A stretch of DNA of 64,000 nt from positions 1 to 64,000 of the forward strand of contig JAIPFF010000012.1 of the NCBI GenBank assembly GCA_021736785.1, written 5' to 3'. Each line of letters starts with the position of its first letter. Position 1 is the first letter of the stretch. A program made the translations under genes and the position numbers. This stretch comes from Thiohalocapsa sp. (lineage in GTDB: Bacteria > Pseudomonadota > Gammaproteobacteria > Chromatiales > Chromatiaceae). Positions 1 through 64,000 of this stretch are shown piece after piece. Under the pieces are notes generated by a model. It saw only the letters and a program-made list of their open reading frames with translations, had not been told where the DNA came from and did no database searches.

Positions 1-220
1 CCGCCGGCGTCGCACCGGGCGCTGCCGCCGCATGGGCGCCCGGAGCCCGGGCGGGAGCCCCGGCCGGCGGCCCACGCTCCGGCGGCGGCACCGGCGCCGG
101 CGGCTGATGCGGCGCGGCCGGCGCGCTCTGCTCGGCTATAGCGAGCGCCGGCAGCACCGACAGGGCGGCGGCGAAGAAAACAAGAAGCGATAGGCGCGGC
201 GTCATCGTTGGCTCTGACAT
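1..220 (-). CDS. Secreted protein, N-terminal fragment (possibly YibQ-type divergent polysaccharide deacetylase)
   Basis: An open frame enters from the window edge and starts at an ATG at 220 (a second in-frame ATG lies at 205). The first 25 or so residues form a signal peptide with a hydrophobic core and an A-x-A type end. It is followed by a long proline/alanine-rich linker that is still running at the edge. It follows envC on the same strand with about 125 bp between. In E. coli and many gammaproteobacteria envC is followed by yibQ, and a proline-rich linker after the signal peptide fits that family; a CtpA-type protease is another common neighbour. The catalytic domain is outside the window, so the function is positional inference only. 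Confidence 0.5.
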   Translation of the reverse strand, partial: MSEPTMTPRLSLLVFFAAALSVLPALAIAEQSAPAAPHQPPAPVPPPERGPPAGAPARAPGAHAAAAPGATPA

Positions 221-344
221 CGGATCGTGGCATCCCCGGTGGATGGTAGGGGCGGACGCCGGCGCGCCGGGCAACAACTGATACTCAGATGGTTTTGCGC
301 GCGGGTCGTTCCGAACGACATGGCGATGCGACGTCATTCGCCCC

Positions 345-1577
345 TCAGCCGGACCCTGCACGGCACCATTGCTCGGGATCGAGGGGCGCGCCGTGGTGAC
401 GGAGGGCGAAGTATAGCCCCCGATCGCTCGTGCCGCCGCTGGTTCCGGCCAGTGCGACCGCTTCGTCGGTAGCCACCCACTCGCCGACTTCCTTCAACAG
501 TGTCTGGTTGTGACCATACAGTGTCATATATCCATCGCCGTGGTCGATGACCAGCAGAAGCCCGAACCCGCGCAACCAGTCCGCGTAGATGACACGCCCG
601 TGATGCACGGCGCGGACCTCTTGGCCCTCGGCGGCGGCGATCAGCACCCCGTCCGCGTGCAGGTCGCCGGTATCGGTCCCGCCTTGGAATGAGCTGATCA
701 AGCGGGCGTCGCCGAGCGGCCAGGCGAGACGGCCCTTGCGCGAGGCGATGTCTTCCTGGCTCAGGTCGATCTCGGCGGCGATCTGGACTTTCAGCCGCAG
801 CGTGGTGATCAGCTCACGCAAAGCCTCGGCGTTTTCGTCAAGCAAAGCCAGCTCACCGCGGCTCTCGGAGATGGTCTCCTCCAGGCTCGCGAGGATCGCG
901 GAGCGGGCCGCCTGCGCGGCCTCGAGCCGCAGCCGGGTCTCCTCTTGTCTCGCCGCCACCTGCTCGAGCCGCTCGGCCTCCGACTGCGCCTGCACACGCA
1001 GCGATGCAAGTTCCGCGGCCAGCCGCTGAACCTCGGCGATGCGTCGCGAGCGCTGGCGGCCGATGCAGCGGTAGTAGCCGAGCAGCCGCCCGCTGCGCGT
1101 CAGATCTTCTTGATTCAGCAGCATCCGCAGGCGGTCGCCGCGCCCCATCGCATAGGCCGAGCGCAGCAGCTCCGACAAGGCCTTGCGGACCTTTTCGAGA
1201 TCCCGGCGGGCCGTGGTCTGGCGCGCTTCGAGCCGGTTGACGACGGCACGCTGCTCCGCAGTCATCTTCTCGAGCTGGCGCCCGGCGAGGGCCAAATCAC
1301 CGATGTCGCGCTCGTTTTGCTCCAACTCCCGGTACAGCGCATCGCGATCGTGCTCGCGCCGGCTCAACGACTTGCGTAAGTCGCTTAGACGCTGCTCGAT
1401 CGCACCGAGGTTGCGCTCATGTCGAGCCATTTCCTCGTCGAGGTCCACCGGCGGAGGCCGTTCGGGCGGCGACGCCCATGCCGGACCCGATAGCGCGAGC
1501 ACGATGGCCAGCAGCCCCGGCCCGGCCCATACCGCCGGCGTGGCGGCGACAAGCCTGCTTACAGCGGCCGAGAACAT
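345..1577 (-). CDS. envC: EnvC-like murein hydrolase activator (LytM/M23 domain)
   Basis: The 410-residue protein has an N-terminal signal sequence (about 1-35), a long Glu/Arg-rich coiled coil (about 45-270) and a C-terminal LytM/M23 domain (about 300-405). That domain carries the EnvC-type run around YADWLRGFGLLLVIDHGDGY and LYGHN, then SGG and an LYFALR end. The metal-binding histidines of active M23 peptidases are not intact: the HxH position reads LYFAL. This is expected for EnvC, which activates the amidases AmiA/AmiB at the division septum from the periplasm and does not cut peptidoglycan itself. It is the first gene of a minus-strand unit, divergent from the ArsR regulator across an AT-rich 63 bp spacer. 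Confidence 0.88.
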   Translation of the reverse strand: MFSAAVSRLVAATPAVWAGPGLLAIVLALSGPAWASPPERPPPVDLDEEMARHERNLGAIEQRLSDLRKSLSRREHDRDALYRELEQNERDIGDLALAGRQLEKMTAEQRAVVNRLEARQTTARRDLEKVRKALSELLRSAYAMGRGDRLRMLLNQEDLTRSGRLLGYYRCIGRQRSRRIAEVQRLAAELASLRVQAQSEAERLEQVAARQEETRLRLEAAQAARSAILASLEETISESRGELALLDENAEALRELITTLRLKVQIAAEIDLSQEDIASRKGRLAWPLGDARLISSFQGGTDTGDLHADGVLIAAAEGQEVRAVHHGRVIYADWLRGFGLLLVIDHGDGYMTLYGHNQTLLKEVGEWVATDEAVALAGTSGGTSDRGLYFALRHHGAPLDPEQWCRAGSG

Positions 1578-1640
1578 GCGCGCAAACCACTGAAAAAGTT
1601 TATTATCGTATGGTGATGAGATGATATAGAATCCGTAGTC

Positions 1641-2009
1641 ATGGCTGCAAAATTACACCAACCAGAGACGCCCGTGCTGAACGGGGGGGAACCGCGCCCT
1701 TCGCACGTCGATTTGTTCGCGAGCGACGCGGATATCGAGCGCGCGTCGCGCTCGCTGAAGGCGATGTCGCATCCGTTACGGCTCAAGATCCTGTGCACCC
1801 TCGGCGACGAGGAGGTCAGCGTTCAGGATATCGTCGAGCATGTCGGCACCTCTCAAAGCAATATCTCTCAGCATCTCGCGATTTTGCGTGACAAGGGCAT
1901 TCTCGCCTCGCGTAAAGATGCCAACCGGGTCTACTACCGCGTCGGAGATTCGCGCACCCTGCAGTTGATCGGCATGATGCGCGAAGTGTTCTGCCACCAG
2001 GGCCACTAG
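1641..2009 (+). CDS. ArsR/SmtB-family repressor with SqrR/BigR-type cysteine pair
   Basis: The 122-residue winged-helix protein has a recognition region around TSQSNISQHLAILRDKG and a beta-wing near RKDANRVYYRV, as in ArsR/SmtB dimers. It lacks the alpha3 CxC metal site of ArsR. It has exactly two cysteines, C52 (in KILCTL) and C118 (in VFCHQGH), 66 residues apart. That is the spacing of the persulfide-sensing pair of SqrR (C41/C107). In those proteins reactive sulfur bridges the two cysteines and releases DNA. The next gene is a rhodanese, which strengthens a sulfur role. Family assignment is firm; the persulfide role is inference. The spacer from envC is AT-rich and could hold its operator. 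Confidence 0.85.
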   Translation: MAAKLHQPETPVLNGGEPRPSHVDLFASDADIERASRSLKAMSHPLRLKILCTLGDEEVSVQDIVEHVGTSQSNISQHLAILRDKGILASRKDANRVYYRVGDSRTLQLIGMMREVFCHQGH

Positions 2010-2264
2010 CGTCTCGCCGAAACGCTCGAGCCGGCGTTTTCGCGCCTGCCCCGTTGCCGCGGCCGCCGACGGCGAGCTCGGGATCTTCTGTATCACCGAA
2101 CCGACAACCCCTCCGGGGCGGCAAGCTCGACACACACCGTACGCGCTTTCGACGTCATCGGCAGAGGTCGGGATGACGCGTCCGCGCCGCCTCTATATAC
2201 TTCCGGCCTCTCCCGCGCCCTCGGTCCGTGTGGTCGGCGCTAAAACAGTCAACGATATCCCGCG

Positions 2265-2690
2265 ATGCAGGCTCAACTGATCGAATTTCTCGGCAATCAC
2301 TGGATCTTGTTTATGACCCTCGGGGTCATTCTCGGTCTGCTGACATACAACCTGATCGTCGGCGACAGGGGCTCCGTCGACCCCGTCGGCGCCACGACGC
2401 TGATCAACCAAAAGGACGCGGCGGTGGTCGATGTCCGCCCAGTGGCGGATTACGCCAAGGGTCACATCCTCAATGCCGTCAATGTGCCGATGAACGGGTT
2501 CAAGAACCAGACCGCGGCACTTGCGAAATTCAAGGATCGACCGATCGTCGTAACCTGCCGCTCGGGCTCCCAGTCCCAGGCCGCCTGCCATCTGCTTCGC
2601 AAGGCAGGGTTTCCCGAGGTCTATAACCTCAAGGGCGGCATTATGGCCTGGGAGAGTGCGAGTCTTCCGCTGACCCGCAAAAAGCGTTGA
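2265..2690 (+). CDS. Membrane-anchored rhodanese (YibN-like sulfurtransferase)
   Basis: The 141-residue protein has one N-terminal transmembrane segment (about residues 12-33) followed by a single rhodanese domain facing the cytoplasm. The active-site loop is CRSGSQS with the sulfur-carrying cysteine at C98, preceded by VDVRPVADYAKGHI and followed by LKGGIMAWE, all standard rhodanese landmarks. YibN of E. coli has the same layout and also lies next to secB and gpsA (with grxC between). The glutaredoxin gene is missing here. A role in moving sulfane sulfur fits the neighbouring two-cysteine ArsR regulator, but the physiological donor and acceptor are not visible. Confidence 0.85.
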   Translation: MQAQLIEFLGNHWILFMTLGVILGLLTYNLIVGDRGSVDPVGATTLINQKDAAVVDVRPVADYAKGHILNAVNVPMNGFKNQTAALAKFKDRPIVVTCRSGSQSQAACHLLRKAGFPEVYNLKGGIMAWESASLPLTRKKR

Positions 2691-2753
2691 TCCGCGCCCG
2701 CGTCGCGCACGCGACCCGGCTCCATCGAACCAGCTTCAGCAAGGACCACCGCC

Positions 2754-3239
2754 ATGGCCGAAGAAAATCAGCAGCCGAACCAGACAGACGATGCCGAGCG
2801 CCAGTTCATGCTGCGCAATGTCTATGTCAAGGACCTCTCCTTCGAGTCGCCGAACGTCCCGGAAATCTTCCGTGAGGAATGGAAGCCGGAAACCTCGCTG
2901 CATTTGGACATCAAGGTGCAGCAACTCGCGGAGGAAACCCATGAGATCGTGCTCACGGTCACGGTGACCACGAAAATCGGCGAGAAGACGGCTTATCTGG
3001 TCGAGGTTCACCAAGCCGGCATCGTCAGTGCCAAGGGCTTCGGGCAACAGGAGTACGGCCCGCTGTTCTACGTCTATTGCCCCGGCATCCTGTTTCCGTA
3101 CGCGCGCCAAGCCATCACCGATCTGGTCGGCAAGGGCGGATTCTCTCCACTGGTGCTGCAGCACATCAATTTCGATCAGATCTACGCCCAAAAGCTTGCC
3201 GAGCAGCGTGAGGGCGCAGACGCGGACAAGGCCCATTGA
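2754..3239 (+). CDS. secB: Protein-export chaperone SecB
   Basis: The 161-residue acidic protein matches SecB throughout. An N-terminal unstructured acidic stretch is followed by FMLRNVYVKDLSFESPN, the EVHQAGI strand, and the CPGILFPYARQ region near the end of the core. SecB is a cytosolic tetramer that holds unfolded precursors for SecA. The stop codon overlaps the start of gpsA, so the two are probably translated together, the usual secB-gpsA arrangement. SecB is typical of proteobacteria with an outer membrane. Confidence 0.96.
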   Translation: MAEENQQPNQTDDAERQFMLRNVYVKDLSFESPNVPEIFREEWKPETSLHLDIKVQQLAEETHEIVLTVTVTTKIGEKTAYLVEVHQAGIVSAKGFGQQEYGPLFYVYCPGILFPYARQAITDLVGKGGFSPLVLQHINFDQIYAQKLAEQREGADADKAH

Positions 3240-4246
3240 GCTCGGCTGAGATCGAGCGTGTCGCCGTCATCGGCGCCGGCTCCTGGGGCACGGCGCTCGC
3301 GGTCCTGTTGTGCCGCAACGGGCACGGCGTGCGGCTTTGGGGCCATGAGCCGGAGCATATCGCGCGGTTGCAGTCCGAGCGCGAGAACCGGGCCTTCCTG
3401 CCCGGCGTCGCCCTGCCGCCGAGCTTGGAGCCGGTCGCAACCCTCGAGCGCGCACTCGATGACGCCAGCGTCGTGCTGGTGGTGGTCCCCAGCCAGTTCT
3501 TTGCGCACATTCTGGCGCAAATGGCGCCGCTGCTGCCCGCCGGCCTCGGCATCGTATGGGCGACCAAAGGCTTCGAGCCGGGCACCGGGCGACTGCTTCA
3601 CGAAGTCGCCATCGATGTCTGCGGAGAGCGTGATCTGGGCGTTCTCTCGGGGCCGAGCTTTGCCGCCGAGGTGGCGCGTGGACTGCCGACCGCGGTGACA
3701 GTGGCCGCATCACGCCCCGAGTTCGGGATCCGGCTGGCGGCGCTGGTGCACGGAGAGCGCTTTCGTGCCTATACACACGATGACTTGATCGGTGTACAGG
3801 TCGGCGGCGCGGCCAAGAACGTGCTCGCAATCGCCACCGGTATCGCCGACGGTCTCGGCTTCGGCGCCAACACCCGCGCGGCCTTGATTACCCGCGGCCT
3901 CGCGGAGCTGATCCGGCTCGGTCTCGCCCTGGGCGCTCAGCGCGAGACCTTCATGGGCCTGGCCGGCCTCGGCGATCTGGTACTGACCTGCACCGACAAC
4001 CAATCGCGCAACCGTCGTCTCGGCTTGGCGCTGGCCACGGGCCGCAGTGCCGCGCAAGCCATGGCGGAGATCGGCCAGGAGGTCGAGGGCGTGGTCACTG
4101 CACGCGCAGTGCACGCAATCGCCGCCCGGCATCAAGTGGAGATGCCGATTTCCGAACAGGTACATGCCGTGTTGTACGAAGGCAGAACACCTCAGGCGGC
4201 CACACAGTTGCTGCTCGAGCGCGCCGGAAAGGCCGAATTGGACTGA
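3236..4246 (+). CDS. gpsA: Glycerol-3-phosphate dehydrogenase [NAD(P)+]
   Basis: The 336-residue enzyme makes sn-glycerol 3-phosphate from dihydroxyacetone phosphate for phospholipid synthesis. The Rossmann motif GAGSWGTALA is near the N-terminus. SGPSFAAEVARGLPTA, the AAKNVLAIATGIADG catalytic-lysine region and NTRAALITRG follow in the family order. The start used is a TTG at 3236 that overlaps the secB stop codon (TTGA), giving the expected distance to the nucleotide-binding motif; no ATG or GTG is better placed. It forms an operon with secB and converges on trmL. Confidence 0.95.
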   Translation: MSSAEIERVAVIGAGSWGTALAVLLCRNGHGVRLWGHEPEHIARLQSERENRAFLPGVALPPSLEPVATLERALDDASVVLVVVPSQFFAHILAQMAPLLPAGLGIVWATKGFEPGTGRLLHEVAIDVCGERDLGVLSGPSFAAEVARGLPTAVTVAASRPEFGIRLAALVHGERFRAYTHDDLIGVQVGGAAKNVLAIATGIADGLGFGANTRAALITRGLAELIRLGLALGAQRETFMGLAGLGDLVLTCTDNQSRNRRLGLALATGRSAAQAMAEIGQEVEGVVTARAVHAIAARHQVEMPISEQVHAVLYEGRTPQAATQLLLERAGKAELD

Positions 4247-4305
4247 CGCCCGTCGCCGACGAATTCGGGCGGGCGCCGGCGGGACGCGTTCTCGGAACGG
4301 CGGCG

Positions 4306-4773
4306 TCAGCCCGCGGCGCCGCGAAACCCGTTCTGGCGCCAGGCCTCGTACAAGACAACAGCAACTGCATTGGAAAGATTCAGGCTGCGGTTGTGCGGCA
4401 ACATCGGAATACGAAGGCAGCGTTCCGCGGGAAGCGCATCCAGGACCGCAGCCGGCAGCCCCCGTGTCTCCGGCCCGAAGACAAGCGCATCACCCGCGGC
4501 AAAGCGAATATCCGCATAGCCGGTGGTCCCGCGGGTGCTGAGGGCAAAGACCCGCCGGGGAAGCAGCGATTCGAGACATTCATCGAGGCTTCGAAAGGTT
4601 CTGATGCTCGCGTATTCGCGGTAGTCGAGGCCGGCACGACGCAGCCTGCGGTCGTCGAGCACGAAGCCCAAGGGCTCGATCAGGTGCAGCCGGGCGCCTG
4701 CGTTGGCGCAGAGGCGGATGATGTTGCCCGTGTTGGGCGGAATCTCCGGCTGGTAAAGAATGACGTCGAACAT
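4306..4773 (-). CDS. trmL: tRNA (cytidine(34)-2'-O)-methyltransferase TrmL
   Basis: This is a 155-residue SPOUT-fold methyltransferase. PEIPPNTGNIIRLCANAG near the N-terminus, the central FGPETRGLP loop and LSNAVAVVLYEAWRQ near the C-terminus are the SPOUT motifs forming the trefoil knot that binds S-adenosylmethionine. TrmL methylates the wobble ribose of certain leucine tRNAs. The frame stays open upstream to 4950, but family members begin at the MFDVILYQPEIP segment, so the ATG at 4773 is chosen. It is convergent with gpsA. Confidence 0.92.
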   Translation of the reverse strand: MFDVILYQPEIPPNTGNIIRLCANAGARLHLIEPLGFVLDDRRLRRAGLDYREYASIRTFRSLDECLESLLPRRVFALSTRGTTGYADIRFAAGDALVFGPETRGLPAAVLDALPAERCLRIPMLPHNRSLNLSNAVAVVLYEAWRQNGFRGAAG

Positions 4774-4868
4774 GGCTTCGGGTGTGCGCGAACAGTTGGG
4801 GGCGGCGGCGCTGTGCGGGATCGCTTCATTCGGCCGGCGGATTCTTATCCGGAGCATTTCGCTGCGGC

Positions 4869-4899
4869 TTGACCGGATCCGTAAGCCGCGTGCTATATT
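4869..4899 (+). promoter_or_regulatory. Candidate sigma-70 promoter for the small protein gene at 4977
   Basis: A TTGACC hexamer at 4869-4874 is followed 19 bp later by TATATT at 4894-4899, which is preceded by TGC (extended -10 form). The area is visibly AT-richer than its surroundings and lies about 78 bp before the ATG at 4977. Confidence 0.45.
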
Positions 4900-4976
4900 A
4901 AGATTTTGCCATATACTTGTTCGGCCGAGCGGTTTTTCGGACGAGCGCATACAACACCCTGTGGTGGGAGACGAAG

Positions 4977-5201
4977 ATGAGCGACATCGCTGCGTTGAAG
5001 AAAGAGAAGCAGGAACTGATCGACAAGATGCTCGAGATGCAGAAGCAGTTCATCGAGCACGAGCACGAGCATGGCGTTACCGGCAAGGACTACTGGGCAT
5101 CGCAGGACGGGCTGCTGGCAGACTACCGCCAGGAGTACATGGATATGGCCAACCGCGTGGTCGACTTAGCGCACGAGATCGTCGGCTCTTCGCGCCTCTA
5201 A
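4977..5201 (+). CDS. Small conserved-looking coiled-coil protein, unknown function
   Basis: The ORF encodes 74 residues. The N-terminal half is a Lys/Glu-rich helix likely to form a coiled coil, with an EHEHEHG stretch in the middle, then a second amphipathic helix. There is no signal peptide, membrane segment or cysteine. The ATG at 4977 has a GGGAG ribosome binding site about 8 bp upstream; a longer frame to 4917 would start without one. It is a monocistronic unit with its own promoter and a rho-independent terminator immediately after. I do not recognise a named family. Confidence 0.75.
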   Translation: MSDIAALKKEKQELIDKMLEMQKQFIEHEHEHGVTGKDYWASQDGLLADYRQEYMDMANRVVDLAHEIVGSSRL

Positions 5202-5249
5202 CCGACGCCACTTCGTCCATCCGGCGGCGTACGCCGGCGGGCGACGCGA

Positions 5250-5276
5250 CCCGCATCCGACGATGCGGGTTTTTTT
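5250..5276 (+). terminator. Rho-independent terminator
   Basis: A perfect 8-bp stem (CCCGCATC / GATGCGGG) with a 4-nt loop is followed directly by seven T residues. It lies 48 bp after the stop of the small protein gene and is the clearest intrinsic terminator in the window. Confidence 0.92.
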
Positions 5277-5403
5277 ATGGCCGCTTGCGATGCCATAGGG
5301 TTGCATGGTCCGCGCACGGGCGACGTGTATGCACCTTCGGCCGGGCGTCACCGGCACAGGAACCGGCACCGGCACTCGTCGATACACTGACGCGGTGATT
5401 TTC

Positions 5404-6777
5404 TCAGGCCGCGGCACCCAGCCAGCGGTTCTCGTACTCTTCCTCGAAGAAGAAGCGCCTCTCGCCGAACGCGGGCTCGAGATCATCGAGCCAAGTCGCC
5501 TCGGCGTCGAAGCGCGCGAAGAACGGCCTGTTTACCCAATCCGGGTTGCGGCCCTGCAGAAAGCGCAGCACGAACACGCGCTCTCCGGCCACATCCGCGA
5601 CGCCCTGCACCTCGACCTTTCCCGGCCCCGTACTCATGCTCGGACCACGCGCCGTACGCGCAAGCCCCGAGACCTGCTGAACGGCCTCCCGATAGATCTC
5701 CCAAGCGCGCATCAGCGGCAGCTTGAAGTAACCATGCGCCCCGGTGTCGCGCTCCACGAAGGCGTAATACGGGGCGATGCCGAGTTGGACTTGGCGTCGC
5801 CACAGTATTGCCCAGACCTCGGGCAGATCGTTGATGTGCGCGAGCACCGGCCCTTGGCTGCGCAGATGCGCGCCGGCGTCGCGTAGTCGCTTCACGGCTT
5901 GCTCGCAAATCGCGGTGTCGAGCTCGCGCCAGTGGTTGAAGTGAGCCATCACGGCAACGTGCTTACCCGCCGAAACCAATCGCTCCAGCAGGGCGAGCAA
6001 CGCGTCGCTGTCCGCGTCTGCGGCGAAACGGTAAGGCCAGAAGCTAAGCGCTTTGGTGCCGATGCGGATGGTGCGGATATGGTCGAATTCCGGGTGCAAT
6101 AACGGCTCCAGATAGGCGGCGAGATGCTTCGTTTTCATGACCATCGGATCGCCGCCCGTGATGAGCAGGTCGGTGACGCATTTTTGCGCGCGCAAGTAGC
6201 TGTGCAGCTTACCCGCCTCGTTGGTCGCGATGCGCAAGTCCCGGTCGCCGACGAACTGGGCCCAGCGGAAGCAAAAGGTGCAATAGGCGTGGCACGTCTG
6301 CCCCTGGCTGGGGAAGAACAGTACCGTTTCGCGGTACTTGTGCTGAATTCCATTGACTACGTCGCCATTCGGCAGCCGGGGGACATTGAGCTCGAGCTGG
6401 CCGGCCGGATGCGGGTTGAGCGCGGCACGAATCCGCGCCACCTCGGCATTGAGCTCGGAATCCGATGCTCGCCGGCGCAGGAGGTCCGCGACGCGCGAGA
6501 AGTCCGACGGCGTCAGCATGTCGGGCTGCGGGAAAGTTAGTTGAAAAATCGGATCGTCCGGCACATCGTCCCAGTCGATCAGGTTCTCGATCACGTACTC
6601 GTTGACGCGAAACGGCAGCACGCTCGAGACAACCTTCATCGCGAAGCGCCGGTCGGCCGGAAGGTGGCGAATGGCGCCGATCCTGTCGAGGTCGCGCTGT
6701 GTGTAGACACGAAAAGGTCTTGGCGTCGCCGTTGCGGATCGGCTGGCATCGGCGGGACAGGGATTGATGTTGCTCAT
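5404..6777 (-). CDS. KamA-family (lysine 2,3-aminomutase-like) radical SAM protein
   Basis: The 457-residue protein resembles lysine 2,3-aminomutase along most of its length. An N-terminal helical region includes a PDDPIFQLTFPQ-type segment. The 4Fe-4S motif is CHAYCTFC (CxxxCxxC), and a TGGDPM motif follows. In true aminomutases PLP sits on a lysine in PGGGGK; here the matching area reads STGPGKVEVQG, a shortened loop that keeps a lysine. PLP binding is therefore plausible but unproven, and the substrate is unknown. It stands alone on the minus strand with 391 bp of apparently non-coding DNA upstream. An EF-P lysine mutase (EpmB) is less likely because those are shorter. Confidence 0.75.
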   Translation of the reverse strand: MSNINPCPADASRSATATPRPFRVYTQRDLDRIGAIRHLPADRRFAMKVVSSVLPFRVNEYVIENLIDWDDVPDDPIFQLTFPQPDMLTPSDFSRVADLLRRRASDSELNAEVARIRAALNPHPAGQLELNVPRLPNGDVVNGIQHKYRETVLFFPSQGQTCHAYCTFCFRWAQFVGDRDLRIATNEAGKLHSYLRAQKCVTDLLITGGDPMVMKTKHLAAYLEPLLHPEFDHIRTIRIGTKALSFWPYRFAADADSDALLALLERLVSAGKHVAVMAHFNHWRELDTAICEQAVKRLRDAGAHLRSQGPVLAHINDLPEVWAILWRRQVQLGIAPYYAFVERDTGAHGYFKLPLMRAWEIYREAVQQVSGLARTARGPSMSTGPGKVEVQGVADVAGERVFVLRFLQGRNPDWVNRPFFARFDAEATWLDDLEPAFGERRFFFEEEYENRWLGAAA

Positions 6778-7168
6778 ATGTCACTCCTTCTGGCCCGAGG
6801 ACGGGGCCGATGGATCGCGGAAGCTAGCGAGGCCCGACGCCGCAAAGGCGCCGCGGCAGATGCAATCCGCTGCAAGCCAAGTCGGTCGATCCGGCAGCGG
6901 TTTAGGGCGCAGCGGTTCGCCGAGAAATGATGGTTGCGCCCGGCTGAGACTCGAGCGCGCTGTGTTGGCGGAAATGTGGCGATCGGAAGCCGATGATGTC
7001 CGCTCGAGGTCACATTGAGTTGACGGCTCGAGCTCGCCGGCTTCGTCGAGCAGGAAATTATAGCAGGGGTTTTGTCGGGAATTTCAGCTCAGCCGAGTCA
7101 AGCTCGACCGAGCCAGGGGCACCACTCGCGATCAAAGGCTAGTCTGGCGGACGAAGCGGGCCCGTCAG
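6778..7168 (+). other. Intergenic region without a recognisable gene
   Basis: The 391 bp separate two minus-strand genes. I see no coding frame with family similarity, no tRNA and no terminator with a T-run. It presumably holds the promoter of the KamA-like gene and the 3' end of the next transcript. Confidence 0.5.
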
Positions 7169-7579
7169 TCAGTCAGCGATGTGGCGGATGTACTTCGGCG
7201 TGTCGGTCATGTCGAGCCGTATCGTCTCTCCGACGACGCGTATGGCCACCTCGTCGGCGTCGTCGTTGCCGTCCTTAAGACGCAAATGACAGCCGGTGCG
7301 TCCACGGCTTTCGAGCGGAATCGGGATCATGTCCCGGTAGGTGTAGACGTTCTCGTCCACATCGCCGCCGGCGCAGACCGCCGGCCCGCTCGGTAGCGGA
7401 TCCAGCGCCTCGGCACCACGGATAACCAGTGTGCCGGCCTGCCACCAAAGGGTTTTTTGGCTCGAGCCGGTCATGGTCTTGACGATATAGGCGCGAGAAA
7501 AACGTACCGTCAGGCATCCGTCGACGAGACTGATGTCTTCGATTTCCGAATCGGGCAGTTGAATGCTGGTGCTGTCCAC
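7169..7579 (-). CDS. Conserved-looking hypothetical protein
   Basis: The 136-residue acidic soluble protein has no signal peptide or membrane segment. It has alternating short hydrophobic stretches suggesting a mostly beta structure, with two cysteines near residues 69 and 97. Codon use has the GC-rich third positions of its neighbours and the frame is clean, which supports a real gene. It lies alone between the KamA-like enzyme and ntrC on the same strand. I do not recognise the family. Confidence 0.65.
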   Translation of the reverse strand: MDSTSIQLPDSEIEDISLVDGCLTVRFSRAYIVKTMTGSSQKTLWWQAGTLVIRGAEALDPLPSGPAVCAGGDVDENVYTYRDMIPIPLESRGRTGCHLRLKDGNDDADEVAIRVVGETIRLDMTDTPKYIRHIAD

Positions 7580-7732
7580 GCGGTTCTCCGTTGGTGTTTC
7601 GGTGGGCTGCGGGCGCCTGCCGGCGCGCTATCCGCCTGGCGCGGTCGGGCGACCAGCTGATGGTCCGCTGAACCGCAAGGTAGGGATGATCGCACGAATT
7701 TCACACGTCGCCGGCAAAGGCGTGAGGGGTGT

Positions 7733-9172
7733 TCAAGCAGCGTTTTCGTCGTCTTCTCCGCCGTTCGACGGGCCGACCTCCATCGCCAATTCTTTGATTT
7801 TGCGGGTCAACGTATTTCGGCCCCAGCCTAGCAGCTTCGCGGCCTCTTGGCGGCGGCCGCCGGTGTGCTCCAGCGCGGCATGTATCAGGATGCGCTCGAA
7901 GGCCGGAAGGGCCGACTCCAGGATCACACTATCGCCTTGGCGCAGCCGTCGGCGCGTCCAGGTCCGTAAGGCCGTTTCCCATTGCTCGTCGTCCTTGCCG
8001 TCATCGTCGGCGGCGCTGAGGTCCGGCGGCAGGTCGCCGACGTGGATCTCTTTGGTGGACGCCATCACCGTGAGCCAGCGCGCGGTGTTCTCCAGTTGCC
8101 GAACGTTGCCCGGCCAATCGAGCCGCTCGAGGTGGTCGAGCGCATCGGGTGCGAGCAGCTTGGGCTCGCAGCCGAGCTCTTGGGCAGCTTGCGCGAGGAA
8201 GTGGCGCATCAGCAGGCCGATGTCTTCGCGGCGGTCGCGCAGGGCCGGCAAGTGGATACGTATGACGTTCAGGCGGTGGAACAAGTCTTCGCGGAATCGG
8301 CCCTGACGGACGTGCTCTTGCAGGTCTTGGTGAGTGGCGGCAATGATGCGCACGTCGACCTTGATCGGCGACAGCCCACCGACGCGGTAGAATTCGCCGT
8401 CGGCCAGCACGCGCAGCAGGCGCGTCTGCAGCTCGGCCGGCATGTCTCCGATCTCGTCGAGAAACAGCGTGCCGCCATCGGCTTGCTCGAAACGTCCCTC
8501 GCGGCGTGTCTGCGCGCCCGTGAACGCGCCCCGTTCATGGCCGAACAGCTCGGACTCCATCAAATCGCGCGGGATAGCGGCCATATTCAGCGCGATGAAC
8601 GGCGCGCCGGAGCGGGGGCTATGTCGATGCAGCGCGCGGGCGACCAGCTCTTTGCCGGTACCCGATTCACCGTTGATCAGGACCGTGATATTGGAGCGGG
8701 CAAGCCGCCCGATGGCACGGAAGACCTCTTGCATCGAGGCCGCTTCGCCGATGATATCCGGGCTCTTCTCCAACGGCTGCTCGGCGGTGGCGGAATGTTG
8801 CTCTTGATGGCGGCAGGCGCGGCGCACCTGATCGACGGCATCGTCCAGATCAAAGGGCTTCGGCAAGTATTCGAAGGCACCGCCGTGAAATGCCGACACC
8901 GCGCTGTCGAGGTCCGAATGGGCCGTCATGATAATGACGGGCAAGTGCGGATAGCGGGAATTGATCTGTTGCAGCAGATCCAGGCCGTCGATGCCGGGCA
9001 TGCGGATGTCGGACAAGATCACGTCGGGGCGGTCTCGGTGCAGGGCATCCATGATGCCGACGCCGTTGGAGAAGCTGGTCACGTCCATGTTGGCTTGACG
9101 CAGGGCGCGCTCCAGAACCCAGCGGATGGAACGGTCGTCGTCGATGACCCATACCCTGGGAATCCTAGTCAT
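7733..9172 (-). CDS. glnG: Nitrogen regulation response regulator NtrC (sigma-54 activator)
   Basis: The 479-residue protein has three domains. The receiver (about 1-120) has the phosphorylated aspartate in DVILSDIRMPGIDG. The AAA+ domain (about 140-370) has Walker A GESGTGKE and the sigma-54 contact loop GAFTGA. The Fis-type C-terminal helix-turn-helix is EAAKLLGWGRNTLTRKIKEL. It activates nitrogen-responsive sigma-54 promoters when phosphorylated by NtrB. The ATG at 9172 overlaps the end of ntrB by 8 bp; a longer frame upstream lies inside ntrB and is not used. A candidate target promoter lies upstream of glnA in this window. Confidence 0.95.
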   Translation of the reverse strand: MTRIPRVWVIDDDRSIRWVLERALRQANMDVTSFSNGVGIMDALHRDRPDVILSDIRMPGIDGLDLLQQINSRYPHLPVIIMTAHSDLDSAVSAFHGGAFEYLPKPFDLDDAVDQVRRACRHQEQHSATAEQPLEKSPDIIGEAASMQEVFRAIGRLARSNITVLINGESGTGKELVARALHRHSPRSGAPFIALNMAAIPRDLMESELFGHERGAFTGAQTRREGRFEQADGGTLFLDEIGDMPAELQTRLLRVLADGEFYRVGGLSPIKVDVRIIAATHQDLQEHVRQGRFREDLFHRLNVIRIHLPALRDRREDIGLLMRHFLAQAAQELGCEPKLLAPDALDHLERLDWPGNVRQLENTARWLTVMASTKEIHVGDLPPDLSAADDDGKDDEQWETALRTWTRRRLRQGDSVILESALPAFERILIHAALEHTGGRRQEAAKLLGWGRNTLTRKIKELAMEVGPSNGGEDDENAA

Positions 9173-10247
9173 CGTTTGACTCCAACGGCAGATAGACAAA
9201 GAACTGGGTGGCGCCGGGCCGGCTCTCGCATTCAATCAATCCGCCGTGCTGGTTGATCAACTCCTGGGCGATGGCAAGGCCCAGACCCGTGCCGCCGGCG
9301 CGGCCCGAAACCATGGGAAAGAAAATGCGATCGAGCATTTCGTCGGGGATACCGGGACCCGTGTCCTCGATCTCCACGCGCAGTACCAGCCGATGGCGCA
9401 CGCTGCCGATCGTGAACTGGCGCAGCACCCGGGTGCGCAATACGAGCTCACCGCGATCGCCGGCGGCGGCGGCGCCGTTGCGGGCAATGTTCAGCAGCGC
9501 CTGGATCAGGCGATCGGAGTCGGCCTTGAAACCGGGGATACTGGGGTCGTAGTCGCGGATGATGCAGGGGCCGCTCGGGTATTCCGCACGCAGCAGAACA
9601 CGGACGTGCTCGAGCACGTGGTGAATGTTGACCTCGCTCAGCTGCGGCAGCTGATTCGGCCCGAGCATGCGGTTGAGCAGTGTCTGCAGCCGGTCCGCTT
9701 CGTCGATGATGATGCGGGTGTACTCTCGCAGCTCTTGGTTGGGCAATTCGCGCTCGAGCAGTTGGGCGGCGCCGCGCAGCCCGCCGAGAGGGTTTTTGAT
9801 CTCATGCGCCAGCCCTCGCAGCAGAGCCTGAGTCGCCTGGTGCTGTGAAATCAGGTGTTCCTCCCGCGTGATGCGGATCTGTCGGTCGACCTGGTGCAAC
9901 TCCATAAGAAGCTCGCAATGGGCATCTGTCTGATGAATCGGCAGCACCGTGCAGTTCACTCGGATGTTCTGTCCGTCGGGACGCAGCATCTCGATTTCGC
10001 GCTCGGTAAATGGCTGGCGCGTGGCAGACGCATTGCGCAGTCGGGCCTCGACGGGCTCCGAGGGGCAAGACACCAGGCCGCCGGCGCGTTTTCCGAGCAC
10101 CGCATTGGAACTGACGGCGAGCAGTAGCTCGCCGGCAGCATTGATGTAGCTCAGCCGCAGGTCTGCGTCGAACAGCAGCACCGCGGTATTGAGATTACCC
10201 AGAATGGATGCTTCCAGCTCGTTGTTCCCGTTGTGGGTCTGTTTCAT
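9165..10247 (-). CDS. glnL: Nitrogen regulation sensor kinase NtrB
   Basis: The 360-residue soluble histidine kinase has an N-terminal PAS domain (about 15-120). The dimerisation helix carries the phospho-accepting histidine in GLAHEIKNPLGGLRGAAQLL. The ATPase domain shows NIARNGAAAA (N box), DTGPGIP and GTGLGLAI. No membrane segments are present, as expected. NtrB phosphorylates or dephosphorylates NtrC under control of PII. Translation is probably coupled to ntrC through the 8-bp overlap. The glnA-DUF4124-ntrB-ntrC order on one strand is a common nitrogen-assimilation cluster. Confidence 0.95.
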   Translation of the reverse strand: MKQTHNGNNELEASILGNLNTAVLLFDADLRLSYINAAGELLLAVSSNAVLGKRAGGLVSCPSEPVEARLRNASATRQPFTEREIEMLRPDGQNIRVNCTVLPIHQTDAHCELLMELHQVDRQIRITREEHLISQHQATQALLRGLAHEIKNPLGGLRGAAQLLERELPNQELREYTRIIIDEADRLQTLLNRMLGPNQLPQLSEVNIHHVLEHVRVLLRAEYPSGPCIIRDYDPSIPGFKADSDRLIQALLNIARNGAAAAGDRGELVLRTRVLRQFTIGSVRHRLVLRVEIEDTGPGIPDEMLDRIFFPMVSGRAGGTGLGLAIAQELINQHGGLIECESRPGATQFFVYLPLESNDD

Positions 10248-10639
10248 CGGCGAACCCGAAACCGTGCGCTAATCCGCAGGCGATCCGCGCTTGCGCGGGA
10301 CTCATCCCGGTCGGTGCCACGAAGGCCGTGACGGCGTCAGAAGTGGCGCCGGCAACGTGGAAAAGTTTCAAAGCAAAACGCGCGCCAGGTATCGAATCAG
10401 ACTCGTCTGCGCAGTTGCGGTTCAGCCCGAGGGCTGCCGCACCGGATCGAAAGATGGCGACGATTCAAGCGCACTATATCAGTGCGCTCTCGCACCAAGA
10501 CGGACTGAATGTCGGGGGAGCGCAGCGCTTGCGCCTATCGCCCGCGGAAAGACGACGTGATGGATGCATGCGAGGACGCTACGGAGCCGAGGCGACGCCG
10601 TGACGCGAGCGCGGCCGCGCAGTCGACGATACGCGGTGT
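10248..10639 (-). other. Spacer upstream of ntrB
   Basis: The 392 bp between the DUF4124 gene and ntrB show no convincing gene. I looked for a sigma-54 -24/-12 element and found none with both GG and GC at the right spacing, so ntrBC may have a sigma-70 promoter here or depend on readthrough. Confidence 0.45.
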
Positions 10640-11146
10640 TTAAGGCAGAAGAGCGTCGCCGACCGCCGGGCGCACGTGCACCTCGACAACCGCGGACTGC
10701 GCAACGACAGTGCCGGCTTCATCGAGGATGCGCGCCTGTAAGCGACGCGTGCCGAGCGTGAGGCCGCTCAGGCGCATTTGCGTGCCCTGTCCGACATCGC
10801 CCGGCACCGCGACGCCATCGACCAAAAGCACGAGCCGGTGGTCCGGACGAAGCGCCGGTTGCAGCGACAGCGAAAGCTCGAGCGTAGCGTCCGGCGTGCG
10901 CAGGATGGTTTGGTCTGCGGGTGCGGCAATGGCGAATTCGCTGTAGAGGCCGCTGTCGGCGTCGATGGACGGTTCGGCCATTTCGGCGCGGTCGCCCGAC
11001 GGCGAAACCTCGAGCACTTCGGCATTGGAGAGCGGACGGTCCGAGTAAATCGTCGTACCGTCGGGACCGGTGCCCTTGTACACCTGCGCCGAAATCAGCG
11101 AGGGCAAGAGGAGCAAGGCGATCATCGCCAGCGAAGAGGTCTGCAT
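10640..11146 (-). CDS. DUF4124 domain-containing secreted protein
   Basis: The 168-residue protein has a short signal peptide (about 1-20). A DUF4124-type N-terminal segment follows (QVYKGTGPDGTTIYSDRPL, usually written as 'x-Y-K-W-x-D-x-x-G-x-x-x-Y-S-D'). A beta-rich C-terminal half resembles an Ig-like fold. The start is set at the ATG at 11146 because it begins the signal peptide. DUF4124 proteins often sit between glnA and ntrBC in gammaproteobacteria; their function is not known. The location is probably periplasmic. Confidence 0.8.
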   Translation of the reverse strand: MQTSSLAMIALLLLPSLISAQVYKGTGPDGTTIYSDRPLSNAEVLEVSPSGDRAEMAEPSIDADSGLYSEFAIAAPADQTILRTPDATLELSLSLQPALRPDHRLVLLVDGVAVPGDVGQGTQMRLSGLTLGTRRLQARILDEAGTVVAQSAVVEVHVRPAVGDALLP

Positions 11147-11253
11147 GGCCCAAAGGATAGGCAGCGCACAGGTCGAGTGCAATCGAACTGGCGACGTCAG
11201 GGAAACATGCAGGGCCGCGCAGGGCGGCCGGCGGATGCCGCGGATAGCAGGGC

Positions 11254-11277
11254 GCCCGCTGCCGGGCGGCAGCGGGC
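11254..11277 (-). terminator. Strong hairpin downstream of glnA
   Basis: A perfect 10-bp GC stem (GCCCGCTGCC / GGCAGCGGGC) with a GGGC loop lies 43 bp after the glnA stop. It lacks a T-run, so it may attenuate or protect the 3' end and may not be a classical terminator. Confidence 0.5.
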
Positions 11278-11319
11278 GGGGGTCGTGCCGTCCCCGCGCG
11301 TGCAGGGGCGGGGCGTTTG

Positions 11320-12726
11320 TCAGAGGCTGTAGTACATATCGAACTCGACCGGATGCGTGGTCATACGGATGCGCGTTACATCGGCCATTTTGAGCGCGAT
11401 GTAGCCGTCGATGACATCGTCGGTGAATACCCCGCCAGCGGTTAGGAATTCACGATCCGAGTCCAGTGCATCCAAGGCCTGATCCAGCGAGTAGCAGACC
11501 TGCGGGATCGCCTTTTCTTCTTCCGGCGGGAGGTCGTACAGATCCTTGTCCATAGCATCGCCGGGATGGATCTTGTTCTGGATGCCGTCAAGGCCCGCCA
11601 TCAGCATCGCCGAGAAGGCCAGATACGGGTTGCCGGTACTGTCCGGGAAGCGCACCTCGATGCGGCGACCCTTCGGGTTGGCGTCGTGCGGGATGCGTAT
11701 CGATGCCGAGCGATTTTTGGCGGAGTACGCCAACATTACCGGGGCCTCGAATCCCGGCACCAAGCGTTTGTAGGAGTTGGTCGAGGCGTTGGTGAGCGCA
11801 TTCAGCGCCCGCGCGTGCTTGATGATGCCGCCGACGTAATAAAGCGCAGCGTCCGACAGACCGGCATACTTGTCTCCGGCGAAGATGTTGGTGCCGTCTT
11901 TGGCCAATGACTGGTGCACGTGCATGCCGGTGCCGTTGTCGCCTACGAGCGGCTTGGGCATAAATGTGGCGGTTTTACCGTAGGCATGCGCGACGTTCTG
12001 GATCACGTACTTGGTAATCTGATTCATGTCGGCGCGGCGAACCAGGGGTCCGAAGCGCGTGCCGATCTCGCACTGGCCGGCGGTCGCGACCTCGTGGTGG
12101 TGCACCTCGACCGGCACGCCCATTTCTTCGAGCGCCAGGCACATCGCCGCGCGCAGGTCGTTCAGCGAGTCGACCGGCGGCACCGGGAAATAGCCGCCCT
12201 TGACGCTGGGACGGTGACCCATGTTGCCATCCTCGAACACCCGCTCGGAGTTCCACTGCGCCTCGTCCGAGTCGACCTTGTAAAACGATCCGGACATGGT
12301 TGATCCCCAACGCACGTCGTCGAAGATGAAGAATTCGGGCTCAGGACCGAAGAATGCCGTGTCGGCGATACCAGTGGACTTGAGGTAGGCCTCGGCGCGC
12401 TTCGCCACCGAGCGCGGATCGCGCTCGTAGCCGAGCATGGTCGCGGGCTCCAGGATGTCGCAGCGCACGATGAGCGTATTTTCATCGGCGAAGGGATCCA
12501 TGATCGCCGTGTCCGCCTCCGGCATCAGCACCATGTCAGAGGCTTCGATGCCCTTCCAGCCGGCGATGGATGACCCATCGAACATCTTGCCGTCTTGGAA
12601 CAGGCCTTCGTCGACCACGCTTGCGGGGAGGGACACGTGTTGTTCCTTTCCGCGAGTGTCGGTGAAGCGCAGGTCGACGAACTTCACTTCCTCGTCTTTG
12701 ATCATCTTCATGACGTTGGCGGACAT
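11320..12726 (-). CDS. glnA: Glutamine synthetase, type I (GlnA)
   Basis: The 468-residue enzyme forms the dodecameric GSI that makes glutamine from glutamate, ammonia and ATP. Visible features are [16 protein letters not shown] at the N-terminus, the [10 protein letters not shown] loop, the FGPEPEFF and [10 protein letters not shown] catalytic segments, and the [10 protein letters not shown] loop carrying the adenylylated tyrosine of GlnE-regulated enzymes. The start at 12726 ([19 protein letters not shown]) matches the family; the frame runs open further upstream but has no homologous residues there. Transcription control is likely through the sigma-54 promoter at 12848-12863. Confidence 0.97.
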
Positions 12727-12847
12727 ATACGAAATCTCCCGATCGTTCGGTGGGTTTGGGGTTTTATGAAAGCTGAGTGGACTAGTCGACGGTGGACGGC
12801 CGGAAGGAACGTCCCGTAGCGGTGCAGCCCAGTGCCCAGCGTCGAGA

Positions 12848-12863
12848 AGCATTCTTCATGCCA
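12848..12863 (-). promoter_or_regulatory. Candidate sigma-54 promoter of glnA
   Basis: Read on the minus strand the site is TGGCATGAAGAATGCT. The consensus is TGGCACGnnnnTTGCW: the GG (-24) and GC (-12) are present with exact spacing, and 4 of the 5 remaining -24 box bases also match. The predicted start is near 12837, about 110 bp before the glnA ATG. With ntrBC next door, this is the expected control. Confidence 0.7.
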
Positions 12864-13038
12864 CCTCGTGGGACGGCAGGTAGACGCCCGGCAAACGCCT
12901 ATCGAGGACAATCCGAAACCGCGGCAAAGCAAGTGGTTTGTTCGCGGTAATCGAGAGTTAGGCACACGAACGCAGGCCGCCGGCGTCTGTTTCCACGCCC
13001 GCCGGGTGCTCGATGAAGATCACGAGAAGCGGCAGGGT

Positions 13039-13055
13039 TGCACGAATATCGGGCA
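13039..13055. promoter_or_regulatory. Candidate NtrC binding site 1
   Basis: TGCACGAATATCGGGCA matches the NtrC pattern TGCAC-N7-GTGCA with one mismatch in the right arm. It lies about 210 bp upstream of the predicted glnA start, a workable enhancer distance. Confidence 0.5.
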
Positions 13056-13069
13056 CAAACTATCACGCG

Positions 13070-13086
13070 TGCACCAAAAATGCTCA
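13070..13086. promoter_or_regulatory. Candidate NtrC binding site 2 (half-site strength)
   Basis: TGCACCAAAAATGCTCA has a perfect TGCAC left arm and a weak right arm. It starts 31 bp from site 1, about three helical turns, similar to the spacing of paired NtrC sites at E. coli glnA. It abuts the 3' end of the neighbouring transporter gene. Confidence 0.4.
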
Positions 13087-13088
13087 GG

Positions 13089-14237
13089 CTATCCGAAATA
13101 GACGTTGACGCGTCCGAAGACCGGGTCGCTTTCCAGCGCGGCACGCATTCGTCGGCACAAGCTGTCCGGGTCGGCACCGTGACCGCACGCGGCCGTGAGC
13201 GGCAGGAAGACGTCGATTTCGATTTTGCCGCCAACATAATGCAGCAGCACCCGCTTCAGGGCCGCTGCCTCGGGAACATCCCCCCAGCGGCGGTTGAGTC
13301 GGCGCAGGGCGTCGGCTCGCCCGGGCAGACCCATGGTGGGCGCTGCACGATCGTCATCTTCGGGGTCGATATGGACGGTGACGTCGGCAATTTCGTCGAT
13401 CTCGCGCTTGAGCTGCTGCTCCACCATCACGCTGATCATGTGTCCTTCGGAGACGCTGACGAAGGGATCGACCAGGACATGCACGTCCGCCGATGCCAGT
13501 CCGCCGTAGGTCCGGGTTCGCAGCATATGGATATCGCGTACACCGCCGACGTCGAGAATGGTGCGTCGCACCGCATCAAGGCGCTCGGCGTCGAGACCGG
13601 CGTCGACGAGCTCGCGCGTGGCCTCCCAGCCCAGCTCCCAGGCGATTTTCGCAATCATGGCGGCAACGACCACGGAGGCGATTGCATCGAGATAGGGCAG
13701 GCCCGCCAGCGTACCCGCCACGCCGATAAAGACGACGACCGACGAGATCGCGTCGCTGCGATGGTGCCACGCATTGGCGCGTAGCATCTCGGAGCGGACT
13801 TTCTTGGCGTAACCTAGCGTGTACCAGTAAAGCCATTCTTTGATCAGAATGGACGCCGCGGCGGCGTAGAGGGTAATGGACGCGGGCTGAAGCAACTCAT
13901 CGGGATCGAATAGCCGGTGGATGGCGTCGAGGCCGATGCCGATGGCCACCATCAGCAGGAAGATCCCTAGCGCCAGGGTAGCGAGCGTTTCGTAGCGCCC
14001 GTGGCCGTACGGGTGTTCTTCGTCGGGTGCCCGCGTCGCCTTGCGCCCGGCAACCCAGACCAACGCATCGGATGCCAAATCCGACAGCGAGTGGATACCG
14101 TCCGCGACCAGTGCATGGGATTGCCCGATCCATCCGACGAAGATCTTGACGGCGGCCAGCACCGCGTTGACGGCGGCACCGACGGCGGTTGACCGGGTGA
14201 TCGCGCGCGCTCGGTCTTGTCGCGTCGTCTGGTCCAC
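13089..14237 (-). CDS. Cation diffusion facilitator family transporter
   Basis: The 382-residue inner-membrane protein has about six transmembrane segments in the N-terminal 210 residues and a cytoplasmic C-terminal domain. The CDF metal-site motifs are present: HSLSDLASD in TM2 and HHRSDAISS in TM5 (HxxxD pairs), with a histidine-rich HPYGHGRYE loop between. CDF proteins export divalent metals (Zn, Fe, Mn or Co) by proton antiport. The HxxxD/HxxxD pattern does not decide the metal. A C-terminal extension of about 80 residues beyond the usual domain is present. It lies upstream of glnA on the same strand and may share no function with it. Confidence 0.88.
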
Positions 14238-14503
14238 GGCGAATTTCGACTCCAGCGGTGTCGGCGAGATGGGCTCCGTATCCGTCCCCTTGCTCGGTCA
14301 GGCCTTTGCAGAAACCGGCGCAACGCCGGCGGGGTTGGTGCGGCCCGGCGCCGCCGGCGATCACGGCGTATCGGCGCCGCGCGCCTGCATGGCCGGGAGC
14401 GCGGCATTATACGGTACGCGGGCGCGGATCGGGCGAACGGCTGCGCGACTGGCCGCACCATCGGCGATCTCGCTACAATGCCGCGTTTACTCTCTTATGC
14501 TTG

Positions 14504-15421
14504 GTGCGCGCTTTGGCAACCGCAGCTTCAGACCCGATCAGTTTCCAAGACCTCCTGTTCCGCCTTCAGCAGTTCTGGGCCGAACGCGGTTGCGTCATCA
14601 TGCAGCCCTACGACATGGAAGTCGGCGCAGGTACCTTCCATCCCGCAACCTTCCTGCGCGCGATCGGGCCGGAGCCCTGGCAGTCGGCCTACGTGCAACC
14701 GTCCCGGCGCCCGACGGACGGACGCTATGGAGAGAATCCCAATCGTTTGCAGCACTATTATCAGTACCAGGTGGTACTGAAGCCGTCTCCGCTCGAGATC
14801 CAGGAGCTCTATCTCGACTCGCTGCGCATGCTCGGCATCGATCCGTCGGTGCACGACATTCGCTTTGTCGAGGACAATTGGGAATCTCCGACGCTCGGCG
14901 CGTGGGGACTGGGCTGGGAGGTCTGGCTGAATGGTATGGAGGTGACGCAGTTTACCTACTTCCAGCAGGTGGGCGGGCTCGAGTGCCGCCCGGTCACGGG
15001 CGAGATCACCTACGGGGTCGAGCGCATCGCGATGTATCTTCAAGGCGTGGAGAGCGTCTTCGACTTGATCTGGACACGAGCACCGAACGCTGCTGCCGTG
15101 ACCTACGGGGACGTATTCCTGCAGAACGAGCGCGAGCAGTCGGCCTACAATTTCGAGCTCGCCGATGTCGATGCACTGTTTGCGCAGTTCGACGTCTGTG
15201 AGCGGCAAAGCACGCTGCTGATCGAGCGGGGTCTGCCGCTACCGGCCTACGAGCAGGTCCTGAAGGCATCCCATACCTTCAACCTGTTGGACGCCCGCGG
15301 TGCAATCTCGGTTACCGAGCGCCAGCGTTTCATCCTGCGGGTGCGCACCCTGGCCCGCGCCGTGGCGGAAGCCTATTACGCAAGCCGGGAACAGCTCGGC
15401 TTTCCGATGCTGCAGCAATAG
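14504..15421 (+). CDS. glyQ: Glycyl-tRNA synthetase alpha subunit
   Basis: The protein of about 305 residues charges tRNA-Gly as part of the alpha2beta2 enzyme. It matches GlyQ from [18 protein letters not shown] onward, with [16 protein letters not shown], the YFQQVGG strand and [14 protein letters not shown]. No ATG is available near the conserved N-terminus. In-frame TTG (14501), GTG (14504) and TTG (14513) are all possible; GTG is preferred, but no good ribosome binding site is visible for any of them. A TACAAT -10-like element lies at 14474-14479. It is followed by glyS after 9 bp. Confidence 0.93.
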
Positions 15422-15430
15422 GGGACCGGT

Positions 15431-17506
15431 ATGGACCAGCACGCAGATTTTCTCGTCGAGATCGGTACCGAAGAGCTCCCGCCTACCGCGCTGCGCACGT
15501 TGGCGGAAGCGTTTGCGGCCGCGTTCACGAGCCAGTTGGATGAGCATCGCCTGACGCACGGCGAGGTAACCATCTTCGCCACGCCTCGGCGCCTGGCGCT
15601 GACGGTGGCCCAGCTGTCGGCGCGACAGCCCGACCAGATCATCAGCCGTCGGGGGCCCGCTGTCGCCGCCGCCTTTTCCGACGACGGTACGCCGACCAAG
15701 GCGGCGGAGGGTTTCGCGCGCTCGTGCGGCGTCTCCGTCTCCGAGCTCGAGCGGGAGGAAACGGAGAAGGGCGCCTGGCTCGGTTTCCGTCAACGCCGGG
15801 AGGGCGAGGCGGCGCTGACACTGCTTCCGCGGTTGGTGACCGAGGCATTGGCGGCCCTGCCGATTCCGAAGCGGATGCGCTGGGGGAACGGCGAAGAGAC
15901 CTTCGTGCGACCGGTGCACTGGATCTGCATGCTGTACGGAGAGCAGCGGGTACCGGGCCGTTTGTTGGGTATCGAAACGACCCGGCAGACACGGGGGCAT
16001 CGCTTTCATCACCCCGCACCGGTGGATATCACGGCCCCGGGGTTGTACGCGGAAGCACTACGCGCGGCGTTCGTCGAGCCGGTATTCGCGGCTCGCCGCG
16101 AGCGCATCGCCAGCGGGGTGAAGGCGCTTGCGGAGTCCGCGGGCGGTAAAGCCGGGCTCAATGACGCGCTGCTCGATGAAGTCACCGGTCTCTGCGAATG
16201 GCCCGTGCCTTTGCTCGGGCGCTTCGATGAGGCTTTCCTGGACGTACCCCAGGAAGCCCTGATCGAGACCATGCAGAAGAATCAAAAGTACTTTCCGGTG
16301 TTTGCCGAAGACGGCTCCCTGTTGCCCAGATTCATCACCGTCAGCAACATCGAGAGCACCGCGCCGGAGCTGGTGCGCGCCGGCAACGAGCGCGTGATCC
16401 GGCCCCGTTTCGCGGACGCGAAGTTTTTCTGGGATCAGGACCGGCGCACGCCGCTCGGTGGACGCCGGGAGGCGCTGAAAACCATTGTGTTCCAGCACAA
16501 GCTCGGAACCGTTTGGGACAAGTCCGAGCGTGTGGCGGAGCTGTGCCGCGCCATCGCCGTCGAGCTCGGCGAAGATCCGTCACCGATCGAGCGTGCCGCC
16601 AGGCTGGGCAAATGCGACTTGGTCACGCACATGGTGGGCGAGTTCGGCAGTCTGCAGGGGATTATGGGCCGTTACTACGCCATACATGACGGTGAGGCGC
16701 CCTGCGTTTCAGCCGCCATGGAGGAGCAATATCTGCCCCGGCACGCAGGCGACCGCCTACCGCAGTCGATCTGCGGCACCGTTCTCGCCCTGGCCGACAA
16801 GCTCGACACGCTGGTGGGCGTGTTCGCCATCGGTGAACGCCCCAGCGGCGTCAAAGATCCTTACGGTTTGCGCCGCGCCGCCATCGGCGTCCTCCGTCTG
16901 CTGGTGGAGACCCCGCTGGCGCTGGATCTGAGATGGTTGCTGAAACGGGCGGCCGATGGTCTGACCGGCGTCGTCGATGTTAAGGACAGCGTCGACGAGG
17001 TCCTGGCGTACATCCTGGATCGATTGAACGGCTACTATGGCGACCAGGGGATCGGCGCGGACGTCGTCGACGCCGTAGTCGCCGTGGGCGCTACGGCGCC
17101 GAGCGATATGGATCGTCGCATCCGGGCCGTGGCGGCCTTCAAGACCATGAACGAGGCGCAGGCGCTCGCCGCCGCAAATAAGCGCATACGGAATATTCTG
17201 AAGAAGTCCGGCCCCGACGCATCCCCCGATGCCCGCATCGACCCGGCGTTGTTGGTCGAGGACGCGGAACGCGCGCTGGCACAACGGCTGACACGGATGC
17301 ACGAAGAGCTGGCCCCTCTGCGCGAAGCCCAGGACTACGCCGGAATGCTGCGCACGCTCGCCAGCCTACGCCCCGAGATCGACGGTTTTTTCGACGACGT
17401 GATGGTCATGGACGAAGACCCGGCGCTTCGCGCCAATCGAATCGCGATGCTGCGGTCGGTGGAGGAGTTATTTTCTGCAACCGCCGACATTTCACGCCTG
17501 CATTGA
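15431..17506 (+). CDS. glyS: Glycyl-tRNA synthetase beta subunit
   Basis: The 691-residue protein begins with the typical DFLVEIGTEELPP. It continues with the KRMRWG and FVRPVHW segments and the PQEALIETMQKNQKYFPV region. An HD-type domain follows, with ADKLDTLVGVFAIGERPSGVKDP, and a C-terminal anticodon-binding-like region is last. It recognises tRNA-Gly together with GlyQ. It is directly downstream of glyQ with a 9-bp gap. Confidence 0.96.
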   Translation: MDQHADFLVEIGTEELPPTALRTLAEAFAAAFTSQLDEHRLTHGEVTIFATPRRLALTVAQLSARQPDQIISRRGPAVAAAFSDDGTPTKAAEGFARSCGVSVSELEREETEKGAWLGFRQRREGEAALTLLPRLVTEALAALPIPKRMRWGNGEETFVRPVHWICMLYGEQRVPGRLLGIETTRQTRGHRFHHPAPVDITAPGLYAEALRAAFVEPVFAARRERIASGVKALAESAGGKAGLNDALLDEVTGLCEWPVPLLGRFDEAFLDVPQEALIETMQKNQKYFPVFAEDGSLLPRFITVSNIESTAPELVRAGNERVIRPRFADAKFFWDQDRRTPLGGRREALKTIVFQHKLGTVWDKSERVAELCRAIAVELGEDPSPIERAARLGKCDLVTHMVGEFGSLQGIMGRYYAIHDGEAPCVSAAMEEQYLPRHAGDRLPQSICGTVLALADKLDTLVGVFAIGERPSGVKDPYGLRRAAIGVLRLLVETPLALDLRWLLKRAADGLTGVVDVKDSVDEVLAYILDRLNGYYGDQGIGADVVDAVVAVGATAPSDMDRRIRAVAAFKTMNEAQALAAANKRIRNILKKSGPDASPDARIDPALLVEDAERALAQRLTRMHEELAPLREAQDYAGMLRTLASLRPEIDGFFDDVMVMDEDPALRANRIAMLRSVEELFSATADISRLH

Positions 17507-17534
17507 TGCGCCCTTCGGCTCAAGGACAGCGCTG

Positions 17535-17882
17535 ATGGCGAAGCGCGAGGATTCTTACTCGGCGATGCTCGATGCGGTTCGCGCATTTCACTCCAAGCAC
17601 CGGTTTGCAGAGACTGGCGGCGAGGATTTGATTTATCGGATCGCGCTGATGGCCGAAGAGCTTGGCGAGATTTCCGAGTGCGTCACCAAAGGTAAGGGTT
17701 CCGCGGCGCTGGCCGAAGAATCCGCCGATCTGCTTATTCTTTTGATCGGCACCGCCATCGCGGCAGACTTCGATCTGTCGGCGGCCTTCTGGAATAAGAT
17801 GGCCCGTCTGCAACGCCGCGAGGCGCGCATGATCGACGGCCGTATCCGGGTCTCGGAATTTCGCGGCAGCGACACTGAATGA
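17535..17882 (+). CDS. MazG-like nucleotide pyrophosphohydrolase family protein
   Basis: The 115-residue protein has the all-alpha NTP pyrophosphatase pattern: EELGEISECV in one helix and EESADLLILL in the next give the acidic residues (ExxE and ExxD) that bind magnesium. Proteins of this size hydrolyse non-canonical or excess nucleoside triphosphates to monophosphates. The exact substrate is unknown. The ATG at 17535 follows an AAGGA ribosome binding site. It lies inside the glyQS-gmhB-plsC unit, where it is an uncommon insert. Confidence 0.75.
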   Translation: MAKREDSYSAMLDAVRAFHSKHRFAETGGEDLIYRIALMAEELGEISECVTKGKGSAALAEESADLLILLIGTAIAADFDLSAAFWNKMARLQRREARMIDGRIRVSEFRGSDTE

Positions 17883-17916
17883 AAGGCAGCAACATCGTAG
17901 CTGACGGGCGGCGCCC

Positions 17917-18453
17917 ATGAAATTGATCATCTTGGATCGCGACGGCGTCATCAACGAAGACTCCGACGACTATATCCGTAGCCCCGCGCAATGGGTCCCT
18001 ATCCCCGGGAGCTTGGAGGCAATCGCTCGATTGAATGCAGCGGGCTATACGATCGCCGTCGCGACGAACCAGTCCGGCCTCGCTCGGGGATATTTCGATA
18101 TCGATACGTTGAATGCAATCCACGGACTGATGTCGGCTCGGGTCGCCGCCGTCGGCGGACGGATCGAAACTGTCGCGTTCTGTCCGCACGGCCCGGGCGA
18201 CGGTTGTCAATGCCGCAAGCCGGCCCCCGGCTTGCTGCTCGCGCTGGCCCGACGGTTCGGCACCACACTCTCCGACGTGCCGGTCATCGGCGATTCTCTA
18301 CGCGACCTTCAGGCAGCGCACAGCGTGTCGGCCCGTGCGATCTTGGTACGCACGGGCAAAGGCACTGAAACGGCTGCCTGCCTGCCGGTTGCGTTGGCGG
18401 ACACTCCGGTCTTCGATGACTTGGCCGGTGCCGCCGACGCGTTGCTTCGGTAG
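17917..18453 (+). CDS. gmhB: D-glycero-beta-D-manno-heptose-1,7-bisphosphate 7-phosphatase
   Basis: The 178-residue HAD-superfamily phosphatase has the nucleophile motif LDRDGVIN, the second motif ATNQSG, the zinc-binding CPHGPGDGCQCRKP loop characteristic of GmhB, and GDSLRDLQAA as the acidic motif. It acts in ADP-heptose synthesis for the lipopolysaccharide core. The neighbourhood glyS-gmhB-plsC is conserved in many gammaproteobacteria. Confidence 0.94.
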   Translation: MKLIILDRDGVINEDSDDYIRSPAQWVPIPGSLEAIARLNAAGYTIAVATNQSGLARGYFDIDTLNAIHGLMSARVAAVGGRIETVAFCPHGPGDGCQCRKPAPGLLLALARRFGTTLSDVPVIGDSLRDLQAAHSVSARAILVRTGKGTETAACLPVALADTPVFDDLAGAADALLR

Positions 18454-18460
18454 CCCGCCC

Positions 18461-19198
18461 ATGATGACCATCCGCTCACTCCTATTCGTCACGCTGCTGG
18501 CGTTGACGGTGTTGCTGTATGGTTCGGCCATTCTTCTGACGGCACGCCTACTCTCTGCGCATTCAAGAAATCGCCTGGGCCGTCAGTGGGCCCAGGTGGT
18601 GATGTGGCTCTTGAAACAGGTGAGTGGCTTGGATTATCGCGTGCAGGGTCTCGAGAATTTGCCGGACAGCCCATCGGTGGTGCTTTGCAAGCATCAGTCG
18701 GCCTGGGAAACAATCGCGTTGCGGGTCATCCTGCCACCCGAGCAGACCTGGGTACTGAAGCAGGAGTTGACGCGGATACCCGTGTTTGGCGCAGCGCTGA
18801 AACGCTTCGCCCCGATCGCAATCGACCGATCGGCCGGACGCCAAGCGATGAGGCAATTATTGAGCGAAGGGAGGAGCCACTTGGAGCGCGGCAACTGGGT
18901 GGTGGTGTTTCCCGAGGGCACGCGGGTCATGAAGGGCGAGCGCAAACGCTTCAGCATCGGCGGAGCACTCTTGGCAAAACAGACCGGAGCCACAGTCGTC
19001 CCGATCGCTCACAATGCAGGGGTCTTTTGGGGGCGGCGCGCTTTGCGCAAGGTGCCTGGCTGCATCGACGTCGTCATCGGCGAGCCGATCTTGCCAGGAG
19101 ATCGTTCCGCCCAAGAAGTCAATGCCGCGGCGGAGGAATGGATCAATCGCACAGTCGACGCGTTACCGGCGACCGCCGGCAACGCCCGAAGGACCTGA
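18461..19198 (+). CDS. 1-acyl-sn-glycerol-3-phosphate acyltransferase (PlsC-like)
   Basis: The protein of 245 residues (or 244 from the ATG at 18464) starts 8 bp after the gmhB stop. It has a hydrophobic N-terminal anchor (about 5-28) and the acyltransferase blocks KHQSAWET (an HX4E version of the usual HX4D motif, common in this subfamily), the VFPEGTR phosphate-binding block and VVPIAHNAG. It would acylate lysophosphatidic acid at the inner membrane. It is convergent with gyrB. Confidence 0.9.
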   Translation: MMTIRSLLFVTLLALTVLLYGSAILLTARLLSAHSRNRLGRQWAQVVMWLLKQVSGLDYRVQGLENLPDSPSVVLCKHQSAWETIALRVILPPEQTWVLKQELTRIPVFGAALKRFAPIAIDRSAGRQAMRQLLSEGRSHLERGNWVVVFPEGTRVMKGERKRFSIGGALLAKQTGATVVPIAHNAGVFWGRRALRKVPGCIDVVIGEPILPGDRSAQEVNAAAEEWINRTVDALPATAGNARRT

Positions 19199-19214
19199 GT
19201 CCCGCGGCGAGGTC

Positions 19215-23097
<3,883 letters not shown>

Positions 23098-23115
23098 CCA
23101 ACCTCCACAATTCCT

Positions 23116-24225
23116 TCAGAGCCGCATCGGCATGATGACAAACTCTTCATTGTCGGCACCCTCGCCGGCCCAGACAGCACTGCTGTCTCCATCCCGGAAA
23201 CGAACCTCGACCGACGCCTCCTGCACGACCTGCAAAACGTCCAAGACATACGAAACATTGAAACCCACAACGCAAGGAGGGCCGTCGTACTCGATCTCGA
23301 TCTCATCTTCGGCGTGCTCTTTCTCCGGATTGTTCGACTGCAGTCCCAACGTCCCCGGATCGAAGCTAACGCGTACCCCCTTGTATTTTTCGTTCGAGAG
23401 GATTGCCGCTCTCTGCAGCGCACCACGCAGCGTCTCTTTGTCGATTTTCGCTGCCTGCGGCAACTCTTTCGGGATCACACGCTCATAGTCCGGATAGCGT
23501 CCGTCGATCAACTTCGAGGCGAGCACGTTTTCACCGAACGAGACGCGCACGGTTCGCTCCGATAGCTCGAGCTCGATCGACGCATCGTCGGCGGCCAACA
23601 GCCGCTTTAGCTCCAACACCGTCTTGGCAGGAATGATCATCTGCATCGGGTCTTCCCCGGGCGGACTAACACCTTCGACGATGCTGGAAACCTTCGCCAG
23701 CCGGTGGCCATCCGTCGCGACTGCCCGCAGCATGCCCTCGCGCAGTTCCAGCAGCACACCATTCAGATAGTACCTAACGTCTTGTTGAGCCATCGCGAAC
23801 GCCGTCTTATCCAGCAACCGCTTGACGGCCGCAGACGGAATCTGCAGCGACAGCTTCGCCTCGCCCAACTCCATCGACGGAAAGTCCCGCGCAGGCAGCG
23901 TGCTCAGCGTGAAGCGGCTACGCCCCGAGCTGACGACCGCGCGCTCGCCTTCGACGCGTACCGTCACCACCGCGCCCTCCGGCAGAGAGCGGCAAATGTC
24001 CATCAGCTTGCGCGACGGGACCGTGATCTCGCCAGGCTCGTGCACCTCAGCCCGGGCCCGCGTGCCGATCTCGACTTCCATATCGGTCGCGCGCAAAGCA
24101 ATGCCGCTGTCTTGGGCCTGGATCAACAGATTGCCCAGAATCGGCAACGTCTGCCGACGTTCGACCACACCGGCAACCACGTTAAGCGCCGGCAGCAGAT
24201 CTGCTCGCGGGATCTCGATTTTCAT
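23116..24225 (-). CDS. dnaN: DNA polymerase III beta sliding clamp
   Basis: The 369-residue protein has the three repeated clamp domains. Landmarks are ERRQTLPILGNLLI at the N-terminus, RDFPSM, the YYLNGVLLE strand, ATDGHRLA in domain 2, and the typical EEFVIMPMRL C-terminus. The dimer ring tethers polymerase to DNA. It follows the origin spacer and precedes recF, the classical dnaA-dnaN-recF-gyrB order. Confidence 0.97.
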   Translation of the reverse strand: MKIEIPRADLLPALNVVAGVVERRQTLPILGNLLIQAQDSGIALRATDMEVEIGTRARAEVHEPGEITVPSRKLMDICRSLPEGAVVTVRVEGERAVVSSGRSRFTLSTLPARDFPSMELGEAKLSLQIPSAAVKRLLDKTAFAMAQQDVRYYLNGVLLELREGMLRAVATDGHRLAKVSSIVEGVSPPGEDPMQMIIPAKTVLELKRLLAADDASIELELSERTVRVSFGENVLASKLIDGRYPDYERVIPKELPQAAKIDKETLRGALQRAAILSNEKYKGVRVSFDPGTLGLQSNNPEKEHAEDEIEIEYDGPPCVVGFNVSYVLDVLQVVQEASVEVRFRDGDSSAVWAGEGADNEEFVIMPMRL

Positions 24226-24257
24226 GGACGTGCTCTCTTATTACTGTTTATTTAATG

Positions 24258-24278
24258 AAAAGAAGTAGTAGTAATAGT
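24258..24278 (-). promoter_or_regulatory. DnaA-trio array
   Basis: Read on the minus strand this is ACT ATT ACT ACT ACT TCT TTT, seven consecutive 3-mers of the DnaA-trio form that guide DnaA onto single-stranded DNA. It sits 3 bp from a DnaA box and runs into AT-rich DNA. Confidence 0.75.
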
Positions 24279-24281
24279 GGC

Positions 24282-24290
24282 TGTGGGTAA
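24282..24290 (-). promoter_or_regulatory. DnaA box next to the trios
   Basis: TTACCCACA on the minus strand differs by one base from the consensus TTATCCACA. Position and orientation relative to the trios match the box from which DnaA would load. Confidence 0.7.
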
Positions 24291-24367
24291 CCGGAAAAGC
24301 CCCCAAAAGGCCAGCAGATTCATAGGTCTACACGCTGGTCCAGCTGTGACCGCAATGGCTGACACCC

Positions 24368-24376
24368 TGTGGATAA
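24368..24376 (-). promoter_or_regulatory. DnaA box, perfect consensus
   Basis: TTATCCACA on the minus strand is an exact match to the high-affinity DnaA box. Confidence 0.9.
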
Positions 24377-24413
24377 CAGGTGGGGCAATTTTCGCCCAGA
24401 TTCCGCGAACAGC

Positions 24414-24422
24414 TTGTCCACA
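24414..24422 (+). promoter_or_regulatory. DnaA-box-like 9-mer
   Basis: TTGTCCACA on the plus strand, one mismatch from consensus, touches the dnaA stop codon. Confidence 0.6.
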
Positions 24423-24423
24423 A

Positions 24424-25764
24424 CTATGTGGTCAGGATTCTCAACAGGTTGTTGTAGTCTTCTTCGATCAGTGCATCCGACTCGCGCAAAGACTGCACCT
24501 TGCGCGTCGCGTGGATGACCGTGCTGTGGTCGCGGCCGCCGAACGCTTCGCCGATCTCGGGCAGGCTGTGCTTGGTAAGCTCTTTCGCCAACGTCATCGC
24601 CACCTGGCGCGGCCGTGCGATGTTGCGCGTACGCTTCGCCGAGGTCAGGTCGGCGACACGAATCTTGTAGTAGTTGGCGACGGTTTTCTGGATGTTGTCG
24701 ATGCTGACCTTCTTGTCCATCGCGACCAGCATGTCCTTCAGCACCGTGCGTGCGAATTCCAGGTTGATCGGCGCGCCCATGAACTGCGAGTTCGCGCACA
24801 GCCGCCGAAGCGCACCCTCGAGCTCGCGCACGTTCGACCGCATTCGCTTGGCGACGAAGAACGCGACGTCGTCCGGCAGATGCACCTTCATCAGCGCCGC
24901 CTTGCTGTGCAGGATCGCAACGCGGGTTTCCAAATCGGGAGGCTCGATCGCAACGGTGAGTCCCCAGCCGAAGCGCGACTTCAGACGTTCCTCGAGTCCC
25001 GAGACTTCCTTCGGGAATCGGTCGCTCGACAGCACGATTTGCTGTTGCGTCTCGAACAGCGCATTGAAGGTGTGAAAGAACTCTTCCTGTGAGCGGTCTT
25101 TGTTACCGAAGAACTGTACGTCGTCGATCAGAAGCGCGTTGACGCTGCGGTAACGCTTTTTGAACCCGTCGATCTTGTTGTGTTGGAGGGCGCGAATCAT
25201 CTCGGAGACGAACCGCTCCGAATGCACGTAGACGACCTGTGCGTCGGGGTTCGCTTCGATAATGATGTTGCCGACCGCATGCATCAGATGGGTCTTGCCC
25301 AGACCGACGCCGCCGTAGATGAACAGCGGGTTGTAAGCCGTGCCCGGGTTTTTGCCGATCTGAATAGAGGCTGCGCGCGCGATCTGATTCGACTTCCCCT
25401 CGACGAAGGTGTCGAAGTTGAAGTCGGCGTTCAGGTTGCCTTCGAGTCGTCGCCGCGCGAGATGTGCCGCCGCATCGCTGGGCTGCCCGCCGCGCGAGGC
25501 GTCGGCCGGCGTGCTGCGCCCGCTCAGGGAGCCGATTTCGAAGGACACCCGTGCAATTCGGCCGCCGCTCACTTGCGCGCACAGCGTCGAGATGCGCTCC
25601 TCGTAGTGCTGTGTCACCCAATCCTTGACGAACCTGTTCGGAGCGAACAGCCGAAGCGAATCGCCGTCGTCGCTTGCCTGCAGCGGCAGTATCCAGGTGT
25701 TGTACTCGGCCGACGTCAAGTCGTCTTTCAATAGAATCGAACATTCGTCCCAGACCTGGACCAT
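24424..25764 (-). CDS. dnaA: Chromosomal replication initiator DnaA
   Basis: The 446-residue protein has four domains. Domain I (about 1-85) includes the NTWILPL segment. A short linker follows. The AAA+ domain has Walker [17 protein letters not shown] and the [10 protein letters not shown] Walker B. The C-terminal DNA-binding domain has the signature [15 protein letters not shown] that reads DnaA boxes. It initiates replication at the adjacent origin. Divergent from rpmH. Confidence 0.97.
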
Positions 25765-26099
25765 TAGGCGTCAAACCCCTGCTGATTGTTCATTGTGTCC
25801 GTGCCGGCCGTCGCCGCCCTCGCGGTACGTCGGCACCCGTGTTCCCGCTTCGCCTGATGCACAAGCCCTCCCCCGCGGCCGCTAGTCTCCGCGGGCCGCT
25901 CGCGAGGCTGCGCTTGCGCTGGCCATCGTCGCAGTCTAGCCCCCTGTAAAATAGTTATCCACAGCCGTGTCGGGGCGCGATAACCACCTGCCCGTATTGA
26001 CCCGAAGCCCTCGAAGGCGTACTCTTCGCAGTCTTTTTCCAGTCGCCGCGTGCGCTTTCTCGCGGACAACCAAACACCGCATTTCGAAGGGGATCCATC
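25765..26099. other. Divergent dnaA / rpmH control region
   Basis: The 335-bp region is mostly GC-rich, with one AT-richer patch at about 25943-25965 that includes TGTAAAATAG (a possible -10, TAAAAT) just before a perfect DnaA box. It must contain the promoters of dnaA and of rpmH-rnpA. No gene was seen. Confidence 0.6.
25955..25963 (+). promoter_or_regulatory. DnaA box, perfect consensus, upstream of rpmH
   Basis: TTATCCACA, exact consensus, about 137 bp before rpmH. It directly follows a possible -10 element, so DnaA could regulate the rpmH operon, or this may be a second part of the origin. Confidence 0.85.
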
Positions 26100-26234
26100 G
26101 TGAAACAGACATTCAATCCGAGCCGCCTGAAGCGCGCCCGCACCCACGGATTCCGCGCTCGCTGCGCGACCCGTAACGGACTCAAAGTGATCAAAGCGCG
26201 CCGAGCCAAGGGCCGCGCGCGCCTGACGCCCTGA
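26100..26234 (+). CDS. rpmH: 50S ribosomal protein L34
   Basis: The 44-residue basic protein reads [17 protein letters not shown] from residue 2, the universal L34 pattern, ending in RARLTP. It starts with GTG at 26100 behind a GAAGGGG ribosome binding site. The stop codon overlaps the proposed CTG start of rnpA, giving the usual rpmH-rnpA pair. Confidence 0.97.
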
Positions 26235-26662
26235 GCGGCAATTCCGATCCCGCAACGGCACACCAGTACAGGCTCGCCCGCCGCGACCGGCTGAAGCGCT
26301 CCAGCGAATTTCGTCACGTATTCGCCGACCCGATCCGCAGCGCGGACCGTTACTTCACGATACTCGCGCGCCCGCGCTGCTCCGGAATCGTGAGCCCGGC
26401 GACCGGGGTCATGGACAGCGGCCAACAACGCCTTGGCCTCGCGATCTCTCGCAAGTGTGCCCCGCGGGCAGTCGACCGTAATCGCATCAAGCGGCTGATC
26501 CGAGAGAGCTTCCGGAATCAGGCATCCGGACGTTGCCCGGTCGACATCGTCGTGATGTGCCGGCCCGCCGCCCGCGATACGGACAACGCCGCCTTGCTGA
26601 GATCTCTGCAGCGGCACTGGCGCCATCTTCGAGACCGACTATGCGCAAGCTCGTCCGGCTGA
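26231..26662 (+). CDS. rnpA: Ribonuclease P protein component, probable CTG start
   Basis: RnpA binds the RNase P RNA that trims tRNA 5' ends. The frame matches from [12 protein letters not shown] through the RNR core ([26 protein letters not shown]) to the C-terminus. The first in-frame ATG (26402) falls inside the domain and would remove its N-terminal third. Upstream of RLKRSSEF there is no ATG, GTG or TTG back to the stop at 26174. The best candidate is CTG at 26231, which overlaps the rpmH stop (CTGA) and gives 143 residues. Translational coupling to rpmH would explain a weak start codon. The gene identity is firm, the start is inference. Confidence 0.85.
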
Positions 26663-26880
26663 TACTTCGGGGCTATCAATACCTGATCAGCCCTTTGCTC
26701 GGAAGCCATTGTCGCTTCCATCCCAGTTGTTCCCAGTACGCAATCGAAGCGGTCGACGGCCACGGCCTTCTGCGCGGCGGCTTGCTGGCGCTACGGCGAC
26801 TCGGGCGCTGCCACCCCTGGCATCCCGGTGGATTCGATCCCGTCCCCGAACCTCGGACCTCAGCTCATCACAATGGATAA
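26641..26880 (+). CDS. yidD: Membrane protein insertion efficiency factor YidD
   Basis: The 79-residue protein begins at 26641 within the end of rnpA. It carries the YidD hallmark [20 protein letters not shown] with the conserved cysteines, then [15 protein letters not shown]. It is a small peripheral membrane protein that helps YidC. The stop overlaps the yidC start, so translation is probably coupled. Confidence 0.95.
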
Positions 26881-28558
26881 CATCCGCCTCCTCCTGATCT
26901 TGTCGCTGGCCGCCGTTCTTTTCCTCATCTATCAGGCTTGGGTCGAGGACTACGGCCCGGTCCGCGCGCCCGCGACGACGGTCGAGGCGCAACCACAGGC
27001 CGACACCGCTTCACCCGGCGATCCCGATGCGCCGCCGGCGGACGCCCCCGAAGCGCCCGTGCCCGCGCCCGAGTCCGCAACCGTCACCGCGGAGGCCGCG
27101 AGCGCCGACACCGTGACGGTCGAGACCGACGTCTTGAAGGCCGAGATCTCCGCCCGCGGCGGGACGATCGAGAGCCTCTGGCTGAAAAATTACGCCCGCG
27201 AAGCCGAGCAACCGCAGGACAAGTTCCGCCTGTTCAAGCCGCAGCCGCCGAACATGTTCATCGTCCAATCGGGATTGTTGGGCGGCGCCGACATCGACGT
27301 CCCCAGCCATAAGGCGGTGTTCGAGGCGGCGCAGACCTCCTATACGTTGCTGGACGGGCAGGATCGCCTCAGCGTCGAGCTCACTTGGAACAGTCCCGCC
27401 GGCATCGAAGTCATCAAGCGTTACCACTTCGAGCGCGGCCGGTATCTGGTCGAGGTCGAGCACGAAGTCGTCAACAACACCGGCGAAGCGATCATCGTTC
27501 GAGACTACGACCAGCTTCAGCGGACCGACCTGCGCGACTCCCCCGACGATCAAAAGTTCGTTCACACCTTCACCGGGGGCGTGTACTACGGGCCAGAGGT
27601 CAAGTACAAGAAGGAATCCTTCGATGACATGGTCAAGCGTCCGCTGGACGCGGCCATCACCGACGGATGGATCGCGATGATCCAGCACTATTTCATGGCC
27701 GCGTGGATTCCGCGCACCGGCGTCGAGCAGACGTTCTACACCAAGGTGGTCGAGAGCGCCGGCGATACCCGTTACATCATCGGCATGTACTCGCCCTCCA
27801 CCACCATCGCCGCCGGTACCTCCCACGTCTTCGAAAACCGGCTGTTTGCCGGACCCAAGCTGCAGGACCGCCTGTCCGAGATCGCGCCCGGCTTGGAGCT
27901 CGCCGTCGACTACGGCTGGCTGACGATCCTGGCGAAACCGATCTTTTGGCTTCTCAGCACCATACATGCAGTCGTCGGAAACTGGGGTTGGGCCATCATC
28001 ATCCTGACCATCCTGATCAAGCTGGCGTTCTACAAACTGTCCGAGACCAGCTATAAGTCGATGGCGCACATGCGCCAGGTCGCGCCTCGTCTGCAAGCCC
28101 TGAAAGACCGCTACGGCGACGACAAGGAACGGCTGAATCAGGCGATGATGGAGCTGTACAAAAAGGAGAAGATCAACCCCCTCGGCGGTTGTCTACCGAT
28201 CCTGGTGCAGATACCGGTGTTCATCGCGCTCTATTGGGTACTGCTGGAAAGCGTCGAGCTGCGCCACGCGCCATTCATCTTCTGGCTCGACAACCTGACC
28301 GCGCCGGATCCGTTCTTCGTGCTCCCGCTGATCATGGGCGTTTCCATGTTCATCCAGCAGAAGCTCAACCCGCCACCGCCGGATCCGATCCAGGCCAAGA
28401 TTTTGATGGCGCTGCCGTTCGTGTTCACGGTCTTCTTCGCGTTCTTCCCGTCGGGTCTCGTGCTGTACTGGACCGTCAACCAGCTGCTGTCCATCGCCCA
28501 GCAATGGCACATCACCCGCATCATCGAAAAGGCCGACGCGGCGAAGCGCGCCAACTGA
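26873..28558 (+). CDS. yidC: Membrane protein insertase YidC
   Basis: The 561-residue protein has an N-terminal transmembrane anchor (residues 4-22), a proline/alanine-rich linker and a large periplasmic beta-sandwich domain (about 70-340). The C-terminal insertase domain has five membrane segments, including the [18 protein letters not shown] segment and the [16 protein letters not shown] helix. It inserts and folds inner-membrane proteins, including AtpE encoded in this window. The ATG at 26873 is the family start. Confidence 0.96.
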
Positions 28559-28622
28559 CGGCGGCGCGCGCTCGCCCGGCGATTGTGAACGGGGCATCGC
28601 GCCGGCGCCGGTGCGATCGCCC

Positions 28623-29993
28623 GTGACGGCCACGATCGAGCGCGACACCATCGCCGCCTTGGCGACCCCGCCCGGCGTCGGCGGTGTCGGTATCCTACGT
28701 CTTTCCGGGCCGGACGTGCCGCGCATCGCCGAGGCTTTGCTCGGCCGGCTCCCGGAACCGAGGCTGGCCATGTTCGCAACATTCCGCGACCATGATGGCG
28801 ACATCCTCGATCAAGGGCTCGCCTTGTACTTCCACGGCCCGCGTTCATTTACCGGCGAAGATGTTCTCGAGCTCCATGGTCACGGCGGCCCCGTTGTTCT
28901 CGACCTCCTTTTGCAGCGCGTGCTGGCCCTCGGCGCTCGTTTGGCGCGCCCCGGCGAGTTCAGCGAGCGCGCCTTTTTGGAGGGTAAGCTTGATCTCACC
29001 CAAGCCGAGGCCATTGCCGATCTCATCGAGAGCGGAACGCACGCCCAAGCGCGCCTTGCGAGCAGAACTCTGCGCGGCGACTTCAGCCGACGCATCGACC
29101 TGTTGCAGGAAGCCCTGACCCGACTGCGTGCCTTCATCGAAGCCGCCCTCGACTTTCCGGACGAAGACATCGACTTCATCGCCGATTCGGCGGTTCAAAA
29201 CGACCTGACTCGTTTGATCGAGGACAGCCGCGCGCTGCTTGCGGCCGCGCAACGTGGGGAGCGCGTTCGCGACGGTCTCCTGCTCGTGATTGCCGGCGCC
29301 CCGAATGCGGGAAAGTCCAGCCTATTGAACGCGCTCTCGGGCGAGAACACCGCCATCGTTACCGACATCCCCGGGACTACGCGCGACGTGCTGCGGGCCG
29401 ATATCCAGATCGACGGCTTGCCCCTGCGCGTCGTCGATACCGCCGGTCTGAGGATCGCTGCCGATCCCATAGAGCGCGAAGGCATTCGACGAGCCCGAGA
29501 GCAGCTCGAGCACGCCGATCATGTTCTGTGGATCGTCGACGATGCGGCTCCCGGCGAAGGCGCGTCGCTCGATCCCGGGCAACTCCCGGATGGCGTACCG
29601 ATCACCTTGATTCGCAACAAGATCGACCTGACCGGTTTGTCCGCCGGAATCGACACCGGAATCGACACCGGAATCGGCGCATCCGTCGAGATCCGCTGCT
29701 CGGTGCGCGACGGCCGCGGCCTCGACCTGCTCCGCGCGCATTTGAAGGCCGTCGCGGGCTATTCCGGAACCGCCGGCGGCGAGTTCAGCGCTCGGCGCCG
29801 CCACCTCGATGCCCTGCGGCGTATGCTCGCCGGCCTCGAGCACGCACAGGGTCTGCTCATGGACGGCACGACCCCCGAGATCGCGGCAGAAGAGCTCAGA
29901 TTGGCTCAGCGCGCCCTCGGCGAAATCACCGGCGACTTCACGTCCGATGATCTACTGGGCCGGATCTTCTCCGACTTTTGTATCGGTAAGTAA
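28623..29993 (+). CDS. mnmE: tRNA modification GTPase MnmE
   Basis: The 456-residue protein has the N-terminal folate-binding domain (DTIAALATPPGVGGVGILRL), a helical domain and an inserted G domain (G1 GAPNAGKSS, G3 DTAG, G4 NKID). It has the diagnostic C-terminal FCIGK. With MnmG it forms the 5-carboxymethylaminomethyl group on wobble uridine; mnmG lies 6 kb away at 36011. Two GTG codons (28611, 28623) are possible starts; the second is closer to the family start. The G domain contains a small tandem repeat (29644-29677) adding residues DTGIDTGI. Confidence 0.95.
   Translation: MTATIERDTIAALATPPGVGGVGILRLSGPDVPRIAEALLGRLPEPRLAMFATFRDHDGDILDQGLALYFHGPRSFTGEDVLELHGHGGPVVLDLLLQRVLALGARLARPGEFSERAFLEGKLDLTQAEAIADLIESGTHAQARLASRTLRGDFSRRIDLLQEALTRLRAFIEAALDFPDEDIDFIADSAVQNDLTRLIEDSRALLAAAQRGERVRDGLLLVIAGAPNAGKSSLLNALSGENTAIVTDIPGTTRDVLRADIQIDGLPLRVVDTAGLRIAADPIEREGIRRAREQLEHADHVLWIVDDAAPGEGASLDPGQLPDGVPITLIRNKIDLTGLSAGIDTGIDTGIGASVEIRCSVRDGRGLDLLRAHLKAVAGYSGTAGGEFSARRRHLDALRRMLAGLEHAQGLLMDGTTPEIAAEELRLAQRALGEITGDFTSDDLLGRIFSDFCIGK
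29644..29677 (+). repeat. 12-bp tandem repeat inside mnmE
   Basis: CCGGAATCGACA occurs twice in tandem followed by a partial third copy (CCGGAATCGG). It encodes GIDTGIDTGIG just after the G4 motif, in a surface loop, and keeps the frame. Confidence 0.85.
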
Positions 29994-30310
29994 CCCGTCC
30001 CGCTGCATGTGGTCCTTGCCGCCGGCGTCGGGCCTCCTCCGAATGTTTACCGAGCAAGCGACACCCGATCCGACGCTGCCCGCAGATCCGTCCGCCGGTC
30101 TGTTGGCGGGCCTGTTCGATCACCCGCGACTGTGCGCCCGGCTTGGCGGCCGAGCGAGAGATCTCGACGAAAATGAGATGCTATTCCCGACAATCACACT
30201 CAGTCTTCGCTACTTTGATTATGAAGCGCCTTGTTTAACCCGCGAGATCGACATTCACTCACGTGAAACGCTTGCACCATTCGTAAGCCCGCATATTTCG
30301 GAGCGTTTTC
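29994..30310 (+). other. Spacer between mnmE and the sorted-protein gene
   Basis: The 317 bp have no supported gene. The second half (about 30170-30310) is clearly AT-richer than the surroundings and probably holds the promoter of the gene at 30311. An open frame from 30043 crosses the next gene's start and has no family features. Confidence 0.55.
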
Positions 30311-30640
30311 ATGACTTTCGTAGCAAATATCCAACATAGGCTGTTGCTGTCGCTAGCGCTGGCAGGTCTGTTGTTGTTACCGCCCGCCGCCGCCGCCAAC
30401 GCGGATCGGAGCAACTCGAACAACGGCAATGCTTACGCCTACGGGCGCGACGACAACAAGTCCAATAACGGCAATGCCTACGCCTACGGGCGCAAGGACA
30501 AGACGGATCAGGGCGGACTGCTGAAGCGGGGAGCACCCGCGCCCGCTCCCGGTCTGGCTTTCCTGGCCGTCTCGGTTGCGGCCGGCGCGTTGCTGCGACG
30601 CCGCGCCCGCAAAGAGAGCCAGCGCCGAGTCAGTCGCTGA
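30311..30640 (+). CDS. Small secreted protein with PEP-CTERM-like sorting tail
   Basis: The 109-residue protein has a signal peptide (about 1-31, cleavage after ANA). A short Asn/Gly/Tyr-rich mature part contains two copies of NNGNAYAYGR (residues 37-46 and 52-61). The C-terminus is three-part: PAPG (78-81), about 14 hydrophobic residues (82-95) and a basic cluster RRRARK (96-101). The three-part layout is that of exosortase substrates, with PAPG in the place of PEP. GGAG precedes the ATG by about 7 bp. The next gene is an exosortase-like protein, so this is probably its dedicated substrate, anchored to or released from the cell surface. The function of the mature peptide is unknown. Confidence 0.8.
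   Translation: MTFVANIQHRLLLSLALAGLLLLPPAAAANADRSNSNNGNAYAYGRDDNKSNNGNAYAYGRKDKTDQGGLLKRGAPAPAPGLAFLAVSVAAGALLRRRARKESQRRVSR
30422..30493 (+). repeat. Two 27-bp direct repeats in the sorted-protein gene
   Basis: Positions 30422-30448 and 30467-30493 are identical except for one silent base and each encode NGNAYAYGR. Near identity at DNA level suggests a recent duplication. Confidence 0.85.
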
Positions 30641-30890
30641 GGCTGACTTCGGTCACCGGCTCGGCACTATCGGCCCGCACCCGTCCGCGGTGACGCAGGC
30701 CATCGGCCGGCCACCGTTATCCCGCACGATCGCGGGATCCAGCGCGCTGCTATCCTGGCCGATCGCACCCGCGCGGGCGCTCCGCTATGGCCAATCATCG
30801 TAGCCCCGGAGCCCGCGCGTTCTCGTCCGACCAACATTGCGTGCACCGAGTCAGCCTTTACTCGACCCGCCCCCGAAACTGGAGACGCCC

Positions 30891-31823
30891 GTGCAAACGG
30901 ATATGCTCAAGCACTATGACCTGACGATACCCGTCCTGCTATTCGCTATCGGTTTGGCCGCGGTTTCGCTCTACGGGGACGCCGGCGATTTCGCGCTCAC
31001 GGTGCTTGCGCTGCTCGCGCTCTACTCCCTCTTGGCGGATGCGTCGTCGCCGGCGTCCGCCGCCGCCCGGCCGACCTTCGGCGCGAACGCCCGGAGTATT
31101 GCCGCCGCCACCCTCGGCACCATCGCAGCCCTGTTTGTGCTTGCGGAGCCGCCCGTTTTTGCCCGCGCGCTGCCGGTGCTGTTGCTGCTCGGCTACTGGC
31201 TCTCTACGGAAGGCGCGCATGCACCCCGTCGCCGCTGGAGGGAACTGCTGATCGTGGGGCTGCTGGCCATCCCGGATCGATTACTGATGTCCGCGCTCAC
31301 CTCGCCCCTTCTTCACCTGTTCGGTTGGGACTCGATGATCGGCCCGTCGGCGGAGCTCGCGACGGCATTCGTCGCTTACTCCGGTCTGCCGGCGACCTTG
31401 AACGGTGCGGACATCACCACTGCCCGGGCCATCGTCACGATTTTGCCCGCCTGCGATGCGTCCAGAAACATCGATTTCCTGCTGAAGATCGCATTGATGC
31501 TGATACTGACGCTCCCGGTACGGCCCTTACGCTGGCTCCCGACCGTCCTGGTCGCAATGCTCTGCGCCTTTGTCGTCAACGCCGTCCGGCTAGCCCTGCT
31601 GGTACACCTTGCACACGCCGGAGACCTAACCGGTTTCGATTACTGGCACGATGGCGACGGCTCCAAGCTCTTCAACTTGGCCGCAATCGTGATATTCGCG
31701 TTGTTCGCCTATTTTCAGATCGATACCGCATCCCCCGAGGCCGAGCCGACACGGTCCGCCGACGCCCATCCCCGCGGATCCCCCGGCGGCGATACCGGTG
31801 ATGCCGCGAGCGGACGCGGCTAG
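30891..31823 (+). CDS. Exosortase/archaeosortase-family protein
   Basis: The 310-residue protein is mostly hydrophobic, with about eight membrane segments. It carries the three residues expected of exosortases in the right order: C188 in LPACDASRN, R233 in NAVRLALL and H253 in YWHDGDGSKLFN. Exosortases are membrane transpeptidases that recognise C-terminal sorting signals. The start is GTG at 30891, with GGAG at 30881-30884; upstream frame to 30837 is not needed. A Pro/Gly-rich hydrophilic tail of about 30 residues ends the protein. No EPS operon surrounds it; the only apparent partner is the 109-residue protein upstream. Family membership is inferred from motifs and topology. Confidence 0.8.
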   Translation: MQTDMLKHYDLTIPVLLFAIGLAAVSLYGDAGDFALTVLALLALYSLLADASSPASAAARPTFGANARSIAAATLGTIAALFVLAEPPVFARALPVLLLLGYWLSTEGAHAPRRRWRELLIVGLLAIPDRLLMSALTSPLLHLFGWDSMIGPSAELATAFVAYSGLPATLNGADITTARAIVTILPACDASRNIDFLLKIALMLILTLPVRPLRWLPTVLVAMLCAFVVNAVRLALLVHLAHAGDLTGFDYWHDGDGSKLFNLAAIVIFALFAYFQIDTASPEAEPTRSADAHPRGSPGGDTGDAASGRG

Positions 31824-31903
31824 AACGCCCGGCCTCACCTCTTAAGGTCGGAGGTAAAGAGTCGGGCCATTCGTTTTTGGATCGGATCCCGGCGCGAGGC
31901 CGA

Positions 31904-33898
31904 TCAGCGCCGTCGCGGCCTGAACTGATCCACCAAACGCTGTAGCCGAATTTGCTCCCCGCCGTCCTGTTCGCCGGCATAGCGAAGCCGCAGATAAAGT
32001 CGGACGATCGCCTCCACATGCGGTGCCAAATCCGGGCGCTGCGCGACAATCCGGTTGCTGTAGTCGAGCGGGCCTTCGGCGGCGCGCCGGCCGAGCCCGA
32101 GCGCCGAGAGCCTGCGGGAGAACAGTTCGTAGGCGCGCTGTACCGGGTCCGCGGTGCGCGCCGGACGTGCGAGAAAGAGATTCCACGACAGCATCACTAC
32201 GCTGCCGCCGATCGCCAAGAGCAAGATCAACCCGTACTGTCTCAGATGCGCAAGTCCGAGGTAGTCGAGCATCCGTTGCTGCTTGCGATCGGAAAACTCG
32301 ATCACCCAGTTCTTCCATCCGGCCTCCAACGCGTCTATCCCCATCCGCAGCCCGCGCAGCGCGCGCCCCAGCCCGCTGTCGGCACCGACGCGAAAGCGCA
32401 CGGGACGACTCGCGCCGAACGACGACAGGCGCGAGTCCGCATCCACGCGCTCCGCGGCCACCGCGGCGGTCGGATCGATGCGGACCCAGCCCCGCTCTTG
32501 TATCCAGACCTCGGTCCACGCGTGGGCATCGGACTGGCGAACCACATAGTCCCGGCTCAGCGGGTTGTATTCCCCGCCGAGATAGCCCAAGACGATACGC
32601 GAAGGAACGCCGGCGATGCGCATCAGCAACGCGAAGGTACTGGCGTAGTGCTCGCAAAAGCCGCTACGGGTTTCGAACAGGAACGAGTCGGCCATATTCT
32701 CGCCGAGCTTCGGCGGCAACAGCGTGTAGCGGAAGGGCTCGCGATTGAAGTGGCGCAGTGCCCGCTCGACCACCTCCTGCGCCGGTGGGTCGTCGACCGT
32801 CCAGCGCCCGACCAGCTCGCGCATCCTCGGTGTGACGTTGTCCGGCAGCGCCAGCGCGGCCGTCTCTTCGTCGAGACTGAGCCCTGTCGTCCGGTAGCTC
32901 GGCGCCGAGGTCATGCGATAGACACGAAAGTCGTCCACCGGCTTCTGAGACAACACTTGGAAATCGGGGGTCAGCACCGCGTCGTCGGGATAGTCTGTCG
33001 GGAGGTCGAGGGCAATCAGCCAGTGTTGATCCGTGGGCTCCATTGCGACGAGGTAGCCGAGATCGGGCCCGGTCGGCTCGATTTGCGGAGCCGCATCCGG
33101 AAAGGCATAGCGCGACGCGGGAAGCCAGCGCTTGCCGTCGGTGTGCCACAGCACCGGACCGCGCCAGTACATCGCCTCGGTCGGTATTCCCGGCTCTCGG
33201 TCGAAACGCACCCGCAGGGCATCCTCGCCGGAGACGACCAGTTCTTCGATGGAACCGGGCTCGAGCCAGTTCTTCAATCCGCTGACGGCCTGTTCCGACT
33301 CCAGCCCCAAGTCCCATAGCGGTGCGTCGAGCCGCGGGAAAAAGAAGAACAACAACAACGCCAGCGGCGCTGCCATCAGCACCGTGCGGCCGGCCAGCGT
33401 AGCGGCGACCGACACGCGTTCGCGAAGCGTGCGACGCCCGGCGCCGATTGTCATATCGAGCAGCAGGGCCAGATCGACGACCAGCAATGCCGTCAAATAC
33501 GCAGCCAGCAACGCCGACTCGTTGAACAGAAACTGCACCACGAGCAGGAAGCCGAACAACAACAGCAGCACGCGGAGATCCCGCGGCGCGCGTGCCTCCA
33601 GGAGTTTGAGCGCCAGCATGGTCACCAACAGTGCCGTACCCGGGCTCTGGCCAACGACGCTGTGGTAGGAATCCAGCACGTTCGCGCCGCCGGCAATCGT
33701 CAGCAGCGCCAGCACGAATGTACCGGGGCGAAGCCGCGGCCAGCGGATCGCGGCCAGGTGCAAACAGAACAGTCCGGCGATAAACAATCCGACTTGGCCG
33801 TGAAGCGCCGAAATCAACGGCGCCAGCCCGAGACCGTAGAGGATTGTCACCCCCAACAGCTGAAACCGCTCGCTCATTTCCCGCGGCCGTCTATCCAT
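31904..33898 (-). CDS. TgpA/DUF3488-type transglutaminase-like membrane protein
   Basis: The 664-residue protein has about five or six N-terminal membrane segments (about 1-190). A large periplasmic transglutaminase-like domain follows, with the Cys/His/Asp triad in SGFCEHYAS, SDAHAWTEVW and IDPTAA. A further membrane segment (about 535-555) and a cytoplasmic C-terminal region complete it. It resembles TgpA of Pseudomonas aeruginosa. It is the last gene of a MoxR-DUF58-TgpA operon. The ATG at 33898 overlaps the stop of the DUF58 gene; alternatives at 33922 and 33877 exist. Substrate unknown. Confidence 0.9.
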   Translation of the reverse strand: MDRRPREMSERFQLLGVTILYGLGLAPLISALHGQVGLFIAGLFCLHLAAIRWPRLRPGTFVLALLTIAGGANVLDSYHSVVGQSPGTALLVTMLALKLLEARAPRDLRVLLLLFGFLLVVQFLFNESALLAAYLTALLVVDLALLLDMTIGAGRRTLRERVSVAATLAGRTVLMAAPLALLLFFFFPRLDAPLWDLGLESEQAVSGLKNWLEPGSIEELVVSGEDALRVRFDREPGIPTEAMYWRGPVLWHTDGKRWLPASRYAFPDAAPQIEPTGPDLGYLVAMEPTDQHWLIALDLPTDYPDDAVLTPDFQVLSQKPVDDFRVYRMTSAPSYRTTGLSLDEETAALALPDNVTPRMRELVGRWTVDDPPAQEVVERALRHFNREPFRYTLLPPKLGENMADSFLFETRSGFCEHYASTFALLMRIAGVPSRIVLGYLGGEYNPLSRDYVVRQSDAHAWTEVWIQERGWVRIDPTAAVAAERVDADSRLSSFGASRPVRFRVGADSGLGRALRGLRMGIDALEAGWKNWVIEFSDRKQQRMLDYLGLAHLRQYGLILLLAIGGSVVMLSWNLFLARPARTADPVQRAYELFSRRLSALGLGRRAAEGPLDYSNRIVAQRPDLAPHVEAIVRLYLRLRYAGEQDGGEQIRLQRLVDQFRPRRR

Positions 33899-34928
33899 CG
33901 ATCCGGTACCTCGCCATCGCACTCAGGCAGCGGTGCTTGTGGCCGTCGCCGCGGCCGTGCTCGATCTCGACGCCGGGCAGGCGCAAGCCGAAGGTGAGGT
34001 TCTGCTCTTCGGCGTCGAGCACCTGCCTCGCCATGATGCCGAGCCGCGACTCGTCACTGCCCGAGGTATGGTCCCAGTCGATCCACACGCGTGCCGCCTG
34101 ATCGCCGCCGAATTGCTTGACCACCAAGCCGCGCTCGCGCGCCAGCGCTTTCCAATCCAGCTGCCGCGGCGAATCGCCTTCGCGATAGGGTCGTAAACCG
34201 ACGAAATCATCCGCACCCGTTCCCATGTCGCCGGAACCGTGATGCACGAACGCGGGCAGCGCGGGCGGCACCGGCGCTCGCGCTGCCGGCTTGGGATAGA
34301 CGTCCACCGCGGCGCGCAGCGGCACCCGGGTCCATGCGCGGAAGAGCCCGAACGGATAGCGCGTCGCCAGCGTCACCGCGCCGAGCGCCAGCCGACCGCG
34401 TCGTTCGGCGACGCGGCCCACGTCGACGTCCAGATGACCCTTGGCCGCAAGCACCGGTGCGGCGGGCGGTGGCGTCGGCGTATCCTCGATACAGAGACCG
34501 TAACGGGCCTGGCCCTTGTCGTCGGTAATGACCAGCGGGAAGCGTGCCGTCTGACCCGGAAACACCGGTACGCCGTCGCGGGCCTCCAAGCGCAGGCCCA
34601 GCAGCGCGAACCAGCACTGGTGCATACTGACCAGGCTTGCCGAGATCATCAGAAAACTGAGAAACAGGGCCAGGTTGTTCTGGTAGTTGAGCGCCCCGAT
34701 CAACGTCGCGAGCAACACCAGTGCATAGCCAACGCCGCTGCGGGTCGGCAAGATGTAGATTCGCCGTGCCGACGTCGCGGCACTCGCCTCCGCCGGCGGC
34801 CCGCCGGCGGAGGCGAGCCGGTCGATCAGCCGCCGCACGCGTCCACGGCGTCGGTGTGCCGGCGCTCCGGTCGTCGCCCGGGCCCCTGCGGCGGGCCTAT
34901 CGACGCCGCCGCCGCCAGTCCGGCTCAT
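33891..34928 (-). CDS. DUF58 domain-containing protein
   Basis: The 345-residue protein has two hydrophobic segments (about 62-100) and a C-terminal DUF58/vWA-like domain with the signature FVGLRPYREGDSPRQLDWKALAR. DUF58 proteins are regular partners of MoxR ATPases and TgpA-type transglutaminases; the whole set is thought to assemble or fold envelope complexes. It overlaps both neighbours by a few bases, showing tight translational coupling. The first 50 residues are basic and low-complexity. Confidence 0.88.
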   Translation of the reverse strand: MSRTGGGGVDRPAAGARATTGAPAHRRRGRVRRLIDRLASAGGPPAEASAATSARRIYILPTRSGVGYALVLLATLIGALNYQNNLALFLSFLMISASLVSMHQCWFALLGLRLEARDGVPVFPGQTARFPLVITDDKGQARYGLCIEDTPTPPPAAPVLAAKGHLDVDVGRVAERRGRLALGAVTLATRYPFGLFRAWTRVPLRAAVDVYPKPAARAPVPPALPAFVHHGSGDMGTGADDFVGLRPYREGDSPRQLDWKALARERGLVVKQFGGDQAARVWIDWDHTSGSDESRLGIMARQVLDAEEQNLTFGLRLPGVEIEHGRGDGHKHRCLSAMARYRIDG

Positions 34929-35875
34929 GGCACCGGGACGGCGCCGAGCACGAACGCCGCGATATCGGCGTGACCGCCCGGGCTATTGTCATCGCCGCTG
35001 ATCAATCGATGCGGTACCACCGCCGGCACCACCTGCTGGACGTCCTCGGGCAACACGTACCCGCGTCCCTCGAGGAAGGCCCGGGCCTTGGCGGCGCGCA
35101 ACAGCGCAAGCCCGCCCCGCGGCGAGAGCCCGTGCAGGAAACGATCGCTGCGCCGGGTGAAGCTCAGCAGCGCATGACAGTAGTCGATGACCGCGGAGGC
35201 CACGTGCACCCGCTCGACCTGTTGCTGTGCGGCGATCAACTCCGCCGCTGTCGTGACCGGCCTCAGCTCCGCCAGCTTCGAGCGCGGATCGACGCCGGCG
35301 AGCAATGCCTTCTCCTCGGCGGCGGCCGGGTATCCGAGCTCGATACGCATCAGGAACCGGTCGAGCTGTGACTCCGGCAGCGGAAAGGTGCCGATTTGGT
35401 AGGTCGGATTCTGCGTGGCGATGACGAAGAACGGCGACGGCAGCGCCCGCGTATCGCCCTCGGCCGTGACTTGGCGCTCCTCCATGGCCTCGAGCAGCGC
35501 GCTTTGTGCTTTGGGCGTCGCGCGATTGATCTCGTCGGCGAGCACCACTTGAGAAAAAATCGGCCCCGGATGGAAATGAAAGCGTTCGCCGGCGCGATCA
35601 TAAACGGATACACCGATGACGTCGGCGGGCAGCATGTCGCTGGTGAACTGAATGCGCGAGTACTGCAGCCCCAGCAACCGCGCGAGCAGATGGGCCAGCG
35701 TCGTCTTGCCGACCCCCGGAAGATCTTCGATCAGCAGGTGTCCGCGAGCCAGAATGCAGGCCAAGGACAAGCGGATCTCTTCGCGCTTGCCCAAAATCAC
35801 TGCGTCGGCTGCATCCAGCACGTCGGTAAACGGGGTCGTCGCTGCGGCCTCACGGAGGTTTCTGAGCATCGGCAT
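34925..35875 (-). CDS. MoxR-family AAA+ ATPase
   Basis: The 316-residue protein has Walker A EDLPGVGKTTLA, Walker B VVLADEINRATPKAQSALLEAM, sensor 1 ATQNP and the arginine-finger region SQLDRFLMRI. MoxR ATPases act as chaperones with vWA-domain partners, here the adjacent DUF58 protein. First gene of the three-gene minus operon; the ATG at 35875 is used, with 35869 as an alternative. Divergent from mnmG. Confidence 0.93.
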   Translation of the reverse strand: MPMLRNLREAAATTPFTDVLDAADAVILGKREEIRLSLACILARGHLLIEDLPGVGKTTLAHLLARLLGLQYSRIQFTSDMLPADVIGVSVYDRAGERFHFHPGPIFSQVVLADEINRATPKAQSALLEAMEERQVTAEGDTRALPSPFFVIATQNPTYQIGTFPLPESQLDRFLMRIELGYPAAAEEKALLAGVDPRSKLAELRPVTTAAELIAAQQQVERVHVASAVIDYCHALLSFTRRSDRFLHGLSPRGGLALLRAAKARAFLEGRGYVLPEDVQQVVPAVVPHRLISGDDNSPGGHADIAAFVLGAVPVP

Positions 35876-36010
35876 TCTCTTGGCTGGCTGGGCGGCCGTG
35901 GCGCGGGCCGGGCACGGACCATGGGGGCTCCGCGAAAAACATTGAAAGCCAATGGTTTATGGCGATCGCAAAAGTTATTATAGGGATCGTCGAACACGGA
36001 AAACGCGAAC

Positions 36011-37885
36011 ATGTTGGCAGAACAGCACTACGAGGTCATCGTCGTCGGTGGCGGCCACTCGGGCACCGAGGCCGCACTCGCCGCGGCACGCTGCGGCGCG
36101 CGCACGCTGCTGCTGACGCACAATATCGAGACCATCGGCCAGATGAGCTGCAATCCGGCCATCGGCGGCATCGGCAAGGGCCATCTCGTCAAGGAAATCG
36201 ACGCCCTCGGCGGGCTGATGGCCCGCGCCGCCGACCAAGCGGGTATCCAGTTCCGTGTGCTGAACAGCCGCAAAGGTCCGGCGGTGCGGGCAACCCGGGC
36301 CCAAGCCGACCGGCTGCTCTACAAGGGCGCCGTGCGAGCCGCGGTGGAGACGCAACCGGGCTTGGATCTGTTTCAGCAGGCGGTGGACGACTTGCTGGTG
36401 GAAGGCGAGCAGGTCTGCGGTGTCCGAACGCAGATGGGGCTCGAATTTCGCGCCCGTGCCGTGGTGCTGACGGTGGGCACCTTCCTCGGCGGGCGTATCC
36501 ACATCGGCCTGAGCAACTATCGGGGAGGGCGCGCCGGCGACCCGCCATCCATCGCGCTGGCGGACCGGCTGCGTGAAATGCCGTTTCGGGTCGATCGGCT
36601 GAAGACCGGCACGCCGCCGCGCATCGATGCGCGCAGCATCGACTACACGCGCCTCGAGGAGCAGCCCGGCGACGACCCGCCGCCGGTGTTCTCCTATCTC
36701 GGCTCGCGCGACGACCATCCGCGGCAGGTCAGCTGCCACATCGCCCGCACCACCGAGCACACGCACGACATCATTCGCGGCGGCCTATCGCGCTCGCCGA
36801 TGTACAGCGGGGTCATCGAAGGCGTCGGCCCCCGCTACTGCCCGTCCATCGAAGACAAAATCACGCGCTTCGCGGACAAGACGTCGCATCAGATTTTCGT
36901 CGAGCCGGAGGGGCTGACCAGCGCCGAGGTCTACCCGAACGGTATCTCCACCAGCCTGCCCTTCGATGTCCAATACGCGCTGGTCCGCTCGATTCCGGGT
37001 TTCGAGCAGGCCCACTTGACCCGCCCCGGCTATGCAATCGAATACGACTTCTTCGACCCCCGCGATTTGGCGCCGTCGCTGGAAACCCGCTTCGTGCAGG
37101 GTCTTTTCTTCGCCGGGCAGATCAACGGCACCACCGGCTACGAGGAGGCGGCGGCCCAGGGACTGCTCGCCGGGCTCAACGCCGCGCGCCAAGTGCAAGC
37201 GCTCGAGCCGTGGTCGCCGCGCCGCGACGAGGCCTATTTGGGCGTGCTCGTCGATGACCTGATCACCCGCGGTACGAACGAGCCTTACCGCATGTTCACC
37301 AGCCGCGCCGAATATCGCCTGCTGCTGCGCGAAGACAACGCCGATTTGCGCCTTACCGAGACCGGCCGCCGTCTCGGTCTCGTCGACGACGGGCGGTGGC
37401 GACGCTTCGAGGAGAAGCGCGAGTCCATCGCCCGCGAGCGCGAGCGGCTGCGCGACGCCTGGGTGCGCCCCGGCACGGACGCCGCCGCGGAGCTCGAGCG
37501 CCGCACGGGTGAAGTCGTGCGTCGAGAAGCCCGTGCGCTCGACCTGCTCGCGCGCCCCGGCATCGGCTATGACGCCATCGCGGCCATTCCCGGCATCGGC
37601 GCCGGCGAGGCCGATCCCGCGGTGCGCGAGCAGGTGGAGATCCAATGCAAATATGCCGGCTATGTGGAGCGCCAGCACGATGAGATCGCACGCCAGCGCG
37701 AGCAGGAGGAACGCTCGCTGCCCGACGACTTCGATTACGACAACGTCCGCGGACTATCGGCCGAGGTGAGCGAGAAACTTCGGCGCGTGCGACCGGCTAC
37801 GGTCGGTCAGGCCGCGCGCATCCCGGGCGTCACGCCGGCGGCCGTGTCGCTGCTCCTGATTCACCTGAAACGGCGCTCGGCCTGA
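36011..37885 (+). CDS. mnmG: tRNA uridine-5-carboxymethylaminomethyl modification enzyme MnmG
   Basis: The 624-residue flavoprotein has the N-terminal FAD motif [19 protein letters not shown] and [19 protein letters not shown]. The second signature [17 protein letters not shown] follows, and the C-terminal helical domain ends with [13 protein letters not shown]. It works with MnmE on wobble uridine of tRNAs. An AT-rich stretch at about 35955-35990 with TTATTATAGGG likely holds the promoter. The stop codon overlaps the start of a tiny frame (TGATG). Confidence 0.96.
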
Positions 37886-37974
37886 TGGGTATCGCCATGA
37901 TGGGCGGCGGCATGGGGATCGCGATGGCCATGCGCGCGGTGGAGCGGGCGGGCCGCCCCGCGGGCGCCCGATGA
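37885..37974 (+). CDS. Possible 29-residue coupling peptide between mnmG and rsmG
   Basis: An ATG overlaps the mnmG stop (TGATG) and the frame ends in a TGA overlapping the rsmG start (ATGA), so it exactly bridges the gap. The peptide is rich in Met, Gly and Ala. It may carry ribosomes from mnmG into rsmG, which has no clear ribosome binding site of its own. It is too short for family evidence. Confidence 0.35.
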   Translation: MGIAMMGGGMGIAMAMRAVERAGRPAGAR

Positions 37975-38756
37975 GCGCTTCGAACGTCAACACCCGGGTC
38001 GATGCCGCGCCGCTGCGCCGGCGCCTGGATCTGGGGCTGGCGCAGATGGATACCTCCATCGCCGACGCCCTCGACGGCGACGCCCGCGATCGGCTGATCG
38101 CGTTCGTGCTTCTGCTCGAGCGCTGGAATCGCAGCTTCAACCTCACCGCCGTTCGCGATCCCGCGGACATGGTGCCGCGCCACCTGCTGGACAGCCTCAG
38201 CGTGCTGCCGTGGCTGCGCCGCGGCCCGGTGCTCGACGCGGGTACCGGTGCCGGGCTGCCCGGCATCCCCCTGGCCATCGCGCTGCCGGGATTGGACTTC
38301 ACGCTGCTCGACAGCAACGGAAAAAAGACACGGTTCGTCCGCCAAGCGGTCATGGCGCTGGGACTCGGCAATGTGCAGGTGGTGCAGTCCCGGCTCGAGG
38401 CATACCGGCCGGAGCAAAAATTCGCTACCATTGTCGCCCGCGCCGTAGCAAGCCTTGCTGCACTGCGCGACGCCTGCGCCCATCTCGGCGCGACCGATGC
38501 GCGCCTGCTGGCCCTGAAGGGGCGGCTCGCCGATCAGGAGCTCGCCGGGCTGGTCGGCACAACGGCGCGGTCGCCGATCGATGCCGTCACAAGAGCGCCG
38601 GCCGGGTTCTCTTCGGGCGCGGATGCGAACCGCACGCCGGGCGACATGCCCGAGAAGATCGCGGACGGCATCAGGGTGCATCCGCTGCGCGTCCCGCTGC
38701 TGGAGGGCGAGCGCAGCCTCATCGAGCTCCCATTGCAAGCGGACGGCTATGGCTAG
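37971..38756 (+). CDS. rsmG: 16S rRNA (guanine(527)-N7)-methyltransferase
   Basis: The 261-residue protein has the RsmG pattern: [26 protein letters not shown] before the SAM-binding motif [17 protein letters not shown], then [12 protein letters not shown] and [11 protein letters not shown]. It methylates 16S rRNA G527. A segment of about 50 residues near 200-250 includes an insert not typical of short RsmG proteins. The stop overlaps the parA start. Confidence 0.93.
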
Positions 38757-39537
38757 AATCATTGCGATCGCGAATCAAAAAGGCGGCGTGGGCAAGACCA
38801 CGACGGCCGTGAATCTTGCCGCGTCGCTGACCTCGTTGAAGCAGCGCGTGCTTTTGGTCGACATGGATCCCCAGGGCAATGCGACCATGGGCGTCGGAGT
38901 CGACAAAAACGCGCTTCGGCGCACCGGCTGCGACGTACTGCTCGATCAGTGCAGCTACGTCGAATGCGTGATGCACGTCGAAGATCCGGCACCGGGGTTC
39001 GATCTGCTGCCGTCCAACGGCGACATGACCGCGGCCGAGGTCGGGCTCATGCATGCACCGCGACGCGAGCGCACGCTGGCGGGGGTATTGGATGCGGTCA
39101 GCGACGGCTACGACATGATTCTGATCGATTGCCCGCCGTCGTTGAATATGCTGACCGTCAATGCACTGGTCGCCGCCGACGGGGTACTGATTCCGATTCA
39201 ATGCGAATACTATGCACTGGAAGGCCTGTCTGCGCTGCTCGATACCGTGTCCCAGATCCGCGATAGCCGAAACGGCGACCTGCGCATCGAGGGTATCCTG
39301 CGCACCATGCACGACCCGCGCAACAATTTGGCCAACCAAGTGTCGACGCAGCTCGTCACCCACTTCTCCAAACAGGTCTACCGCACCATCATTCCGCGCA
39401 ACGTGCGTCTCGCCGAAGCGCCCAGCCACGGCCTCCCCGCGCTGCTCTACGATCGCAGCTCCCGGGGCGCCGTAGCCTATCTGGCGCTCGCCAGCGAAGT
39501 GGTGCGCCGACGCGAGCCCGCTCCCAACGCCGCATGA
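38749..39537 (+). CDS. parA: Chromosome partitioning ATPase ParA (Soj)
   Basis: The 262-residue protein starts [20 protein letters not shown] (deviant Walker A) and has [13 protein letters not shown] and the [15 protein letters not shown] block, all typical of chromosomal ParA. Its ATP-driven gradient moves ParB-parS complexes. It overlaps rsmG by 8 bp and parB follows closely. The parS sites are in recF, about 16 kb away. Confidence 0.96.
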
Positions 39538-39572
39538 GAAACGCCCTGCGAATCTCCGAGGATGACGCCACG

Positions 39573-40460
39573 ATGAGCTCCGCCAAAAAAAGGGGACTGG
39601 GCCGCGGTCTCGATGCGCTGCTGGGCAGCACTCGAGATGATGCGGACGCAGGCCCGTCAGCGCCGACCGGGGCCGCGCCGGGCGAGGTCGTTTCGCGCCT
39701 GCCGGTGGACCGAATCCAGCGCGGCCGCTATCAGCCGCGGCGGGAGTTCGACCCCGACAGCCTGCGCGAGCTGGCCGAATCCATCGCGGCACAAGGCGTA
39801 ATCCAGCCGATCGTGGTCCGCGTCGTCGCCGACGGCTACGAAATCATCGCCGGCGAGCGGCGCTGGCGAGCGGCTCAGCAGGCGGGTCTCGACGAGATTC
39901 CGGTGGTCGTGCGCGACGTCGACGAGCAAACGGCCTTGGCCATCGCGCTGGTGGAGAACATTCAGCGCGACGACCTCAGCCCGCTCGAAGAAGCCGGCGC
40001 GCTGCACCGCCTCCTCGGGGAGTTCGGGCTGACTCACCAGCAGGTTGCCGAGGCGGTCGGCAAGTCGCGCACCACCGTGACCAACCTGCTTCGGCTGCTC
40101 GAGCTCGAAGACGAGGTCAAGAGCATGCTCGACCATGGCCGCTTGGAAATGGGCCACGCCCGTGCGCTGCTTGGACTCAAGGGCAAGCCGCAAACGGATG
40201 CGGCCCATCTGGTCGTCGCCCGCGGCCTGTCGGTGCGCGAAACGGAACGGCTGGTGCGCCGCCTGCAGGGCCTCGACGACGCGCCGTCCGCGCGTCCGAG
40301 CCCCACGCCCGATCCCGACATTCGCCGTCTGCAGGATGATTTGGCCGACCGACTCGGCGCGCGCGTGGCGATTCAGCACGGCGGCAAGGGGGCCGGCAAA
40401 CTCGTCATCGCCTACAACAGTCTCGACGAGCTCGACGGCATCCTCGCGCACATCCAATGA
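39573..40460 (+). CDS. parB: Chromosome partitioning protein ParB (Spo0J)
   Basis: The protein of about 295 residues has the N-terminal KRGLGRGLDALLG motif that stimulates ParA. The CTPase/ParB domain contains GERRWRAAQQAG and ENIQRDDLSPLEEA. The helix-turn-helix LTHQQVAEAVGKSRTTVTNLLRLL reads parS. A C-terminal dimerisation region ends it. The ATG at 39573 is preceded by GAGG; an earlier ATG (39534) overlapping the parA stop would add 13 residues. Confidence 0.95.
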   Translation: MSSAKKRGLGRGLDALLGSTRDDADAGPSAPTGAAPGEVVSRLPVDRIQRGRYQPRREFDPDSLRELAESIAAQGVIQPIVVRVVADGYEIIAGERRWRAAQQAGLDEIPVVVRDVDEQTALAIALVENIQRDDLSPLEEAGALHRLLGEFGLTHQQVAEAVGKSRTTVTNLLRLLELEDEVKSMLDHGRLEMGHARALLGLKGKPQTDAAHLVVARGLSVRETERLVRRLQGLDDAPSARPSPTPDPDIRRLQDDLADRLGARVAIQHGGKGAGKLVIAYNSLDELDGILAHIQ

Positions 40461-40470
40461 CCCGGCGCCG

Positions 40471-40484
40471 GCCCGAGATCGGGC
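40471..40484 (+). terminator. Weak hairpin after parB
   Basis: GCCCG-AGAT-CGGGC starts 11 bp after the parB stop and is nested in a wider GCCGG/CCGGC pairing. There is no T-run; termination here is a guess. Confidence 0.3.
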
Positions 40485-40723
40485 TCTGCCGGCTTGCTCG
40501 ATCGCCGATTCGGCCCCGATTCCGCTCCCGCAGCATCGAAAATATCGATCCACAGTATCGCCTTCGGCCAATACTGCGGCCGTGCGCCGAGCGCGATATG
40601 CACATGGCGATTCGCGCTGCACCGTTGAGCACTAAGGGTTTTTCCCGATAGGCGAAGGTTGGGATCCGTGCGTGTACGGTGCGGGGAGTCCTTTATGTGG
40701 CTATACAAAGTACTTGCGCAGGT

Positions 40724-40753
40724 TTGACCGGTATATCGACGGACCCTTATACT
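40724..40753 (+). promoter_or_regulatory. Candidate sigma-70 promoter of the atp operon
   Basis: TTGACC (40724-40729), 18-bp spacer, TATACT (40748-40753). Predicted start near 40760, only about 20 bp before the proposed atpI start. The remaining spacer from parB (40461-40723) has no gene I can support. Confidence 0.65.
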
Positions 40754-40766
40754 TCTCGGCCTTTGC

Positions 40767-40775
40767 AGGAGGGGG
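40767..40775 (+). promoter_or_regulatory. Strong ribosome binding site that decides the atpI start
   Basis: AGGAGGGGG ends 4 bp before, and its AGGAGG core 7 bp before, the ATT at 40780. There is no ATG, GTG or TTG in the usual window, so this Shine-Dalgarno sequence points at ATT. Confidence 0.7.
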
Positions 40776-40779
40776 TCCG

Positions 40780-41181
40780 ATTCAGACGCACGCCGATTCG
40801 GTCGGGCGGCTCGACAAGGTTCAGCTGAAGCGTCTGCTGCTATGGCAGATCGCATTCGCCCTTGGCGCCGTTCTGATCGCCTTGCCTTTTGGCAGGCCGG
40901 CCCTCGTGTCTGCCGCCATCGGCGGCGGCGTCTGTCTCCTCGCCAACTGGGTTTTTGCCCTGCGGGTCTTCAGGCGCTATCGCGCGCAGCAGCCCGGTGA
41001 GCTCGTGATGCGCATCTACGGCGCCGAAATCGTGAAGATCGTCCTGATCCTCGCGCTGTTCAGTGTCGCGTTCGCAACAATCGAAGACCTGAATCTACCG
41101 GCTTTGCTCGGTACCTATTTCGCGGTGCAGGTGCTCCCGGCACTCTTTGCATCGCGGCCGGACGCACGTTCGAAAAAGTGA
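40780..41181 (+). CDS. atpI: ATP synthase accessory protein AtpI, probable ATT start
   Basis: The protein of about 133 residues has four hydrophobic segments, matching AtpI, which helps assemble the c-ring or carry ions for it. The conserved part begins LDKVQLKRLLLWQIAFALG. An in-frame GTG at 40672 lies upstream of the likely promoter and so is improbable. The strong Shine-Dalgarno at 40767 favours an ATT start at 40780, which gives the usual family length. First gene of atpIBEFHAGDC. Confidence 0.8.
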   Translation: MQTHADSVGRLDKVQLKRLLLWQIAFALGAVLIALPFGRPALVSAAIGGGVCLLANWVFALRVFRRYRAQQPGELVMRIYGAEIVKIVLILALFSVAFATIEDLNLPALLGTYFAVQVLPALFASRPDARSKK

Positions 41182-41188
41182 GACATGA

Positions 41189-42058
<870 letters not shown>

Positions 42059-42079
42059 TCCTTCTTCTCATTCAACTGA

Positions 42080-42334
<255 letters not shown>

Positions 42335-42407
42335 CCGACGCCTCCATCAACGTGAGGCACAGCGGACGACCAGAACGTTCTCGCTCGTCCTATCAAGAGG
42401 CAAACGG

Positions 42408-42878
42408 ATGAACATCAACATTACGCTAATCAGCCAGATGATCGCGTTCGGCGTCTTCGTCGCGTTCTGCATGAGGTACGTCTGGCCGCCCATCATGAAG
42501 GCGCTGGACGAGCGCACGGCCAAGATTGCCGAGGGATTGGCGGCCGCCGAGCGCGGTCAGCACGAACAGGAAATCGGACGCCAACGTGCGCTGGAAGTGA
42601 TGAAGGAGGCGAAGACCAATGCCTCCGACATCGTCGCCCAAGCGCAGAAGCGCTATAACGAAATCCTCGACGAGGCGAAGCGCGACGCGCAGGCGGAAGC
42701 CGATCGCATCAAGACCGCCGCCGAAGCCGAGATCGAGCTGGAGACGAACCGGGCACGCGAAGAGCTCCGCGCCCGTGTCGCAACGCTTGCCGTGGCAGCT
42801 GCCGAGAAGATCCTCGAAAAAGAGATCAACGCAGACGCGCACAAGGCAATCGTCGACTCCTTCTCGAAACAGATCTAA
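42408..42878 (+). CDS. atpF: F0F1 ATP synthase subunit b
   Basis: The 156-residue protein has one N-terminal membrane helix (about 5-25) and a long charged helix forming the peripheral stalk dimer. The N-terminus [18 protein letters not shown] and [14 protein letters not shown] are typical. The ATG at 42408 is chosen; the frame extends upstream without homology. Confidence 0.96.
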
Positions 42879-42887
42879 GGCAACGTC

Positions 42888-43427
42888 ATGGCCGGAGACA
42901 GCACCACCATCGCCCGCCCCTATGCCGAAGCCGCGTTCGACGTGGCCAAGCAGCGGGGCGCGCTCGACGCTTGGTCGGAAACCCTGGCGACGCTCGCCGC
43001 AATCGTCGAGGATCCGCAAATCGCCGTTCAGGTCGGCAATCTCAACGTTCCGACCGACGCCATGCGCGATCTGCTGTTCGGCATCGTCGGCGAAGGACTG
43101 AGCGCCGAGCTGCAGAATCTCGTGCGCCTCCTCGCCGCGAACCGCCGCCTGAGCGTGCTGCCCGACATCTCCCGTCTCTTCGACCAGATGAAGACCGCAG
43201 ATCAGGGCCTGCGCCACGTGCACGTACAGAGCGCCTATGCGTTCTCGGAGGCAGATCAGGCCGAGCTCGTCCGTGCGCTGAAGGCCCGCTTCGGCAGCAA
43301 CGTGGAGCTAACCGTCGAGCAGCGCCCGGAGCTCCTGGGGGGCATCCGCATCCGCGCCGACGACGTGGTCATCGACGGCACGGTCCGCGCCAAGCTCGAG
43401 CAGCTGTCCAACGAATTGCAATTCTGA
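42888..43427 (+). CDS. atpH: F0F1 ATP synthase subunit delta
   Basis: The 179-residue soluble protein links the b stalk to the top of F1. The N-terminal six-helix bundle begins [16 protein letters not shown], and the C-terminal [22 protein letters not shown] is the delta/OSCP signature. Confidence 0.96.
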
Positions 43428-43446
43428 TTCTTACCGGAACACCGCC

Positions 43447-44988
43447 ATGCAACTGAACCCCTCCGAGATCAGCGATCTGATCAAACAGAAGATCGAGCAG
43501 TTCGACCTCAAGACAGAGGCGCGTGCGGAAGGCACCATCGTCAGCCTGACCGACGGCATCGTACGCATCTACGGCCTGTCCGACGCCCAGTACTACGAGA
43601 TGTTGGAATTCCCCAACAACATCTTCGGCTTGGCGCTGAACCTCGAGCGCGACTCGGTCGGCGCCGTCGTCTTGGGCGATTACACGAGCCTGACCGAGGG
43701 CGACTGGGTGCGCTGCACGGGTCGTGTGTTGGAAGTGCCGGTCGGCGAAGCCCTGATGGGCCGCGTGGTCGACTCGCTCGGCGCTCCGCTCGACGGTAAA
43801 GGCCCGATCGACACCGCCCAGACGTCGCCGATCGAAAAAATCGCGCCCGGGGTCATCGCCCGTCAATCCGTCGACCAGCCGATGCAGACCGGCCTGAAGG
43901 CTATCGACGCCATGGTCCCGGTCGGGCGAGGCCAGCGCGAGTTGATCATCGGTGACCGCCAGACCGGTAAGACCGCCGTTGCGATCGACGCGATCATCAA
44001 CCAGAAAGGCACCGGCGTTAAGTGCATCTATGTCGCCGTCGGACAGAAGAACTCTTCGGTGGCGGCGGTGCAGCGCAAGCTCGAAGAGCATGGCGCGATG
44101 GAACATACCATCATTGTCCACGCAGGCGCCTCGGACTCCGCGGCCATGCAGTTCATCGCACCCTATGCCGGCTGCGCCATGGGCGAATACTTCCGCGACA
44201 AGGGCGAAGATGCGCTGATCATCTACGACGACTTGACCAAGCAAGCCTGGGCATATCGTCAAGTCTCGCTGCTGCTGCGCCGCCCGCCGGGCCGCGAAGC
44301 CTATCCCGGCGACGTCTTCTACTTGCACTCTCGTCTGCTCGAGCGTGCGGCGCGCGTCAATGCGCATTTCGTCGAGCAGGCAACCAATGGTGCGGTCAAG
44401 GGAAAGACCGGTTCGCTGACGGCGCTGCCAATCATCGAAACGCAAGCCGGTGACGTGTCCGCGTTCGTGCCGACCAACGTCATTTCCATCACCGATGGTC
44501 AGATCTTTCTCGAGACCGACCTGTTCAACGCCGGCATCCGTCCGGCCATCAACGCCGGTCTCTCGGTTTCCCGTGTCGGCGGCGCCGCGCAAACCAAGAT
44601 CATCAAGAAGCTCGGTGGCGGTATCCGTTTGGCCTTGGCCCAGTACCGTGAGCTTGCCGCTTTCTCGCAGTTCGCCTCCGACCTGGACGAGGCAACCCGC
44701 AAGCAGCTCGAGCGCGGCGAGCGCGTGACCGAGCTGATGAAGCAGGCCCAGTATCAGCCGCTGAGCACCGCGCGGATGGCCGTCTCGCTGTTCGCGGTCA
44801 ACGAGGGTTATCTCGACGACGTCGAAGTCGGCAAAGTGGTCGATTTCGAGCGGGCGCTGCAAAGCTACATGGCCAGCGCGCAAAAGCCGCTGCTCGAGAA
44901 GATCGACGCCAAAGGCGACTACAACGACGAGATCCAACAGGGTCTGCACGCCGCGGTCAAAGACTTCAAGGCCAACAACACTTGGTAA
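43447..44988 (+). CDS. atpA: F0F1 ATP synthase subunit alpha
   Basis: The 513-residue protein has the nucleotide-binding P-loop [13 protein letters not shown], the DELSEED-equivalent region and the C-terminal helical domain. The [21 protein letters not shown] block is the alpha/beta signature. It forms the non-catalytic sites of F1. A 143-bp spacer with a hairpin separates it from atpG. Confidence 0.98.
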
Positions 44989-45083
44989 AGACTGCCTTGC
45001 GCCCGTGCCGCACGCGTCTGGACACGATACGGACGCCCGCGGGCGCGGGCGCTCGGCATCTGCACCGATCGAACCCAAGGTGT

Positions 45084-45102
45084 TTTCGGCCCGCGGCCGA
45101 AA
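45084..45102 (+). other. Intercistronic hairpin between atpA and atpG
   Basis: TTTCGGCC-CGC-GGCCGAAA is a perfect 8-bp stem in the 143-bp atpA-atpG spacer, ending 29 bp before atpG. It may adjust mRNA stability or subunit ratio (alpha and gamma are needed 3:1). Confidence 0.55.
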
Positions 45103-45131
45103 GCCCGACGCTTGAGCCCGGGAGCTAATTC

Positions 45132-47446
<2,315 letters not shown>

Positions 47447-47476
47447 CGCCGCCGCGCCGGCCAAGAGGACAGCGTC

Positions 47477-47902
47477 ATGCCAATGACAGTACATGTCGAC
47501 ATCGTCAGTGCCGAAGGCGCGATCCATTCCGGTCTGGCGTCGATGGTCTATGCGCCGGGCGAAATGGGCGAGCTCGGTATCGCCGCCCGGCACTCGCCGC
47601 TCATCACCCGGCTCAAGCCCGGTGACGTGCGCGTCGAGACCGAGAACGGTGAAATGCAGCACTTCTACGTCTCCGGCGGCATGCTCGAGGTGCAGCCCGA
47701 CGTCGTGACCGTTTTGGCGGACACCGCGATCCGTGCCGAGAACATCGACGAGGCCAAGGCCCTCGAAGCCAAGCGCCGCGCCGAAGATGCGCTTGCGGGT
47801 CAGACCGCCGAGCTCGAATACGCGAAAGCTCAGGCCGAGCTGGCGGAGGCCATCGCCCAGCTTCGCGCGATCGAGAAGCTACGTAAGATGCGCTCCGCCT
47901 GA
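47477..47902 (+). CDS. atpC: F0F1 ATP synthase subunit epsilon
   Basis: The 141-residue protein has the N-terminal beta-sandwich ([30 protein letters not shown]) and the C-terminal two-helix hairpin that can inhibit rotation. Last gene of the operon, followed by a strong hairpin. Confidence 0.96.
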
Positions 47903-47947
47903 GCCCGGCGTCGCTGAGCCCGCGGGCCGACTCGCCTCGGCCGACCC

Positions 47948-47968
47948 AGCCCCCGCCAAGCGGGGGCT
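47948..47968 (+). terminator. Hairpin after atpC, likely atp operon terminator
   Basis: AGCCCCCGC-CAA-GCGGGGGCT is a perfect 9-bp stem with a 3-nt loop, followed by GTTACGTT. It lies 46 bp after the atpC stop. The T-tract is poor. Confidence 0.65.
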
Positions 47969-48055
47969 GTTACGTTGGGGCGCCATGCGCCCTACGCCCC
48001 AGTTGCGTTATCCTTGCTGCTGAAAGCGCTTTTTCACGCAGCGGGTCCTCTTGCC

Positions 48056-48544
48056 ATGTCCGATACAGTCCGTCAGGGGAAGCTCGTTTCTCTGACCTAC
48101 AGCATCCGGAGCGAGACCGGTGCGGTCCTTGAGCAGAGCGATCTGCCGGTCACCTATATCCACGGCGGGCGGAACGAGCTGATCGGGGGCATGGACCGGC
48201 GGCTCGAGGGTAAGTCCGCCGGCGCCGAGATCGAATTCGCGCTGTCGCCGGAATTGAGCGGCTTCGGCCCGCACGACCCTGATCTCACCTTCACCGACGC
48301 GATCGAAAACGTCCCGCCGCAGTTTCGGCACATCGGCGCCGAAGTCAGCATGCACAACGAGGCAGGTGATTCGAAGACGTTCTATGTCACCCGCATCGAG
48401 GACGGTGAACTGACCGTCGACGCCAATCACCCGCTGGCGGGCAAGCATCTGCTCGTCAACGTCCGCATCCTGGAGGTGCGCGAGCCGACGAGCGCCGAGT
48501 GCAAGCAAGACCTCGCCGGGTCGCCGGCCCCCACCCTGCATTGA
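48056..48544 (+). CDS. SlyD-like FKBP-type peptidyl-prolyl isomerase
   Basis: The 162-residue protein has the SlyD layout. An FKBP half holds LTYSIRSETGAVLEQSD and HGGRNELIGGMDRRLEG. The inserted-flap region holds SPELSGFGPHDPDL, followed by the closing strand ANHPLAGKHLLVNVRILEVR. It lacks the His/Cys-rich metal-binding tail of E. coli SlyD. It probably catalyses proline isomerisation and chaperoning in the cytosol. The ATG at 48056 is the family start; an upstream open frame is not conserved. Confidence 0.9.
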   Translation: MSDTVRQGKLVSLTYSIRSETGAVLEQSDLPVTYIHGGRNELIGGMDRRLEGKSAGAEIEFALSPELSGFGPHDPDLTFTDAIENVPPQFRHIGAEVSMHNEAGDSKTFYVTRIEDGELTVDANHPLAGKHLLVNVRILEVREPTSAECKQDLAGSPAPTLH

Positions 48545-48575
48545 ACCGCGCACTCGCCGGCAGGAGGCTTAGCCA

Positions 48576-49946
48576 ATGAAACTCGGAGTGATCATCCTCG
48601 CCGCGGGAAAGGGCACTCGCATGCGCTCGGCGTTGCCGAAGGTTCTGCATCGACTCGCAGGCCGCCCGTTGCTAAGGCACGTCCTCGACGCCGCGCATGC
48701 CCTCGGCGCCGCCAAGGTGGCCGTGGTATTCGGCCACGGCGGCGAGCAGGTTCCGAACGCGCTGGCCGATGCGGGCTGCGTCTGGATCGAGCAGGCGGAG
48801 CGGCTCGGAACCGGTCACGCGGTGCGCCAAGCCATGCCCGCGATGGCCGACATGGACCGCGTGCTGGTGCTATACGGCGACGTCCCGCTGATCGAGCCGG
48901 AAACGCTGAACCGCCTGGTCGCCGACACCGCGGACACCGACCTCGGCGTCCTGACCATGCTGCTGAACGATCCGACCGGTTATGGCCGCGTCGTGCGGGA
49001 CAAGCGTGGACAGGTGCTGCGCATCGTCGAGCAAAAAGACGCCAGCGAAGCGGAGCTAGGCATCAACGAGGTCAATACGGGCTTTATCGTCGCCGACCGG
49101 GCACGCCTCGGCGACTGGGTGTCGCGCATCGGCAACGATAATGTCCAGCACGAGTACTATTTGACGGACGTAATCAAGCTCGCGACCGACGACGGCGTTC
49201 GGGTGGCAACGACGCAGCCCGAGACGATCCAAGAGGTCGCGGGCGTCAACGACAGACTGCAATTGGCGGAGCTGGAACGCTATCACCAGCGCCGTCTCGC
49301 CGATTCTTTGATGCGCGCCGGCGTAACGCTGATGGACCCCGCGCGCATCGACATCCGCGGCAGCCTGGAATGCGAGCGCGATGTTGTCCTCGATATCAAT
49401 TTAGTGGTCGAGGGCCGTGTGCGCATCGGTGCCGGATCGCGCGTGGGCCCGAACTGCGTGCTGCAAGATTGCGAGCTCGGTGCCGGGGTGTGTGTCTCCG
49501 CAAACAGCATCATCGAAGGGGCCAGGGTCGGTGCCGGCGCCCGCGTCGGACCCTTCGCGCGGCTGCGGCCCGATGCGGACATCGCCGAGGACTGTCATAT
49601 CGGCAACTTCGTGGAAATCAAGAAATCCCGGATAGCTGCGGGAAGCAAGGTCAATCATCTTAGCTACATCGGGGACGCCGAAATCGGCACCGGCGTCAAT
49701 GTCGGTGCCGGCACGATTACTTGTAACTACGATGGTGCCGATAAGCACCGCACGGTGATCGGCGACAATGCCTTCATCGGCTCGAACAGCGCCCTGGTTG
49801 CACCGGTGACTGTCGGCGCCGGCGCGACCATCGGCGCGGGCTCGGTCGTCTCGCGCGAGGCGCCGCCGGAGAAGCTGACGCTGACGCGCTCCCCGCAGGT
49901 CACGGTCGAGCATTGGCAGCGACCCGTGAAAAGGACCAAGCAATAG
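48576..49946 (+). CDS. glmU: Bifunctional N-acetylglucosamine-1-phosphate uridyltransferase / glucosamine-1-phosphate acetyltransferase
   Basis: The 456-residue protein has an N-terminal pyrophosphorylase domain ([26 protein letters not shown]). The C-terminal left-handed beta helix has repeated hexapeptides, [10 protein letters not shown], and [16 protein letters not shown] with the catalytic His region. It makes UDP-GlcNAc for peptidoglycan and lipopolysaccharide. glmS follows after 10 bp, so two steps of the pathway are co-transcribed. Confidence 0.97.
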
Positions 49947-49956
49947 GGGAATCATT

Positions 49957-51789
<1,833 letters not shown>

Positions 51790-51877
51790 CCGGGTTTCCG
51801 GCGGGTGCGCACCGGCGGCGGCGCGTCGCCGGCCCCGCGTGTTTCCGAGTTCCGTCATCCCTGGAGCACGCGGGTTC

Positions 51878-51899
51878 GGCCCCGGGGTAACACGGGGCC
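51878..51899 (+). terminator. Hairpin after glmS
   Basis: GGCCCCG-GGGTAACA-CGGGGCC, a 7-bp GC stem with an 8-nt loop, lies 88 bp after the glmS stop. No T-run. Confidence 0.35.
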
Positions 51900-52261
51900 T
51901 GAGGTGCAGCTCCATGGTGGGACTCAAGCCTCTTCGGCGCCACCCGGTCAGGCGGTCCCCGGACATCCTCGGCGCGGCACGCACCGCCGCGGACGCTCGC
52001 GCACGTCTCCCCGGGGTGCGGGCGTGTGCCGTAAGGCGTGCTTCTCAGCCGCTGATGGGGCCGCGTTCAAGTCCATCGGCCTCGTTCTCCATGGGTTTCA
52101 CCGGCGGGCAAAGCCACTGGTCCATTCCGTCCCGTTCGGCGCGGATTCGGGCGCGATCGCAGATCGCCGCGCGCCAAGCTTAGAGACGATACCTGGCGCG
52201 TGGTGCCGGATCAGGCGCTCATCCCCGCCCCTCGGTGCCCGTCCGGGATTTCGTTGCGCGC

Positions 52262-52293
52262 CGTCAATCCGCGTTGACGTCGTCAATGTCAAT
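52262..52293. promoter_or_regulatory. Cluster of four GTCAA elements upstream of idi
   Basis: GTCAA occurs at 52263-52267, 52282-52286 and 52288-52292 and in reverse (TTGAC) at 52274-52278, including the inverted repeat TTGACG-T-CGTCAA at 52274-52286. It lies about 140 bp before the idi start. Regulator unknown. Confidence 0.45.
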
Positions 52294-52428
52294 CTTACTT
52301 GTCGCGCGCTAGTCTTTGTGTGAGCATTTTGCGAAGCCGCCGGAACTCTTCGGCAACCGTTGACGCCCAAGTGCCCACGTCCGATTCGAGGGCTGCCCGC
52401 CGGGGCCGACTGCAAGGAGACTTCCCCT

Positions 52429-53022
52429 TTGATCAAGCATAAGACCGTTTCCTTCGACAACGAGCCATTGATCCTCGTGGACGGCGACGACAACGTCACC
52501 GGCTACGAGACCAAGGTCAATGCCCACCTCGGACAGGGTCTGCTGCACCGTGCCTTCTCCATTTTCCTGATTACCGACGACGACCGCGTGCTGCTGCAGC
52601 AGCGAAGCGGCACCAAGCCGCTGTGGCCGCTGTACTGGTCGAACAGCTGCTGCAGTCATCCGCGCAAGGGCGAGAGTTACGAAGACGCCGTGCACCGCAG
52701 GCTGCGCGAAGAGCTGGCAGTCGATGCGGAGCTGGCTTACCTGTACAAGTTCCGCTATCAAGCCCGGTTCGGCGATATCGGCTCCGAGCACGAGCTCTGC
52801 TCGGTCTACGTCGGCAAAGTGCCGGCGCCCATGCGCGTGGACGTCAATCCCAGCGAGATCGCCGCCTGGGATTGGAAGCCCTGCGAAGAGGTCGATCGGC
52901 TGATCGTCGAGCAGCCCGAGCAAGTGACGCCCTGGTTTACGATGGAGTGGCGCAAACTGCGCGGCGATTTCCGGGACGAAATTTCGACGCTGCGCTCGCG
53001 CAGGATGATCTCGGCAGCCTGA
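52429..53022 (+). CDS. idi: Isopentenyl-diphosphate delta-isomerase, type I
   Basis: The 197-residue Nudix-fold enzyme interconverts IPP and DMAPP. The active-site cysteine is in SNSCCSHPRKGES, and the RRLREELAV helix and the EHELCSVYVG segment with the catalytic glutamate are present. The start is TTG at 52429 behind AAGGAGA; an upstream TTG (52360) has no ribosome binding site. It is followed after 3 bp by ubiT, which links isoprenoid supply to quinone synthesis. In phototrophs extra IPP isomerase also feeds carotenoids and bacteriochlorophyll. Confidence 0.93.
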   Translation: MIKHKTVSFDNEPLILVDGDDNVTGYETKVNAHLGQGLLHRAFSIFLITDDDRVLLQQRSGTKPLWPLYWSNSCCSHPRKGESYEDAVHRRLREELAVDAELAYLYKFRYQARFGDIGSEHELCSVYVGKVPAPMRVDVNPSEIAAWDWKPCEEVDRLIVEQPEQVTPWFTMEWRKLRGDFRDEISTLRSRRMISAA

Positions 53023-53025
53023 TCC

Positions 53026-53526
53026 ATGTCAGTCGCTTCCGATCCTCTCTCGCGCTCGCCCAAGCTGCCGCGGCTGCTGACGCTGCCCTTGGGCGTCCTG
53101 CCGCCGAAGCTCAACAGTACGGTCCTGGCGCAAATTCTGAACCGGGTCTTCAAGCCCGAGCTGGAATCCGGCGAACTCGATTTTCTGGACGAAAAGGTCA
53201 TGAAAATCGGCGTCGACGACGCCAAACTGACCTTCATGCTGACGCTGCGCGGCGGCCGGCTGGAGGCGGTGCCGAAAGACCGTCCGTCCGATCTCGGCAT
53301 CGAAGGCACGGTCTATGACTTCCTGCTGCTTGCCACGCGCCGCGAGGATCCGGACACGCTTTTCTTCAACCGGCGTCTTCGCCTCGGCGGCAGCACCGAG
53401 CTCGGGCTCTACGTGAAGAACTTCCTGGACAGCGTCGAGATGGAAGACCGGCTCGGTCCGCTGCTCGGCGTGATGAACCGCTTCACCGACCTGCTCGGGC
53501 GCTTCGGCGGCTCCCGCCGGGGCTGA
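53026..53526 (+). CDS. ubiT: Ubiquinone anaerobic biosynthesis accessory factor UbiT (SCP2 domain)
   Basis: The 166-residue protein has an SCP2 lipid-binding domain, with LNRVFKPELESGELDFLDEK, then IGVDDAKLTFMLTLRGGRL and FFNRRLRLGGSTELGLYVKN. UbiT binds the hydrophobic quinone intermediates and, with the UbiU-UbiV hydroxylase, permits ubiquinone synthesis without oxygen. ubiV and ubiU are convergent just downstream. Probably in an operon with idi. Confidence 0.9.
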   Translation: MSVASDPLSRSPKLPRLLTLPLGVLPPKLNSTVLAQILNRVFKPELESGELDFLDEKVMKIGVDDAKLTFMLTLRGGRLEAVPKDRPSDLGIEGTVYDFLLLATRREDPDTLFFNRRLRLGGSTELGLYVKNFLDSVEMEDRLGPLLGVMNRFTDLLGRFGGSRRG

Positions 53527-53576
53527 GAGCCCCGACGGCGTTATCGCCGCCGCACCGCCGCTGCCGATCGGCTTGT

Positions 53577-54500
53577 CTAAACGCCGGCTTCGCGCTGTGC
53601 GTCCATACCCGCGGCTCCGTGCCAATAGCCGTCGCACGGGCCGGTGGGCATCAGCAGCGCCAGCCTTTTGCTCGCATCCTCCGGCGCCATTTCGCCGGCG
53701 ATCGCGCGGTGGAACAGCTCGACCACTTGGCCCATGCCGTTCGACTGCGGGCTGATGCGCACGATGTCTACGCCCAACTCGCGCATCCGGGGTAATTCGG
53801 ACAGCAGGTCGAGCGTGCTCGCGGACTGCGTCTGGATGCCGTTCAGCGCCAGGAATCGATTGTCGTCCTGGGTCGAGAGCACCAGGCCGTCGGGGTAATC
53901 GATGCAGGCGTAGCGGCAATCGTCCTTCGGGAGATTACGGGCGCGTGCCGTGAAGCAGCGTGCCGAATAGGCCAGCGGCAGGCGCCCGTAGGCGAGCACC
54001 TCCGTCTCGACGCCGGCGGGGCGTGCCTGCTGCATCTGCGCCAAAGTCTCGTGCGTCAGTTCCACCGGCAGCACCCATCGCTTGCAGCCCTGGTTGGCGA
54101 GCAGCGCGAGCGTGCGGTCGTTGTACACGTTGACGCTGTGGCCGACCACGAAGGGGCGCCCCTGCAGCAAGCCAACGGCACCCATGTCGTTGGCCTCGAC
54201 CAGGTAGCGGCCGTTGTCGCAGATCGCGCGCAGGCGCAGCAATTCCGACTCTGCCTCGAGCAGGCTCAACGTCGACAACACCACTTCCTTGCCGGCTGCC
54301 TCCAGCCGCTCGGCAATGGCGAGCCAATCCTCGTAGCGCAACTGGTTGCGCTTCGAGCAGATCGTCTCGCCCAGATAGACGATGTCCACCGGCGCGTCGG
54401 CCATCTCCGCATAGAAGCGCTCGACGTCCTCTTTCGGCCAGTAGTAGCTGATCGGCCCCAGCGAAAGGCGCGGGGTGCGGGCTGCGTTCGTGTCGCTCAT
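53577..54500 (-). CDS. ubiV: Ubiquinone anaerobic hydroxylation factor UbiV (U32 family)
   Basis: The 307-residue U32-type protein has [18 protein letters not shown] at the start and ETICSKRNQ with one cysteine. A later cluster in [15 protein letters not shown] and RYAC gives the four cysteines that hold a 4Fe-4S cluster in UbiV. With UbiU it carries out O2-independent hydroxylations of the ubiquinone ring. The ATG at 54500 is the family start. It follows ubiU by 13 bp. Confidence 0.92.
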
Positions 54501-54513
54501 CGCATGTCTCCCG

Positions 54514-55518
54514 TCACTGCCACGGCCGGTGATAGGCGCCGAGCGTCGTCTGCGCCCCCTCCGACACCTTGCCAAGCGCCGCCGTCCATTCCGGGCGCGG
54601 CTTGAAGTTGGCCGGATCACGGGCAAAGGCGTCGAGCGCCTGGCGCCAGACCTTCGTCACCTGACCGACGTAGACCGGACTGCGCTGGCGGCCCTCGATC
54701 TTGATCGCCTTGACGCCGGCCGCCGCCAAATCCGGCACCAGCTCCATCGCGTTCAGGCTGGTGGGCTCCTCGATCGCGTGATACGTGTTTTCGCCGACCT
54801 GGAAGGTACCCTTGCAGAGCGTGGGATAGCCGACGTTTTCGCCCTTCGGATGGCGTTGAATCAGCACGCCGCCGAGGCGGGTATCGAGACCGGTGTCGGT
54901 CTCGATCCACTCGACGTGGCTCGCCGGCGAGCAGGCACCGTAGGTATTCGGCGAGCGACCCGTCGCATAGGACGACAGGATGCAGCGGCCCTCGACCATG
55001 ACGCACAGACTGCCGAACGCGAACACCTCGATCTCCACCGGGCTTTGCTCGATGACATGGCGGATCTGGCTCATGGAAAGCACTCGCGGCAGCACGGCGC
55101 GGCGGATGCCGAAATGCTGTTGGTAGTAGCGCAAAGCCTCGTAGTTGGTGGCCGAGCCCTGCACGGACAGGTGCAGATTGAGCTGCGGATGCGTCCGGCT
55201 CGCGTAGTCCAGCACGCCGAGGTCGGCGGCGATCAGCGCGTCCACGCCCAAGTCGGCGGCGCGGTCGACGGCCTGCTCCCAGCGCGTGAAACCGTCCGGA
55301 CGCGGATAGGTGTTCAGCGCAATGAACACGCGCACACCATTGCGCCGGGCATAGCGCACGCCCTCGGTGAGCTTCTCGGGCGTGAAATTGAGCCCGGCGA
55401 AGTGGCGTGCGTTGGTATCGTCGCGAAAGCCGGTATAGACGGCGCTCGCGCCATTGTCGACAGCCGCCTTCAGAGAAGGCAGGTTGCCGGCGGGACAGAC
55501 CAGTTCCATCGATTTCAC
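54514..55518 (-). CDS. ubiU: Ubiquinone anaerobic hydroxylation factor UbiU (U32 family)
   Basis: The 334-residue U32-type protein starts with [20 protein letters not shown]. It has [11 protein letters not shown], the [12 protein letters not shown] pair and the [10 protein letters not shown] cysteine, then LCKG, giving the four-cysteine 4Fe-4S set. Despite the 'peptidase U32' name no proteolysis is expected. The start at 55518 is used, 55509 is possible. First gene of the ubiU-ubiV unit. Confidence 0.93.
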
Positions 55519-55537
55519 CTGTGATGTTGTTGTTCGG

Positions 55538-55573
55538 GAGCCGGCGGCGGACGGTGCCTTCCGCCGCCGGCTC
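55538..55573 (-). terminator. Perfect 14-bp hairpin between the yhcC-like gene and ubiU
   Basis: GAGCCGGCGGCGGA and its exact reverse complement flank an 8-nt loop. It would end the upstream radical SAM transcript before ubiU. No T-run follows. Confidence 0.5.
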
Positions 55574-55627
55574 GAAGGCGGCTGTGCGGAGGTCGTAGCG
55601 CCGCGGCGCAGTGCCGAGAGTGCCCGT

Positions 55628-56587
55628 TCAGGCCGCGTCTCCGGCAGCCCGACGCAGCGGCGCCTCGGCCGCGGCCACTTGGCTGCCTTGGCGCGTGCCG
55701 CGGCGGCGCAGCTCGTTTTCGATGCCGTTGAGCACGGCCCATTTCTTTGCGCACCACTCCGGCGCCAGCAAGATCTCGCGCCCGGCGGTGCCGGTGACGC
55801 GGTGGTAAACGATTTCGGGCGGGGTGCGCTCGATCAGGTCGGCGGCCGTCGCGATATAGGCCTCCATGGTCATCGGCCGGTACTCGCCGCGCCGCCACTG
55901 ATGGGCCAACAACGTCTGCCGCACCACGTGCAGCGGATGCAGCTTCAGTCCGTCGGTACCGAGGTCCAGTACCCGCTCGAGGCTTGCCTGCGCTGCGTCG
56001 CCATCCTCGCCGGGCAGGCCGACGATCAGGTGCGTGCACACGGGCAGGCGCCGCATTCTGGCGGCGCGCACCGCGCGCCGGTAATCGGCGAAGTCGTGGC
56101 CGCGATTGACCCGTACCAAGGTCCGGTCGAAGGCCGATTGCAGCCCGAGCTCGAGCCAAACCTCGTTGCCCTCGGCGCGCAGCTCCGCCAACAAGTCCAG
56201 CACCGCCTCGGGCACGCAGTCCGGGCGTGTGCCCACCGAAAGGCCGATCACATCCGGCTCGGCCAGCGCCTGCCGGTAGAGCGCTCCGAGCCGCGCGACG
56301 TCGTCGTAGGTGTTGGTGTAGGCCTGGAAGTAGGCCAAGAAGCGTGCCGCCCCGGTACGTTTGCTCAGCACGCGCCGGCCCGCGGCGATCTGCTCCGCCA
56401 CAGACGGTGCACGCTGCGCGTTGGGGCTGAAGGAGACGTTGTTGCAGAAACTGCAGCCGCCGCGGCCCTTGCTGCCGTCGCGATTGGGGCAGGTAAAGCC
56501 GGCGTGGATCGCGAGCTTATGTACCCGCTCGCCGTAGCGGCGCAGCAAGTCGACGCCGAATGTATTGACTCGGTCGGATAGCGCCAT
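55628..56587 (-). CDS. TIGR01212-family radical SAM protein (YhcC-like)
   Basis: The 319-residue protein has the radical SAM cluster motif in CPNRDGSKGRGGCSFC (CxxxxxxxxxxxxCxxC), which with its long first spacing is diagnostic for the YhcC group of the Elp3-type family. The VGTRPDC and LELGLQSAFDRTL segments follow. Function is unknown; relatives are often close to anaerobic or redox genes, as here beside ubiU/ubiV. Start ATG at 56587. Confidence 0.88.
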   Translation of the reverse strand: MALSDRVNTFGVDLLRRYGERVHKLAIHAGFTCPNRDGSKGRGGCSFCNNVSFSPNAQRAPSVAEQIAAGRRVLSKRTGAARFLAYFQAYTNTYDDVARLGALYRQALAEPDVIGLSVGTRPDCVPEAVLDLLAELRAEGNEVWLELGLQSAFDRTLVRVNRGHDFADYRRAVRAARMRRLPVCTHLIVGLPGEDGDAAQASLERVLDLGTDGLKLHPLHVVRQTLLAHQWRRGEYRPMTMEAYIATAADLIERTPPEIVYHRVTGTAGREILLAPEWCAKKWAVLNGIENELRRRGTRQGSQVAAAEAPLRRAAGDAA

Positions 56588-56836
56588 GCGTCAGCGAAGC
56601 GGCCCCGGTTGCAATTGTATGAGAGAAAACAACAAACTTCGCAGGGTCTGGCCGGTTGCACAATGATGGGCGTCAACGGCGCCGATGTCGGCGCGGACTC
56701 GGCAGAGGCGGTGCCCGATGCCGGCACAGCGCCCGCTGCCATGCCCCTCGCGCTTGCGCTGCGGCAATCCGTGACCTTGATGGTTTCGGTATCCTTCCCC
56801 GGGCGCCATGTCAGACCCTCCGGAGCGCGTAGAGCC

Positions 56837-57265
56837 ATGCATGTCAGTCTCGACACCCTCTCGCTTGCCACCACCGAGCCCATCCAAGTGCTCGACATCA
56901 CCGACCGCGTGCGCGCCTGCTGCGCCGCCAGCGGTTTGCGCGACGGGCTGGTGACGGTGATCTCGCGCCACACCACCGCGCGCGTCAACTTGAACGAGCG
57001 TGAAGCCCAGCTGCAGCGCGACATGGTCACGTTCCTGAAGCGGTTGGTACCGCGCGATGGCGACTATCTGCATAACCTCGCGCCGGTGGATGATCGCGAC
57101 AACGCACATTCGCACCTGCTCGGCCTGTTCATCAACGCCTCCGAGACGATTCCGGTGGTCGACGGCGAGCTCCTGCTCGGCGGCTGGCAGTCCCTATTCT
57201 TCATCGAGCTCGACGGACCGCGCGCCGAGCGCTCCGTCACGCTGCGCTTCGTCGGGGAGGCTTGA
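56837..57265 (+). CDS. YjbQ/UPF0047-family protein
   Basis: The 142-residue protein has the YjbQ pattern. DITDRVRACC is followed by GLVTVISRHTTARVNLNE (the conserved His-Thr-Thr-Ala and Asn-Glu), then HNLAPVDDRDNAHSHLLGLFI with the conserved His cluster and the end LGGWQSLFFIELDGPR. Members show weak thiamine-phosphate synthase activity, but the natural role is unsettled. The ATG at 56837 fits the family length. It precedes the RuBisCO-like gene by 3 bp, so the two are probably co-transcribed. Confidence 0.88.
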   Translation: MHVSLDTLSLATTEPIQVLDITDRVRACCAASGLRDGLVTVISRHTTARVNLNEREAQLQRDMVTFLKRLVPRDGDYLHNLAPVDDRDNAHSHLLGLFINASETIPVVDGELLLGGWQSLFFIELDGPRAERSVTLRFVGEA

Positions 57266-57268
57266 GTC

Positions 57269-58561
57269 ATGCGTACCGAGGACATCGACGGTTTTTTCGC
57301 GAGCGCGTCGTCGCTCGATGCGGACGACTATCTGCTGCTCGACTACTCCTTCGAATGCTCGGGCGATCCCCGTACCGCGGCCGCGCACCTGTGCAGCGAG
57401 CAGTCCACGGCACAATGGGCGCGGGTCGATGTCGACGAGGACTACCGCCCGCGCTTCGCCGCCAAGGTGCTCGATCTGGAGGTCGAGACCGTGCTCTCGG
57501 AGACCAGCTATGTGCTGAGCCCGCGGGTCTCGGGACCGGTCAGCGTCTGCCGCGTGCGTATCGCCCATCCGCATGCCAACTTCGGCCCGCGGATTCCCAA
57601 CCTGTTGAGCGCGGTGCTCGGCGAAGGGGCTTATTTCGCGCCGGATGTCCCGATCATCAAGCTGCTCGATATCCAGTTTCCGGCGTCCTTTCTCGACGCC
57701 TTCGACGGCCCGCAGTTCGGCATCGAGGGGCTGCGCGCGCGCTTCGGGATTCACGACCGGCCTTTCTTTCTCGGCGTCATCAAGCCCAACATCGGGCTCG
57801 CGCCGGAACCCTTCGCCGAGATCGGCTACCAAGGCTGGCTCGGCGGACTCGATATCGCCAAGGACGACGAGATGCTGGCCGATCCGCACTGGTCACCGCT
57901 GGCCGAGCGCTCGGCCTTACTCGGCGCAGCGCGCTTGAAGGCGGAGCGCGAGAGCGGCGAATCGAAAATCTATCTGGCCAATATCACCGACGAGGTGGAC
58001 CGCTTGATCCCGCTGCACGATTTGGCAGTGGGTAACGGCGCGAACGCAGTCATGGTCAACGCGCTGCCGGTGGGACTGAGCGCCGTGCGCATGCTGCGCC
58101 GCCACGCGAAGGTGCCGTTATTCGCCCACTTTCCGCTCATCGCGGCCTTCAGCCGGTTGCCGCTCTACGGTGTGCATACGCGCGTAATGACCAAACTGCA
58201 GCGGCTCGCCGGCTATGACGCCATAATCATGCCGGGCTTCGGCCCGAGGATGATGACCTCGGAGGACGAAGTCTCGGAAAACATCGCCGCCTGCATCGAG
58301 CCCATGGGTGCAATCAAGCCGGCGCTGCCGGTGCCCGGGGGCAGCGATTCCGCCGCGACGTTGGAGCGGGTTCACCGAAAAGTGGGCAGCGCGGACTTCG
58401 GCTTCGTGCCGGGGCGCGGGGTATTCGGTCATCCAATGGGGCCGCGGGCCGGTGCCGCCAGCATCCGACAGGCTTGGGATGCGATCGCTGCCGGCATTCC
58501 CGTCGCCGACTACGCCTCGGGGCATCCCGAGCTCTCCGCCGCGCTCGCACGCTTCGGCTAG
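57269..58561 (+). CDS. RuBisCO-like protein, type IV (IV-Photo)
   Basis: The 430-residue protein matches the Chlorobium/Allochromatium type RLP. It begins [12 protein letters not shown], with [16 protein letters not shown] and [14 protein letters not shown]. The catalytic lysine is kept in GVIKPNIG (K172), as is the carbamylation site in [10 protein letters not shown] (K198, D200, E201). The loop-6 lysine of true RuBisCO is replaced ([12 protein letters not shown]), so it should not fix CO2. In green sulfur bacteria loss of this protein disturbs sulfur oxidation. It lies after the YjbQ-family gene. No small-subunit gene is nearby. Confidence 0.92.
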
Positions 58562-58673
58562 GAGCATCCTCGAAGCCGACCCTGACCGGTCGCGAATCGA
58601 GCGAGCCGCCGGCCGCGCCCATCGGCGCTGCCGGCGGCAGACATCGCGCCCGCGCCGCTCGGCGGGCTCGCGC

Positions 58674-59741
58674 TCAGGAGCGTTCGTTCAGCCAGTTGCC
58701 GATGGCCGGCGTGACTTCCTTCTGGGCTTTGCCGCTGACGTAGATGCCGATGTGCCCGCCCGGGAATGCGAGCTCGGTGTAGTCCTGGCTGCCGGTCAGG
58801 CCGTTCAGGGCCTTGGAGGCGTCCGGCGGCACCAAGTGATCCTGCATCGCATAGATATTCAGCACAGGGCAGGTGATCTGCTTCAGGTCCACCGGCCGGT
58901 CGCCGAGCATCACCGTGCCGTTCAACAGCTTGTTATCTTGGTAAAAATCCTTGATGAACTGGCGGAACGTCTCGCCGGCCTGATCCGGGCTGTCGAAGAT
59001 CCACTTCTCCATGCGCAGGAAGTTCTTCACCTTATCCGGGTTGTCGAGCACGTCGACCATGTTCACGTACTTCTGCCCGGTCAGGCTGAACGGCTTCAGC
59101 GACAGGAAAGTCCAATTCAGCAGCTCGCCCGGCACATTGCCCATGGTGTCCACGGCCAAGTCGATGTCGATATTCTGCACCCAGGACGACAGCAGATTGT
59201 CCGGCGTCTTGAAATTCACCGGCGTGACCATCGTGACCAGGTTGCGGACCTTCTCCGGATGCAGCGCGCTATACATCAGACTGAAGGTGCCGCCTTGGCA
59301 AATGCCCAGGATGTTGATCTTGTCGACGCCGTGGGTCTCGCGGATGTGGTCCACGCAGCGGTCGATGTAGCCGTTGATGTAGTCGTCGAGGGTCAGCGAT
59401 CGGTCGGCCTGGTCCGGGTAGCCCCAGTCGATCAGATACACGTCCTGGCCCGTCGCGAGCAGGCCCTTGATCGTGGAGCGGTCCTCCTGGATGTCCGTCA
59501 TGTACGGGCGGTTGACCAACGCATAGACGACCAGCAGCGGAACCTGCTGTTGGGCGACCTCAGAGGGGCGCTGGTAGCGGTAAAGGACCAGCTTGTCTTC
59601 GCAATAGACGGCATCTTTCGGCGTGACGCCGGTGTCGATGGGGCCCGCGTTGAGCAGGTTCTCCATGCCCTCACCCAGCTTGCGGCTGTAGTCGAGCATT
59701 TCCTCGCTGAGCTTGTCCGGACGGATTTCGATAGGGAACAC
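58674..59741 (-). CDS. phaC: Class III polyhydroxyalkanoate synthase, subunit PhaC
   Basis: The 355-residue alpha/beta hydrolase-type enzyme has the lipase-like box GICQGG with the nucleophile Cys near residue 148. The Asp is in YAMQDHLVPP (near 302) and the His in FPGGHIGIYVSG (near 330). This length and triad are those of class III synthases such as that of Allochromatium vinosum. With PhaE it polymerises 3-hydroxyacyl-CoA into storage granules. Downstream of phaE. Confidence 0.96.
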   Translation of the reverse strand: MFPIEIRPDKLSEEMLDYSRKLGEGMENLLNAGPIDTGVTPKDAVYCEDKLVLYRYQRPSEVAQQQVPLLVVYALVNRPYMTDIQEDRSTIKGLLATGQDVYLIDWGYPDQADRSLTLDDYINGYIDRCVDHIRETHGVDKINILGICQGGTFSLMYSALHPEKVRNLVTMVTPVNFKTPDNLLSSWVQNIDIDLAVDTMGNVPGELLNWTFLSLKPFSLTGQKYVNMVDVLDNPDKVKNFLRMEKWIFDSPDQAGETFRQFIKDFYQDNKLLNGTVMLGDRPVDLKQITCPVLNIYAMQDHLVPPDASKALNGLTGSQDYTELAFPGGHIGIYVSGKAQKEVTPAIGNWLNERS

Positions 59742-59859
59742 GTTGTTGGCCTCGTGGTGGTATCTGTATTAGATGCGGGTCCGTTGCGGCTGCGGTGTGC
59801 GAAACGGTTGCGTCGGCACGTTCCGCGCGGTCGGACCCCTGCGCTTGCCGCGGAATGCC

Positions 59860-60945
59860 TCAGGTCGAGGACGGCTTCGCGATTGTCTTCGCCACGGCTT
59901 TTTTGCGCGGCGCGGCCTTCTTCTTGGCGGCGTCCGCGCCAGAGGGCGTGGCGGCGGCGCTTGCGGACGGCGCATCGCCGGCCGGCACATGCGCAATGCG
60001 CCGCTTGATCATGTCGAGATCGCGGCGCAGTTGCTTGTTTTCGCGACGGGTCTCCTGCAGACGGTCCTGCAGCGTGCGCAGTTCGCTGCGGGTGGGCATG
60101 TTCATGGTGCCCAGGGTCTCGTCCACCATGACGGACATTCGTTTCTTCAGCGCCATCTGTGCGTTGACCAACTGGCCGTGGATGCGCGCGTACTCCGGCG
60201 TGCCGACTTCATCGGCGTAAACCGCTTCGCAGCAAGAGATCCAACTGTCGTAAAGGCTGCGTGCGGAGTCGATGGATTCGCCCTTCTCGGCCCGGCTCTG
60301 AACAAACTCGCGCATGCGCTCCACGGATTTCATGCCGAGCTTGTTGAAGAAGCCGGCGTATTCCTGCATCGCACGCTGATAATCGAGGTTGCGGCGGATC
60401 AGATCCTGGTACGAGGCTTGTTCCTCGCGGGTATAGCCCAGACCCGGCGCGGACAGCATACGGTTCATGCTGTCCTTGACTTGGTCATGCGGCATGTTGC
60501 GCAGGAAATCGCCCGGCACCGGCGACATCGAAGACATCATCCGCTGCCAGTTGTCGAGGGGCATTTCCCAAAACCCCATCATGCGGCGGACGCTTTCGTC
60601 CCCGTCGCCCAGGGCACCGGTGAACGCGTTCTGCATCTGCTCGAGGGTCTTGTTCAGCATCTCCCAGCCGTCGCTCGCGGTATCGGCGCCGGCCAGGGGC
60701 TTGGTGAACTGCTCCGCCATCGCGAAGAAGTTTTTGCCCTGGTCCATCATGCGCTGCATGAAGTCCTGCGCCGGGTTGCTGGCGGCCGGGGACACGGCGC
60801 GCCACCATTGCTCCATGGCGGCTTCCCATGGGCTTTGCTTCGGTGCGCTCATGCCCATGGCCTTCTGGCTCATCTCGGTCAGGCCTTCCCAATACTTCTG
60901 CTGCAATTTCAGCCAATCTTCGTTGAATAGGGTTTGTTTACTCAT
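59860..60945 (-). CDS. phaE: Class III polyhydroxyalkanoate synthase, subunit PhaE
   Basis: The 361-residue helical, methionine-rich protein matches PhaE. A Trp-rich N-terminus (NEDWLKLQQKYWEGL), a central NLDYQRAMQEYAGFFNKLG segment and a coiled coil near RTLQDRLQETRRENKQLRRD are visible. The C-terminal tail is lysine/alanine-rich and may touch DNA or granule surface. PhaE is required for PhaC activity. The phaE-phaC pair is divergent from phaA. Confidence 0.95.
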   Translation of the reverse strand: MSKQTLFNEDWLKLQQKYWEGLTEMSQKAMGMSAPKQSPWEAAMEQWWRAVSPAASNPAQDFMQRMMDQGKNFFAMAEQFTKPLAGADTASDGWEMLNKTLEQMQNAFTGALGDGDESVRRMMGFWEMPLDNWQRMMSSMSPVPGDFLRNMPHDQVKDSMNRMLSAPGLGYTREEQASYQDLIRRNLDYQRAMQEYAGFFNKLGMKSVERMREFVQSRAEKGESIDSARSLYDSWISCCEAVYADEVGTPEYARIHGQLVNAQMALKKRMSVMVDETLGTMNMPTRSELRTLQDRLQETRRENKQLRRDLDMIKRRIAHVPAGDAPSASAAATPSGADAAKKKAAPRKKAVAKTIAKPSST

Positions 60946-61244
60946 GTTTTATTCGCCCGGCGGGCGCTCCTCGGGTGATTTTATCCGGGAACCTAACACG
61001 GAAATTTGTGCACTGCAACAAAAGGCCGTAGACTCCGCACCAGCGCTCGTTAGGGCTGCTCGGCACGACTCCGTGCGCAGTCCGCCATTAAGCTAAGCTT
61101 GGCCACTCGTCGCGGTGTCGTTGCGAACTGCGAGACCTGCCGCGACTTGGCTCCCGCCACTCGGCCAACGCGGTCGAGGACGGCGCGCAAGCGAGCATTA
61201 CCTGAAAAAACGAATCTCTACCACCTACTTTCGGAGGAGCTCCC
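60946..61244. other. Divergent phaE / phaA control region
   Basis: The 299-bp region carries the promoters of both PHA transcripts. Its clearest element is the TGC-rich repeat at 61006-61021. The last 45 bp before phaA are AT-richer with GGAGG ahead of the phaA ATG. Confidence 0.5.
61006..61021. promoter_or_regulatory. Candidate PhaR operator between phaE and phaA
   Basis: TTGTGCACTGCAACAA is an imperfect palindrome (TTGTnGCA arms) with TGC/GCA elements like those bound by PhaR repressors in other bacteria. phaR is encoded 1.7 kb away. Confidence 0.4.
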
Positions 61245-62429
61245 ATGAGCGAAAAAGCCGTGATCGTCGCCGCAGCCCGCACCCCGGTCGGCAGTTTTGC
61301 CGGCAGCCTGGCATCGATGCCGGCCACCGCGCTGGGCACCGCTGTCGTCAAGGCCCTGCTGGAGCGCACGGGCATTGCGCCCGAGCAGGTCGACGAGGTC
61401 ATCCTCGGACAGGTGCTGACCGCCGGCGTCGGCCAGAATCCGGCGCGTCAGACCACGCTCAACGCGGGCCTGCCGCACAAGGTGCCGGCGATGACCATCA
61501 ACAAGGTCTGCGGCAGCGGTCTGAAGGCCGTTCACTTGGCGATGCAGGCGGTGGCCTGCGGGGATGCCGAGATCGTCATTGCCGGCGGTCAAGAAAGCAT
61601 GAGCCAGTCGTCTCACGTCGTACCCGGATCCCGCGACGGCAAGCGTATGGGTGACTGGAAAATGGTGGACTCCATGATCGTCGACGGCCTCTGGGACGCC
61701 TTCAACCAATGCCACATGGGCGTTACGGCGGAGAATATCGCAAAGAAATACGAATTCGCACGTGAGTTGCAGGACGCCTTTGCCGCGGATTCTCAGCAAA
61801 AGACCGAGGCCGCGCAGAAAGCCGGTCGCTTCGACGACGAGATCGTTCCCGTCGAGATCCCGCAGCGCAAAGGCGACCCGGTTGTCTTCTCCAAGGACGA
61901 ATTTCCCCGCGCCGGCACCACTGCCGAGAAGCTCGGCAAGCTGCGTCCCGCCTTCGATAGAGAGGGTACGGTGACGGCGGGCAACGCCTCGGGCATCAAC
62001 GACGGCGCCGCCGCGGTCGTGGTCATGAGCGAGTCGAAGGCGAAGGAGCTCGGTCTGAAGCCCATGGCACGCATCGCCGCATTCGCGAGCGCCGGTGTCG
62101 ATCCCGCCATCATGGGCACGGGCCCGATTCCGGCGTCCACCAAGTGCCTGGAGAAGGCGGGATGGAGCGTGGGCGATTTGGATCTGATCGAGGCCAACGA
62201 GGCCTTCGCCGCTCAGGCCATGTCGGTCAACAAGGACATGGGCTGGGATACCGATAAGGTGAATGTGAACGGCGGCGCCATCTCCATCGGTCATCCGATC
62301 GGGGCATCCGGCGCCCGCGTGCTGGTGACGCTGCTGCACGAGATGCAAAAGCGCGATGCCAAGAAAGGCTTGGCGACGTTGTGCATCGGCGGTGGCCAGG
62401 GCGTCGCGCTGGCGGTCGAGCGCGATTAA
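61245..62429 (+). CDS. phaA: Acetyl-CoA acetyltransferase (beta-ketothiolase)
   Basis: The 394-residue thiolase has the acyl-enzyme cysteine in [12 protein letters not shown] (near 89), the histidine in [14 protein letters not shown] and the second cysteine in [14 protein letters not shown]. It condenses two acetyl-CoA to acetoacetyl-CoA, the first step of polyhydroxybutyrate synthesis. A GGAGG ribosome binding site precedes the ATG. Acetoacetyl-CoA reductase (phaB) is not in the window, unless elsewhere on the chromosome. Confidence 0.95.
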
Positions 62430-62479
62430 GCGTCACCGGAGACGGCGGCGGTCCAGCAGCGGGCCTGCCGCGTTCGCGA

Positions 62480-62508
62480 GCCGGCGGGCAGCGCGATGGC
62501 CCGCCGGC
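62480..62508 (+). terminator. Hairpin after phaA
   Basis: GCCGGCGGGC and GCCCGCCGGC pair perfectly over 10 bp around a 9-nt loop, 50 bp after the phaA stop. No T-run. Confidence 0.5.
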
Positions 62509-62717
62509 GGTGTCGGTCGGCCGCAAGGTGCGTGGGTCTTCGCCCGATTGTCGCGCGCGGCGCGGGCACCGCGGGCAGGGTGCCGCGCGGATGTGAAGGC
62601 TACCGGCCCGATGCGATCGACTTGCTTCCGACGGCGCACCGTCGCGGTCCGCCGCGGCCGCCGCGTACATCGTCTTCCCGCCTCGAGCCGTTCATGGGCT
62701 TGACCCGAGCCAGGGTA

Positions 62718-62749
62718 ACCGTACGAACGGTAGGTTAAACTTACGGTAA
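62718..62749. promoter_or_regulatory. ACGGTA repeat cluster upstream of phaR
   Basis: ACCGT-ACGA-ACGGT (62718-62731) is a perfect inverted repeat, followed 9 bp later by TTAC-G-GTAA (62741-62749). The cluster lies 17 bp before the first phaR ATG, where an operator would block transcription or initiation. Confidence 0.45.
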
Positions 62750-62765
62750 TGTCCCGCCCGTCGGA

Positions 62766-63245
62766 ATGCGCCTAATGTCCAGCGAACGCATCATCAAGAA
62801 GTACCCCAATCGGCGCCTATACGACACCGAGCTCAGCCGATACATCACGCTGGCCGACGTGCGCGATCTGGTGATGACGGGGGAGCCTTTCCGCGTGCTC
62901 GACACCGCGAACGACGCGGACCTGACCCGCTCTATTCTGCTGCAGATCATGCTCGAGGAGGAGACAGGCGGCGAGCCGCTGTTCACGGCGAGCATGCTGG
63001 CCCAGATCATCCGCTTCTACGGCGGCACGCTGCAGGGGCTGTTTGCGCGCTACCTGGAGCACTCGCTGGATTCCTTTGCCAGCCAACAAAAGCACCTGAG
63101 CGAAAACTGGGCAGATAATCCGTTCGAAGCCTTGAGCCGCATGACCCAGCGCAACGTCGAATTCTGGGCCGACGCGCAGAAAAATCTGCTGCGCGCGGCG
63201 GGCTTCGACGTGGAATCCCGCCCGGACGACGAGAAAAAGGACTGA
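62766..63245 (+). CDS. phaR: PHA accumulation regulator PhaR
   Basis: The 159-residue protein starts with the PHB/PHA DNA-binding domain (IIKKYPNRRLYDTELSRYITL, with the second half VLDTANDADLTRSILLQIMLEEE). A helical C-terminal half, probably granule-binding, follows. PhaR represses PHA genes and is titrated by growing granules. ATG at 62766 or 62775. The position after phaA and the operator-like sequences nearby fit an autoregulated PHA locus. Confidence 0.93.
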   Translation: MRLMSSERIIKKYPNRRLYDTELSRYITLADVRDLVMTGEPFRVLDTANDADLTRSILLQIMLEEETGGEPLFTASMLAQIIRFYGGTLQGLFARYLEHSLDSFASQQKHLSENWADNPFEALSRMTQRNVEFWADAQKNLLRAAGFDVESRPDDEKKD

Positions 63246-63506
63246 CCGGCGAGTCTTGCCGATCGACAGTCAAGGCGCCGACCGCGGCCGGTATCTCGGC
63301 AACCGCGCGATCGGCGTCCGTTGCCGGTCGGTTTTCGGTCGCATCCCAGCCGGCCGTCCGCGAGAGAACCCCGGGACGAGCCGGCTGCAGCAGCACGCCG
63401 CGAGCGGCCTTTCCGCGGGGAGCGCTGCTGGCCGCCCCGGTGAAGCGTCCCGGGGTCCAAGGCCTGGATGGCCTCGGGCTTCCGATGAACTCGTGCCTCG
63501 ATAGCC
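63246..63506. other. Spacer between phaR and ribF
   Basis: The 261 bp between two convergent genes have high GC and no recognisable gene, hairpin with T-run or repeat. Confidence 0.4.
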
Positions 63507-64000
63507 TTAGGCTTCCCATCGTCGAGTACCGAGATACTGGCGGGCCGCCTCGGCGTCGCGCCCGATCTGCGCCTTCAACGCGTCGAAGGACTCGAACCGC
63601 TGCTCCTCGCGCAGCTTCAGCCTGAAGACAACCTCGAGATGTGCCCCGTAGAGGTCGCCTTCGAAATCGAACAAATGCACTTCCAGGCGATGATCGAGGC
63701 CTCCGACGGTGGGCCGCTTGCCGACGTTGGCCACTGCCGGCCAGGGTGCCGCGCCGATGCCGTTTACCTCCACCGCAAACACGCCGCTCACCGGACTGAA
63801 GCGCCGGTGCAGATTGATGTTCGCGGTCGGAAAGCCGATCGTGCGTCCGCGCTTGTCGCCGTGGGCGACGCGCCCGCAGATGCTGTAAGGCCGTCCGAGC
63901 AAGTGATGCGCATATTCGAGATCGCCCCGCTGCAGTGCCTCGCGCACGCGCGTGCTGCTGATGCGCTCGTCACCGTGCTTGATGGTGTGCAGATTCTCGA
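63507..64000 (-). CDS. ribF: Bifunctional riboflavin kinase / FAD synthetase, C-terminal part
   Basis: About 164 residues are visible, entering from the right edge. The frame is open to the last base (ENLHTIKHGDERISSTRVREAL), so the N-terminal FAD synthetase domain lies outside the window. The riboflavin kinase domain shows GRPYSICGRVAHGDKRGRTIGFPTANINL and the NVGKRPTVGG segment. It makes FMN and FAD. Confidence 0.94.
   Translation of the reverse strand, partial: ENLHTIKHGDERISSTRVREALQRGDLEYAHHLLGRPYSICGRVAHGDKRGRTIGFPTANINLHRRFSPVSGVFAVEVNGIGAAPWPAVANVGKRPTVGGLDHRLEVHLFDFEGDLYGAHLEVVFRLKLREEQRFESFDALKAQIGRDAEAARQYLGTRRWEA

Follow-up and report, generated by a model that had tools for sequence, protein, structure and literature searches.

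Exosortases often serve many unrelated proteins within one genome, and for this reason the chemistry and the destination of their products are hard to follow. For the EpsH-type systems, PMC1569441 gives a median of eight substrates, against apparently one for the gene pair described here, and places the catalytic cysteine of the enzyme within Cys-x-Gly. Dedicated enzyme–target pairs are a recognised pattern as well (PMC3237569). The pair in question lies in a stretch of 64,000 nucleotides from Thiohalocapsa sp. (the window) and consists of a gene for a small, predicted secreted protein followed by a gene for an exosortase-family protein. It is most likely a dedicated exosortase–substrate pair, in a minimal form related to cyanoexosortase A. 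Literature searches returned nothing on it among the matches listed.

The gene pair and its small protein

Both genes are on the same strand (Table 1). They are preceded by mnmE (28611-29993) and followed by a tgpA-like gene of convergent orientation (31904-33922); the names of both neighbours were assigned from sequence. The longest open reading frame of the exosortase gene begins with TTG at 30837 and encodes 328 aa; the most plausible start is the GTG at 30891, which is preceded by GGAG just 5' of it and yields 310 aa. With this start, the second gene begins 250 bp after the first, as originally predicted. A consensus scan of the gap revealed no terminator-like and no sigma-70-like site. 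Two sigma-54-like GG-N10-GC cores, at 30698 and 30734, are confined to this gap in front of the exosortase gene and were rejected as likely chance occurrences. The comparison of ten window ORFs with Pfam yielded no polysaccharide gene (0/10), and it is for these ten ORFs that the absence of an exopolysaccharide operon noted earlier has support. Elsewhere in the window (57269-58561), a 430-aa ORF has RuBisCO large-chain domains; ORFs for a Radical SAM protein and an alpha/beta hydrolase are located nearby.

Table 1. Features of the putative exosortase–substrate pair (positions in the window).
Feature	Position	Strand	Basis
Putative dedicated substrate gene, 109 aa	30311..30640	+	ORF; tail and signal test
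Repeat 1, codes NNGNAYAYGR	30419..30448	+	28/30 bases identical to repeat 2, identical protein
Repeat 2, codes NNGNAYAYGR	30464..30493	+	28/30 bases identical to repeat 1
Sorting tail, codons 76-101 (PAPAPG, hydrophobic stretch, RRRARK)	30536..30613	+	Translation
Substrate–exosortase gap	30641..30890	+	Consensus scan; fold z-score -1.71
Exosortase-family gene, 310 aa, 8 predicted transmembrane segments	30891..31823	+	PF09721, TIGR04178, alignment, hydropathy script

The translation of the first ORF bears out the secreted protein with a three-part tail that had been proposed. A hydrophobic N-terminus is followed, counted by eye, by PAPG at residues 78-81, a hydrophobic stretch of 14 residues (82-95) and RRRARK (96-101), and crude hydropathy rules, rather than SignalP, recover the N-terminal signal, the motif, the transmembrane stretch and the C-terminal basic cluster. 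The tail reads APAPAPG-LAFLAVSVAAGALL-RRRARK, and since the motif is really a run of A-P-A-P-A-P-G, PAPG is only one possible name for it. The signal peptide spans approximately residues 1-30 (by eye), which leaves a cargo of ~46 residues between signal and tail, close to the predicted 45, with both repeats inside it. The DNA of the repeats is nearly identical, as had been noticed, and because they encode the same protein sequence, their two base differences are silent.

The small protein was not listed against the PEP-CTERM models PF07589 and TIGR02595 at E values up to 10. In 56 related genomes, 25 (own genome included) gave a match at E up to 1, and the best match outside the own genome (E 0.003) has stops inside. 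No clear homologue was found in the 55 other genomes, and the pattern that would have spoken against a pair, namely small-protein homologues occurring regularly without the membrane protein, was not encountered.

The exosortase-family protein and its relatives

The assignment of the membrane protein to the exosortase family, as put forward in the original prediction, is supported by PF09721 (75.4 bits, cut-off 25.7) and TIGR04178 (37 bits, cut-off 23). The best named subtype is cyanoexosortase A (TIGR03763), at 93.2 bits against a cut-off of 150; the other listed named subtypes score lower, each under its own cut-off, and the protein consequently reaches no curated subtype. Numbered from the GTG start, C188, R233 and H253 are exactly where they had been placed, in the catalytic order of exosortases, and are invariant in an alignment of five sequences. 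The N-x-x-R and H-x-x-x-G motifs are kept as NAVR (230-233) and HDGDG (253-257). A simple hydropathy script, which is not a trained topology predictor, gives eight membrane segments and puts the cysteine and the histidine in odd loops on the periplasmic side, so the cytoplasmic C188 that would have argued against the prediction was not found. Together with a charge count, the script assigns 12 lysine and arginine residues to the inside and 3 to the outside; the charge rule is clear for this protein and for that of locus L004, and ambiguous for the two sister exosortases described below (8 vs 8 and 8 vs 9). The structure model, built from six sequences, was poor (mean pLDDT 51) and provides no test of the active site, and a sequence search found no solved structure for the protein.

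In place of the usual Cys-x-Gly, the window exosortase has Cys-Asp-Ala, which reads as a deviation within a protein that passes the family profile cut-offs. Among 87 collected exosortases, a motif script assigned CxG to 77 and CxA to 2, and could not resolve 8. This rarity might indicate that the enzyme is a degenerate leftover and that the pair is decaying after the loss of a larger exosortase kept by most congeners: seven of nine congeners have an exosortase scoring above 250 bits, and the window's genome has none so high. Such decay is nevertheless very unlikely, because both frames are open, with GC3 values of 0.75 and 0.78 where the flanking genes have 0.77 and 0.80, the repeats differ at silent positions only, and the protein groups apart from the long exosortases in a tree.

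This tree comprises 87 rows, 8 duplicate rows having been dropped beforehand; long proteins were trimmed to their first 320 residues, and only a midpoint root was applied. The window exosortase forms one clade (support 100/99) with proteins from two genomes, G395 and G300, which are two species of one genus from another order of the same class. This pair clade belongs to a set of 12 (100/99), in which the remaining rows are five from cyanobacteria and four short ones contributed by three genomes of the window's class; the 75 rows outside the set, mostly long exosortases, are separate from it. The exact place of the window protein is uncertain owing to its long branch (2 changes per column) and its flagged composition.

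The pair clade is rare and was found in three genomes. The window exosortase, used as a single-protein query against 93 genomes, matched three including its own, none closely. A profile of the pair clade detected only the own genome among 398 sampled from the phylum (E 1e-10), 14 of 210 genomes in the window's order (E 1e-6; own genome 477 bits, next 58.6) and two of three genomes in the order of G395. Plasmids gave no match, and no relative was confirmed on viral contigs. TIGR03763 matched 113 of 369 genomes of a class sample, most of the matches listed being in open frames of at least ~500 aa. The score of the window protein was exceeded in G296, G395 and G300 only, and above 90 bits only these and the window itself were seen. 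The G296 exosortase lies outside the pair clade in the tree. At its locus (L083 8332-11341, in the window's class), genes for TIGR03790 and HpsJ_like_A, which are known as partners in cyanobacterial systems, come after a cyanoexosortase-A-like gene.

In congeners, mnmG, moxR, DUF58 and tgpA genes were matched in all seven tgpA regions obtained from the nine genomes, and neither gene of the pair, nor mnmE, was matched in these seven regions. One of them (L087) ends soon after tgpA and therefore carries little weight. In one congener (G009, L089 8808-9797), the gene directly after tgpA encodes a secreted protein whose tail is of the PVPA type, with no NCBIfam model above cut-off; it shares this neighbour with the window exosortase, which faces tgpA.

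Recurrence of the layout and the number of substrates

The exosortases of G395 and G300 are the closest found (35-37% identity to the window protein). In these genomes the exosortase gene follows, after gaps of 138 and 141 bp, a gene for a secreted protein of 104 residues with a true PEP tail, which ends in NPEPITGMLALAAAGVGGAAMRKRKK and seven further residues. These sister pairs are flanked by rpoD-like and GTPase-like genes (named by eye). The sister substrate has a signal of ~27 residues (by eye) and a cargo of ~46 residues up to the PEP motif, and it falls just under the cut-offs of both PEP-CTERM models (16.8 vs 20.7 bits, and 14.8 or 14.6 vs 16 bits). Between the two species, there are 30 synonymous and 3 nonsynonymous changes in its gene (pS 0.43, pN 0.012), a pattern that shows selection on the substrate, with 103 of 104 residues the same; in the exosortase, 257 of 294 residues are kept. 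The small protein therefore behaves as a real gene product in that lineage and is more conserved than the enzyme. In G300, a strong terminator-like hairpin (L085 9258-9287) lies between the two genes, and the stretch is nearly the same in G395 (L084), which suggests that substrate and exosortase are on separate transcripts there. The sister cargo (L084 4190-4504) also contains a basic, tryptophan-rich sequence, KKRWWHRIRKG, kept in both species but for one residue.

The pairing of the small gene with the neighbouring exosortase gene is thus reinforced by a layout that recurs in a distant genus. It is very unlikely that the small protein has nothing to do with the enzyme, being a tail-anchored membrane protein or a peptide precursor encoded beside it by chance. 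The window and sister cargoes share no sequence, only the tail aligning (E 0.10), and the 250-bp gap with no transcription signal in the scans would suit such a coincidence, but order, strand and size class are the same in both lineages, and a signal combined with such a tail is nearly unique in the part of the genome scanned. The suggestion that the motif variant and the small repeat cargo may mark a new subtype is less well supported. A P-A-P motif alone defines no subtype, since the sister pair has an ordinary PEP and a P-A-P tail (VPAPLP) occurs near another exosortase (L251), and the NNGNAYAYGR repeats are absent from the sister cargo. The sister pair does agree with the window pair in its minimal layout of two genes, in the small size of its cargo and in the clade of its exosortase.

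The window exosortase is the sole one found in its own genome (75.7 bits), which is estimated to be 99.95% complete. The PEP-CTERM profile gave three matches there, none above cut-off, and did not match the window's own tail either. With this tail as the query, the search retrieved the tail itself and four weak matches, none of which forms a comparable C-terminal tail. A direct tail scan covered the window and 100 further stretches of the same genome (1,939,002 of 5,205,988 bases, 37%), with genes cut by an edge falling outside the count. Among 13,157 ORFs of at least 50 aa, 99 have a hydrophobic-plus-basic tail and four of these a PxP motif; two of the four passed a crude signal test, namely the window ORF, from residue 1, and a 436-aa ORF in L184, whose only signal-like stretch begins at residue 102. 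No second protein with an N-terminal signal and such a tail was therefore present in the 37% scanned, and the one-substrate system that had been envisaged is probable.

The neighbour could still be merely one of several substrates of an ordinary exosortase, the others being encoded elsewhere in the genome and undetected. A profile that is blind to the window's own tail could miss other variant tails, and the direct scan reached 37% of the genome. This explanation is unlikely in view of the tail query and the tail scan, neither of which produced a second candidate, and of the rhombosortase case, in which adjacent single targets mark dedicated systems (PMC3237569). The profile search, the tail search and the ORF scan together make it likely that the window exosortase is dedicated to one substrate, and there is good reason for confidence that the pair is a dedicated, minimal exosortase system.

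Proposed maturation route and comparison with known systems

In a dedicated system of this kind, the 109-residue precursor would be translocated through Sec and lose its signal peptide, and the C-terminal hydrophobic stretch would hold it in the inner membrane with RRRARK in the cytoplasm. The eight-helix exosortase would then attack near PAPAPG at the periplasmic face through C188, helped by R233 and H253. The repeat peptide of ~46 residues would be set free, or transferred to a different carrier, a lipid or a glycan, that is destined for the cell surface. By analogy with known exosortase and archaeosortase systems, we infer cleavage at the PAP motif, transfer and a surface destination; as to its role, the cargo would most likely be a small surface-coat or matrix peptide. 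A more specialised function is possible but doubtful: the pair clade may be a distinct, exopolysaccharide-independent group of exosortases with a single small secreted peptide as its only product, in which the enzyme would act in peptide maturation or lipopeptide formation rather than as a general surface sorter. A peptide with a specific activity would fit the near-perfect conservation of the sister peptide and its basic, tryptophan-containing RWWHRIRKG.

With its two genes and one target of ~46 mature residues, such a system would make the product, the cleavage site and the attached group simple to study. The present data suggest that a clade of exosortases can be maintained in the form of a bare pair, the cargo of which can be strongly conserved. 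This conservation of the sister cargo contrasts with the description of PEP-CTERM proteins as fast-evolving in PMC1569441.

Among known systems, cyanoexosortase A operons are the most similar by score, TIGR03763 being the best-scoring subtype (93 bits). Five cyanobacterial loci encode exosortases of similar length (285-324 aa), and a PEP-CTERM gene lies upstream in three of them, all Brasilonema. Unlike these, the window protein stays below the 150-bit cut-off, and whereas L004 has a TIGR04153 partner, neither such a partner nor an HpsJ-like one is apparent, from ORF lists inspected by eye, beside the window pair or the sister pairs. Short exosortase loci in G911 (L251) and G007 (L255) are comparable in that an exosortase, of 285 or 299 aa, is encoded close to a tail-bearing protein, but they are part of larger clusters (by eye), have targets of 166 and 189 aa and lie on other tree branches. 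At the G911 locus (L251 4156-7978), in the window's own family, the short exosortase is located between two ORFs with P-A-P-L-P tails, and HpsJ-like and partner-like ORFs were noted by eye.

The window protein, at 310 aa, is also much shorter than most long relatives of the EpsH type, whose frames measure ~510-590 aa and whose extra part is presumably an EpsI-like domain. It further differs from them in its separate clade, its Cys-x-Ala and the variant tail of its substrate. In common with EpsH-type exosortases and their PEP-CTERM proteins, as described in PMC1569441, it has the family model, the order of the triad, Asn-x-x-Arg and His-x-x-x-Gly. Rhombosortase/GlyGly-CTERM pairs likewise have a single target encoded beside the sorting enzyme, but there the enzyme is an unrelated rhomboid serine protease and the motif is unrelated too (PMC3237569). 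Since dedicated pairs are recognised in that source and a P-A-P tail occurs near the L251 exosortase, neither adjacency nor motif is a novelty. To the extent covered by these searches, the new features are a clade outside all curated subtypes, its bare two-gene layout and its recurrently tiny cargo.
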